Shown here: positions 1-46,937 of the stretch, in pieces
Numbering within the stretch: position 1 is the stretch's first letter
How the letters are laid out: the number at the start of each line of letters is the position of its first letter
Assembly: GCA_019352135.1 (NCBI GenBank)
Contig: JABBNX010000005.1
Location: 12,727-59,663 of the forward strand
Direction: 5' to 3'
Length of the DNA stretch: 46,937 nucleotides
Origin: Pseudomonadota bacterium
GTDB taxonomy: Bacteria; Desulfobacterota; Desulfuromonadia; Geobacterales; Pseudopelobacteraceae
The notes under the pieces: model-generated
Database searches by the model: none
What the model was told of the DNA's origin: nothing
Seen by the model: the letters and a program-made list of their open reading frames with translations, nothing else
Position numbers and translations under genes: made by a program

Positions 1-1195
1 CGTCTTCGGCTATCTGGCGCGCGGCATCAAGAAACTGGTCGACATACCGGTCATTGCCAGCCACCGCATCAATGATCCGGATCTGGCCCGGGAGATGATC
101 GCAGACGGTTACTGTGACATGGTGGCGGTCGGAAGGGCGCTGATCGCCGATCCGTACTTCCCGGAGAAAGCCCGCAGTCGCCATGAGGCAGACATCGTTC
201 ATTGCGTGGCGTGCGGGCAGGGGTGTTTCGACAACCTTTTCAAGATGAAAGCGGTGGAATGTCTTTGCAACCCGCGCGCCGGGTATGAGCGTTCTCGAGC
301 GGTTTCCCTGGCCGATACTCCATTGAACGTCACCATTGTCGGCGGCGGTGTTGCCGGAATGAGCGCGGCCATATCAGCGGCAGAGCGGGGTCACCGTGTG
401 ACGCTCCATGAATCTGGCAACCATCTCGGTGGACAGCTCCTTCTTGCGGGCGCGCCTCCAGGGCGTGAAGAGTTTATCGAACTGGCCGCAGATCTGGAGC
501 GACAGGTGAAATTATCCGGCGCTACCGTCGTGCTCAATTCATGCGTCGATGACCAGCTTTTGAAAACTGTACATCCTGACGCGTTAATTCTCGCTTCAGG
601 CGGGCTGCCTATCGCACCCGCCATTCCGGGTGCTGATCTGCCACACGTCGTTCAGGCCTGGGGCGTGCTGACTGAGTCTGTCACAACAGGAAAGCACGTG
701 GTTGTAATCGGTGGAGGTGCGGTCGGAATCGAAACGGCACTGCTGCTGGCGGAGAAGGGCACTCTTTCCGGTGAAGCGCTCAAGTTTTTGCTGGTTCATG
801 AGGCCGAGTCGGTCGAAGCTCTATATGAACTGGCCACACACGGCAGCAAAGAGGTCACCGTGATCGAAATGCTGGGAGAACTGGGCAAAAACTTCGGCAA
901 GAGCACCCGCTGGGGGATGATGCAGGATGTGGAGCGGTATGGCGTCACGACCCGGGCCACGGCAAAGGTCATTGGAATTATGCCGGATTGCGTCAGAATC
1001 GAGTGCGATGGAGTGCTCGAAGATATTCCGGCCGACTCTGTCGTGCTTGCCGTCGGCACGCGCTCCAATAATTCGCTCCGGGAAATGGTTGAAACGAGCG
1101 GTATTCCGTTTCGTATTGTGGGGGACGCCGTTCAGCCAGCCATGGTGATCGACGCTATCCATCAAGGTTTTACGGCCGGTCGTGAGATCTGCTGA
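1..1195 (+). CDS. FadH/old-yellow-enzyme-type Fe-S flavoprotein oxidoreductase (5' partial)
   Basis: The reading frame is open from the first complete codon (base 2), so the N-terminal part of the FMN-binding TIM barrel lies outside the window. What remains is the end of the barrel (GRALIADPYFPEKAR), then a Cys set spaced C-x2-C-x3-C-x11-C (codons at 203, 212, 224, 260), which binds a [4Fe-4S] cluster in 2,4-dienoyl-CoA reductase and trimethylamine dehydrogenase relatives. It is followed by an FAD-type dinucleotide fold (GGGVAGMSAA) and an NAD(P)-type fold (GGGAVGIETALL). Known members reduce enoyl or dienoyl C=C bonds or act as dehydrogenases; the substrate cannot be told here. It sits upstream of a thioesterase and a crotonase, which suggests acyl-CoA metabolism. 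The family is certain, the exact reaction is not. Confidence 0.85.
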   Translation, partial: VFGYLARGIKKLVDIPVIASHRINDPDLAREMIADGYCDMVAVGRALIADPYFPEKARSRHEADIVHCVACGQGCFDNLFKMKAVECLCNPRAGYERSRAVSLADTPLNVTIVGGGVAGMSAAISAAERGHRVTLHESGNHLGGQLLLAGAPPGREEFIELAADLERQVKLSGATVVLNSCVDDQLLKTVHPDALILASGGLPIAPAIPGADLPHVVQAWGVLTESVTTGKHVVVIGGGAVGIETALLLAEKGTLSGEALKFLLVHEAESVEALYELATHGSKEVTVIEMLGELGKNFGKSTRWGMMQDVERYGVTTRATAKVIGIMPDCVRIECDGVLEDIPADSVVLAVGTRSNNSLREMVETSGIPFRIVGDAVQPAMVIDAIHQGFTAGREIC

Positions 1196-1219
1196 ACTTA
1201 CGCACCAAGGGGATTAATT

Positions 1220-1774
1220 ATGAAGAATCTGTTTGTAGCAGTTGTTCTGACCCTGCTCTTTGCAAATCAATCGTCCGCCGTGGAAGTAGCCGGGGTGCAG
1301 GTGGCTCAGTCGGTAACTGTTAATGGTCAGCAGTTGAAATTGAATGGATACGGAATCAGAAAAAAGTTTTTCTTCAAGATCTACATCGGTTCTCTGTACG
1401 CTGCAAGGCACCTGGCCAGCGCGGCAGAAGCATACGGTGACAACGGCAACAAATTGATCAGGATGAACTTTCTGCATTCAAAGGTCGACAAGGAAAAAAT
1501 CATCGAAGCCTTCAACGAAGGTTTCAGGAACAACTCACCCGACCTGGCCGGATCCGCCGAAGTGAAGAAATTCCTCGGGTTATTCACCGCTGATTTTATT
1601 CATGGTGATGTCGTTGACCTGGCTATCGGGGCTGATGGCAGCGTTTCAGTCAGCCATAACGGCAGGCATCTTGGCACTGTCATGTCTGCAAAGCTCGGCA
1701 GGGCGGTTCTTGCCATATATCTGGGTGACAAGCCGGCTGACGCGTCACTGAAGAGTGGTATGCTCGGCAATTAA
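1220..1774 (+). CDS. Chalcone isomerase-like exported protein
   Basis: A 184-residue protein with a typical signal peptide (short basic start, hydrophobic core, SSAVEV cleavage region near residue 20). The mature part carries features of the bacterial chalcone-isomerase-like family: LNGYGIRKKFFFKIYIGSLY near residues 41-60, and a C-terminal LGRAVLAIYLGDKPAD segment. Plant relatives close flavanone rings, but bacterial members of this family have no established reaction and several are thought to bind fatty acids. It starts 24 bp after the upstream oxidoreductase stop, with an AAGGGGATT-like ribosome-binding site before ATG, so it is probably in the same operon. Periplasmic location is inferred from the signal peptide. 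Confidence 0.75.
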   Translation: MKNLFVAVVLTLLFANQSSAVEVAGVQVAQSVTVNGQQLKLNGYGIRKKFFFKIYIGSLYAARHLASAAEAYGDNGNKLIRMNFLHSKVDKEKIIEAFNEGFRNNSPDLAGSAEVKKFLGLFTADFIHGDVVDLAIGADGSVSVSHNGRHLGTVMSAKLGRAVLAIYLGDKPADASLKSGMLGN

Positions 1775-1794
1775 TCGGCAAGGAGTCACCTCTT

Positions 1795-2181
1795 ATGGCA
1801 CAGACCTACTCAACTCCCATTGAACTGCGATTTTCCGACCTTGACGCCTATGGCCACGTGAACAGCGCCGTCTACTTCACCTACCTCGAAACGGCACGGG
1901 TCAAGCTGTTTCATGATTTCTTCAAAGAGGTCACGGCACAGGGGATTTTCACCGTCGTCGCGCGGGCGGAGTGTGACTTCAAGATCCCGATCATGCTCTA
2001 CGACGAGGTCATCGTTACGCTCTGGGTGGCCAAAACGGGGCGTTCGAGCTTCGAACTGGAGTACCGGATCCATAACGATCACGAGAAAACCTACGCCACC
2101 GCCCGCACGACAATGGTCTGCTTTGACAGCATCAAGAATGTAGCGATACCGTTGCCCGAAACCATAAAGGCAATGGCGTGA
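1795..2181 (+). CDS. Hotdog-fold acyl-CoA thioesterase (YbgC/4HBT family)
   Basis: A 128-residue single hotdog domain. The N-terminal motif FSDLDAYGHVNSAVYFTYLE is the classic 4-hydroxybenzoyl-CoA thioesterase/YbgC signature, with Asp17 as the likely catalytic residue. Such enzymes hydrolyse acyl-CoA thioesters in the cytoplasm. An AAGGAG-type site precedes the ATG. It follows the chalcone-isomerase-like gene by 20 bp and is followed by a crotonase, so a role in removing stalled or excess acyl-CoAs is plausible. The substrate cannot be predicted from sequence. Confidence 0.85.
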   Translation: MAQTYSTPIELRFSDLDAYGHVNSAVYFTYLETARVKLFHDFFKEVTAQGIFTVVARAECDFKIPIMLYDEVIVTLWVAKTGRSSFELEYRIHNDHEKTYATARTTMVCFDSIKNVAIPLPETIKAMA

Positions 2182-2210
2182 CAATTGCCGATAAAGGAGT
2201 ACCTGTCGAT

Positions 2211-2987
2211 ATGAACAGCACCGATCAGATCCAGAGCGAAACAAGTGACGGCATCCTTACCCTGCGCATCAACCGGCCGGACAAAAAAAATGCCTTGAAT
2301 CTCGCCATGTACCAGACTCTGGCGGATAATCTCAGGGCGGCAGACCGTGATGACACCGTCCGGGTAATCCTGATCAGCGGTGGCGATGAATGCTTCACCA
2401 GCGGCAATGACCTGGCCGACTTTCTCTCTGCGCCGCCGACCGGCCCGGAAAGTCCGGTCATGCAGTTTCTCAGCGCGATCAGCGAAACGCGCAAACCGCT
2501 GGTGGCAGCGGTCAATGGCCTGGCGGTCGGGATCGGCGTCACGATGCTGCTGCACTGCGATCTGGTCTATGTTGGGGAAAGCGCCACCTTCCAGATGCCG
2601 TTCGTTAACCTGGGGCTCTGTCCTGAGGCCGGCTCAACGCTTCTCCTCCCACGGATAATGGGACACCAACGAGCTGCCGAACTCCTGCTTCTGGGTGAGG
2701 CATTCCATGCGGAGAAGGCGCAGCGCGTCGGGATCGTTACCGAGGTCTGTCCGGACGGCGATGTGCTGGCTTTAGCCCGGAGCAGGGCGCTGCAGCTGGC
2801 AGCCCAACCGGCGGCTGCCGTGCGTCTGGCCAAGGAGCTGTTAAAGCGTGATTATACCGTACAATTGCAGGAAACCATCGCCGAAGAGGGGAAACAGTTC
2901 ACGGTCCGCCTGAAGTCACCTGAAGCGGCCGAGGCGCTGCAGGCCTTCATACAGCGGAGAAAACCGGATTTTTTACGATTCAATTAG
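2211..2987 (+). CDS. Crotonase-family protein, probable enoyl-CoA isomerase type
   Basis: A crotonase of 258 residues from the ATG at 2211, which is preceded by AAGGAG at 2194-2199. An upstream in-frame GTG at 2178 overlaps the thioesterase stop but has no such site. Oxyanion-hole segments are present: ECFTSGNDLADF and VNGLAVGIGVTMLLHCD. The hydratase Glu in the second segment is replaced (GIGVTM where hydratases have GGGCEL), and a single acidic residue occurs in LGLCPEAGS, the position used by delta3,delta2-enoyl-CoA isomerases (PEGxSS). Isomerisation of a shifted double bond is therefore more likely than hydration. It is the last gene of the first operon, facing a convergent regulator gene. 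Confidence 0.8.
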   Translation: MNSTDQIQSETSDGILTLRINRPDKKNALNLAMYQTLADNLRAADRDDTVRVILISGGDECFTSGNDLADFLSAPPTGPESPVMQFLSAISETRKPLVAAVNGLAVGIGVTMLLHCDLVYVGESATFQMPFVNLGLCPEAGSTLLLPRIMGHQRAAELLLLGEAFHAEKAQRVGIVTEVCPDGDVLALARSRALQLAAQPAAAVRLAKELLKRDYTVQLQETIAEEGKQFTVRLKSPEAAEALQAFIQRRKPDFLRFN

Positions 2988-3117
2988 TCAGGTCGTACCG
3001 ATATTGCCCGTGCGGATGAAATAATGTACCGAGGCAAAAAGGATGGGCGACATTGCGTTAAGTTGATCTTGTGACCTGTTGCCGCTGGTGAATAAAAATA
3101 CAACGTGGGTACTGTGG

Positions 3118-3516
3118 CTATTTAATAAGATTGAATTCATCGACAATTCTTTGACGATAGGCCGTGATATCCTTTTCAAGGGACTGGAGGGTTGCAACCT
3201 TCTGTTTGATGCTGTTTAAATGCGTGCCAAGCAGTTCTATCAGACGCGGCATGATCTTTTCCGGGACCTTCTGCTCCTTGTCGAACAGGTCAGCCAGTTC
3301 CTTCATCTCTTCAAGAGACAGCCCCAGTTCCTTTACCTTCAGTACAAATTTAAAACGCTTGATATCTCCCTTTTCATAATATCGTACCTTACCCTCTGTC
3401 CGCTTGGGAGGTTCGACAAGCCCCATCTTTTCATACAGCCGGATTGTCCGTGTCGTGATGTTCAATTCCTCGGCCAAGTCGCTTATCTGCATATGTTCTT
3501 CATTGCTTAATCTCAT
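3118..3516 (-). CDS. MerR-family transcriptional regulator (first of a pair)
   Basis: 132 residues from the ATG at 3516, preceded by AAGGAG (minus strand, 3521-3526). An in-frame TTG six codons upstream would swallow that site and is rejected. The N-terminus is a MerR winged helix-turn-helix (MQISDLAEELNITTRTIRLY, then RYYEKGDIKRFKFVLKVKEL), followed by a long coiled-coil dimerisation helix. There is no cysteine set for metals, so an organic or CoA-type effector is likely, as in LiuR-like regulators of acyl-CoA catabolism. It has its own near-consensus promoter. It sits beside a second MerR gene and upstream of the IcmF operon, making that operon the probable target (inference). Confidence 0.9.
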   Translation of the reverse strand: MRLSNEEHMQISDLAEELNITTRTIRLYEKMGLVEPPKRTEGKVRYYEKGDIKRFKFVLKVKELGLSLEEMKELADLFDKEQKVPEKIMPRLIELLGTHLNSIKQKVATLQSLEKDITAYRQRIVDEFNLIK

Positions 3517-3539
3517 ACTTCTCCTTAATGTCAACTATA

Positions 3540-3568
3540 CTTATAAGGAAACATCTTTATATTGTCAA
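3540..3568 (-). promoter_or_regulatory. Sigma-70 promoter of the first MerR gene
   Basis: Read on the minus strand: TTGACA (3563-3568), a 17-bp spacer, TATAAG (3540-3545), about 24 bp before the start codon. It is one of the best-matching promoters in the window. The spacer is the normal length, unlike the 19-20 bp spacers of metal-type MerR targets. Confidence 0.75.
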
Positions 3569-3751
3569 GAATATTTGGGCAGTCATATTCACGGTGCCGT
3601 TATATGGAGGAGAAATACAGACTGTAGGGGGCGCCAACAACAGTGGGTCGAGTAAACAGCGGAAAATTTTTACACCGTTTGCGGGAGGATTGTTAGTCAG
3701 GTTTGATGGTGGACGGCAGGGTTACCCGAAATTACCAGCGTCTGGCACTCC

Positions 3752-4162
3752 TCAACAGCCGGCTGATTCACGCAATTTTGTTGACATTTTCTGTCGATAC
3801 TCAACGATTTCCTTGCGCAAGGAAGAGAGTTTAGCGACCTTGTCATCAATCAAATCAATATGCACATCAAGAATGTTAATAAGCTCCGGAATTAATTGGT
3901 CGGTTTTCTTTGCATCACCGTAGACCCTATAGAGATTCTGGAGCTCTTTGATAGTAAGGCCCAAATCCTTCAACTTCAGGATGAATTTGATCCTGCGCAC
4001 CATGTACGAGTCGTAGCCACGGTTGCCACGGTCGAGCCGTTCAACAGATTCTATAATTCCCTCTTCTTCCCAGTAGCGCAAAGTCCGGGTAGAAATTCCC
4101 AATTCATTGCAAAGCTCGCCTATGGTCATAATGTCATCAGATTCTATTGTTGAATCGTTCAT
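3752..4162 (-). CDS. MerR-family transcriptional regulator (second of a pair)
   Basis: 136 residues with the same architecture as its neighbour: a helix-turn-helix at residues 12-30 (MTIGELCNELGISTRTLRYW), a wing (RGNRGYDSYMVRRIKFILKL), then a dimerisation coiled coil ending in a short tail. The two proteins are clearly paralogous (KFxLKxKxLGL and a shared RQ(R/K) region near the end). Only isolated cysteines occur, so metal sensing is unlikely. It is divergent from the gene at 4484 across a 321-bp region, the usual arrangement for a local regulator. Two MerR paralogs side by side could bind as partners or respond to different intermediates (inference). Confidence 0.9.
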   Translation of the reverse strand: MNDSTIESDDIMTIGELCNELGISTRTLRYWEEEGIIESVERLDRGNRGYDSYMVRRIKFILKLKDLGLTIKELQNLYRVYGDAKKTDQLIPELINILDVHIDLIDDKVAKLSSLRKEIVEYRQKMSTKLRESAGC

Positions 4163-4483
4163 AAAGCCCTCGCAAATGTATCTTCGTTGTATTGCTCCAT
4201 AGACGCAATGGCTGTTATTATGACGTTGACGTGAATTAAATGCTACATAAAAATCAAGTCAGTTGTGCGTCTGATAATGAATAACCACGTTATATTAAAT
4301 AATAGTAGTACTATTAGCTAATTATGTAAGTTTGTCATAGTTATTTGATGTGTTAAAATAACAGAGTTAATTTTTGCATTGACATATGCGTAAACGCTAT
4401 ATACCCTTTTCTGTATATCGACCAGTGCGAGCGGTATTTGCCGCACCTCCCGTACGCGCTACGCATAAAGAGGAGATCAAATC
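4163..4483. promoter_or_regulatory. Divergent AT-rich control region between MerR-2 and the IcmF operon
   Basis: 321 bp without a gene. Two elements stand out. At 4227 is TTGACGTGAATTAAATG, embedded in a GACGTTGACGT repeat close to the MerR-2 start, a possible autoregulatory site. At 4379 is TTGACATATGCGTAAACGC with a perfect GCGT-AA-ACGC dyad (4388-4397) followed by TATATA/TATACC (4398-4405), the likely operon promoter. It resembles the starts at 9215 and 16952. The middle (4290-4370) is very AT-rich, with no further structure I can name. The start at 4484 has AGGAG at 4471-4475. Confidence 0.55.
4379..4405 (+). promoter_or_regulatory. Putative promoter/MerR operator of the IcmF operon
   Basis: TTGACA at 4379-4384 is followed by a perfect 4-bp dyad GCGT-AA-ACGC and TATATACC. 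The spacing to the best -10 is short (13-15 bp), or 18-20 bp if TTGCAT at 4374 serves as the -35 element, the kind of odd spacing MerR proteins correct. The family resemblance to the 9215 and 16952 elements supports regulation by one or both MerR proteins (inference). Confidence 0.5.
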
Positions 4484-5029
4484 ATGTCAAACGTGGAACG
4501 TGTCGGTGATGAAGGCGTCAGCCTTCTGTACAACCTGAGCAAGGAAGAACTGGTCAAGATTATTGTCGATGACGCCAAAAACTGGCTGGCCCATGACGGG
4601 CTCTGGTTTCAGGCGATTGAGAAGCGCTATGGTATGGACGTTGCTGTGGACGCCGACATAGAGGCATGGCGCTATTTTACCGTTATTGAAGCAAAACGGA
4701 TCATGGAGCGCCTGGGAATGAAGCCTGGTGGAGGAATTCCGGCACTGGTGGAATGCCTTAAGCATCGGTTCTATGCCCGCTTGAACCTGCAGGAAAGTTC
4801 TGAGGTAACGGATACACGAGTCGTTTTCAAAATGCTTGACTGCCGTGTTCAATCCGCCCGCAAGCGCAAAGGACTGGCGGATCACCCCTGCAAATCGGTT
4901 GGTATTGTCGAATATGGCGAATTTGCCAAGACCATTGATCCACGTTTCAGCACCCGTTGTATCGCTTGTCCGCCGGATCCGCACCCTGAAGATTACTGGT
5001 GCGCCTGGGAGTTTACCCTGGTCGAATAA
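4484..5029 (+). CDS. Conserved small protein upstream of IcmF (resembles DUF6125)
   Basis: 181 residues, no signal peptide or membrane segment. The N-terminal half is helical ([20 protein letters not shown], then [10 protein letters not shown]). The C-terminal half has a Cys/Trp-rich signature: a Cys near [17 protein letters not shown], and [11 protein letters not shown] followed by YWCAWEF. From memory it resembles proteins grouped as DUF6125, whose function is unknown. The conserved cysteines could hold a metal or cluster. It is the first gene of the operon and lies 26 bp before the mutase ATG. A role linked to the B12 mutase or to the incoming substrate is only an inference from position. 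Confidence 0.7.
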
Positions 5030-5055
5030 TTACCCGTTACCGAGGAGGAACCACC

Positions 5056-8000
5056 ATGCAGGATGCTATTGAAACATACAAACCAAAACATAAACTGCGT
5101 TTTGTTACCGCCACCAGCCTCTTTGACGGTCATGACGTTTCCATAAATGTAATTCGCAGGATTCTTCAGGCCTCCGGGGCGGAGGTCATCCATCTGGGGC
5201 ATAATCGCTCTGTTGATGAGATTGTGACCGCTGCTATCCAGGAAGATGCCCACGGCATCAACATCAGCAGTTACCAGGGGGGGCATGTCGCCTTCTTCAA
5301 ATACACCATGGATCTGCTGCGGGAACGTGGGGCCGGTCATATCAAGGTCTTTGGCGGTGGCGGCGGTGTGATTGTACCTGAAGAAATCAAGGAGATTGAG
5401 GCGTTCGGAGTCACCAAAATTTTTTCACCTGAGGATGGCCGACGCATGGGTCTGCAGGGGATGATTAGCTTCATGCTTGAGCAGTGTGATTTCAGTCTTG
5501 GGCGTGACCCGGAAGAAGAATTGGAAAAGTTGAAAAATCAGGATATTCGCGCCATCAATACCATCATTACCCTTGCTGAGGATTCGGTACATTGCGGCAG
5601 CGATGAGGGGTATGGCACGTTACGTGAGAGAGTAAAAGAGATGGGAAAACAAACGCCTGTGCTGGGGATTACCGGTACCGGCGGCGCGGGCAAGAGTACC
5701 ATGAGTGATGAGTTGGTGCTACGCTTCCTTCATGACTTCCCTGAAAAGAGTGTCGCCATTCTGGCGGTTGATCCATCCCGTCAGAGAACCGGCGGCGCGT
5801 TGTTGGGAGATCGTATCCGTATGAATTCCATCACCGGCAAGCGGGTCTACATGCGGTCGCTGGCGACGCGGGACTCACACTCCGAACTTTCCGCGGCGAT
5901 ACAGGATGCGCTCGATGTGGTTCGGGCCTCCGGCTTTGACCTGATTGTGGTTGAGACCTCCGGTATCGGCCAGGGAGATGCCTCGGTAGTAACTATTTGT
6001 GACCTGTCCCTGTATGTGATGACCTCTGAATTCGGTGCCCCGACACAGCTGGAAAAGATCGATATGCTTGATTTTGCCGATCTGGTTGCCATTAACAAAT
6101 TTGACCGAAAAGGTTCTGAAGATGCCTTAAAAAACGTCAAAAAACAGTATCGGCGCAACCGGGTCATGTTTGATGTGCCAGACGAGCAGATACCGGTCTA
6201 TGGCACTATCGCTTCCCAGTTTAACGACCCGGGGACATCAGTGCTGTACCTTGCTTTGCTCAGCAAACTGAACGAGAAAAAAGGGAGTGCTTGGCAATCC
6301 GGGCTCGTGATCAGAGAACGTGACAGCCTGAGCAAAACCGTTATTCCGGCAGACCGTATCCACTATCTGGGAGAAATCGCCCAAACCGTGCGTAGTTACC
6401 GCAAGACCGTTGTCCAACAGTGTGTTGTTGCCCGCTCGTTGTATCAGCTGAAAGCGGTACAGGGGATGTTGGAAGAGGGTTCAGCCGCAGCGCTGGAGGT
6501 GGCCTGTCTGGCACAGACCAATGATGCCAGGCTCCATGAAGAGCCGCGTCAGCTTTTGTCATGCTGGGATGAGCTGAAACGGTCCTATCGTCAGGAAGCT
6601 TTGATAACGAAGGTTCGCGATAAAGAGATCCGCACCGAGCTGTTTACCACCAGCCTTTCCGGCACACGCATCCCTAGGGTCTCTGTCCCCGGTTTTGATG
6701 ACTGGGGCGAGATACTCAGGTGGCGTATGCTGGAGAACCTGCCGGGGTTTTTCCCGTTCACCGCCGGAGTCTTTCCCTTTAAACGGGCTGAGGAAGATCC
6801 TAAACGTCAGTTTGCTGGCGAGGGAAGCCCTGAGCGGACCAACAAACGCTTTCACTACCTCTGTCAGGACGATGGCGCAAAACGGCTCTCAACCGCCTTT
6901 GACAGCGTAACTCTCTACGGCGCTGACCCGGACTATCCGCCTGACATCTACGGCAAGGTGGGTGAAAGCGGGGTGTCAATCGCAACTATCGACGATATCA
7001 AGAAGCTGTTTGCCGGTTTTGATCTCTGCGCGCCGTCAACCAGTGTCTCTATAACCATTAACGGTCCGGCGCCGATGATGCTGGCCATGTTCTTTAACGC
7101 CGCCATTGATCAGCAGGTCGAACGTTTCACAGAACAACAGCGGCGTGGGCCGGATGAGGCCGAGTATCAGAAAATCAAGGCGGATACGCTGCAAAACGTC
7201 CGTGGCACAGTACAGGCTGATATTCTCAAGGAAGACCAGGGACAAAATACCTGTCTGTTTTCAATAGACTTTGCCCTGAAGATGATGGGGGACATACAGC
7301 AATACTTTATTGAACAAAAGGTGCGCAACTACTACTCTGTTTCGATTAGCGGCTACCATATTGCCGAGGCAGGTGCCAACCCTATTACCCAGTTGGCCCT
7401 GACCCTGTCTAATGGCTTTACCTTTCTGGAATATTACCTTGCCAGAGGTATGGATATTGATGACTTTGCCCCGAATCTTTCCTTCTTTTTCAGCAATGGC
7501 TTAGACCCTGAATACAGCGTCATCGGCAGGGTGGCCAGGCGTATCTGGTCCGTGACTATGCGGGAAAAATACGGCGCCAATGACCGCAGCCAAAAACTCA
7601 AATACCATATCCAGACATCTGGACGTTCGCTGCACGCCCAGGAAATGGACTTCAACGACATCCGTACCACTCTGCAGGCCTTGGTAGCGATCTATGATAA
7701 TTGTAACTCGCTGCATACCAACGCCTACGATGAGGCGGTGACCACTCCTACAGAAGAGTCAGTGCGGCGGGCCATGGCAATCCAGATGATTATCACCAAA
7801 GAGTTCGGTCTTGCAAAGAACGAAAACCCGATTCAGGGCTCGTTTATTATTGAAGAGCTGACCGATCTGGTGGAAGAGGCGGTCATGCTCGAATTTGAAC
7901 GCATTGATCATCGTGGCGGCGTGCTGGGGGCCATGGAAACCCAGTATCAGCGCAGTAAGATTCAGGACGAATCCATGCTGTATGAACACAAAAAGCATAA

Positions 8001-8307
8001 CGGCGAGCTGCCGATTGTTGGGGTCAACACCTTCCTCAATCCCCGCTCTGATGAAGAGGGGTTCGGGATTCCGGGTGAACTCGCCAGGGCCACTATTGAA
8101 GAGAAAGAACAGCAGATTAACAATTTGAGAGCATTTCAGGAGAAAAATCGCACTGAAGCGTTGCAGGCACTGGAGCGCCTGAAGGCCGTTGCCATGTCCG
8201 GAGATAACGTCTTTGCCGAGATGATGGAAACGGTTAAATATGCCTCGCTCGGTCAAATTACCCAGGCGCTGTTTGAGGTGGGTGGCCGTTACCGGAGAAA
8301 CATGTAA
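5056..8307 (+). CDS. icmF: IcmF-type fused acyl-CoA mutase (isobutyryl-CoA mutase with G-protein chaperone)
   Basis: 1083 residues from ATG 5056, preceded by GAGGAGGAA. The domain order is that of IcmF. A B12-binding domain covers about residues 15-150 ([17 protein letters not shown], with lower-axial ligand His26). A MeaB/MeaI-type GTPase starts near residue 195 (P-loop GTGGAGKST, 207-215; [11 protein letters not shown]). The mutase barrel fills the C-terminal half (TAGVFPFKR near 569-577; [14 protein letters not shown]). The methylmalonyl-CoA mutase carboxylate-binding motif (TMYxxRPWTxRQ) is absent, arguing for a neutral acyl-CoA. Known IcmFs interconvert isobutyryl- and n-butyryl-CoA, and some act on pivalyl/isovaleryl-CoA. 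The following beta-oxidation genes fit conversion of butyryl-CoA to acetyl-CoA. Confidence 0.93.
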
Positions 8308-8361
8308 ACAAAGCATAATTCGTAGAATGACGGGAAAAACTTCTCAATAAAGGAGTCTGTT

Positions 8362-9138
8362 ATGGAAAAGGATCTGATCAAGACCAGAAAAGAAGGACGT
8401 ATCGGCTGGATTACCCTGAATCGCCCCGAAGCGACGAACACCTTTACTATTCCCTTCGCCAATCAGCTCGATGCAGCGCTCAAGCAGATGGAAAGCGACC
8501 CCGATGTCCTGGTTGTGGTTGTCGATGCCGCCGGGAAGAACTTCTGTACCGGCATTGGCCTGGACCAGTTTCCCCCCAGAACACAGCAGGAGGCCCGTGA
8601 TTTCCTGTACCAGATCGATGCGTTTTACGGCACCCTCACACGCATGAAGAAGGTCACCATCGCCTCAGTACATGGCTACGCTCTGGCGAACGGAGCTGGT
8701 CTGGCAATTGGTTGTGACTTGACTGTAGCAGCCGATACCGCCGTTTTCGGTACCACCGCCATTAACGTCGGTCTGATCTGTCTGGGACCTGCCGCACCGA
8801 TGATACAAAGTTTGGGGCGTAAAAAGGTTCTGGAAATGGTCTTGACCGGGGACATGATCAGTGCTGCCGAGGCCGAGAGGCTCGGCCTGGTCAACAAGGT
8901 TGTGCCGGAACAGGATCTGGCGGCAGCAACTCTGGAGCTTGCCAACAAGTTGGCGTCAAAGAGCCCGCTTGCCCTGAGAAACGGCAAGGAAGGTCTAAAT
9001 CGTCTGCCGGACCTTCCCCAACAGCAGGCGCTGGATGTCATGGATGACATTTTCTCCTCCCTGGCAGCTACCGAAGATGCCGTAGAAGGGGTTGCCGCCT
9101 TTGTGGGGAAACGGAAGCCGGTCTGGAAAAACAGGTAA
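8362..9138 (+). CDS. Crotonase-superfamily protein lacking both canonical hydratase glutamates
   Basis: 258 residues from ATG, with AAAGGAG upstream. The crotonase fold is clear: ITLNRPEATNTF, oxyanion segments NFCTGIGLDQF and VHGYALANGAGLAIGCD, then LEMVLTGDMISAAEAERLGL. Both catalytic glutamates of enoyl-CoA hydratase are missing: ALANGAGLAI stands where ALGGGCELAM is usual, and the FGQPEILLG segment reads FGTTAINVG. Simple hydration by the standard two-Glu mechanism is therefore doubtful; isomerase, hydrolase, decarboxylase or non-standard hydratase activity are alternatives. The pathway needs a hydratase between acyl-CoA dehydrogenase and 3-hydroxyacyl-CoA dehydrogenase, and this is the only crotonase in the block. 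It lies 54 bp after the mutase. Confidence 0.85.
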   Translation: MEKDLIKTRKEGRIGWITLNRPEATNTFTIPFANQLDAALKQMESDPDVLVVVVDAAGKNFCTGIGLDQFPPRTQQEARDFLYQIDAFYGTLTRMKKVTIASVHGYALANGAGLAIGCDLTVAADTAVFGTTAINVGLICLGPAAPMIQSLGRKKVLEMVLTGDMISAAEAERLGLVNKVVPEQDLAAATLELANKLASKSPLALRNGKEGLNRLPDLPQQQALDVMDDIFSSLAATEDAVEGVAAFVGKRKPVWKNR

Positions 9139-9214
9139 GCTGCCGGTTGACGATACTTTTCTGGGATGATTGATGCGATTAAATAGCAGGTATAGAATTG
9201 CGTTATAAATGGCA

Positions 9215-9243
9215 TTGACATGAACGTAAAGTGGATGTATGGT
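9215..9243 (+). promoter_or_regulatory. Internal promoter with MerR-like motif, before the thiolase gene
   Basis: TTGACA (9215-9220), a 17-bp spacer, TATGGT (9238-9243). The -35 and start of the spacer read TTGACATGAACGTAAAGT, nearly identical to the element before EMO1 at 16952. This implies a shared regulator and separate transcription of the thiolase-onward genes. Confidence 0.6.
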
Positions 9244-9276
9244 TTGTCATATCAAGACAGCCTTGGAGGCGTAAAT

Positions 9277-10455
9277 ATGAAAGAAGAAGTGTATGTTATT
9301 GATGGTATGAGGACGCCGTTCGGCTCATTTGGCGGAGTATTGGCGGATGTTGCCGCCCCCCAGTTGGCCGCCACGGTAATAAAGGGACTCCTGAACCGGA
9401 ATGCTCTGTCGGCGGAGGCGGTAGGCGAAGTGATCCTGGGGCAGGTATTGAGCGGCGGCTGCGGCCAGGCGCCGGCGCGCCAGGCAATGCGCTTTGCCGG
9501 TTTACCGGATACGATCCCCGCCCTGACGATCAACAAAGTCTGCGGCAGCGGCCTTAAGGCCATAATGCTCGGAAGTGACTCGATACAGCTTGGCAACGCC
9601 GCTACGGTACTGGCCGGCGGCATGGAAAACATGTCACTGGCGCCCTATTTCCTTAAAAAAGCCCGTAACGGCTTTCGCATGGGGAATGGTGAAATCTTCG
9701 ACCTGATGATCCATGACGGCCTTCAGGATCCGTACACCGGCCGGCATATGGGTGACATCGGCGAGGCCAGTGTTGAGCGCAACTCACTGAGCCGTGAAGT
9801 TCAGGATGACCTGGCCATCCGTTCATATCGGCTGGCCCAGGCGGCGGTACGGGACGGGATCTTCAAAGACGAAATAGTCCCGGTGGTCAAGAGTGTTCGC
9901 GGTGTCGATACAGTCGTTTCTGACGACGAAGAACCGTTCAAGGGTGATATCGAAAAGATCACCAAACTCAAGCCGGTTTTCAAGAAAGATGGCAGCATCA
10001 CGGCCGGCAACGCCTCCTCCATTAATGACGGTGCCGCGCTGCTGCTGCTGGCCGGTGCCGCCGCGGTGAAAAAACACAATCTTACCGTAAAAGCCCGCAT
10101 TGTCGCTTCAGCCACCAGCAGTCTCCATCCGGACTATTTCCCCGAAGCCCCGGTTTCGGCCATTCAGGCGGTGTGCGCCAGGGCCGGCCTGAACGTTGGA
10201 GACATCGACCTGTTCGAGATCAACGAAGCGTTTGCTTCGGTCACACTGATAGCGATCAAGGAGCTGAAACTCGACCCAGCCAAGGTCAACGTCAATGGCG
10301 GCGCCTGCGCCATCGGCCATCCGATCGGTGCCAGTGGCGCCCGTCTGGCCATGACGGTGATACGCGAGCTGCATAAACGTAATCTACGCTACGGCCTCGC
10401 CACACTCTGCATCGGTGGCGGCGAAGCCGTGGCGGTAATCTTTGAACGAGTTTAG
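9277..10455 (+). CDS. Acetyl-CoA acetyltransferase (thiolase)
   Basis: 392 residues from ATG 9277, preceded by TTGGAGG. An in-frame ATG at 9220 lies inside the -35 element and is rejected. With this start the catalytic residues fall at Cys89 (NKVCGSG), His348 (IGHPIGASG) and Cys378 (LCIGGGE), the numbering of the biosynthetic/degradative thiolase family. It cleaves or forms 3-ketoacyl-CoA; in this operon it should split acetoacetyl-CoA into two acetyl-CoA. The stop is 9 bp from the next start, so it is co-transcribed with 3-hydroxybutyryl-CoA dehydrogenase. Confidence 0.95.
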
Positions 10456-10464
10456 GAGGCAGGG

Positions 10465-11310
10465 ATGATTACAACAATCGGAGTTCTCGGGGCAGGGCAG
10501 ATGGGCAACGGTATCGCCCATGTCTTCGCGCAGTACGGTTATCAGGTGGTTCTGTTCGATATTGCCCCGGCTCAATTGGACAAGGCGCGTGCCACAATAC
10601 AGCAGAATCTGGAGCGGCAGGCGAAAAAAGGGGCGATTCCGGAGGCGCTGGTGGCTGAAACGCTCGGGCGGATCGTAACCACTCAGGATATGCACGGCCT
10701 GGCGGATGTCGACTTTGCCGTCGAAGCGGTTACTGAGTATGAACCGCTCAAGCTTGAGATCTTCCGCACGCTTGATGGTATCGTAAAAGCCGGCGCCATC
10801 CTCGCTTCAAATACGTCATCAATTCCGATAACCAAGATCGCCTCGGTTACCGGTCGTCCCGACAAGGTCATCGGCATGCACTTCATGAATCCGGTGCCGG
10901 TCATGAAGCTGGTCGAAATAATTCGTGGGCATGCCACCAGCGATGAAACCTTCAATCTGACCTCCGTACTGGTCGCTAAACTCGAAAAAGAAATGGCGGT
11001 ATCCCAGGATTATCCCGGCTTTATCGTCAATCGTATCCTCATCCCGATGATCAACGAGGCGGCCTTTGCCCTCTATGAAGGTATTGCGACTGCCGAGGAT
11101 ATCGACAAAGGTATGAAGCTCGGCACCAACCAGCCGATGGGGCCGCTGACTCTGGCGGACTTTATTGGACTCGATACCGTGCTGGCGATCGCCAATGTCC
11201 TGTATGACGGCTTCAAGGATCCCAAGTATCGTCCCTGCCCGCTGCTCGTCAAGATGGTCAATGCCGGACATCTGGGGCGCAAATCGGGACGCGGCTTTTA
11301 CATCTACTAG
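10465..11310 (+). CDS. 3-Hydroxybutyryl-CoA dehydrogenase
   Basis: 281 residues, the usual length of single-function short-chain 3-hydroxyacyl-CoA dehydrogenases. The N-terminal NAD-binding fold starts GVLGAGQMGNGIAHVFA. The signature HFMNPVPVMKLVEI (about residues 138-151) supplies the catalytic His. The C-terminal helical domain includes GFIVNRILIPMINEAAFALY and ends GRKSGRGFYIY. It oxidises (S)-3-hydroxybutyryl-CoA to acetoacetyl-CoA with NAD+, just before the thiolase step. An AGGAGG site sits directly before its ATG. Confidence 0.95.
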   Translation: MITTIGVLGAGQMGNGIAHVFAQYGYQVVLFDIAPAQLDKARATIQQNLERQAKKGAIPEALVAETLGRIVTTQDMHGLADVDFAVEAVTEYEPLKLEIFRTLDGIVKAGAILASNTSSIPITKIASVTGRPDKVIGMHFMNPVPVMKLVEIIRGHATSDETFNLTSVLVAKLEKEMAVSQDYPGFIVNRILIPMINEAAFALYEGIATAEDIDKGMKLGTNQPMGPLTLADFIGLDTVLAIANVLYDGFKDPKYRPCPLLVKMVNAGHLGRKSGRGFYIY

Positions 11311-11324
11311 AAAACAGTGCGTGC

Positions 11325-11426
11325 CTGACGAAGGAAGATGGTTGTCTTCTCCGTCTGCAACTGGTGACCAGTGAGGAGTGGGAGATGCGTATCGAAATGC
11401 GTTCGGCAAAATTCAAAGGTAAATAA
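11325..11426 (+). pseudogene. Possible short coding remnant (C-terminal tail of an unknown protein)
   Basis: Between the dehydrogenase and the first acyl-CoA dehydrogenase, one frame reads as a plausible protein tail (LLRLQLVTSEEWEMRIEMRS, ending KFKGK and TAA at 11424-11426) but has no start codon or ribosome-binding site. A perfect ACTGGT-G-ACCAGT dyad lies at 11360-11372. It may be leftover from a deleted gene or chance. I do not recognise the family. Confidence 0.2.
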
Positions 11427-11449
11427 ATTCCATTACGGAGGGGTAAACC

Positions 11450-12589
11450 ATGAATTTCGAACTAAGCCAGGATCACAAGGTACTTCAAGAGACAGTACGG
11501 GACTTCGTCAACAAGGAGATCAAGCCGATCGCCATGAAAATCGACGAAGATCATATGATTCCCGATGCGCTGGTACGTAAGATGGGAGACATGGGTTTTC
11601 TTGGCAGCTACCTTCCGGAAGAATATGGCGGCGCCGGTCTTGACATGCTTTCATATGCCATCGTCATTGAAGAGGTCTCAAAAGCCTGTGGTTCGAGCGG
11701 TGTGCTGATCTCCGCCCACACCTCTCTGGCCAGCGGACCGATAGACACCTTCGGCACCGAAGAACAGAAAAAAAAGTGGCTGCCCGCCTTGAATACGGGT
11801 GATAAAATCGGCTGTATCCTGCTGACCGAACCGGATGCAGGGAGTGATGCCGGCGCTATCACCACAAGCTATAAAAAAGAGGGCGATGAATACATCGTCA
11901 ACGGAGCCAAAATATTCATCACCAACGGCGGGTATCTGGGTACCGGCGTGCTGTTTGCCACCCATGACAAATCACTCAAGCACAAGGGCGTTTCCGCCTT
12001 TATTGTCGATTTGCAATCTCCCGGCGTGGTCGTGTTGAAGCACGAAAACAAGATGGGAATCCGTGGTACCTATACCACTGCCTTTGCCCTCGACGATGTG
12101 CGCATTCCTGCTGCGAACCTGCTGGGCCAGGAAGGGCAGGGGTTCAAGATCGCCATGGACACCCTGAACGGCGGCAGAATCGGTATCGCCTCACAGGCCC
12201 TCGGTATCGCCGAAGGAGCCTTCGAACGTGCGTTGGCCTACTCAAAGGAGCGCAAGCAATTTGGCAAGACCATCAGTGAATTACAGGCTATTCAGTTCAA
12301 ACTGGCCGACATGTATGCCCGGATAGAAACCAGCAAGCTGATGACCTACAAGGCGGCCTGGATGAAGGATGCTCATTTGAACTACACCTTGGAGTCAGCA
12401 ATGTGCAAGATGCTCGCCTCCGAGGCGGCCACCTACGTCACCAAGGAAGCGGTCCAGATTCATGGCGGCTACGGTTTTATCTGCGATTACGAAGTGGAGC
12501 GGATGTACCGTGATGCAAAGATCACCGAGATCTACGAAGGTACCAATGAGGTGCAACGGGTAGTTATCTCGAAACTGCTGCTTGCATAA
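11450..12589 (+). CDS. Short-chain acyl-CoA dehydrogenase (butyryl-CoA dehydrogenase type), copy 1
   Basis: 379 residues, with an ACGGAGG site before ATG. Acyl-CoA dehydrogenase motifs occur in order: LLTEPDAGSDAG, IFITNGG, RKQFGKTISELQAIQFKLAD, QIHGGYGF, and IYEGTNEVQR with the catalytic base Glu363. Length and catalytic Glu position match short-chain/butyryl-CoA dehydrogenases. It oxidises butyryl-CoA (or a similar acyl-CoA) to the 2-enoyl-CoA and passes electrons to ETF. The adjacent ETF and EMO genes provide the route to quinone. Exact chain specificity is not readable from sequence. Confidence 0.92.
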   Translation: MNFELSQDHKVLQETVRDFVNKEIKPIAMKIDEDHMIPDALVRKMGDMGFLGSYLPEEYGGAGLDMLSYAIVIEEVSKACGSSGVLISAHTSLASGPIDTFGTEEQKKKWLPALNTGDKIGCILLTEPDAGSDAGAITTSYKKEGDEYIVNGAKIFITNGGYLGTGVLFATHDKSLKHKGVSAFIVDLQSPGVVVLKHENKMGIRGTYTTAFALDDVRIPAANLLGQEGQGFKIAMDTLNGGRIGIASQALGIAEGAFERALAYSKERKQFGKTISELQAIQFKLADMYARIETSKLMTYKAAWMKDAHLNYTLESAMCKMLASEAATYVTKEAVQIHGGYGFICDYEVERMYRDAKITEIYEGTNEVQRVVISKLLLA

Positions 12590-12645
12590 CAAGCACCCCT
12601 ACGTAGTACCTGACATACAGGTATCACGTCATGAGTGGTGTTTTG

Positions 12646-12836
12646 GTGGAAGCTATCCGTCAAATTTACTGGAACATCGGCCATGGCGTTGTCATCCCGA
12701 CCTGTGCCGCCTTCGGCGTCCTGGCCTGGGGATTTCCTCATTGAAGAGGCCTGCATGGCCGCCCACCGAACTGCAGCAGAATCCCGAACTGGCCCGTTTC
12801 TCACCCGGCGGCCTGCTGGCAGCCCTGCTGATCTGA
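12646..12836 (+). pseudogene. Fossil of a third EMO-type Fe-S membrane oxidoreductase gene
   Basis: The translation from GTG 12646 begins VEAIRQIYWNIGHGVVIP, almost identical to the N-terminus of the gene at 17019. After about 30 codons the sequence jumps, with a frame change, to the TM4 region: ELQQNPELARFSPGGLLA at about 12767-12822 matches ELQQNPDLARFSPGGLLA of the 17019 gene. About 430 bp between these points and everything after are gone, and a TGA stops the first part. A 6-bp dyad TACCTG-N5-CAGGTA lies just upstream (12607-12623). This is a decayed duplicate, not an expressed protein. Confidence 0.9.
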
Positions 12837-12956
12837 TCTGCCATGATTTTTGCGTTTTTTCTTTTCGTCCGGCCACTTACAGGGCGGAACCACAAGTACA
12901 TTGGGTTAGTCAACGTTCGGCATAGTGCCTGAACCATAGCTGCTAAGGAGGCGTAC

Positions 12957-14114
12957 ATGCATCTGGAACTGACAGAAGAACAAAAATTGATTCAGGATAC
13001 TGCCCGGGATTTTGCCAGGGCGGAACTGGAGCCGGTGGCCGCCGAACTTGATCAAAGCGATGATCGGGCCCCGATGCTGGCAAACCTGAAGAAACTGGCG
13101 GAGCTTGGTTTCATGGGGCTGAACATCAAAGGAGAGTATGGCGGTTCCGAGGCGGAAGTGATTGCTTTCAGTGTGGCAATGACCGAGATTTCCCGCGCTT
13201 GTGCCTCAACAGCAGTTACTGTTTCTGTAAATAACATGGTGGCGGAAGTGATCCAGTCGGTAGGTTCTGAGGAGCAGTGCACTGCCTACATCCCCAAAAT
13301 TTGTTCCGGCGAATATTCCGCCGCCGGCTTTGCCCTGACAGAAACCGGCGCCGGTTCCGATCCGGCCGGGATGTGTACCCAAGCGGTGGATGACGGCGAC
13401 AGCTGGGTGCTGAACGGCTCAAAAATTTTCATATCCAGTGCCCCCTATGCCGGAGTCTTCGTGGCCTGGGCGGTAACCGACAGGGAAGCGCCGAAAGGGA
13501 AGGGGATCAGCTGCTTCCTGGTGGAGGCGGGGACAAAAGGTCTGATCATCGGCAAAGAAGAAAAAAAGATGGGACAGCACGCCTCTGCCACCAATGAGGT
13601 GCTCTTCGCTGATTGTCGCCTTCCCAAATCGGCTCTGATGGGCAAGCTGAATGACGGTTTCCGGATAGCCGTCGGGGAACTGACCGGCGGCAGGATCGGT
13701 ATCGGCTCGCTGGGCCTGGGTGTCGGGCTTGCAGCCATGGATTATGCGACCCGCTACGTTACCGAACGGAGCCAGTTCGGGCAGAAGATCAGCAATTTTC
13801 AGGCAATCCAGTGGATGATCGCCGATGGTTATACCGATCTGGAGGCGGCCCGGTTACTGCTGATGAATGCTGCCTACCGCAAGGAATTCGGCAAGTCATT
13901 TGCCAAAGAGGCCTCCATGGCCAAAATGTTCGCTACCGAAGCCGCCAATCAGGCCTGCTACAAAGCGCTGCAGATGCTGGGAGGGTACGGCTACACTCGG
14001 GATTTTCCTGTGGAACGCTATGCGCGTGATGCCCGTATTACGGCCATTTACGAAGGGACCAATGAAATTCAGCGCTTGATTATTTCACGAGAAATTCTGA
14101 GAAATCTCAACTAA
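12957..14114 (+). CDS. Acyl-CoA dehydrogenase, copy 2
   Basis: 385 residues, with AAGGAGG upstream. It carries the full motif set: ALTETGAGSDPAG, IFISSAPYAG, RSQFGQKISNFQAIQWMIAD, MLGGYGYTRDFPVERYARDA and IYEGTNEIQR with catalytic Glu366. It is clearly a paralog of copy 1 but not a recent duplicate, so a different acyl-CoA (for example a branched or longer one) is likely. It stands 13 bp before the CoA-transferase genes, forming a unit with them. The EMO fossil separates it from copy 1, which suggests this unit once had its own electron acceptor gene. Confidence 0.92.
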   Translation: MHLELTEEQKLIQDTARDFARAELEPVAAELDQSDDRAPMLANLKKLAELGFMGLNIKGEYGGSEAEVIAFSVAMTEISRACASTAVTVSVNNMVAEVIQSVGSEEQCTAYIPKICSGEYSAAGFALTETGAGSDPAGMCTQAVDDGDSWVLNGSKIFISSAPYAGVFVAWAVTDREAPKGKGISCFLVEAGTKGLIIGKEEKKMGQHASATNEVLFADCRLPKSALMGKLNDGFRIAVGELTGGRIGIGSLGLGVGLAAMDYATRYVTERSQFGQKISNFQAIQWMIADGYTDLEAARLLLMNAAYRKEFGKSFAKEASMAKMFATEAANQACYKALQMLGGYGYTRDFPVERYARDARITAIYEGTNEIQRLIISREILRNLN

Positions 14115-14127
14115 TAAGGAGGCCAGT

Positions 14128-15096
14128 ATGAGTAACGGTAAGCGCATCACACTGCAGCAAGCCGCCGAAATAATCAAGGACGGCTCCCGTCTCACTTTTT
14201 CCGGTTTTACCATCTGGCGTCGGCCGATGGCAATAATCTTTGAGCTGATTCGCCAGTACCGAAAAAATCTGCACCTCATCGAGGTGAATGGCGGCTCCCA
14301 GACAGAATTCCTGGTTGGAGCCGGTTGTGTCGATATCTGGGAATCATGCTGGGTCGGCCATGAGTTGTACGGTAAATATGGCGCCAATCTGTCGCGCAAG
14401 GTGGCTGAAAAAAAGATTATTGTCGAAGATTACAGCCATGCCGAGATGCTGTTCCGTTTTACCGCTGCCGCCAGCGGAGCGCCGTACGCGATCACCCAAA
14501 CCTCGCTGGGAACCGATATCCATAATCCTGAATACGATATGCTGGGGCGCGCCGGACTGCGTGACGGCATACGTATTGCGAAGCACAAGTATCAGTTTAC
14601 CGAAGACCCTTTTTACGGTGCCGGTTCCCAGGTGCTCGTTCCGGCGGCCAAGGTTGATATCGCGGTCTTATGCGTTCAGCAGGTCGGCGAAGAAGGAACC
14701 GTGAGGGTGAACGGCCAGTATTACTCCGATCCGGAAGTGGCCCGGGCGGCTGACATTACGGTAGTCATGGCTGAAGAGATCGTTCCGGAAGAGTATCTGC
14801 GGCGCAATGCCGACCAGAATACCATCGCCTCCTTTGAAGTAGATCATATACTGGAGTGTCCTTTCGGCGCACATCCAACCGGTATGTTCGGCAAATATGA
14901 TGTAGACGGTGCCTTTTTGAAGGAATTTTATGCAAATACGCGCACTCAGGAAGGGTATGACGCCTTTGCTAAAGAGTGGATTCATGGACGTGATCATATC
15001 AGTTACCTGGAAAAGCTGGGCTGGCCAAGGATGATGAAACTCCGTGCTAATACCGCCATGAATTATAGTCCCCGCGAAAAAAAAGGAGGAAACTGA
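14128..15096 (+). CDS. Glutaconate-type CoA-transferase, subunit A
   Basis: 322 residues, the size of GctA-like subunits. Family features: KDGSRLTFSGFTIWRRPMAI near the start (substrate/CoA loop region), GAGSQVLVPAAKVDIAVL and ECPFGAHPTGMFGKYDVDG in the second half. Such enzymes move CoA between carboxylic acids in the cytoplasm. The partner subunit begins 1 bp after the stop. Together they could activate the incoming acid using acetyl-CoA or succinyl-CoA; succinyl-CoA is attractive because SucCD is encoded downstream (inference). The true substrate may differ from glutaconate. Confidence 0.9.
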   Translation: MSNGKRITLQQAAEIIKDGSRLTFSGFTIWRRPMAIIFELIRQYRKNLHLIEVNGGSQTEFLVGAGCVDIWESCWVGHELYGKYGANLSRKVAEKKIIVEDYSHAEMLFRFTAAASGAPYAITQTSLGTDIHNPEYDMLGRAGLRDGIRIAKHKYQFTEDPFYGAGSQVLVPAAKVDIAVLCVQQVGEEGTVRVNGQYYSDPEVARAADITVVMAEEIVPEEYLRRNADQNTIASFEVDHILECPFGAHPTGMFGKYDVDGAFLKEFYANTRTQEGYDAFAKEWIHGRDHISYLEKLGWPRMMKLRANTAMNYSPREKKGGN

Positions 15097-15097
15097 T

Positions 15098-15913
15098 ATG
15101 GGTATCTACGCATCGCCTGAAGAGTACGGCCTGGCCGATCTGCTCTGTTGTGCTGCGGCGCATGAGGTTCAGGACAATGAAGTCGTCTTTGCCGGCACCG
15201 GTTTGCCGATGGTCGCCATCATGCTGGCGCAGCAAACCCACGCGCCTCATCTGAAACTTATTTTTGAAGCGGGCACTCTTGACGGCAGGCCACCGGAGAT
15301 ACCAACATCTGTTGGTGACGCTCGCTGTGAAATGGGGGCTTCCCGCTCATCCGGTTTGTACGATGCTTTCAGTATTGCACAGCGGGGCTATGTTGATTTG
15401 GGGTTTCTCGGCGGGGCAGAGGTAGACCGGTATGGCAACATCAACACAACCTGTATCGGCGATTATCTGAATCCCGAACTTCGTTTGACCGGGAGTGGTG
15501 GCAACCCGGACATTAATTCATTTGCCTCTCGCACAGTATTTATCATGGTACATGAAAAGCGGCGGTTTGTTGAAAATGTCAGCTACATTACCAGCCCTGG
15601 CTGGCGGGTAAAAAAATGGCCGGGGGGTGAATTTGTCCATCGGCGGGAGCTCTACGGGGCCGCTTACCGTGGCGGACCATCAGCAATAATAAGCACTCTT
15701 GGGGTGTTCCGTTTTGATGAGCAGGATGGCCATATGTATCTTGATACCTGCCATTTAGGCACATCACCTGATGCAATAAAGATGCAATGCCAGTTTGATC
15801 TCGACATTTCACGGGTTAAAGGGGAGACCTCTCCCCCAACTACGGACGAGTTGCGCCTTATCCATGAGCTGCTGGATCCTGACGAAATTTTCATTCCAAA
15901 GATTAAAAAATAA
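15098..15913 (+). CDS. Glutaconate-type CoA-transferase, subunit B
   Basis: 271 residues, with AAAGGAGG upstream. The motif IFEAGTLDGRPPEIP places Glu57 where GctB-type subunits carry the catalytic glutamate that forms the CoA thioester. The family-typical LGGAEVDRYGNINTT and a C-terminal HELLDPDEIFIPK are present. It works as the catalytic half of the A/B heteromer. The gene ends 26 bp before a membrane-protein gene, so transport and activation of the substrate may be encoded together. Confidence 0.92.
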   Translation: MGIYASPEEYGLADLLCCAAAHEVQDNEVVFAGTGLPMVAIMLAQQTHAPHLKLIFEAGTLDGRPPEIPTSVGDARCEMGASRSSGLYDAFSIAQRGYVDLGFLGGAEVDRYGNINTTCIGDYLNPELRLTGSGGNPDINSFASRTVFIMVHEKRRFVENVSYITSPGWRVKKWPGGEFVHRRELYGAAYRGGPSAIISTLGVFRFDEQDGHMYLDTCHLGTSPDAIKMQCQFDLDISRVKGETSPPTTDELRLIHELLDPDEIFIPKIKK

Positions 15914-15939
15914 TTATTTATATTCTAAAGGTCGGATGC

Positions 15940-16878
15940 TTGGAAGAGTTTATCAAAATTGTGATGCTGTCAGGGAGAACCGCTCTGGAACTGGCTTTGT
16001 ATGTACTGCTGCCAGTGCTGGTAATCATGATGGCGTTGATGAAGGTCGTTGAAGCGAGAGGCATTCTGGCGCTGATTGCACGGATGTTGCAGCCGGTGCT
16101 CAGGATATTCGGTGTTCCCGGTGCCGGGGCATTTGCCATCGTGCAACTGCTGTTTGTCAGTTTCGCCGCACCGCTTGCCACCCTGGCGATCATGGAGAAG
16201 GACGGCACCTCCAGGCGGCGGATTGCTGCAACACTGGCCATGATCTTCACTATGTCCCAGGCAAATGTGGTTTTTCCCCTGGTGGCGGTGGGGCTGAACC
16301 TTGGCGTTATTATGTTGACCTCGCTTGTAGGCGGGCTGATTGCAGCTGCCCTGACCTATTACCTGTTTGCCCGCTCGGCGGGAGATGAAGGCTGCTCTGT
16401 TGAGCCGTTTGTAGTTGCGGCTGACAAACAGCGCAAGAGTACAACCCTCAACCTGATGATTATCGGCGGCCAGGAGGCTGTTCAGGTTATCCTCGGGGCT
16501 ATTCCTATTTTGATACTGGCAATTTTTCTGGTAAACGTCCTGAAAAGTACCGGCGCTATTGCTCTGGTAGAGACCGCATTGTCGCCCCTGTTTGCAATGA
16601 TTGGTTTCCCGGCTGTGGCTGTATTGCCACTGGCCACCAAATATCTGGCAGGCGGTACAGCCATGATGGGGGTTACCCTTAATCTGCTGAAGGAGGGTGC
16701 TATAACCACTTTGGAACTTAACCGCATGGCCGGCTTTCTCACCAACCCATGCGATCTGGTCGGGGTTGCGGTATTGATTTCCGCAGGTGCGCGATCTGCG
16801 TCGGTTGTCCGACCGGCAATAGCCGGGGCGGCTGCAGGGATATTGATTCGTGGCATATTGCATCTGATGCTTTTCTGA
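15940..16878 (+). CDS. Gate-domain (nucleoside-recognition/SpmAB-like) membrane protein
   Basis: 312 residues with about eight hydrophobic segments in two related halves, typical of nucleoside-recognition or Gate-domain proteins: TALELALYVLLPVLVIMMAL in the first half, EAVQVILGAIPILILAIFLV in the second, and conserved polar loops NPCDLVG and LATKYLAGGTAMMG. Known members include SpmA/SpmB and transporter gates; the substrate is usually unknown. The start is TTG at 15940, with AAAGG at 15927-15931; an ATG at 15936 is out of frame. Its place after CoA-transferase suggests uptake of the organic acid used by this pathway (inference). Confidence 0.8.
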   Translation: MEEFIKIVMLSGRTALELALYVLLPVLVIMMALMKVVEARGILALIARMLQPVLRIFGVPGAGAFAIVQLLFVSFAAPLATLAIMEKDGTSRRRIAATLAMIFTMSQANVVFPLVAVGLNLGVIMLTSLVGGLIAAALTYYLFARSAGDEGCSVEPFVVAADKQRKSTTLNLMIIGGQEAVQVILGAIPILILAIFLVNVLKSTGAIALVETALSPLFAMIGFPAVAVLPLATKYLAGGTAMMGVTLNLLKEGAITTLELNRMAGFLTNPCDLVGVAVLISAGARSASVVRPAIAGAAAGILIRGILHLMLF

Positions 16879-16951
16879 AGCGTCACCTGGAGCAGATCCC
16901 GGTGTTTATATTTGTTAGAACGCGCTCCCTGGAATGAAAGAGTTTTTCTAC

Positions 16952-16980
16952 TTGACATGAACGTTAAGTTAAAGTAGTTA
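16952..16980 (+). promoter_or_regulatory. Promoter with MerR-like motif before EMO1-ETF-SucCD genes
   Basis: TTGACA (16952-16957), a 17-bp spacer, TAGTTA (16975-16980). The text TTGACATGAACGTTAAGTT is nearly the same as the 9215 element, with two GTTAA half-sites at 16963 and 16968. The EMO1 start codon is 39 bp downstream. It probably drives the run of seven genes to 27145. Confidence 0.6.
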
Positions 16981-17018
16981 GGGGGTACGATTATATTATT
17001 TCATTCGCGAGGCCACCT

Positions 17019-19004
17019 ATGGAAGCAACCCGTCAAATTTACTGGAACATCGGCCATGGCGTTGTCATTCCGATGTACATCCTGGCCTTTGCCGCCTTCG
17101 GGGTAATGGTCAGGGGATTCTGGCAGCGCCTGCCGATCTGGCGTCAGGGCAAAGCGCTTGACCGTTTTGATCGCTTCGACGAACGGGTTAAACGGATGAT
17201 AGGCGAAGTATTCAGCCAGTCAAAAATCTACCGGGTCACCGAAGGCGGCGTATTCCACTCCATCTTCTTCTGGAGTTTCTTGATCCTTTTTGCCGGCACG
17301 ATGCTGGTTATGATCCAGGCCGACTTTTTCACCCCGCTGCTACAGATAAACCTCCTCTCCGGCGAATTCTACAAAGGCTTCTCGCTGGCGCTGGACATTG
17401 CCGGCATCGTGGCAATAGTCATGCTGGCAGGACTCTTCATCCGCAGATTTATCATCCAGCCAGAAGGACTGGAAATCGTAAAGGATGACTACATCGTCCT
17501 GCAACTGCTCTTCGCCATCCTCATCACCGGGTTCCTCATCGAAGGGGCCCGCATGGCCGCAACGGAACTGCAACAGAATCCGGATCTGGCCCGCTTCTCA
17601 CCCGGCGGCCTGTTGGCAGGACAGCTCTTCACCACCATGACGACCGGCACACTGCTCGTCAGCCATAAAATCCTCTGGTGGCTGCACTTTGCCCTAGTGC
17701 TCGGCTTCTTCTGTGCCATTCCCTACACCAAACTGCGCCACATCTTCACCACCAGCGCCAACGCCTTTCTGGCCCCCTTTGAGCCAAAAGGCTTTATCGC
17801 TACCATCAACCTCGAAGACGATTCGGTGGAACAATTCGGCGCCGCCACCATGAGCGATCTCAGCTGGAAGGACATCTTTGATGCCGATGCCTGTACCTCC
17901 TGCAAACGCTGCCAGGATCGTTGCCCGGCGTATGCGACCGACAAGCCGCTCTCTCCGATGAAGATTGAGAAACAGATCGGTGAGCTGGCCGAAGGTAACC
18001 CCAAGGGCAGTCTGTCAGATACCGTCAGCCAGGATGCCCTCTGGTCCTGTACCACCTGCCGCGCCTGCCAGGATGTCTGCCCCGCCAACATCGAACACGT
18101 CAACAAAATTCTGGAGATGCGCCGTAACCTGACCCTCATGGAAGGCGCCTTTCCGGGTGACGAAGTACGCACCGCTGTCAGCAACATCGAAGTCAACGGC
18201 AACCCCTTCGGCCTCACCTACGCCGCACGCGGCGATTGGGCGGAGGGGCTGCAGATAACTATTATGGAGCAGGATGCCGACGTCGATATCCTCTATTTCG
18301 TCGGCTGCTACGCCTCCTTTGACAAGCGCAATCAGGCAATTGCCAAGAACTTCATTACGATCTGTAACTCGGCCGGAGTAAAAGTCGGCATCCTCGGCAA
18401 AGAAGAAAAGTGCTGTGGGGAGCCGGTCAGAAAGCTGGGCAACGAATATCTCTACCAGATGACTGCCAACGAAAATATCGAGCTGATTAAAGCCTATAAC
18501 GTCAAAAAAATAGTTACCACCTGCCCGCACTGCTTCAATACCTTGGCTCGCGATTACAAAGATCTCGGATTAGACGTTTCGGTTGAACATTACAGCACCT
18601 ACATCAACACCCTGCTCACCACCGGCAGACTCAGGCTGGCGCCGGAACCATTCAATTTCACCTATCACGACTCCTGCTACCTGGGCCGCTACATGGACAT
18701 CATCGAGCCGCCCCGCGCTATTCTCAGCCAGGCTGGCGGAACAATTACCGAGATGGACAAAAACGGCTACGACAGTTTCTGCTGTAGCGCCGGTGGCGGC
18801 CGTATCATTGCCGAGGAAAAGCTGGGAAGCAAGATCAGCGAAGTCAGAATCAAAATGGCCGTCGACACCGGCGCTCCGCTGCTGGTATCCAACTGTCCTT
18901 TCTGCCTCACCATGTTCGAAGATGGCATTAAAACCGGCGGTGCTGAAGGTCAGCTGCAGGTCAGGGATTTGGCCGAAATCGTAGCGGAGAGAATATCAGC
19001 TTAA
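17019..19004 (+). CDS. ETF:quinone oxidoreductase, HdrD/FadF-type membrane Fe-S protein (EMO1)
   Basis: 661 residues. The N-terminus is a NarI-like membrane domain with five hydrophobic helices in about the first 240 residues (first one around IYWNIGHGVVIPMYILAF). Two [4Fe-4S] motifs follow, CTSCKRCQDRC (residues 292-302) and CTTCRACQDVC (344-354), then two CCG domains (EKCCGEP with CPHC; DSFCCSAGGG with CPFC). This order defines the family that takes electrons from ETF and passes them to (methyl)menaquinone during acyl-CoA oxidation in Geobacter and syntrophs. EtfBA1 follows directly. It is closely related to the fossil at 12646 and to EMO2 at 25151. Confidence 0.9.
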   Translation: MEATRQIYWNIGHGVVIPMYILAFAAFGVMVRGFWQRLPIWRQGKALDRFDRFDERVKRMIGEVFSQSKIYRVTEGGVFHSIFFWSFLILFAGTMLVMIQADFFTPLLQINLLSGEFYKGFSLALDIAGIVAIVMLAGLFIRRFIIQPEGLEIVKDDYIVLQLLFAILITGFLIEGARMAATELQQNPDLARFSPGGLLAGQLFTTMTTGTLLVSHKILWWLHFALVLGFFCAIPYTKLRHIFTTSANAFLAPFEPKGFIATINLEDDSVEQFGAATMSDLSWKDIFDADACTSCKRCQDRCPAYATDKPLSPMKIEKQIGELAEGNPKGSLSDTVSQDALWSCTTCRACQDVCPANIEHVNKILEMRRNLTLMEGAFPGDEVRTAVSNIEVNGNPFGLTYAARGDWAEGLQITIMEQDADVDILYFVGCYASFDKRNQAIAKNFITICNSAGVKVGILGKEEKCCGEPVRKLGNEYLYQMTANENIELIKAYNVKKIVTTCPHCFNTLARDYKDLGLDVSVEHYSTYINTLLTTGRLRLAPEPFNFTYHDSCYLGRYMDIIEPPRAILSQAGGTITEMDKNGYDSFCCSAGGGRIIAEEKLGSKISEVRIKMAVDTGAPLLVSNCPFCLTMFEDGIKTGGAEGQLQVRDLAEIVAERISA

Positions 19005-19011
19005 AAAACTG

Positions 19012-19124
19012 TCCACGAAAAACACGAAAGTCACGAAAACAAAACTAGAAAAACATACCGTTAAAAAACAAAAGATTTGAATTTAGCTTTGACGTTCTTT
19101 CGTGTATTTCGTGCTTTTAGTGGA
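19012..19124. repeat. Long imperfect inverted repeat between EMO1 and etfB1
   Basis: Left arm 19012-19039 (TCCACGAAAAACACGAAAG and on) and right arm 19094-19124 (CTTTCGTGTATTTCGTGC and on) are imperfect reverse complements about 28-31 bp long around an AT-rich loop of about 54 bp. Each arm repeats CACGAAA units. It looks like a dispersed intergenic palindrome rather than a terminator, as there is no T-run tight after the stem. It could form a hairpin in the message and set the EMO1/ETF ratio (inference). Confidence 0.65.
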
Positions 19125-19151
19125 TAAAAGATTTTTACTGGAGGTACCACC

Positions 19152-19928
19152 ATGAAACTGCTTGTCTGCATCAAACAGGTCCCCGATCTGGAATCCCGCT
19201 TCAAGGCTGACGCCGCCGGAGTCTGGTACAACGAAACCGACCTCGCTTTCCGCATGAACGAATATGATGAATACGCCGTGGAGCAGGCTGTCCAGTTGCG
19301 GGAAAAACTGGGAGAAGGAAGTGAACTGACCGTCCTCTCTATCGGCCCGGACCGCGTCGTTGAAGCGATCAAGAAATCCCTTGCCATGGGGTGCGACAAC
19401 GCCGCCCATATCCAGGATGCTGCCGCTTTCGCCAAAGACCCGTGGCAGATCGCCTCTATCATAGCAACGTATGCACAAGACAAAAACTTCGACATCATCT
19501 TCACCGGCATGCAGTCCCAGGACCGCGGCTCGGCACAGGTAGGTGTCACCGTAGCCGAACTGCTCGGCTTTGCCTGCACCACCACAATCGTCGGCTTCGA
19601 CTACGACAACGGCATCATCACCGCCAAACGTGAACTGGAAGGCGGCATCAAAGGTATTGTCAAGCTGAAAACCCCGGCGCTTGTCACCTGTCAATTAGGG
19701 CTCAACATACCGCGCTATCCGACTCTCCCCAACATCATGAAGGCAAAAAAGAAAGAGATTGCCGCCATTCCTGTCGCCGACCTGCTGGCGGAAGAACCGC
19801 TGGCAACCACAACCAGTTTTCATCCACCGGCTAAAAAAGGGGGAGGCATCGTCCTCGAAGGTGATGTTGGAGATTTGGTGGAAAAGGTGATGGCGATACT
19901 CAAAGACAAAACCGCGGTATTGAGATAG
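19152..19928 (+). CDS. etfB: Electron transfer flavoprotein beta subunit (pair 1)
   Basis: 258 residues starting MKLLVCIKQVPDLESRF, the standard EtfB opening, with CTGGAGG upstream. The AMP/FAD-binding core includes TGMQSQDRGSAQVG and the LEGGIKGIVKLKTPALVT strand region. The C-terminal tail carries the arm that contacts EtfA. It accepts electrons from the acyl-CoA dehydrogenases of this operon together with the EtfA encoded 9 bp downstream. The QSQDRGSAQVG loop differs from the TIDGDTAQVG loop of pair 2, so the two ETFs belong to different subgroups. Confidence 0.95.
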   Translation: MKLLVCIKQVPDLESRFKADAAGVWYNETDLAFRMNEYDEYAVEQAVQLREKLGEGSELTVLSIGPDRVVEAIKKSLAMGCDNAAHIQDAAAFAKDPWQIASIIATYAQDKNFDIIFTGMQSQDRGSAQVGVTVAELLGFACTTTIVGFDYDNGIITAKRELEGGIKGIVKLKTPALVTCQLGLNIPRYPTLPNIMKAKKKEIAAIPVADLLAEEPLATTTSFHPPAKKGGGIVLEGDVGDLVEKVMAILKDKTAVLR

Positions 19929-19937
19929 GAGATCCCC

Positions 19938-20852
19938 ATGAAAACATTATTGATCGGCGAATATCGCGAAGGAAAGCTGCTCGACTCCACCTACGAACTG
20001 CTCGGCTTTGCCGGACAACTGGGTGCTGAAACCGCCATGCTGTTAGTGGGTAGTGAAACTCAACTACCTTCATACGGTGGCACGCTCTATCTGGCTGATG
20101 CGGCAAGCTGCGGTGAATATAACCCCGACCTGCACAAGAAATTGATCTTGGATGCGGTGCAGAAAGAGAACCCTGACTATATCGTATTTCTGCACTCGTC
20201 ATACGGGTGGGATCTTGCCCCTCGGGTTGCGGCTGCTCTCAGGGTAGCGCAACTGTCAGAGGTGATCGCCCTTGCGGACGGCGGCTTTGAAGTCGGCTGT
20301 TGCAACGCGAAGATGCGCCGCACGGTCAAGCCAGCTGCAGGCAGAGCCGTTGTGACGATTCAGGCCGGAGCGTTTCCGGCGCTGCAACCGGGCGGCATTC
20401 CACTGCTGCAGAAATTGTCGGCAGCAGGAACAGCTGCGCTTGAATTCATCGGTTACGAAGCGGCCGAAAAGAAGGATGTCGATCTCGGAAAGGCGGAGAT
20501 TATTGTTTCCGCCGGACGGGGTATCGGCAAGAAGGACAATGTCTCGATGATCCAGGCATTGGCAAAAGCGCTTGGTGGCGAACTGGGCGCAAGTCGTCCG
20601 GTGGTTGATGCCGGTTGGGTGGAGCATAGTCACCAGGTTGGCACCACCGGCCAGACGGTGTCCCCCAAACTATATGTGGCCTGCGGCATCAGTGGCGCTA
20701 TTCAGCATCTGGCCGGGATGAAAAAAGCCGATTTTATCATTGCCATCAACAAGGATAAGGATGCTCCAATCGGAGAAATAGCAGATGTGCTGGTCGTCGC
20801 TGATCTTATGCAATTTGTGCCGGCGCTGACGGCAAAACTGGCCAAACAATAA
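19938..20852 (+). CDS. etfA: Electron transfer flavoprotein alpha subunit (pair 1)
   Basis: 304 residues. The C-terminal FAD domain is clear: SAGRGIGKKDNVSMIQALAK, GASRPVVDAGWVEHSHQVG, TGQTVSPKLYVACGISGAIQH. There is no extra ferredoxin domain, in contrast with pair 2. It forms the soluble heterodimer with EtfB1 and should feed the EMO1 quinone reductase encoded just upstream. Confidence 0.95.
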   Translation: MKTLLIGEYREGKLLDSTYELLGFAGQLGAETAMLLVGSETQLPSYGGTLYLADAASCGEYNPDLHKKLILDAVQKENPDYIVFLHSSYGWDLAPRVAAALRVAQLSEVIALADGGFEVGCCNAKMRRTVKPAAGRAVVTIQAGAFPALQPGGIPLLQKLSAAGTAALEFIGYEAAEKKDVDLGKAEIIVSAGRGIGKKDNVSMIQALAKALGGELGASRPVVDAGWVEHSHQVGTTGQTVSPKLYVACGISGAIQHLAGMKKADFIIAINKDKDAPIGEIADVLVVADLMQFVPALTAKLAKQ

Positions 20853-20884
20853 TTCCATATTTGAAATAAACCGAGGAGATTCAG

Positions 20885-22057
20885 ATGAACATCCATGAGT
20901 ACCAGGCAAAAGCAATTCTTAGGCAGTTCGGCGTACCGGTCCCTGACGGGCACGTCTGCTACAACAGCGCCAGCGCCCGAGAATGGGCCAAACGCCTGGG
21001 TGACGGTCCCTGGGTGGTCAAGGCCCAGATCCACGCCGGCGGCCGCGGCAAAGGGGGCGGTGTCAAGCTGGCCCGCACCCCGGATGAAGTGCGTAATGTC
21101 TCGCGCGAGATGCTCGGCATGATCCTGCGTACCCACCAGACCGGCCCGGAAGGCAAACTGGTCACACGGGTACTGGTGGAAAACAGCTGCAACATCGCCA
21201 GAGAACTTTATGTGAGCCTGGTTGTTGATCGCGCCACCTCCAAAGTAGCCGTCATGGCCTCCACTGAAGGAGGCATGGATATCGAAGAGGTTGCCGCTTC
21301 AACCCCGGAGAAAATCTTCACCGAAACGATAGATCCGCTGGTAGGGCTAACCTCTTTTCAATGCCGCAACATCGCCTTCAATCTGGGACTGACTGGAAAG
21401 GTGGCAGCCAAGGCGGTTTCGCTGCTGCAGGGACTCTACAAAACCTTTATTGCCTGCGACTGCTCCATGCTGGAGATCAATCCGCTGGTGGCGACCGTCG
21501 AAGAAAGCCTGATCTGCCTCGACGCCAAATTCGGCTTCGACGACAACGCCGTCTTCCGGCACCCAAAACTGAGCGACATGCGCGACTATGACGAAGAAGA
21601 CCCGAACGAAATCGAAGCATCCCAGCATGACCTCTCCTACGTATCGCTCACCGGCAACATAGGCTGTCTCGTCAACGGCGCGGGCCTGGCCATGGCCACC
21701 ATGGACATCATCAAACATTACAGCGGCGACCCGGCCAACTTCCTCGACGTTGGTGGCGGGGCGACCATAGAGCGGGTTACCGAAGCCTTCAAACTCATCC
21801 TCTCCGACAAAAACGTCAAAGGGATCCTGGTCAACATCTTCGGCGGCATCATGAAATGCGACGTCATCGCCACCGGGGTTATCGAAGCCGCCAAGCAGGT
21901 CTCTCTGCAGGTGCCGCTTGTAGTGCGCCTTGAGGGTACCAACGTGGAAATAGGCAAGAAGATGTTGGCCGAGAGCGGCCTCAACATTGTTGCCGCCGAC
22001 GGCATGGCCGACGCAGCCCAGAAAATCGTCCAGGCCGTGAAAGGAGCCAACCAATGA
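20885..22057 (+). CDS. sucC: Succinyl-CoA synthetase beta subunit
   Basis: 390 residues with an N-terminal ATP-grasp domain ([47 protein letters not shown]) and a C-terminal CoA-ligase domain ([37 protein letters not shown]). The length is normal. It couples succinyl-CoA/succinate interconversion to ATP or GTP. In this block it may regenerate succinyl-CoA for the CoA-transferase, or ligate another acid (inference). CGAGGAG precedes the start, and the stop overlaps the sucD start. Confidence 0.95.
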
Positions 22058-22926
22058 GCATCATGATTGATAAAAACACCAAAGTAATTACCCAGGGGAT
22101 CACCGGCGCCACCGGCCTCTTCCACGCCCAGGGAGCCCGTGACTACGGCACACAGATGGTCGGCGGCGTAACCCCCGGCAAAGGTGGGACAACTATCGAT
22201 GGCTTTCCGGTATTCGACACCGTCAAGGAAGCTATTGAAAAGACCGGCGCTACCGCCTCGGTCATCTACGTACCACCACCCTTTGCCGCCGACTCTATCA
22301 TGGAAGCGGTTGACGCCGGCATCGAACTGGTCTGCTGCATTACCGAAGGGATACCGGTCCTCGACATGGTCAAGGTCAAACATTTCATGCAGGGAAAAAA
22401 GAGCCGTCTCGTCGGGCCTAACTGTCCCGGTGTCATCACCCCCGGTGAATGCAAAATCGGCATTATGCCAGGCTACATCCATAAAGCGGGCAAGGTCGGC
22501 GTCGTGTCCCGCTCCGGCACGCTGACCTATGAAGCGGTCTGGCAGCTGACCTGCCTGGGGCTTGGCCAATCCACCTGCGTCGGCATCGGCGGTGACCCGG
22601 TGAACGGCACGAACCATCTGGATGTCCTGCGCATGTTCGAAGAAGACCCGAACACCGATGCGGTCATCATGATCGGTGAAATCGGCGGTAGTTCTGAAGA
22701 AGAGGGGGCATACTTCGTCAAGGAATATATGACCAAACCGGTGGCGGCCTACATAGCCGGGATCACCGCTCCTCCCGGCAAGCGCATGGGGCATGCCGGC
22801 GCGATCATCTCCGGCGGCAAGGGAACAGCGACTGAAAAGGTTGCAATTCTACAAGAGTGCGGCATCAGTGTCGCCGCAAGCCCGGCCGAGATGGCGCAGG
22901 CGCTGTTGAAGATTTATAAACCATAG
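22054..22926 (+). CDS. sucD: Succinyl-CoA synthetase alpha subunit
   Basis: 290 residues, starting in an ATGA overlap with sucC, so the two are translationally coupled. The CoA-binding Rossmann fold opens with [20 protein letters not shown], followed by GGVTPGKGG and [13 protein letters not shown]. The phosphohistidine segment [14 protein letters not shown] holds the catalytic His. Normal length and all motifs are intact. Placement between two ETF pairs is unusual for the TCA-cycle enzyme and suggests a pathway-dedicated copy. Confidence 0.95.
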
Positions 22927-22940
22927 GTGGAGCAGCTATC

Positions 22941-23753
22941 ATGCTTGTAATCTCCTGCATCAAACAGGTACCGGATACAACACAGGTGAAAATAGATCCG
23001 GTTACCAATACCCTGATCAGGGACGGCATACCGTTTATCATCAATCCGTATGATTCCCATGCACTGGAAGAAAGCCTGAAGCTTAAGGAACGTTACGGTC
23101 TGCGCTCAGTTGCGCTATCCATGGGGCCTCCCAATGCTGAAGCTACGTTGCGCAAGGCTTATGCACTTGGAGTTGATGAAGCGATACTACTGTCTGACCG
23201 TTGTTTTGGCGGAGCCGATACCCTTGCCACCAGCAAGGTGCTCTCGGCAGCCATCGAGCGTCTCAATAAACAGGACAAGGTCGGCGTCGTTTTCTGCGGC
23301 AAGCAGACCATCGACGGAGACACCGCTCAGGTCGGACCCGGCATTGCATCCCGTCTGGGTTTCAGCCAACTAACCCTGGTAGACAAAATCGAGTCCATAG
23401 ATTTCCTGCGTAAAACCATCAAGGTGCGGCGCAAACTGGAAGGGCGGCACGAAATTGTCGAAGCCCCGTTGCCGGTTATGATTACGGTCGTCCGGGAGCT
23501 CAACCGTCCCCGTTATCCGGTAGTGCCGATGAGAATTGCAGCGGAGGAGATGGAAATCAAGGTTTGGGATAATAGCGTTCTCAAACTTGACGTCAATACG
23601 ATCGGGCTCAAGGGCTCACCGACCTGGGTCAGCAAGATATTTTCACCTGAACGGGATCAGGGTGAAATCATCGGTGATGGTATTACTGATCCGGTAGGGA
23701 CAACCAACCTGTTGATTGACAAGCTGCTCGGCAAAGAACTGCTGACAGTATGA
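22941..23753 (+). CDS. etfB: Electron transfer flavoprotein beta subunit (pair 2)
   Basis: 270 residues, opening MLVISCIKQVPDTTQVKIDP. The binding loop reads GKQTIDGDTAQVGPGIASRL and the later strand VVRELNRPRYPVVPMR, the pattern seen in clostridial-type ETFs, including those of bifurcating complexes (established for the family; bifurcation here is not shown). The C-terminal part is slightly longer than in pair 1. It is paired with a ferredoxin-fused EtfA and EMO2, forming a second complete ETF-to-quinone module. Confidence 0.93.
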   Translation: MLVISCIKQVPDTTQVKIDPVTNTLIRDGIPFIINPYDSHALEESLKLKERYGLRSVALSMGPPNAEATLRKAYALGVDEAILLSDRCFGGADTLATSKVLSAAIERLNKQDKVGVVFCGKQTIDGDTAQVGPGIASRLGFSQLTLVDKIESIDFLRKTIKVRRKLEGRHEIVEAPLPVMITVVRELNRPRYPVVPMRIAAEEMEIKVWDNSVLKLDVNTIGLKGSPTWVSKIFSPERDQGEIIGDGITDPVGTTNLLIDKLLGKELLTV

Positions 23754-23783
23754 CAACCTCATAATAAAAAGGTTTGACCAGCT

Positions 23784-25136
23784 ATGAGCGAATTGAAACC
23801 AAAACGTAAAAAGCCACGCGGTGTCGCCACTCTGATCGAAGGCACATGCATCGGCTGCGGCGCCCGCTGCCAAAGCGCCTGCCCGGCCAACTGCATCGAA
23901 ATGACCGACTCTGGTGAACCGATCATCGAAAGTTCAAAGTGCATCGGCTGCCTGAAATGCGTAAAAATATGCCCGGCGACCGCCTTGGAGATGTACTTCA
24001 CGCCCGAAGAGCAAAAGCTGTTGGCCGAGTTGGCCAAGGAATCCGGCGGCGCCGTTGAAGAGGAGCTTGACGAAGAAGCGGAGCGGATCAAGAAGATGCT
24101 TGCCGTGTATCGCGGCGTGTGGGTCGTTATAGAGCAGTATGATGGCGTAACGGCCAAAGTTTCCTGGGAATTGCTGGGGGCCGGAACCGACCTGGCCAAA
24201 ACCCTGGGGGTTCAACTCAGTGCGGTCATCATTGGTGATACTGTTGGCCATCTGTGCAGTGAAGCCTTTGAACATGGCGCTGACAGAGCGATTATCCTTG
24301 ATGCGCCGGTTTATAAAAACTACCGTACCCAACCCTATTCTGACGCGATTTGTTATCTGATCGGGAAACACAAACCGGAAGTCATCCTGATGGGCGCCAC
24401 CGCCCAAGGTCGCGATTTGGCCGGTGCGGTGGCAACCGTGGTCAAAACCGGGCTTACCGCTGACTGTACCGGATTGGGTATCGATGACAAGCGTAACCTG
24501 ATGCAGACCCGTCCCGCCTTTGGCGGCAACATTATGGCGACCATCATGTGCGACAAATACCGACCGCAGATGGCAACCGTGCGGCCACATGTCATGCAAA
24601 TGCCCGAGTTCAAGCCAGGCAGAAAAGGCGACGTGATTCGAGAAGCATTTGCCCCGCTCGAAGAGAAGGTACTGGTTAAAATACTGGAAATCATCAACGA
24701 CCGTGACGGCAAGGACCAGGTTGATGTCGCCGCTGCGGAGATCATCGTATCCGGTGGGCGCGGCCTGATGAATAAGGATAATTTTGCCCTACTTCAGGAA
24801 CTGGCCGATGAACTGGGTGGGGTCGTCGGAGCATCACGCAGTGCCGTTGATGCCGGTTGGATATCCCACAGCAGACAGGTCGGCCAGACCGGCAAGACTG
24901 TCCGTCCCAAAATTTATATCGCTTGCGGCATCTCCGGCGCCATCCAGCATATGGTCGGCATGCAGGACTCTGATGTCATAATCGCCATTAACCGCGATCC
25001 TGAAGCGCCCATTTTTCAGGTGGCCACCTACGGGGTTGTTGGTGACCTGTTCCAGATCATACCGGCATTCATCAAGAGGATTCGTGAACTCAAGAGCAAA
25101 AACAGCTGCTGCGAGCCCTGTAGAGAAGCGGCCTGA
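23784..25136 (+). CDS. etfA: Electron transfer flavoprotein alpha subunit with N-terminal ferredoxin domain (pair 2)
   Basis: 450 residues. The first ~75 form a 2[4Fe-4S] ferredoxin domain with Cys22, 25, 29, 33 (CIGCGARCQSACP) and a canonical CIGCLKCVKICP. The first motif has three residues, not two, between its second and third Cys. A charged linker (EEELDEEAERIKKMLAVYRG) leads to the usual EtfA body, ending with GASRSAVDAGWISHSRQVG and PKIYIACGISGAIQHMVGM. Ferredoxin-fused EtfA subunits are known from caffeyl-CoA and lactate dehydrogenase systems. The extra clusters may relay electrons to EMO2 or to a ferredoxin. The C-terminus ends in a small Cys cluster (SCCEPC). Confidence 0.93.
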   Translation: MSELKPKRKKPRGVATLIEGTCIGCGARCQSACPANCIEMTDSGEPIIESSKCIGCLKCVKICPATALEMYFTPEEQKLLAELAKESGGAVEEELDEEAERIKKMLAVYRGVWVVIEQYDGVTAKVSWELLGAGTDLAKTLGVQLSAVIIGDTVGHLCSEAFEHGADRAIILDAPVYKNYRTQPYSDAICYLIGKHKPEVILMGATAQGRDLAGAVATVVKTGLTADCTGLGIDDKRNLMQTRPAFGGNIMATIMCDKYRPQMATVRPHVMQMPEFKPGRKGDVIREAFAPLEEKVLVKILEIINDRDGKDQVDVAAAEIIVSGGRGLMNKDNFALLQELADELGGVVGASRSAVDAGWISHSRQVGQTGKTVRPKIYIACGISGAIQHMVGMQDSDVIIAINRDPEAPIFQVATYGVVGDLFQIIPAFIKRIRELKSKNSCCEPCREAA

Positions 25137-25150
25137 AACATAAAATTAGT

Positions 25151-27145
25151 ATGGGATCTCACATGTCTTTGCATCAAAGCGTTTTCATAGCCGTATTTTC
25201 AGTTTCGGTATTTTTCTTTATATTCAGCTGCTACCAGCGTGTGCAACTTGTAGCCATCGGTGGGGCGGAGAATCGATTTGACAACCCGGGCGGCCGTCTG
25301 CTCGGTATGTTCGGCTCCGCCTTTGCCCAGAAACGTGTGCTGGCACGGCCGTATGGAGTCAATCACTTCCTGCTGTTCTGGGCATTCTTGTTTTTGCTGC
25401 TAGCTAATGGTGAGTTTATCCTGGAGGGGTTGATTCCCGGATTAAACTTTGCGACTATTCTGCCGCCGCCACTGCATCATGTTCTGGCACTGTTATTTGA
25501 TCTTGTTTCCCTGATCGCTTTGGGAGCTGTCGTCGTTGCGTTTGCCCGCCGTCTGTTTTTTCCGCCGGAATACCTGGGTAACGACTACACCAAACCTGCA
25601 AGTTTTGAAGCTCTGCTAATTTTGGCACTGATCGCCACCCTGATGATGGCTTTCTTTCTGCTAAACGCTGCCCACATCGCAGCGGGACAGACAGATACAT
25701 GGCGGCCGGTTTCAACGGCGCTGTCCATGCCGCTGCATGGGTTCTCTGCTTCAACACTGTCAGGTGTGATTCAAGTTTCATGGTGGGTGCATGCCCTGAT
25801 ACTGTTGCTGTTCATGAATCTGCTTCCCCGCAGCAAACATATGCATATTCTCACCGCTATTCCTAACTGCTACTTCCAGAATCTTGAAAAACCGAACACC
25901 CAGCCGAGGGAAATCTTTGAGAAGGGGGCCCGCTATGGCGTCAGCAGTGTCGATCACTTCAGCTGGAAGGATCTGCTTGATTCTCTGACCTGCACGGAGT
26001 GCGGTCGTTGCCAGGATCTCTGCCCGGCCCACAACACCGGTAAACCGCTTAATCCACGCCGCATTGTTCATGACATCAAACTCAACCTGATTAAAAACGG
26101 TTCTGCCATAAAAAACGGTAAAAGTAGCGAGTTGTCGTTGATTGGCGAAGCAGCAGATGGAACCATCTGCCATGAGGCTATCTGGTCCTGTACCACTTGC
26201 GGAGCCTGTACCTCGGTTTGCCCGGTGTTGATCGAGCAGATGCCAAAAATTATCAAGCTGCGCCGCCATCTGGTTCAGGAGCAAGCACTGTTTCCTGAAG
26301 AGCTGCTTAACCTGTTTGAAAACATGGAGCAGCGTAGCAATCCATGGGGCCTCGCCCCGTCAGAGCGGACCAAATGGAGCAGCCAGCTTGGTGACCGCTC
26401 CTTTAAACAAGGCGAAACAGAATATCTCTTTTTCGTTGGCTGCGCTGGTGCGTTCGACAGTCGCAACAAACATGTTACTGTTGCACTGGCCACCATTCTT
26501 GATAGCGCCGGGGTGTCTTGGGGGTTGCTGGGTAAGGATGAGCAGTGTTGCGGTGACAGCGTCCGGCGACTCGGAAATGAATTTGTTTTTGACAAAATGG
26601 CCAAAGAGAATGTTGCGCTTTTCAAGGAACGCGGCGTTTCCAAAATCGTTACCCAGTGTCCTCATTGTTTCAGCACCCTGAAGAACGACTACCGGCAGTA
26701 TGGTCTGGAAATAGAGGTACTACACCATTCTCAGTTGATAGCTGAATTGGTTGAGAGCGGCAAACTCAAATTTTCCAAACTGTCAGAGCAGGGCACGGTT
26801 GTCTTCCACGATTCATGTTACCTTGGCCGTCATAATGACGTCTACGAAGCACCACGAGCTGTGCTGACGGCGGCAACCGGTAAGTCACCGGGAGAATTCG
26901 ACCGCAACCATGAAAACGGTTACTGTTGCGGTGGCGGTGGCGGAAGAATGTGGATGGAAGAACAGACCGGTGACAGAATTAATCTGGAACGGGTCAAAGA
27001 AGCCATGCAGCTGCAACCCGATACACTCTGCGTCAGTTGTCCTTTTTGTATGACCATGATGGAGGACGGGCTCAAGGATTTGAGCGTTGCTGACAAATGC
27101 AGGGTTAAGGATATTGCAGAAGTTGTGGCGGAGGCGCTGCGATAG
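25151..27145 (+). CDS. ETF:quinone oxidoreductase, HdrD/FadF-type membrane Fe-S protein (EMO2)
   Basis: 664 residues (ATG 25151; a second in-frame ATG at 25163 has slightly better upstream context). The layout is that of EMO1: five N-terminal hydrophobic helices, CTECGRCQDLCPAHNTGKP and CTTCGACTSVCP cluster motifs, then two CCG domains (DEQCCGDS with CPHC; NGYCCGGGGGR with CPFC). The transmembrane part has diverged strongly from EMO1 while the Fe-S part stayed similar. It follows EtfBA2 by 14 bp and probably accepts its electrons. It is the last gene of the plus-strand block, facing a convergent chemoreceptor gene. Confidence 0.88.
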   Translation: MGSHMSLHQSVFIAVFSVSVFFFIFSCYQRVQLVAIGGAENRFDNPGGRLLGMFGSAFAQKRVLARPYGVNHFLLFWAFLFLLLANGEFILEGLIPGLNFATILPPPLHHVLALLFDLVSLIALGAVVVAFARRLFFPPEYLGNDYTKPASFEALLILALIATLMMAFFLLNAAHIAAGQTDTWRPVSTALSMPLHGFSASTLSGVIQVSWWVHALILLLFMNLLPRSKHMHILTAIPNCYFQNLEKPNTQPREIFEKGARYGVSSVDHFSWKDLLDSLTCTECGRCQDLCPAHNTGKPLNPRRIVHDIKLNLIKNGSAIKNGKSSELSLIGEAADGTICHEAIWSCTTCGACTSVCPVLIEQMPKIIKLRRHLVQEQALFPEELLNLFENMEQRSNPWGLAPSERTKWSSQLGDRSFKQGETEYLFFVGCAGAFDSRNKHVTVALATILDSAGVSWGLLGKDEQCCGDSVRRLGNEFVFDKMAKENVALFKERGVSKIVTQCPHCFSTLKNDYRQYGLEIEVLHHSQLIAELVESGKLKFSKLSEQGTVVFHDSCYLGRHNDVYEAPRAVLTAATGKSPGEFDRNHENGYCCGGGGGRMWMEEQTGDRINLERVKEAMQLQPDTLCVSCPFCMTMMEDGLKDLSVADKCRVKDIAEVVAEALR

Positions 27146-27235
27146 GCTGCACTGGTGTTAAATTCCTTTATTCCATGATGTTGTATCGTGCGGCTCTTTT
27201 GATGTATAACAGGGACCAGAATTTGTTTCGCTTCT

Positions 27236-28765
27236 TTAGAAACTAAAGCGATTTACCATCCTATTCAGCTTTTCAACCTGTCCTTCAAGGTTTTTCGCAG
27301 CAGCTAGCGACTCTGCAGCTCCTACAGTATTTTTATCCGTTACCATACTTATTTGGGAAGCAGTTTTGCTAATCTGCTCAAGTCCTGTTGTCTGTTCATG
27401 AATAATCTCGGAAATATCATCAGCAAATGCACTGATAGCATTTGCTCCATATACTGCGTTTTCTAGTTGTTGGTCAATTTCTCGTGAAAGCTGTACTCCA
27501 TTCCTCGACAGAGTCGCTGCTGATTTAGTTATGGTGCTGGTCTTATTTGCAGCATCAGCAGACCTGGTTGCCAAACTGTGTATTTCGTCGGTCATAATTT
27601 TGAACTCGTTGCCTGCCCCTTCTACATGTGCCGCTTCAATTGCAGCATTTACACCAAGCAGATTTGAGAAGCGGGCAATAGTCATCAGGTTGGAGATTAG
27701 CTCGCTGAATTCTTCGCGTTGATCGTCCCCCATTTTTTTCTCAAATTCTTTCATTGCGCTGGCAGTTTCCATACATTGCTTGGACAATTTACGAATTTCT
27801 TGTGCAACGACACCAAAACCGCCTGCCGATATACGCATTCTGGCCGCTTTTTCTACAGCGCCCCCAGCTAGTGATCCAGTTTCTTTTGCTATTTCATCAA
27901 TTTCGTTAGCGATTGTTGTGGTCTTTTCCGCTGCTTCACTAATATCAGTCATAGAAGCAACCATACGGTTCATTGATTGTTTTGTTTTTGCAATGGCGTC
28001 AGTTGCCTGTTTTGCATTGGTATTAGCTTCCCGCGTTTTGACGGCACTGGCTCCAGCACTTTCAGATAATGTGGCAAGACTTATAGAGGTTTCATTCAAT
28101 TGAACACTTTGCTCTTCGGCTCCTTGTGACACAACAGAACTTATTCTGGTCATCTGTTGACCAACATATGAAATATGTCCAACAGTTTCTGAAACTTGTG
28201 AAATAGCATCGTGCAGTGATCCCGCTGTTGTATTCATAGCCTTTCTGATGGAAGCATGTTCGCCGCGATATTTACCGTTCATCCTGGCTTTTAGGTCATA
28301 TTTAGCCAGTCGATCCAATACGGCACCAGCTTCGGTTATCGGAGCTATAACAGCATCCAGAGTGGTGTTCATCCCACCAATCAGTTCTTTCCAGATGCCT
28401 TCATAATCCCAATCATTGCCTCGAGTTTTTAATTTACCGCCTCTAACACTGTTGATTAGGTGTTCAGTTTCACCATGCATGCCATAGAGAATCGCAAGCA
28501 ATGTATTGATGTTCTGTTTGATGTGGTTATATTCCCCTTTATAGTCGTCAATTACGAACGGGGGAAGTTTACCATGAGCAATCTCATCCAAAGCATTCCC
28601 GGCGAGCCGCATTGGCACAACCATGGCATCAATCATCTCATTTAACATTTGAACCATCTCAGCATCTTTACCCTGTAGAGCTTTACAGTCACCTCTAACA
28701 TCTAGTTGACCTGCAATCATCGCCCCTGATAGTTTTTTTATAATGCTGTGCGCCGTTGCATCCAT
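27236..28765 (-). CDS. Soluble chemoreceptor (MCP) with doubled signalling tip, in the hydrogenase operon
   Basis: 509 residues, no membrane segment or signal peptide, so cytoplasmic. The N-terminal half holds HAMP-like repeats (MVVPMRLAGNALDEIAHGKL near 48-67; VIAPITEAGAVLDRLAKYDL near 139-158). The signalling half contains two tip-like segments. The first, degenerate, is at 289-333 (EIAKETGSLAGGAVEKAAR, then GGFGVVAQEIRKLSKQ); the second is at 358-404 (NLLGVNAAIEAAHVEGAGNE, then DEIHSLATRSADAA). A normal receptor has one. Its start codon overlaps the end of the hydrogenase protease gene, so it is translated with the hydrogenase. It likely receives a signal from a soluble partner and acts through the CheW encoded at the other end of the operon (inference). 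Confidence 0.88.
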   Translation of the reverse strand: MDATAHSIIKKLSGAMIAGQLDVRGDCKALQGKDAEMVQMLNEMIDAMVVPMRLAGNALDEIAHGKLPPFVIDDYKGEYNHIKQNINTLLAILYGMHGETEHLINSVRGGKLKTRGNDWDYEGIWKELIGGMNTTLDAVIAPITEAGAVLDRLAKYDLKARMNGKYRGEHASIRKAMNTTAGSLHDAISQVSETVGHISYVGQQMTRISSVVSQGAEEQSVQLNETSISLATLSESAGASAVKTREANTNAKQATDAIAKTKQSMNRMVASMTDISEAAEKTTTIANEIDEIAKETGSLAGGAVEKAARMRISAGGFGVVAQEIRKLSKQCMETASAMKEFEKKMGDDQREEFSELISNLMTIARFSNLLGVNAAIEAAHVEGAGNEFKIMTDEIHSLATRSADAANKTSTITKSAATLSRNGVQLSREIDQQLENAVYGANAISAFADDISEIIHEQTTGLEQISKTASQISMVTDKNTVGAAESLAAAKNLEGQVEKLNRMVNRFSF

Positions 28766-29232
28766 TAGGTGCCCCCTTGCAATAATAAATCTAGTATTGT
28801 TTTCACCGCTGGGACAATGGCGTCACTAACAGCAGCGGTCATAAACTCTCTTGTTCTATTGAAACATATTCCTTCGATACCAACCAGCGTAATTCGCTTA
28901 GGCATATTTTGGGGATAAAGGGTTGCACCAATCTCAATAGTCTCGCGCAATCCAAGCCCGTGTGCAGAAATATCAGTACTATTGTATGGCAATGAGTCCC
29001 ATGGGACGACATGGATGGTTCCAGCAGGAGCGCCAAGTTGGACTGCATCCACAACAATAAGATCAGTCTCGCCTTCAAGCAGCGGCAGCATATCTATGCC
29101 GCCAACTCCAAGGTATTCCAATCGTGCAGAGCATCCAACAAGCTGCTGATAAATCTCAAACCCAATCGCATCATCAGCTATAAGCTCATTTCCTATACAG
29201 ACGACTATTGTACGAAGATCTGTAAGCTGCAT
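28765..29232 (-). CDS. [NiFe]-hydrogenase maturation endopeptidase
   Basis: 155 residues of the HybD/HycI family. The Ni-recognising residues are present: CIGNELIADDAIG gives Glu16, VVDAVQLGAPAGT gives Asp62, and SAHGLGL gives His91, matching the Glu16/Asp62/His93 set of HybD. It clips the C-terminal extension of the hydrogenase large subunit after nickel insertion. The large subunit in this operon does carry such an extension (23 residues after the final His). Its 5' end overlaps the preceding gene by 28 bp and its 3' end touches the chemoreceptor start. Confidence 0.92.
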   Translation of the reverse strand: MQLTDLRTIVVCIGNELIADDAIGFEIYQQLVGCSARLEYLGVGGIDMLPLLEGETDLIVVDAVQLGAPAGTIHVVPWDSLPYNSTDISAHGLGLRETIEIGATLYPQNMPKRITLVGIEGICFNRTREFMTAAVSDAIVPAVKTILDLLLQGGT

Positions 29233-29660
29233 TCATCACCGGAAGAAACAAGCGTTGATTTAACCGGTCTGCATAATAAACCATTGGTCATGCCATCGAA
29301 ATACGAGTGGAAAAGATGACAGAGAGCACCTCCTGTTTCTATTTTGCGTACTGCGCACATTTCTCTTATGATGCATGTCTTAAACTGCAAACTGTCACCT
29401 TCCAGCGTAAAGTCAAATCCAGCTTGCATCTGTGAACGCAGCACTTCAATAGTTTCTACAAGAGTCGGGTCAGTAAGGTGGACTGGCAGCTTCTCTGCGG
29501 TATCTCTGCCTGCTATCCTGCCAACTGGTGCCGTATTACCCCCCATGATGTTATCAATAGTACTGGCAAACGCATCCAGTAGAAATGCCACCTCGATCTT
29601 GGCTTTCTGGTAATCATCTGAAGTTAGTTCGATAACATACTTGGAATCGGTAGCACTCAT
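29205..29660 (-). CDS. V4R-like small protein in the hydrogenase operon (paralog of the 32276 gene)
   Basis: 151 residues, soluble. The C-terminal part resembles a V4R/4-vinyl-reductase-type small-molecule-binding domain: CIIREMCAV, then GALCHLFHSYFDGM and SSGDECSLQIFV. It aligns with the protein encoded at 32276-32770 (CMIRQSL, GSLCNMMYGFFAGAL, HAGENACFKKLII), so the operon carries two diverged copies. Three cysteine positions are shared (C-I/M-IR, LC, D/N-x-C). V4R domains in other proteins bind ligands or metals; the role here is unknown. Overlaps on both sides show tight coupling with the ferredoxin and protease genes. Confidence 0.7.
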   Translation of the reverse strand: MSATDSKYVIELTSDDYQKAKIEVAFLLDAFASTIDNIMGGNTAPVGRIAGRDTAEKLPVHLTDPTLVETIEVLRSQMQAGFDFTLEGDSLQFKTCIIREMCAVRKIETGGALCHLFHSYFDGMTNGLLCRPVKSTLVSSGDECSLQIFVQ

Positions 29661-29911
29661 AGGAATTTGTCCATCCTTTGGCAGAATTCGGCATCACGAT
29701 AAAAGTTCTTTACAGCATGGAAGTCCCCATGACTGATGGCATTAGATGGGCATATATAAGCACAAGAGAGGCAGGCGATACAGTCTTCAGCATGCCTAAC
29801 TACGCAGAGACGTTTTTCAGCATCTAATTCAAATACTTTTGTTGGACAGATATCAATACACAGTTCACATCCCCTGCATGACTGCTCGTGCACGTCTATC
29901 TCAACTGACAT
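29657..29911 (-). CDS. 2[4Fe-4S] ferredoxin of the hydrogenase operon
   Basis: 84 residues with two complete cluster motifs: Cys12, 15, 18, 22 (CRGCELCIDICP) and Cys44, 47, 50, 54 (CIACLSCAYICP). A short C-terminal tail follows. It is the obvious electron partner for the hydrogenase heterodimer, since no diaphorase, HdrABC or MvhD-type gene occurs in the operon. It starts 5 bp after the large-subunit stop. Confidence 0.93.
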   Translation of the reverse strand: MSVEIDVHEQSCRGCELCIDICPTKVFELDAEKRLCVVRHAEDCIACLSCAYICPSNAISHGDFHAVKNFYRDAEFCQRMDKFL

Positions 29912-29916
29912 GGTAA

Positions 29917-31332
29917 TTACCTCCGAATGGTTCTAACGGTTTCACCGCCACGAGTAATAGCTATTTCCAATGGCATACGGCCAACGGCGTGTGTTGCACA
30001 CGAAAGGCATGGGTCATAGCAGCGGATACTGAATTCGACTGCATTCAGCAAGGCTGTCTCGTTTGGTTTGTCGATGATGTGAGATTGTGCTGCCTGCTCA
30101 ATCGAGCGATTTATGATGGCGTAGTTCTGTTGAGTCGCCACAATCAGGTTTGCGGCACGAACGATGCCTTTTTCGTCGATCTCGTAGTCATGAATCAGAG
30201 TGCCACGGGGAGCTTCCGAATGACCGACACCACGACCACCTTTGAATTTGACCGGAACTCTGGTCTCACCCCACACCGCAGGATCATTAAGAATATTGTC
30301 GGAACGTTCGATAGCCCAGATCATCTCAACCAGCTTTGCGTAGGTCTGGAACACGGTCAGATGACAGGGATACCCACCCAGCTTGGTAAATTCAGCATAT
30401 TCCGCATCAGCCAATTCAGTGCCAAACTGGCGCATCGCGTTCATTCTTGCCATTGGTCCGACGCGGTATTCATGGAGCTCTCCATCGAAATTGAAATGGA
30501 CTTTCTTCATATACGACCACTCGACTACGCTCTCAACCATGTACTTGTCATAATCTTCAACAGGGAATTCAATCTTGATGTTGCCATCTTTGTCGACGGC
30601 TCGCAGATTCCCTTCTATTAGTGAGACACGGTCGTCCTTTACTGTCCCTACAGCCCACGACGGCGCAATCCAATCGTTCAGCATGGCAGGGTGTTTATCC
30701 AATGCGTTCAGGAGCAATCCTTTAACCGCAGGAGTAACTACTGGTAACATAGCCTTGGCTTCATCCACCAGAGCTTGAATTATTTTCTTCTTCTCCTGGT
30801 CAAGAACAAATGTGATCCCACCGGCTACCGATGTTACCGGATGGGTACCACGCCCCCCAACGATTTCGTTAATTTTCTGACCTATTGTACGAAGACGTAA
30901 AGCTACTTTAGCCAGTTCGGGATTTGCCTGCACAATTCCCACTACATTTCTGATTGCAGGGTCGGCATCAAGTCCGAGTACCAGATCAGGTCCTTGGAGA
31001 ACAAAAATTGAAAGGCTGTGTGAATGAATGATATGCCCCATATACATTAGTTCGCGGAGAAGCATTGTAGCGGGCGGAGATTTAACGCCAGCAGCGTAGT
31101 CCAATGCATTTGACGCGGCAATGTGATGAGCCGTTGGACAGACCCCGCAGATCCGTGCCGTAATGTGTGGCATACGATCAGCTTCCATGCCTATGAGGAT
31201 TTTTTCGAAGCCACGAAGTTCGTTGACAACAAGTCCGGCATTTTCAAGTTTCCCGTCATCGTCAAGGTTGATGAATACCTTGGCATGACCTTCGATTCTT
31301 GTAACAGGATCTATTTTAATGGTCTTGTTCAT
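29917..31332 (-). CDS. [NiFe]-hydrogenase large subunit (group 3-like)
   Basis: 471 residues. The N-terminal nickel motif RICGVCPTAHH supplies Cys62 and Cys65. The C-terminal motif CYDPCLSCATHAVG supplies Cys442 and Cys445, with the last conserved His at 448. After it comes a 23-residue extension that the maturation protease should remove. The CATH-type ending resembles cytosolic group 3 (Mvh/F420-type) enzymes more than membrane uptake hydrogenases, and no Tat or membrane subunit is encoded. Intact ligands and the extension argue for an active enzyme, not a HupUV-type sensor, which lacks the extension. The start overlaps the small-subunit stop (ATGA). Confidence 0.93.
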   Translation of the reverse strand: MNKTIKIDPVTRIEGHAKVFINLDDDGKLENAGLVVNELRGFEKILIGMEADRMPHITARICGVCPTAHHIAASNALDYAAGVKSPPATMLLRELMYMGHIIHSHSLSIFVLQGPDLVLGLDADPAIRNVVGIVQANPELAKVALRLRTIGQKINEIVGGRGTHPVTSVAGGITFVLDQEKKKIIQALVDEAKAMLPVVTPAVKGLLLNALDKHPAMLNDWIAPSWAVGTVKDDRVSLIEGNLRAVDKDGNIKIEFPVEDYDKYMVESVVEWSYMKKVHFNFDGELHEYRVGPMARMNAMRQFGTELADAEYAEFTKLGGYPCHLTVFQTYAKLVEMIWAIERSDNILNDPAVWGETRVPVKFKGGRGVGHSEAPRGTLIHDYEIDEKGIVRAANLIVATQQNYAIINRSIEQAAQSHIIDKPNETALLNAVEFSIRCYDPCLSCATHAVGRMPLEIAITRGGETVRTIRR

Positions 31333-32279
31333 AAGCTCTCTCCTGCTTCGTAGTCCGCATTCTCATCCTCAATCCATTTTTGGATATGGAAAGTTGGCTT
31401 GCCACCAATCATTGAGGTAGCCATAGTGTAGGAATAATGGGATTTGGAGGCTTTCTCCAATGAGTCTATAATGACGTTACGATCAATTTTAGTCAGACGC
31501 GACATTCGGTCGGCAATTTCCGTTCTGATATCCCGGTTCGGTTCAGTGAGTATCTGCATTGTTGCCCCGGCGCAGCCAGTACAGGGGACTCCGTTGGCCG
31601 GGCAAGGGGCCAGGCACCGATCCATGGTTACAGATCCCATGCATGTGTACCCTTGGCTCAAAAAGCACTGTTCATTATTTGGTATTCCTTCGGAATTTGA
31701 TTTGATCGCGTCAACATCTGTTTTTTCCATCTTCCGTTTGCATTTCGCGCAGACCGTTCGCTTGTTAACCTCTGGTGCCCGTCCTTCAACAAGAGATGTT
31801 AAAGCTTCAAAGATGAACGCAGGATGTGGAGGGCAACCTGGCAAATAAAGATCTACGTCAATTACTGCATCAATAGGTTTTACAACCGACTCTAAAGGAG
31901 AGATCTCTTTACTTGGGGGATGCGCAGATATGGTCGTCTTGTTTTCAAGGTATACCGCCTTGCCGATTTCTGCTGGAGTGTGAATATTGCCAGCTCCCGC
32001 CGGACCACCAAATACGGCGCAAGATCCCCAGGCAATCACAATATCGCAAGATTTTCGCATTTCAATTGCGGCATGGCGATCATGCTCATTGCGAATAGCA
32101 CCAGATACCAGGCCTACAGTGGCATGCGGGTAATCCTTTATGTCTGTTAGAACTGGACATCTTTGGATTTTAACGGCTTGCAGGACATTCAGAATTTTTT
32201 CGTGAAGGTCAACAATTGCAATATGGCAACCGGAGCAATCGCTTAGCCATTCCGTATTGATGGTGACTTCATTACTCAT
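31329..32279 (-). CDS. [NiFe]-hydrogenase small subunit (Mvh-like)
   Basis: 316 residues, no twin-arginine signal, so cytoplasmic. The proximal cluster ligands are WLSDCSGCH (Cys15, 18), GSCAVFGG (Cys87) and LPGCPPHP (Cys149). The C-terminal part adds a Cys-rich region: CAKCKRK (177, 180), Cys205, Cys213, Cys222, Cys226 and CTGC (233, 236), enough for further Fe-S clusters. This resembles MvhG/HoxY-type subunits with extra clusters. It pairs with the large subunit and should pass electrons to the operon's ferredoxin. Its start overlaps the preceding V4R-like gene by 4 bp. Confidence 0.92.
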   Translation of the reverse strand: MSNEVTINTEWLSDCSGCHIAIVDLHEKILNVLQAVKIQRCPVLTDIKDYPHATVGLVSGAIRNEHDRHAAIEMRKSCDIVIAWGSCAVFGGPAGAGNIHTPAEIGKAVYLENKTTISAHPPSKEISPLESVVKPIDAVIDVDLYLPGCPPHPAFIFEALTSLVEGRAPEVNKRTVCAKCKRKMEKTDVDAIKSNSEGIPNNEQCFLSQGYTCMGSVTMDRCLAPCPANGVPCTGCAGATMQILTEPNRDIRTEIADRMSRLTKIDRNVIIDSLEKASKSHYSYTMATSMIGGKPTFHIQKWIEDENADYEAGESL

Positions 32280-32770
32280 GGCACCCTCCTGATAATCAGT
32301 TTTTTAAAGCAGGCGTTCTCACCGGCGTGGATAATTTCCAGCGATGACTCTCGGGCCATGATATTTTGCAACGCTCCTGCAAAGAAGCCATACATCATGT
32401 TGCAGAGCGATCCTTTCTGTGTGTGACCAAATCGGAACAATGATTGACGGATCATACAATCCCGGAAAACCAGCATTACTTCGGTTCCTTCATCACTTTC
32501 CTTTATGACTGTGTCCTGATCATGGGTTTTAAACGTCTCGAATAGCCAGAGGTAGTCATTTTGTTCAAGGACGTCTCTGGTCGAATTTAAAGCCTGTTCG
32601 ATATCATCGGTATGCGCGATACCTACTGATAATTTCTTCCCAAGGTTAACTCCCGCAAGATATGAAATACTGTTGGCAGATTCACCTATGGCTTGTTCGG
32701 TTCCAGATGCAATGGCCCCCAGAAACACCATAGCATCTTGCAGTGCGAGTCTTTGCTGACTTGTCTCCAT
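32276..32770 (-). CDS. V4R-like small protein in the hydrogenase operon (first copy)
   Basis: 164 residues, soluble, second gene of the operon, 9 bp after cheW. The C-terminal region follows the V4R pattern: FRDCMIRQSLFRFG, GSLCNMMYGFFAGALQNI, then HAGENACFKKLII. The N-terminal half is helical with a GVNLGKKL segment that aligns with RIAGRDTAEKL in the other copy. It could be a ligand- or redox-sensing adaptor between hydrogenase and chemotaxis proteins, or an accessory factor. No function is established from sequence. Confidence 0.7.
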   Translation of the reverse strand: METSQQRLALQDAMVFLGAIASGTEQAIGESANSISYLAGVNLGKKLSVGIAHTDDIEQALNSTRDVLEQNDYLWLFETFKTHDQDTVIKESDEGTEVMLVFRDCMIRQSLFRFGHTQKGSLCNMMYGFFAGALQNIMARESSLEIIHAGENACFKKLIIRRVP

Positions 32771-32779
32771 TGACCACTC

Positions 32780-33205
32780 CTATACTAAATGTTCAAGATT
32801 TAAAAATATAACCAGCCTTTCATCAATCTGGATAACGCCACCGATCCATGATTGAGCTGTTGTTTCGACCGGTGGAGGTAGGATATCGCTCAGCTTTATG
32901 CGAATGACATCTGAAATCTCGTCGATGATAAACCCGGTCAGTTCACCCTTGAGATCCATCACTGCAATACAGCGGGTACTTTCATCACCAAGGTCAGAAA
33001 AGCCGAAACAGTTGCGTAGGGATATGATGGGAACAATGGAGCCACGAAGATTGATGATCCCTTTAATGTGTGGTGGAGAGTTGGCTGTTTTGGATATATC
33101 AACCATACCGCTTATTTCTCTGACCCGCATTACATCGATGGCATATTCTTGACCGTACAGGAAGAATGTTACTAGTTGGATATCGGCATTCGTTGACAAT
33201 TCCAC
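32780..33205 (-). CDS. cheW: CheW-type chemotaxis coupling protein
   Basis: 141 residues, a single CheW domain: QLVTFFLYGQEYAIDVMRVR, the highly conserved IKGIINLRGSIVPIISLR, then GFIIDEISDVIRI. The start is GTG at 33205, preceded by AAAGGAGG. CheW bridges chemoreceptors and the CheA kinase. It is the first gene of the hydrogenase operon whose last gene is the soluble chemoreceptor, so the pair probably works together. No cheA lies in the window. Confidence 0.95.
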   Translation of the reverse strand: MELSTNADIQLVTFFLYGQEYAIDVMRVREISGMVDISKTANSPPHIKGIINLRGSIVPIISLRNCFGFSDLGDESTRCIAVMDLKGELTGFIIDEISDVIRIKLSDILPPPVETTAQSWIGGVIQIDERLVIFLNLEHLV

Positions 33206-33267
33206 CAGGGGTCCTCCTTTTTTTAGCGGTTCAACATGATTTGTTAATGCTTCAGAGTAGAAGTTTT

Positions 33268-33284
33268 CCTGTAAGGATTACAGG
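33268..33284. promoter_or_regulatory. Perfect inverted repeat at the start of the hydrogenase operon
   Basis: CCTGTAA-GGA-TTACAGG, two perfect 7-bp arms around 3 bp, centred about 70 bp before the cheW start and directly after the proposed -10 box. Position over the expected transcription start suits a repressor site; a short hairpin in the leader is the alternative. Confidence 0.55.
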
Positions 33285-33287
33285 TAG

Positions 33288-33316
33288 GTAATAATGTTCT
33301 TAGGACACCATGACAA
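33288..33316 (-). promoter_or_regulatory. Probable promoter of the cheW-hydrogenase-MCP operon
   Basis: Read on the minus strand: TTGTCA (33311-33316), a 17-bp spacer, TATTAC (33288-33293). The expected transcription start falls inside the perfect dyad just downstream. The match is fair (5/6 and 4/6). I found no sigma-54 or sigma-28 pattern in this region. Confidence 0.45.
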
Positions 33317-33635
33317 TGACTTTGCGTTTCAGACTTTAACGTCAGTCAGGGTCAATAAACCTACTGTTTGTAGTGGTTTGAATGGCATGGTGTGGGTAGT
33401 AAAATAATTTTGGGGGGAAACTTACCCCTAGTTACCCCGGATGTCAAGGGTGATAAATGAAAGTTGATAAATGAATGTTTTAGGAATCCATTAATGTCAC
33501 AAGAGACTATGCTACGCAACCTGTCTAATAGAGGGGAGCGGGTTTGGTATGACGGCAATTCGAAGGACAATGGTGAGGGCCGAACTGAAAGAATTCAGGC
33601 CACACAACCTCCGCCGTTCATATTTTTGGGTTGGT
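33317..33635. other. Gene-free stretch upstream of the hydrogenase operon
   Basis: About 320 bp without a convincing gene. It holds two direct-repeat pairs: TTACCCC at 33422 and 33432, and TGATAAATGAA at 33451 and 33465. Short open frames here have no ribosome-binding site or family resemblance. The stop of the hybrid kinase gene borders it on the right. Confidence 0.5.
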
Positions 33636-36323
33636 CTACTTCTTCAACCACATATCCAGCTTGGCAAGCAAATCATCCAATATCAGCGGCTTGGGGAGGT
33701 GATCGTTCATCCCCGCAGCAATGCATTGGCCACGATCATCTTTCATCGCATTTCCTGTAAGCGCAATTACCGGGATGTCATGGCATCGTACCGCTGAAGC
33801 AGGATCACGGATGATGGCTGTGGCTTCATAACCATTAATTTTTGGCATCATACAGTCCATCAATACCAATGCATAGTCGTTTTCCCGTAGTGCCCTCAAC
33901 GCTGCTTCACCATCAACAACCACATCAACCAGATAGCCGTAGCTCTTCAACAATCTTGGCACAATAACTTGGGCTGTAGGATCATCCTCAGCCAACAAGA
34001 TACGAAGTCCATTTTCACTGACATTACGTTTAGAGTCTTCTCCCTCCTTGATAGGGAGGTTCAGGGGAGTTACAGTGACACTGCCTGTGGTGCTGGTAAT
34101 GCCAATGTTCACGTCCCGCTCGTCAGTGGAGGGTGCTTTAATTTGTTTTTTCAGCACGGCGGTAAACCAGAAGGTGGAACCCTTGCCTTCGGCACTCTCT
34201 GCGCCGATACTTCCCCCCATCAATGATGCCAACTGTTTGCATATGGCAAGACCCAACCCGGTGCCGCCATATATGCGTGTGGTGGAGCTGTCGACTTGTG
34301 TGAATGGCTCGAATAACGTTTCCAGCTTTTCAGACGCTATGCCGATGCCGCTGTCGCATACCAGAAAACGTAGAGTGACGGAGTGTTCGTCTTCGTTATC
34401 GTTCCGAATTTGAAGATGAACAGAACCTTTGGAGGTGAATTTAATGGCGTTGCCGACAAGGTTGGTGATGATCTGGCGTAGTCGTCCAGCATCACCTGTC
34501 AACGCCGTTGGAACGTCGGTATCAATTGATGACGCAATATCCACTCCTTTTTCGTGTGCTTGGAGCGACATAAGATTGATGATATCAGAGATAACCGGAC
34601 GCAGATCAAAATCGAATGTCTCCAGTTCAAGCTTGGATGCTTCAATTTTCGAGAAGTCGAGGATGTCGTCAAGTAGATGCACCAGATGTAAGCCTGACTG
34701 TTTGGCACCTAAGGCATACTCACGCTGTTCCGGGGTCAGTTTGGTATGTTGAAGCAGATCGATCATGCCGATAACCCCATTCATCGGGGTACGTATCTCA
34801 TGACTCATGGTAGCCAGGAAACGGCTCTTGGCTATGTTGGCCGCTTCGGCCGCAACTTTGGCCTGTTGTAATTCCTCTTCCGCCCGCTTCCGCTCGGTAA
34901 CGTCGCGGAATGACCACACTCGACTCTGTAACAACGAATCTTCTTGCCGTACCGGAGCGGAATACCGTTCCAGCACTTTGCCATCCTTAAAACAAATCGT
35001 GTCAAAACTGTATTCGTTTGAATTGTAGACGCGCTGTACCTCCCTCAGAAAAAGCTCCGGATCGGATAGTTGTTTCATTGCTAAACTAATCAGGGTTTCC
35101 TCGTCGAGGCCGATACTAATCTGGGGGATGTTCCACAATTCAAGAAACTTCTGATTGTAAAAAAGAACTTTTCTTTCTGCATTCACAGCCAATATTCCGT
35201 CTGCAGTTGCATTAAGCGTAGCATTTAAATTGTCGGATATTTCACGCATCGCTTCAGCTGCTTGATATCGCTCTTTATAGAAACCGATGTTCTGCTGACG
35301 CCAGATAAAAGCCAAACCTGCGGCAGCCGCAAGGAGTAAGGATATTACGGATCCGATGATAATAAAAAATTGCTCTTTTACCGATGCGTACGCTTCAGAG
35401 CGGTCAATAGAAGCTACCAGGAACCACGGAGAATCGGGAACTGCACGCAAAGCTGCGATCACCGGCACACCGTTATAGGACGCTCCTTCAACGATCCCGG
35501 TCCGCCCTAAGACCGCCATCGTTGTCGGAATATTGGTCTTACCCAAAGGAGTCCTGAACCTGAGCGCTGCATCTTTTTTTGACCTTAGATTGGCCAGATA
35601 CTCCGTGTCGTTACCTTGACGTCTGACAAGCAGTGTCTCAGCTGTTTTACTGGACGTGGGCCAGTGCAGGATAAAGGGGTAGAGATATTTCTCCGGGTCA
35701 ATCTGCAGAGCAATAACCCCGATTACGTGATTATCGGTCGCTGTCTCGAGGATTGGTATAAGCAGCGTCAGGTAGATCCGCTGATTAACTTCATGCCGGT
35801 AGAAGTCTGCAATCTCTATTCGTCGCGATACTACCACCTCCGCAACCCGCTTCAAGACGGCAACTGAAGCCGGTTGCAGCCCTGCCGGGTATGACATACG
35901 GGTTACACCCTGAGGGTCAAGCAGGCGTACCTGCTCATACTCATAATTCATAGTGTATTTACTTATCCAATTTCGGAGCTGTTGCTCAGCCTGCCAGTCT
36001 TTTGCATTTGTTAAAAAACGCCGTGACAGATCGGAAAAGAGAATATTTTTATACAGAATATTGGCATCCGCAAGGCGCTCGCTTCGCCATTCCTGCAGTT
36101 CAGCCACCTTCAGATCTGCAATAGTTGAAAGCTGGCGCTCTGCCTCAATGCGAGAGCGCTTATAGTAGTCGTGGTAAGTAAAGTAGCCTGCAGCCATTAT
36201 ACCTGCTGATAAAATGATATATAGTGCGACAAAGGTCCGATACCCGTAACGGACTTGTTGCCGACGCTCATGCAGCGGTTCACGAGCGATGTTTTCTTTT
36301 CTCTGGTTAAATTCAGGGTTCAT
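33636..36323 (-). CDS. Hybrid sensor histidine kinase (periplasmic sensor-PAS-HisKA-HATPase-REC)
   Basis: 895 residues from ATG 36323, preceded by GGAGG; an in-frame start 19 codons upstream has no such site. A first membrane helix ([18 protein letters not shown]) is followed by a ~270-residue periplasmic Cache-like region, a second helix ([20 protein letters not shown]), a PAS domain ([20 protein letters not shown]), HisKA with His508 ([13 protein letters not shown]), HATPase ([20 protein letters not shown]) and a C-terminal receiver with Asp823 ([13 protein letters not shown]). It senses an external signal and relays phosphate through its own receiver. No output partner is encoded next to it. 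The upstream side is coding debris. Confidence 0.92.
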
Positions 36324-36366
36324 AATGAACCTCCATGTGTGCCTAGCATCCAGCCGGAACACAAAA

Positions 36367-36706
36367 TCATCGTAAGTCATCGGAGAGCATCAGGCCCGGT
36401 TTTCCGCCGGCCGCTTTAAAACCCTTCAGCCACTCTAATGCATCAATAAGCTTGCTTCCCAACTGATTCAAACAACGGCGAAGGTTGCCACTTAATAACG
36501 CCCAAGTAGAACTTTATCATAGAAATCTTATTTATCCATAAATGCTGAGACCGCAACCCGCAGCTCTTCGATGTTCCTGGGGAATAGCAGCTTTGTACAT
36601 CGAAAAGGCGAACTCGCCCCAGAGCATCCGTGAGGCGAACGCACCTAAGCGCTTAGGGAACTGGGTGATTGCAGGAGGCTTTTCGATATAGGCTATGATG
36701 ATTTAC
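36367..36706 (-). pseudogene. Minus-strand coding debris upstream of the hybrid kinase
   Basis: Two stretches read like protein but lack starts and are broken by a frameshift and stops. 36528-36706 gives KPPAITQFPKRLGAFASRML, then with a one-base shift IPRNIEELRVAVSAFMDK and TAA. 36367-36500 gives CLNQLGSKLIDALEWLKGFK followed by [10 protein letters not shown] and TGA. I do not recognise the family or families. They may be parts of one decayed gene. Confidence 0.4.
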
Positions 36707-36961
36707 TATGCGTTTGGAGTTTTGAAGAGACCAGAGAGTGTCTGGGTTTATGATGTGTAGTCTGGAGACGTTATGTTGCCACAACTTTCAAAAGGGAGGA
36801 TTGAATTGCCGGTTATGAACATTCACCCCAGGCAATGGTTGCTTCGATTGTCAAGGAAGAAGTTGCCTCTTTCTGCAAGTCTGTTACGGGAACGCTTATT
36901 GGATACGTCAAAACGTTCATCAAAGAATATCTGCAATTGTTGGAATCCACTTTTGGCGGCG
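36707..36961. other. Gene-free stretch downstream of the TetR gene
   Basis: Overlapping plus-strand frames from 36773 and 36835 run into the TetR gene's 3' end, but have no ribosome-binding site and no recognisable domain. I see no terminator or repeat here. Confidence 0.4.
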
Positions 36962-37585
36962 TCACCCCGTCACCCCTACAGCGGCCTTTGCAAGTACCAA
37001 AGCCGCGTCTGCAAGAACGTGCTCAGCCTGCTCGGAGTTCAGTTTTTGTTGACAGCGCAGTCGATCCCAGGCTTCAAAGGAAAGTAATGTATCTAATGCC
37101 TCGATAATGTTACATGCGGCATCTCCAATGTGAGGTGAAACCACTGCCATGAGTGCTGTCCTGAATATCTGTGTTAACGTCTCATTTTGTTTTTGCAGAA
37201 ATGCCGATTGATGCTTGACAAGTTGGCCTGCGTGGCGAAAAGGCGTTATATGCTCAAAAATTCGCGCCCGACGAGCGACCAGCATGCGTAGATCATGCTC
37301 CAGGTCACCTGATGGGGCGGTTGGAAAAGGCATCGACGTGACATCGCGTAGCACGCGCTCACTAATCTTCTGATAAAGAGTCTCAACATCTTCAAACTGC
37401 CGGAAGATAGTCCTTGTCCCAACTCCAGCCCGCTGTGCAATATCTGCAATGCTTGGTGGCAAATGCGTTTCTTTTATGAGGTCAGACAACGCCTGCATAA
37501 TAGCTTCGTGGTTGCGTGTACCTCTGCGTACACGACCATCTTTCATGCCGACTGTCTTCTGATGTTTATCTTGGTTCATAGCCAT
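36962..37585 (-). CDS. TetR-family transcriptional regulator
   Basis: 207 residues from ATG 37585, or 205 from ATG 37579. The helix-turn-helix is at about residues 43-64 (PSIADIAQRAGVGTRTIFRQ), followed by an all-helical ligand domain. No strong ribosome-binding site exists, and the proposed promoter would place the transcript start close to the start codon, so translation may be nearly leaderless. The partial duplicate at 40231 keeps the MNQDK start region in frame, with GTG for ATG and conservative changes, which supports the MNQ start. The operator at 37619-37639 between this gene and the HDOD pseudogene suggests autoregulation (inference). Confidence 0.88.
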   Translation of the reverse strand: MAMNQDKHQKTVGMKDGRVRRGTRNHEAIMQALSDLIKETHLPPSIADIAQRAGVGTRTIFRQFEDVETLYQKISERVLRDVTSMPFPTAPSGDLEHDLRMLVARRARIFEHITPFRHAGQLVKHQSAFLQKQNETLTQIFRTALMAVVSPHIGDAACNIIEALDTLLSFEAWDRLRCQQKLNSEQAEHVLADAALVLAKAAVGVTG

Positions 37586-37590
37586 AATAA

Positions 37591-37646
37591 ACTATAGCAT
37601 GTCAATATCCTCTTGACAAGTGGCATGCCTGTTGCCACTATATAAT
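37591..37646. promoter_or_regulatory. TetR operator at a divergent promoter
   Basis: A dyad AGTGGCA-N7-TGCCACT at 37619-37639 with perfect 7-bp arms. Leftward promoter: TTGTCA (37614-37619), 17 bp, TATAGT (37591-37596). Rightward: TTGACA (37613-37618), with TATAAT at 37641-37646 after a long 22-bp spacer. The dyad overlaps or abuts both, the expected design for TetR repression. The same dyad is kept in the copy at 40324-40344. Confidence 0.65.
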
Positions 37647-37707
37647 TCTAATTACAACTTACTTTTAAGTTAATGCCAATTTTCTTGGTTATGGTCGTTT
37701 GATGGTT

Positions 37708-37737
37708 CAGTCGATACCAAATGAGTATATACGACTG
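37708..37737. promoter_or_regulatory. Second dyad in the TetR divergent region, conserved with a compensating change
   Basis: CAGTCG (37708-37713) pairs with CGACTG (37732-37737) across an 18-bp loop. In the duplicate region the same place reads CAATCGG (40413-40419) and CCGATTG (40435-40441): the third base pair changed from G:C to A:T on both arms. This suggests a maintained operator or RNA hairpin, though one compensating pair is thin evidence. Confidence 0.4.
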
Positions 37738-37784
37738 ATCGTCCTGCTACTCTGAGGCACAGTTGAAATAATACCTAACAATGG

Positions 37785-38444
37785 GTGGACAAACCGACTG
37801 TAATGGAGAAAAAACGCTTTGATGATTCCGGAACACATTTACTCAAGCTGGTGCGATTATTAAACGAGGACGCAGACATAGATATCATCGAACAGACATT
37901 TCGCGGCAGTCCAGGGCTGACATATAAGCTACTGTTGCTTGTCAATTCTGTAGCCACTGGAATTCGGATCAAAGTTAAGAATGTCCGTCATGCCGTGGCT
38001 ACATTGGGGCGACAGCAATTGAAACGCTGGCTGTAATTGGCTTTATTTGCTTCGGATGACGATAACAGTCAGGAAAACCCGTTAGTCGAAATGGCTGCCG
38101 TTCGTGCTGCTTTTATGGAGCAATTGGCCAACCGCATGCCGCAACTGAATGAAAATCAGGATTCTATTGACCAGGCCTTCATGGTCGGTATTCTGTCACT
38201 TCTGGAATCAATCTTTGCCATTTCAATAGATGAAATTATAACCACGCTGTATCTATCTGAAGAAGTAAGAGGCGCCTTGACCACTCGCCAGGGTAACGTC
38301 GGAAAATTGTTGTATCTAGCCGAACTAGTTGAACAAATGGAATATCAGAAAGCTTTACAGGAATCTGAAGCATTAGGCCTGTCAGAGGAAGACGTGCAAA
38401 TCGCCCAGATGAACGCATACAACTGGCGAGATGGAATGTTGTGA
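37785..38444 (+). pseudogene. Truncated EAL-HDOD-type gene (HDOD part only, with in-frame stop)
   Basis: One frame encodes an HDOD domain: KPTVMEKKRFDDSGTHLLKL, GSPGLTYKLLLLVNSVATGI, VRHAVATLGRQQLKRWL, then a TAA at 38034-38036, after which the same frame continues LALFASDDDNSQ through to residue RDGML. The stop fits a CAA-to-TAA change. The opening KPTVME is the joint that normally follows an EAL domain in EAL-HDOD proteins, so the EAL part is missing and the remainder was joined to the TetR-controlled promoter. Expression of the halves is possible but function is doubtful. Confidence 0.75.
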
Positions 38445-38555
38445 CAAGAACTGAGCCGATATTTTAAAATCTTACGTTTAATATACAATCAAAGGCTCCG
38501 CTTGCTCAATTTTATACTGTTGAAATGGCACTGTTTTGATGGATGATTCTTTCTG

Positions 38556-38584
38556 TTGACTACTGGCATGTTTGTTGTAGCCAT
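38556..38584 (+). promoter_or_regulatory. TetR-operator-like site before the REC-kinase gene
   Basis: TTGACTACTGGCATGTTTG followed by TTGTAGCCAT, resembling the TetR dyad (TTGACAAGTGGCATGCCTG then TTGCCACTAT). The palindrome is imperfect (TGGC-N12-GCCA). It lies 27 bp before the gene start at 38611, hinting at a shared regulator. Confidence 0.4.
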
Positions 38585-38610
38585 CAATTTATAACTATAA
38601 GGTAATTTTT

Positions 38611-39732
38611 ATGTTTAAGGGAATCAATATCTTAGCAGTAGACGATGATGAACTGAGTGTTGAAATGCTGGCAGCGATCCTCGAAAGCCGAGGAGCTTTT
38701 TGCACAAAGGCTGCCAACGGCAGAGAAGCGATGGATATTCTTGAAGCAAACCCGGATATCGATATTGTGCTGCTGGATTTACAGATGCCTGTCATGGACG
38801 GCTTTGAGGTGCTTTTGCACTGTAAGAGCAATCTTAAGATCAGCGATAAACCAATCATTGTTATGGCTACGAACCACCATGAAAAACTCAAATCCCTCCA
38901 GCTTGGAGCTGATGATTTTATGAGTAAGCCATATGACTTGGATGAGCTAGAGTTACGTTTAAACAAACTGGTCCAGACCCACTATCTGACACAATCGGCC
39001 AAACAGGCAAAGCGAGAATTCCTTTCAATTGCGAGCCATGAGCTGCGCACCCCGCTGCACCATATCATGGGCCTTGGCGAACTTCTGGATGTCGAGAATC
39101 TTGGTGACGAGCAGCGGGAGCTTGTTGGCCTACTTAAAGATGCGACCGCGAATATGGCAAATACCATCAAAAATATTCTGAACTATTTCCAGTTTGAACT
39201 GGGAGCGGTAAGCGCTTCGGTGGAGCCATTTTCTCTGAGGGTTACCATACAAAATGCGCTTGAGGCACTGATAGCTAGTGCCGATAAAAAGGGCATCAGG
39301 CTTGAGTGCAGCATTGCTGCGGATGTTTCCGATTCCCTTATAGGCCCCTCGTTCTACATCCAAAGAGTCCTTGGTATTCTGCTCGAGAACGCTGTCAAAT
39401 TTTCTTATGATGGTGAGATCCGCATTGTAGTTAAGGAGGAGCCGCTTGGGAGATTTGGCTCCCGGTTCAGCTGCAGTATTAGTGACCATGGAATCGGAAT
39501 ACCTGCAGAATTCCACGGAAAGATTTTTGAGCCATTTACCCAGGTGGACAATTCCAACACCCGAAAATATGGCGGTATCGGGCTTGGTCTGGCGATTGCG
39601 ATGAGGTTGGCAGAACAGATGGGCGGTACCATAACTGTTCAAAACGGCAAAGGGGCGGGCAGCTCTTTTAACTTCACTTTCTATTGTCATTTGGAGGGGG
39701 ACCCTGAAGTGGCGCAGTCACAATGCTTATAA
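38611..39732 (+). CDS. Response regulator-histidine kinase fusion (REC-HisKA-HATPase)
   Basis: 373 residues, soluble. An N-terminal receiver has Asp56 (DIVLLDLQMPVMDG), Thr87 and Lys106 (MSKPYDL). A HisKA domain with His143 (LSIASHELRTPLHH) and an HATPase with NAVKFSYDG, DHGIGIPAEFHGKIFEPF and GGIGLGLAIAMRLAEQMG complete it. There is no membrane segment, so it must receive phosphate or signal from another protein through its receiver, a mid-relay design common in Geobacter. The operator-like sequence upstream ties it tentatively to the TetR. Confidence 0.92.
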   Translation: MFKGINILAVDDDELSVEMLAAILESRGAFCTKAANGREAMDILEANPDIDIVLLDLQMPVMDGFEVLLHCKSNLKISDKPIIVMATNHHEKLKSLQLGADDFMSKPYDLDELELRLNKLVQTHYLTQSAKQAKREFLSIASHELRTPLHHIMGLGELLDVENLGDEQRELVGLLKDATANMANTIKNILNYFQFELGAVSASVEPFSLRVTIQNALEALIASADKKGIRLECSIAADVSDSLIGPSFYIQRVLGILLENAVKFSYDGEIRIVVKEEPLGRFGSRFSCSISDHGIGIPAEFHGKIFEPFTQVDNSNTRKYGGIGLGLAIAMRLAEQMGGTITVQNGKGAGSSFNFTFYCHLEGDPEVAQSQCL

Positions 39733-39846
39733 TATTAAGCTGACAACAGGTTAGAGGTGATTGGTTGTTGGACTGTAGCATAAAGTACTATGCTTTACAT
39801 TTTGGCGGGAACTCCACTCCATGTGCCAACAAAAAAAAGGGGAACA

Positions 39847-40084
39847 ATGAATATTAAAACCAGAAAAGTAATCATTTTATTAGTAGGCTACGTGCCGTAA
39901 CATTTTCGGGGTACTCGGTTTGGCCGGTATGAAATCGGCGGATGTCTCTATGGAGTACTGTTCAAGGAGAATCTGACTAATAGTACACAAAACAGTCAGA
40001 TCATGTTGGCTTATGCGTGATAACAAATTCAACTGTTGCTGGCCCTTCAGCAACACCTGGAAAACCCGGGTGTTGTTAAATCTC
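39847..40084 (+). pseudogene. Fossil of a methyl-accepting chemotaxis protein (5' end)
   Basis: A good ribosome-binding site (AAGGGGAAC) precedes ATG 39847. The first 17 codons (MNIKTRKVIILLVGYV region) form a membrane helix, then TAA. Shifted frames continue the same protein: GLAGMKSADVSMEY, then KENLTNSTQNSQIMLAYA, then QIQLLLALQQHLENPG, the typical helical-bundle sensor of chemoreceptors. At least three frameshifts or stops are needed to join them. Homology ends near 40084, where a palindromic element begins; the rest of the receptor is absent. Confidence 0.75.
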
Positions 40085-40225
40085 TCCGGGTTATATTCCC
40101 CGCCCCTCGGGGCGAGATACCCGCGTCTTTCAGACCCTTGATGGGTTTGAAGGACTCATATAGCAATGCAGCAACCTTCTGGACTGCTGCTCATACCCCG
40201 TTGCTTGCGGCGGGGTAGTTGATTT
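40085..40225. mobile_element. Palindromic non-coding element, IS200/IS605-end-like
   Basis: About 140 bp with GC-rich hairpins at both ends. Left: CGCCCC-TC-GGGGCG at 40118-40131, nested within outer arms CGGGT and ACCCG. Right: ACCCCG-N10-CGGGGT, followed by AGTTGATT. A central GCAGCA-N11-TGCTGC hairpin also occurs. Paired end hairpins without inverted termini and a tail like AGTTGA resemble IS200/IS605 ends, so this may be a non-autonomous derivative. No transposase or TnpB is encoded. It abuts the chemoreceptor fossil and the TetR-region duplicate, so it may have taken part in those rearrangements. Confidence 0.5.
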
Positions 40226-40230
40226 GCACA

Positions 40231-40463
40231 ACCATTTTTCATGCCGATTGTCTTCTGCTGTTTATCTTGGTTCACAAACACAATTTTAGCATGTCAATCA
40301 CCTCTGTCAATCTCCTCTTGACAAGTGGCATGCCTATTGCCACTATGTGATGCTAATTGCAATTTATTATGAAGTTAATATCAACGTCCCTGAACATGGT
40401 CGTTTGATGGCTCAATCGGCATCAATTGAGTATTCCGATTGGTCGTTCTGTTGCACCGCTGAA
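40231..40463. repeat. Diverged duplicate of the TetR 5' end and promoter region
   Basis: This stretch matches 37535-37757 along most of its length. It holds the first codons of TetR on the minus strand (GTG for ATG, then NQDK), the operator dyad AGTGGCA-N7-TGCCACT (40324-40344), TTGACA (40318-40323) and the second dyad. An extra 13 bp (a repeated GTCAATC block near 40295-40312) breaks the leftward promoter spacing. The TetR body itself is not copied. The duplicate now sits before the truncated kinase gene at 40506. Confidence 0.8.
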
Positions 40464-40505
40464 TTAGCATAACAACCAACGTATGGATAGCCATGAATTA
40501 ATCGG

Positions 40506-42669
40506 ATGAATTGGATTTGCCCTATGGATTATGCAAAGACACCTCTCCTGAGCCAATGGGGTGAGCTCTATGTACCGCACGAGTCTGATATTGACGGGAT
40601 CCGGGATCTTCAGGGCAAAACGGTAGCCGTAATGAAGGGGGACTTTAATGCTGCAGGTCTCATGGATCTGGCCCAAAAAATCGGCGTCAGTTGCCGGTAT
40701 GTAGAAGTTCCCGGCTTTGAAGAGGTATTTAAGGATGTAGCAGAAAAAAAATTCGATGCCGGCGTAGTTAGCAACGTCTTTGGCGTGCCGAAGCAGCATG
40801 AATATCGCCTTCGCCCCACCGGTATCGTGTTCAGCCCGTTTGATGTTTTCTTTACTGTTGCGAAGGGAAAGAATCAGGATCTGCTGGCACTCCTGGACGG
40901 TTATCTGGACAAATGGCGACACCAGAAGGATTCGGTCTACAACAGCACTCGCCAGAAATGGTCTCACGGCAGCAACGGTACACTGAATGTCATTCCGCGC
41001 TGGGTGATAACGTCAACCGTTGTGCTTGCCGCGCTGGGTGCTTGGCGCCCTTGTCTTTATCCTGCTGCTCAAGAGACAGGTGCGCCGCGCCACGGAGGAT
41101 ATCAGGCAACAGGAAGAAGGTTTGCGGAAAAGTTCGGCAATGGTTAAGCTTTTGCTGGATTCCACGGCAGAGGCAATCTATGGTCTGGACACTGACGGTA
41201 ATTGTACCTTTTGCAATGCCGCCTGCCTCAGGATGTTGGGGTACGAACAGCCGGAGCAATTGCTGGGCAGAAACATCCATGAACTTATTCATCACACTCA
41301 TGGCGACGGCACATCGTCTGAAGTCGGCGAGTGCCTCATTGCAGCGGCTTTGCGCCAGGGTGAGGAGATACACGCGGATGACGAGGTGCTGTGGCGGGCT
41401 GATGGCACCAGTTTTGCGTCTGAATACTGGGCGCATCCCGTGCGCCGGGATGGGAAGATCATCGGGTCGGTTGTGACGTTTCTGGATATCACTGAACGGA
41501 AGCGGATGGAAGAGGCCCAGAACTTCATCTTTCAGTGCGGGCTCCGCTATGCCGGAGAAGATTTTTTCGAGTCGTTGGCAATGTTCCTGGCTCAGAGCCT
41601 TGACATGGACTATGTATGTATTGACAGCCTTCATGGCGACGGTCTGAACGCACAGACAGTGGCGATCTATTATGATGGCAAGTTTGAGGACAATGTGCAG
41701 TATGCCCTCAAAGACACACCCTGCGGTGATGTGGTTGGAAATACTATCTGCTGTTTTCAGCAGGGCGTCCGTAATTTGTTCCCTCAGGACACGGCGCTTC
41801 AGGAAATGCTGGCCGAAAGCTATGTTGGTACCACCTTGTGGAGTTTTGACGGGAAACCGATCGGCCTGATCGCGGTTATCGGGCGACAAACATTAAAAGA
41901 CCCCCGTCAGGCTGAAGCTGTGCTGAAACTGGTATCGGTGCGTGCGGCCGGTGAACTGGAACGCAAGCAGGCGGAAAAAAAACTTCAGGATAAAAACAGA
42001 GAGTTGGAGCGTTTCACCTACACCGTTTCACACGATCTGAAGAGTCCGCTGATAACTATCCAGAGTTATGCCGGTATGATCAGACAGGATATGGAGACCG
42101 GAAATCACGAACGTGCCAAGGGTGACATAAAGAGGATTGAGGATGCGGCCGAAAAGATGACTAATCTTCTCAACGACCTCCTGGAGCTTTCCCGCATCGG
42201 CAAGCAGATGAACCCAACGTCTTTGGTTGATATGAGACTCCTGGTAACCAATGTCCTGTCCCAGTTGGTCGGGCCTCTCAAGCAGCGACTGGTGGAGGTT
42301 GTGGTGCAACCAGACCTTCCTGCTGTTTACGGCGATCATCGCCGCATTGCCGAGGCGTTGCAGAACCTGGTGGAAAACGCCGTAAAATATATGGGCGATC
42401 AACCTGTGCCACGTGTTGAGATCGGCTGCCGACAAAACGATACCGAGGTGGTGTTTTTTGTCGGTGATAACGGCCAAGGCATTGACCTGCGCCACCACGA
42501 AGATATCTTTGGCCTGTTCAACAAGTTGGATGCCAAAAGCGAAGGTACAGGTGTCGGTCTGACGCTGGTAAAACGGATCATAGAACTGCATGGCGGCAGG
42601 GTCTGGGTTGAGTCGGAAGGGGGCGGGATGGGGAGCAGGTTCTGCTTTACGTTACCATTGCATGCCTGA
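40506..42669 (+). pseudogene. Frameshifted and 5'-truncated sensor kinase (SBP_bac_3-TM-PAS-GAF-HisKA-HATPase)
   Basis: The first part (40506 to about 41040) encodes the second half of a periplasmic solute-binding domain (GKTVAVMKGDFNAAGLMD; FDVFFTVAKGKNQDLLALLD) and the start of a membrane helix (RWVITSTVVLAALG). The helix continues in another frame (VLGALVFILLLKRQVRRATE), so a frameshift lies near 41035-41045. The second frame then has PAS (DSTAEAIYGLDTDGNCTFCN), a GAF-like region, HisKA (FTYTVSHDLKSPLITI) and HATPase (GTGVGLTLVKRIIELHGG). The N-terminal half of the binding domain is missing where the TetR-region duplicate joins. The kinase part might still be expressed. Confidence 0.8.
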
Positions 42670-42682
42670 AAGGGAGTGATGA

Positions 42683-44215
42683 ATGAGCCTTAAAATGAAT
42701 GCAACCTTTGGTGAAAAAATTCGTCACTTCATTCGGCAGGCCGCGTTACCGGTTATGGCCATGGTTATTGTAGCGGTGACCCTCCAATATGCCATATCTG
42801 CTTTCTTCATAAACGACGCCGAGGACAAAGTACATAACCTTCTGCTTTCTCACCGCGGACTTCACCAATATATCCAGAGGGTCATGCACCCTGAATTTTA
42901 CAAGGCCAGGAAGCAGGGCGCTATCGCCTCTGATTATTATTCTCCCGAATTGTTTTCATCCACTTTCATAGTTCGTGTCGATCACGAACTTTACAACGAG
43001 GAACGAAAAAAAGCCGGGCTTCCGGAAATATATTACAAGATGGCCTCAAACAACCCGCGCAATCCGGTCAACAGGGCCGACAAAACCGAGGCTTCGCTAA
43101 TCCGGATGTTCAATGAGAACCGAAATGTTAAAGAGTACCGGAGCATTGTTACCCTTGGTGGCCAAAAGTATCTTTATTACGCTATTCCCTTTATCAAAAC
43201 CAATAAGGACTGTCTCAGATGTCATGGCAAAAGGGAAGACGCACCGCCAGGACTGCAAGCGCTTTACCCCGGTCAGGGCGGTTTTAATGAGAAAGCCGGT
43301 GTTTTCCGTGCAATTGAATCCATTCGAATGCCGATCAGCCAAGAGATATCTACCGCCTATATTTTAACCTGTTCCATTCTGGTTGGAATCGCTGCGCTGC
43401 TGATGCTGTTCTTCTTCAATACCCGACTCAAATCGCTGGTGCAGGCCAAGACAGCAACACTTGAAAAAGAGGCTGAGGAACGGAAAAAACGGGAAGCCGA
43501 CCTCGAAATTAAAAACGCCGAACTGGAGCGCTTCACCTACACTGTTTCTCATGATCTCAAAAGCCCGATCATCACGATCAAAGGGTTTACCGGCTCGCTG
43601 GAAAAAGACCTGGAAAATGGTAACTATGGGCGGATGGCTGGTGATCTGAAACGGGTCAGCGCAGCAGCGGACAAGATGGATAACCTGTTGCGCGACCTGC
43701 TGGAACTCTCAACCATCGGCCGTATTATCCAATCACCCGGTCCGGTAGATATGAATCTGTTAGTGCATGATGTGCTGGAACAGTTGGCCGGGTCTTTAAA
43801 AAACAATGCCATTACTGTTACCGTGCAGTCCGATCTTCCCACGGTTTTCTGCGACCGGCAGCGCCTGGCCGAGGTAGTGCAAAACCTGGTTGAAAATGCG
43901 ATCCGTTACCGGGGGGATCGGATTGATCCGCAGATACGTTTCGGCATGAGGGAAGGCGACGGTAAACATATTTTCTTTGTGCAGGACAACGGTATTGGCA
44001 TTGATAAAAAATATCATCACAATATCTTCGGTCTGTTCAACAAACTTGACCCAAAAAGTAACGGGACCGGCATCGGGCTGGCGCTGGTCAAGCGCATTGT
44101 CGAGGTGCATGGCGGCAAGGTCTGGGTAGAGTCGGATGGGGAAGGCAGAGGTAGTACGTTCTGTTTTACGTTAGCTCAACAAAATGACGCTATAAGGAAG
44201 GATAGTACATCATGA
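42683..44215 (+). CDS. Sensor histidine kinase with Tll0287-like CxxCH (c-heme) sensor domain
   Basis: 510 residues. One helix near 21-43, a ~175-residue periplasmic Tll0287/DUF3365-like domain with CLRCHG at residues 177-182 (a c-type heme attachment motif, axial His181), a second helix near 226-245, a coiled coil, HisKA with His290 (FTYTVSHDLKSPIITI) and HATPase (GTGIGLALVKRIVEVHGG). The kinase core is very like that of the broken gene upstream. A covalently bound periplasmic heme would make this a redox or gas sensor. The stop overlaps the next gene's ATG, so it forms an operon with a single-domain response regulator. Confidence 0.9.
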   Translation: MSLKMNATFGEKIRHFIRQAALPVMAMVIVAVTLQYAISAFFINDAEDKVHNLLLSHRGLHQYIQRVMHPEFYKARKQGAIASDYYSPELFSSTFIVRVDHELYNEERKKAGLPEIYYKMASNNPRNPVNRADKTEASLIRMFNENRNVKEYRSIVTLGGQKYLYYAIPFIKTNKDCLRCHGKREDAPPGLQALYPGQGGFNEKAGVFRAIESIRMPISQEISTAYILTCSILVGIAALLMLFFFNTRLKSLVQAKTATLEKEAEERKKREADLEIKNAELERFTYTVSHDLKSPIITIKGFTGSLEKDLENGNYGRMAGDLKRVSAAADKMDNLLRDLLELSTIGRIIQSPGPVDMNLLVHDVLEQLAGSLKNNAITVTVQSDLPTVFCDRQRLAEVVQNLVENAIRYRGDRIDPQIRFGMREGDGKHIFFVQDNGIGIDKKYHHNIFGLFNKLDPKSNGTGIGLALVKRIVEVHGGKVWVESDGEGRGSTFCFTLAQQNDAIRKDSTS

Positions 44216-44652
44216 ATGGAGAACCGTTGACGATTTTACTGGTAGAGGACAACCCCGACCATGCCGAATTGGTGATGCGCAATATGGAGGATTTTCAGGT
44301 GGCTAACAAGATCATCCATGTGGAAGATGGCGAGGCTGCGCTTGATTATCTGTGGGGCCGTGGCGAGTATGCAGATCGTAGATCCTTCCCCATACCCCAC
44401 CTGATGCTGCTGGATCTGCGCCTCCCCAAGGTGGACGGCCTGGAAGTGTTAAAAGAGGTCAAAAGCAATGCTGATCTGCGGGCTATGCCAGTGGTGATTT
44501 TGACCACCTCTGATGCCGAACGGGACATGGCGAAAGCGTACAAATTTCACGCCAACAGCTACGTAACCAAGCCGGTGAATTTTGGGGAGTTCAGCAGATT
44601 GTTGAAAGATCTGGGTTTCTACTGGCTGGCCTGGAATAAAAGGCCGTGGTGA
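44212..44652 (+). CDS. Single-domain response regulator (Rcp1-like)
   Basis: 146 residues, receiver only. Acidic pocket VEDNPDH, phosphoacceptor Asp68 (LMLLDLRLPKVDG), Thr (ILTTSDAERD) and Lys (YVTKPVNF) are intact. The Rcp1-like pattern with ALDYLWGRGEY is typical of regulators paired with FTYTVSHDLKSP-type kinases. The ATGA overlap with the heme-motif kinase makes that the likely partner. There is no DNA-binding output, so it relays to another protein, perhaps the hybrid kinase downstream, whose receiver domain also lies first. Confidence 0.95.
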   Translation: MNGEPLTILLVEDNPDHAELVMRNMEDFQVANKIIHVEDGEAALDYLWGRGEYADRRSFPIPHLMLLDLRLPKVDGLEVLKEVKSNADLRAMPVVILTTSDAERDMAKAYKFHANSYVTKPVNFGEFSRLLKDLGFYWLAWNKRPW

Positions 44653-44745
44653 TATTTCGACTCCACCAGGGACCGGAGTTTATTTTTTAATGGGCAGAGT
44701 TGAACCGTAACATCAACGTTTTAATCAACATAAAAGGATTCGCCT

Positions 44746-46692
44746 ATGCTGACAGATAACCCGGCTACTACATCAATTCTGGTTGTCGAAGACGAAGTCA
44801 ATCATGCCGACCTGATTCAAAGATCTTTTGAAGAGATTCCGGGAGTGTATATCCTGGAGATTGTCTCTTCACTGGCGGAAGCCCGCACGGCCATGGAACG
44901 ATGCATACCACATCTTGTCCTGACTGACTATCGGTTGCCGGATGGAGATGGTTGTGAATTGATAGTGGCATCAAAAGGCGCGTGCCCGGTTATCATGATG
45001 ACGTCGCAGGGTAACGAGCAGATAGCCGTTGAAGTGCTGAAGACCGGAGCGCAGGATTATATCGTAAAGTCTGTGGAAACATTCCTGACGTTGCCGCGAA
45101 TCGCACAACGCACCTTGCGTGAATGGGAGATGATACAGGAACGGAAAAAGACGGAAGACAAGTTGAAAAAAAGCGAGGCACGTTTTCGGGCGTTGTTTTC
45201 CGATGCAAGTGACGGTATTTTAATCATAGATTCCAGCGGCAGGTTGCATGATGTCAACGAATCGTTTGCCCGAATGCACGGTTACAGTACACAGGAAATG
45301 CAGCATTTTAACCTGAAAGATCTGGATACACCTGATACGTTTCGACTATTTCCCGAAAGAATGCGCCGCATTTTGTCAGGAGAAAAGCTGGTTTTTGAAC
45401 TGGAACATTTTCATAAGGACGGTCATGCTGTTCCGTTTGAGGTCTCCTCCAGACTAGTCTCGTTCGATGGAGATATATATATTCAGAGCTTTTACCGCGA
45501 CATTGCCGAGCGCAGAAAGACCGAAGAAGAACGCTATAATTTGGAACGGCAGTTTCAGGAAGCACAAAAGTTGGAAAGCCTTGGGATTTTAGCTGGTGGT
45601 ATTGCCCATGACTTTAACAACATCCTGACAATTATTCTCGGTCATTGCTATATGGCCAACGCTGATATTATTTCAGGAGATGAATATAAAGCGTCTTTTA
45701 AACAGATTGAAATCGCCAGTAGTCGTGCCTCCGACTTGTGTCAGCAAATGCTGACATATGCCGGCAAAAACCAGTTGGTACAGACGAATGTAAATACGCG
45801 GCTGCTGATGGATGAGGTTGTGAAAATGCTGCAAGCGGCGATCAAAAAAAACGTGACCATCGAGCTTCGCTTGGAATGTGACGTTCCTGAGATTAAAGCC
45901 GACAGCAGTCAGATCCAGCAGATAATCATGAACCTGATCATAAATGCCGCCGAGTCAATCGGCGATAACAACGGTACTGTCAGAGTCGTTCTTGAAAAAT
46001 CTATTATTGATGAAGATCTAACGGATACTGATCTGTTTGGTACAAAAATAAAGAGTGGCAGTTATGCCTGTGTGGAGGTTACGGATACCGGCTGCGGCAT
46101 GGATGAAAATACACAACAGCGTCTTTTTGAACCATTTTTTACGACTAAATTCACCGGGCGCGGTTTGGGTATGTCGGCAGTACTCGGCATCATAAAATCT
46201 CACCAGGGCTTTATTCAAATGATGAGTAAACCGGGTATGGGGACTACTTTTAAAGTATTTTTCCCATTAATCACATCTACAGATTGTTTTAAGACAATAG
46301 AAACTGAGCCAATCCCATTTGCCCAAACAAATGGCACTATATTGTTGGTGGATGATGAGGAAGTACTTCGTAGCATCGGAGTAACCTTGCTGAAGGCGAT
46401 AGGCTTTTCCGCCATGACCGCACAGCATGGCAGCGAAGCACTTGAGATTTACAGTGAGCGCGGTCATGAAATCGATGCGATTTTGCTGGATCTTGTTATG
46501 CCAAAGATGGGGGGTATTGAAGCTTATCATGAGGTCCGAAAAATTAATTTGACTGTCCCAATTATCATCTGTAGCGGTTACAGTGTTGATTCGGTTGAAA
46601 ACCTCATTGCCAACGATGAATACTTGTTTTTTTTACATAAGCCCTACAAGCCTGAGAAGTTACGAAATATCTTGGTGAGGATTATGAATTAA
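44746..46692 (+). CDS. Hybrid histidine kinase (REC-PAS-HisKA-HATPase-REC)
   Basis: 648 residues, soluble. An N-terminal receiver has Asp61 (LVLTDYRLPDGDG), then PAS at about 143-265 (FSDASDGILIIDSSGRLHDV), HisKA with His288 (GILAGGIAHDFNNIL, the non-classical HisKA type), HATPase (DTGCGMDENTQQRLFEPFFT; GRGLGMSAVLGIIKSH) and a C-terminal receiver with Asp582 (AILLDLVMPKMGG). AAAGGA lies upstream of the ATG. It starts 93 bp after the response regulator and is the natural end of this relay: heme-motif kinase, receiver, hybrid kinase. No output domain for gene control is encoded. Confidence 0.93.
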   Translation: MLTDNPATTSILVVEDEVNHADLIQRSFEEIPGVYILEIVSSLAEARTAMERCIPHLVLTDYRLPDGDGCELIVASKGACPVIMMTSQGNEQIAVEVLKTGAQDYIVKSVETFLTLPRIAQRTLREWEMIQERKKTEDKLKKSEARFRALFSDASDGILIIDSSGRLHDVNESFARMHGYSTQEMQHFNLKDLDTPDTFRLFPERMRRILSGEKLVFELEHFHKDGHAVPFEVSSRLVSFDGDIYIQSFYRDIAERRKTEEERYNLERQFQEAQKLESLGILAGGIAHDFNNILTIILGHCYMANADIISGDEYKASFKQIEIASSRASDLCQQMLTYAGKNQLVQTNVNTRLLMDEVVKMLQAAIKKNVTIELRLECDVPEIKADSSQIQQIIMNLIINAAESIGDNNGTVRVVLEKSIIDEDLTDTDLFGTKIKSGSYACVEVTDTGCGMDENTQQRLFEPFFTTKFTGRGLGMSAVLGIIKSHQGFIQMMSKPGMGTTFKVFFPLITSTDCFKTIETEPIPFAQTNGTILLVDDEEVLRSIGVTLLKAIGFSAMTAQHGSEALEIYSERGHEIDAILLDLVMPKMGGIEAYHEVRKINLTVPIIICSGYSVDSVENLIANDEYLFFLHKPYKPEKLRNILVRIMN

Positions 46693-46843
46693 TGGTAATC
46701 GAGCACAACGTGATTGTGGGGAGTCTGACTAACCTTCAAGAGGTATCAAAAACTCTGACATTTCCTCTTTATGTTGGAAAAAGTGTATAATACTTCAGTT
46801 GGGTGTCAACAGATGAGCGGCACATCATCAAGGAGAAAACTGC

Positions 46844-46937
46844 ATGGTAACATCGCCCGGCTCAATGCTGATCACCGGTGCCACTGGCTTCATTGGCAAA
46901 CGTTTGGCCCAAAGACTTGTTAAGGACGGTTTTTCCG
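46844..46937 (+). CDS. NAD-dependent epimerase/dehydratase-like protein (3' partial)
   Basis: Only the first 31 codons are in the window. They encode MVTSPGSMLITGATGFIGKR, where TGATGFIG is the NAD(P)-binding glycine motif of extended short-chain dehydrogenases. AAGGAG lies at 46830-46835. A TATAAT at 46786-46791 may be the -10 of its promoter, but no good -35 is visible. Confidence 0.75.
   Translation, partial: MVTSPGSMLITGATGFIGKRLAQRLVKDGFS

Follow-up and report, generated by a model that had tools for sequence, protein, structure and literature searches.

A soluble chemoreceptor with two copies of the hairpin tip, encoded with a [NiFe]-hydrogenase and conserved from Geobacterales to Ignavibacteriae

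An open reading frame of 509 codons plus stop (27236–28765) encodes a soluble double-HAMP chemoreceptor in which the hairpin tip occurs twice. It lies in the 46,937-nt window, by which we mean the whole stretch of DNA analyzed here; all window coordinates given below refer to its minus strand. As judged from its alignments, the protein is a 36-heptad-class (36H) chemoreceptor with a tandem duplication of a tip of ~56 residues plus a short connector. Few parts of the bacterial signalling machinery are as strongly conserved as the chemoreceptor tip, and current models place it at the end of the rod, held in the CheA/CheW baseplate. A tip that is doubled, and kept so across several lineages, provides a natural test of what a tip must be: it poses the question of whether control of the kinase needs the turn itself or the paired helix faces alone.

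The ATG of the receptor gene overlaps the TAA stop codon of a hydrogenase maturation protease gene by one base (TAATG), indicating that the two genes are tightly coupled. Over its whole length the protein matches PF00015 (MCPsignal) with 88.1 bits against a cut-off of 34.6. Two stretches match PF18947 (HAMP_2): a first repeat at residues about 30–90 (28496–28678), whose boundary was taken from orthologs, and a second at residues 121–181 (28223–28405), which is the best PF18947 stretch. The protein has no membrane-spanning stretch, as its most hydrophobic 19-residue window averages 1.06, compared with 3.09 in a membrane-spanning relative. The first-pass annotation, made from the letters alone, had described a soluble receptor built on HAMP repeats, and these data agree with that description.

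The residue ranges and peptides through which the same annotation had pointed to two tip-like segments are correct: EIAKETGSLAGGAVEKAAR begins at residue 291, GGFGVVAQEIRKLSKQ at 315 and NLLGVNAAIEAAHVEGAGNE at 368. In a genome-wide search, PF00015 matched the receptor frame twice independently, with 44.0 and 52.3 bits (cut-off 34.6). When the frame was scored with a tip matrix derived from 19 canonical tips encoded in the same genome, the two peaks fell at residues 388 (52 bits) and 317 (42 bits), while the third-best position scores −0.9 and two half-windows of shuffled sequence average about −26 and −24 bits. In a search of PDB sequences, residues 138–339 and 355–505 align to E. coli Tsr with a gap of at most one residue, and Tsr 363–418 is covered twice. 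Both the first tip copy (residues 284–339; 27749–27916), identified by PF00015, the Tsr alignment and the tip matrix, and the second copy (residues 355–410; 27536–27703), identified by the Tsr alignment and the matrix, align gaplessly to this same stretch, each with 22 of 56 residues identical to Tsr. The copies lie 71 residues apart, separated by a connector (residues 340–354; 27704–27748). Since only 11 of their 56 aligned residues are identical, the duplication must be old; over the 56 residues compared, the second copy may derive from the receptor itself or from another receptor.

Lengths were compared with those of the closest single-tip relative, the membrane receptor L146, which shares the HAMP repeats. 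Optimally aligned, the two proteins are separated by a single gap of 71 residues, the distance from the HAMP motif to the tip phenylalanine is 153 residues in both, and that from the tip phenylalanine to the end of the coil is 119 residues in both. The single gap and the equal spacings show that the protein is a 36-heptad receptor with one tandem tip copy added. Assignment to the 36H class refers to the arms, which fit by the alignment to Tsr and by these spacings, and not to the total length, which at 71 extra residues amounts to about 46 heptads. The tandem duplication implied by the first-pass annotation is upheld by the double coverage of Tsr and by the excess of exactly 71 residues over the single-tip relative. 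Compared with 36H receptors (E. coli Tsr and Tar, and the double-HAMP membrane relatives L146 and L147), the arms on either side of the tip match residue for residue in length and HAMP repeats likewise feed the coil; the doubled-tip receptor differs in its 71 extra residues, the lack of a membrane segment, changed apex residues and a predicted displacement of the turn.

Full-length orthologs with 41–81% identity were found in Geobacter-type MAGs, Geomonas, Trichlorobacter, Geobacter sp. OR-1, a Sandaracinus-labelled MAG and two Ignavibacteriae MAGs. Both copies are present in every full-length ortholog aligned (about 30), so the doubling recurs in homologs from Geobacterales to Ignavibacteriae. 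Distant matches to Sphingobium and other single-tip receptors proved to be ordinary tips, and nothing was found in the viral contigs searched. Among 30 aligned sequences, K306, R311, S313, A314, G316 and F317 are invariant in copy 1, where the canonical apex is replaced by R-M-R-x-S-A-G-G, and G371, N373, A374, E377-E382, G385 and F388 are invariant in copy 2. The invariant residues of both copies differ from those of the canonical apex, and neither copy retains the apex residues corresponding to Tsr G390 and E391. The first copy had been called degenerate; this holds for the contact residues of its N-terminal half, where the canonical identities are lost, but not for the copy as a whole, which maintains invariant residues of its own (the first three listed above). 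Within residues 183–505, a single indel site was detected, immediately after residue 346 in the connector, where orthologs carry 0, 4, 7, 8, 10 or 11 extra residues, mostly not multiples of a heptad; the connector is the sole indel site of the coiled coil. This pattern of conservation indicates, at the level of sequence, that the doubling is ancient and under selection.

Chemoreceptors work as dimers and trimers of dimers. The fold was predicted with AlphaFold2 for monomers of two doubled-tip orthologs, the window receptor and the most distant ortholog (L061, from an Ignavibacteriae MAG, 37% identical in the modelled region), from alignments of modest depth (15 and 27 sequences, respectively). 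The window receptor is predicted to form two helices, residues 169–342 and 347–505, with a break at 343–346. The outgoing arm (residues 183–342; 27740–28219) would be a single continuous helix running through the former first tip, a feature shared by the distant ortholog, and would be followed by a hairpin turn (residues 343–346; 27728–27739) and a return arm (residues 347–505; 27251–27727) running as a single continuous helix through the former second tip. The Ignavibacteriae ortholog is predicted to form helices 2–170 and 177–338 with an equivalent turn. The pLDDT of this model averages 87.8, rising to about 90 at the two former tips and dropping to 64 in the turn. Neither model turns at either tip, where continuous helix is predicted with good confidence, and the single turn in both coincides with the indel-tolerant site between the copies; in the ortholog alignment, this predicted apex is the least conserved part. 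In a Foldseek comparison, the Ignavibacteriae ortholog model superposes end to end on an integrative model of the Bacillus McpB receptor (TM 0.86 by query, 2.3 Å, 334 columns). Across both former tips the hydrophobic heptads stay in phase, the one shift falling at the connector. The phase is also maintained through the turn of canonical tips, which means that a tip can open into a straight helix without disturbing the core register, and also that heptad continuity does not separate a turned from an opened tip. The first-pass annotation had argued that the two copies could not share the tip of a single hairpin, so that either the arms are reorganized or the first copy has taken a new role. The two models agree with a reorganization, predicting one turn between the copies, an arrangement with neither copy at the apex. 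Set against the standard description of an MCP as a single hairpin turning at a conserved tip, the protein has two tip copies and a predicted turn at 343–346 between them, which would make it a variant rather than a standard member of PF00015.

These considerations have led us to propose a model whereby the receptor most likely forms a single hairpin with each arm extended by about 5 heptads (roughly 50 Å). The two original turns would have opened into continuous helix, and the variable connector would serve as the real turn. The N-terminal half of copy 1 would pack on the C-terminal half of copy 2, and the C-terminal half of copy 1 on the N-terminal half of copy 2. Both would be ordinary pairings of the N- and C-helices of a tip with partners exchanged, and the inner (second) pair would be inverted with respect to the HAMP end.

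The residues through which a receptor tip contacts its partners are named here in Tsr numbering, their roles in trimer and CheW contact being those generally assigned in Tsr. Copy 2 keeps N376, I377 (as L), L380 (as V), N381, V384 (as I) and E385, with N376, L/I377, N381 and E385 almost fully kept, and copy 1 likewise keeps the return-helix positions V398, E402 and R404. The equivalent of R388 is kept in copy 1 only and that of E391 in neither copy; with both lost in copy 2 and E391 lost in copy 1, control of CheA could be weak or absent. Strictly complementary decay, in which the C-half of copy 1 and the N-half of copy 2 are kept, was considered and set aside, as it is modest over all near-turn residues: of 14 such positions, those matching the consensus number 5.8 in N1, 7.2 in C1, 9.9 in N2 and 6.3 in C2. 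Complementary loss is clearer at the named contact positions and lends the model weak support. In the predicted fold, the dimer-contact residues of copy 2 and the return-helix residues of copy 1 face each other, so that the residues that elsewhere contact neighboring dimers and CheW would survive mainly in the inner, inverted pair, now in the middle of the stalk. A CheA-type dimerization domain is encoded in nine of nine ortholog genomes tested, and 21 CheW-domain matches were found in the genome of the window. The facing contact residues, together with the presence of CheA, favor an output to CheW/CheA through a mid-stalk interface.

The input is suggested by the genes that precede the receptor. 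The operon is headed by a CheW adaptor gene (32780–33205; PF01584), which is found only in the closer relatives of the window and is missing in more distant orthologs. It is followed by u164 (32276–32770), encoding a small conserved protein with a weak resemblance to V4R; the VhuG-like small subunit of a [NiFe]-hydrogenase (31329–32279; NCBIfam match); the VhuA/MvhA-like large subunit (29917–31332), with its active-site motifs and a cleavable C-terminal tail; u151 (29205–29660), encoding a small conserved protein with four invariant Cys that is distantly related to u164 and weakly like PF14196 (ATC_hydrolase); and a HycI-type hydrogenase maturation protease (28765–29232; PF01750/TIGR00072), syntenic in orthologs. 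The best NCBIfam matches, VhuA at 352 bits and VhuG at 248 bits, are both below the equivalog cut-offs. No MvhD or heterodisulfide reductase partners of group 3c were detected among the Pfam-annotated genes of the cluster, where u164, u151 and the receptor occupy their place. The order u164-VhuG-VhuA-u151-HycI-receptor, six families with the receptor last, was found complete in 27 of the loci retrieved; contig ends truncate it in two more, and in another two the receptor starts the contig. Within the order to which the host belongs, u164 is present in 31 genomes, besides one distant paralogue, and each of the 31 also carries the doubled-tip receptor. Conversely, the receptor occurs in 33 genomes, 31 of which have u164, the two exceptions being incomplete matches. 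The link to the hydrogenase proposed in the first-pass annotation is supported by this gene order, which is conserved across phyla.

Searches of PDB profiles with u164 and u151 returned only designed repeat proteins or nothing. These two uncharacterized proteins, whose genes always flank those of the hydrogenase subunits, are candidates for the connection between enzyme and receptor. In the proposed mechanism, the N-terminal HAMP pair would read the state of the VhuAG-type [NiFe]-hydrogenase, with u164 and/or u151 as probable intermediaries, and the coil would pass this state to CheW/CheA by interface residues in mid-stalk. The duplication, its conservation and the fixed order of the genes are established by the data; the fold is a prediction, and the H2 or redox input and the CheW/CheA output are inferred. 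Taken as a whole, the account of a cytoplasmic 36H receptor with a duplicated tip, predicted to form a long hairpin with a relocated turn, with hydrogenase state as its input and CheW/CheA as its output, is in our judgment probably correct.

Other explanations bear on the duplication and on the fold. The first-pass annotation had itself allowed that the first segment might be the ordinary return helix of a long-class receptor, and an unduplicated receptor of 44 heptads (44H) or more, in which that segment is a normal outgoing or return helix, would agree with a predicted rod of about 44H length that superposes on a 44H receptor. The return-helix explanation is ruled out by the gapless double alignment to Tsr and the 71-residue arithmetic, and in its wider form the long-class reading is made very improbable by these, by the two independent tip matches and by the absence of a canonical tip at the predicted apex. 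The genome is a draft of 275 contigs, as would suit an assembly error, a fusion of two receptor genes or a decaying pseudogene, but about 30 aligned orthologs, drawn from independent assemblies among which are those of cultured isolates (Geomonas, Trichlorobacter and Geobacter sp. OR-1), show the same architecture without interruption, and both tip copies hold invariant residues, leaving an artefact with a negligible probability. A fold shaped like an M deserves more weight. Here each tip would retain its turn, and the two would lie next to each other at equal height with the connector as a base loop. One chain would form a four-helix pseudo-dimer of tips, resembling a single-chain receptor in miniature. 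Each copy does align over both its halves to a complete canonical tip, the indel-tolerant connector fits this fold equally, and single-chain tandem signalling domains exist, both natural and engineered (PMC4692393), one of them in the genome of the window. Both AlphaFold2 models, however, predict continuous helix and no turn at the tips, neither copy retains the turn residues G390 and E391 and, on geometric grounds, HAMP-linked dimers would need to place eight tip helices on a four-helix stalk; we consider the M-shaped fold unlikely.

A further alternative accepts the long hairpin and questions its output. The protein may have left chemotaxis and lost control of CheA to become a scaffold associated with the hydrogenase, its conserved mid-stalk zone binding the enzyme, u164/u151 or another partner. 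The loss of R388 and E391 equivalents described above would be expected of such a protein, as would the absence of CheW from the more distant operons and the finding that the receptor essentially always accompanies a VhuAG-type hydrogenase; a related hydrogenase operon also exists without the receptor, beside a histidine kinase and response regulator in one genome. Against this stand the CheW gene with which the operon begins in the closer relatives as well as in the window, the contact positions almost fully kept in copy 2 and those kept in copy 1, and the CheA encoded in all nine ortholog genomes tested. A scaffold is possible, if rather doubtful, and chemotactic output from the long hairpin is preferred. 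A stronger form of the preferred reading can be put forward tentatively: that the protein represents a new class of receptor with a relocated turn, in which an opened tip is zipped into the stalk and a canonical but inverted interface in the middle of the rod conveys the state of a [NiFe]-hydrogenase to CheW/CheA. If this were true, the class would comprise a cytoplasmic hydrogen receptor showing that a receptor tip need not end the rod.

Similarity to known receptors is partial in each case. The 44H receptors (T. maritima TM1143 and B. subtilis McpB) have a similar rod length and, in the model, a single long hairpin, but they carry one conserved tip at the apex, whereas the doubled-tip receptor would have a variable apex with its tip motifs about 5 heptads below. 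The soluble receptors of T. maritima (3G67/3G6B) and R. sphaeroides (TlpT) are also cytoplasmic and lack a membrane anchor but have a single tip, and we know of no hydrogenase operon associated with them. Hydrogenases of group C2 in the HydDB scheme are [FeFe] enzymes. In the available portion of HydDB, C2 is a putative chemotactic class among the C groups, in which a hydrogenase is likewise genetically linked to a methyl-accepting protein, whereas the window cluster combines a VhuA/VhuG-type [NiFe]-hydrogenase with a protease, u164, u151 and the doubled-tip receptor. No MCP-linked [NiFe] class is listed in that portion, where putative H2-linked chemoreceptors appear for [FeFe] enzymes only; the protein described here is a candidate for a soluble receptor coupled to an enzyme of the [NiFe] type. 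A survey of Geobacter chemotaxis (PMC2577667) makes no mention of a hydrogenase-linked receptor, and no description of a duplication of the tip alone was found in the literature, subscription journals lying mostly beyond the search.

A sister hydrogenase operon, present in two genomes (L179:8957-12957 and L180:5847-9368), comprises a u164-like gene, VhuG, VhuA and a ferredoxin fused to a u151-like domain, without a receptor. In L179 it includes a HycI protease, and a histidine kinase and a REC-DUF4388-Roadblock response regulator are encoded directly upstream, which suggests an alternative signalling output for that operon. In a Trichlorobacter MAG, a fragment of the doubled-tip receptor (L057:10001-11080) begins near residue 36 with no hydrogenase within 10 kb upstream, and may be a rearranged copy or a chimeric contig. 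Apparent frameshifts in u164 (L034:5926-6418) and in CheW (L039:5591-5988) are either assembly errors or real breaks.

Single-chain tandem receptors, of which a natural example is an R. centenum protein (PMC4692393), also contain a pair of tip sequences within one chain. Such proteins join two whole signalling domains, whereas the doubled-tip receptor repeats the tip alone, at a distance of 71 residues, within one pair of full-length arms. The genome of the window encodes a single-chain receptor of this kind on another contig (C123:2388-3743; L111, L115), a soluble protein of 641 residues with two complete signalling domains whose tips are exactly 300 residues apart; the adjoining gene (C123:672-2114; L122, L128) encodes a 539-residue protein of three CheW domains. 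On a third contig (C9:22157-23365; L118, L119), a frame of 654 residues shows two MCP-signal matches, both weak and degenerate, at a distance of about 270 residues.
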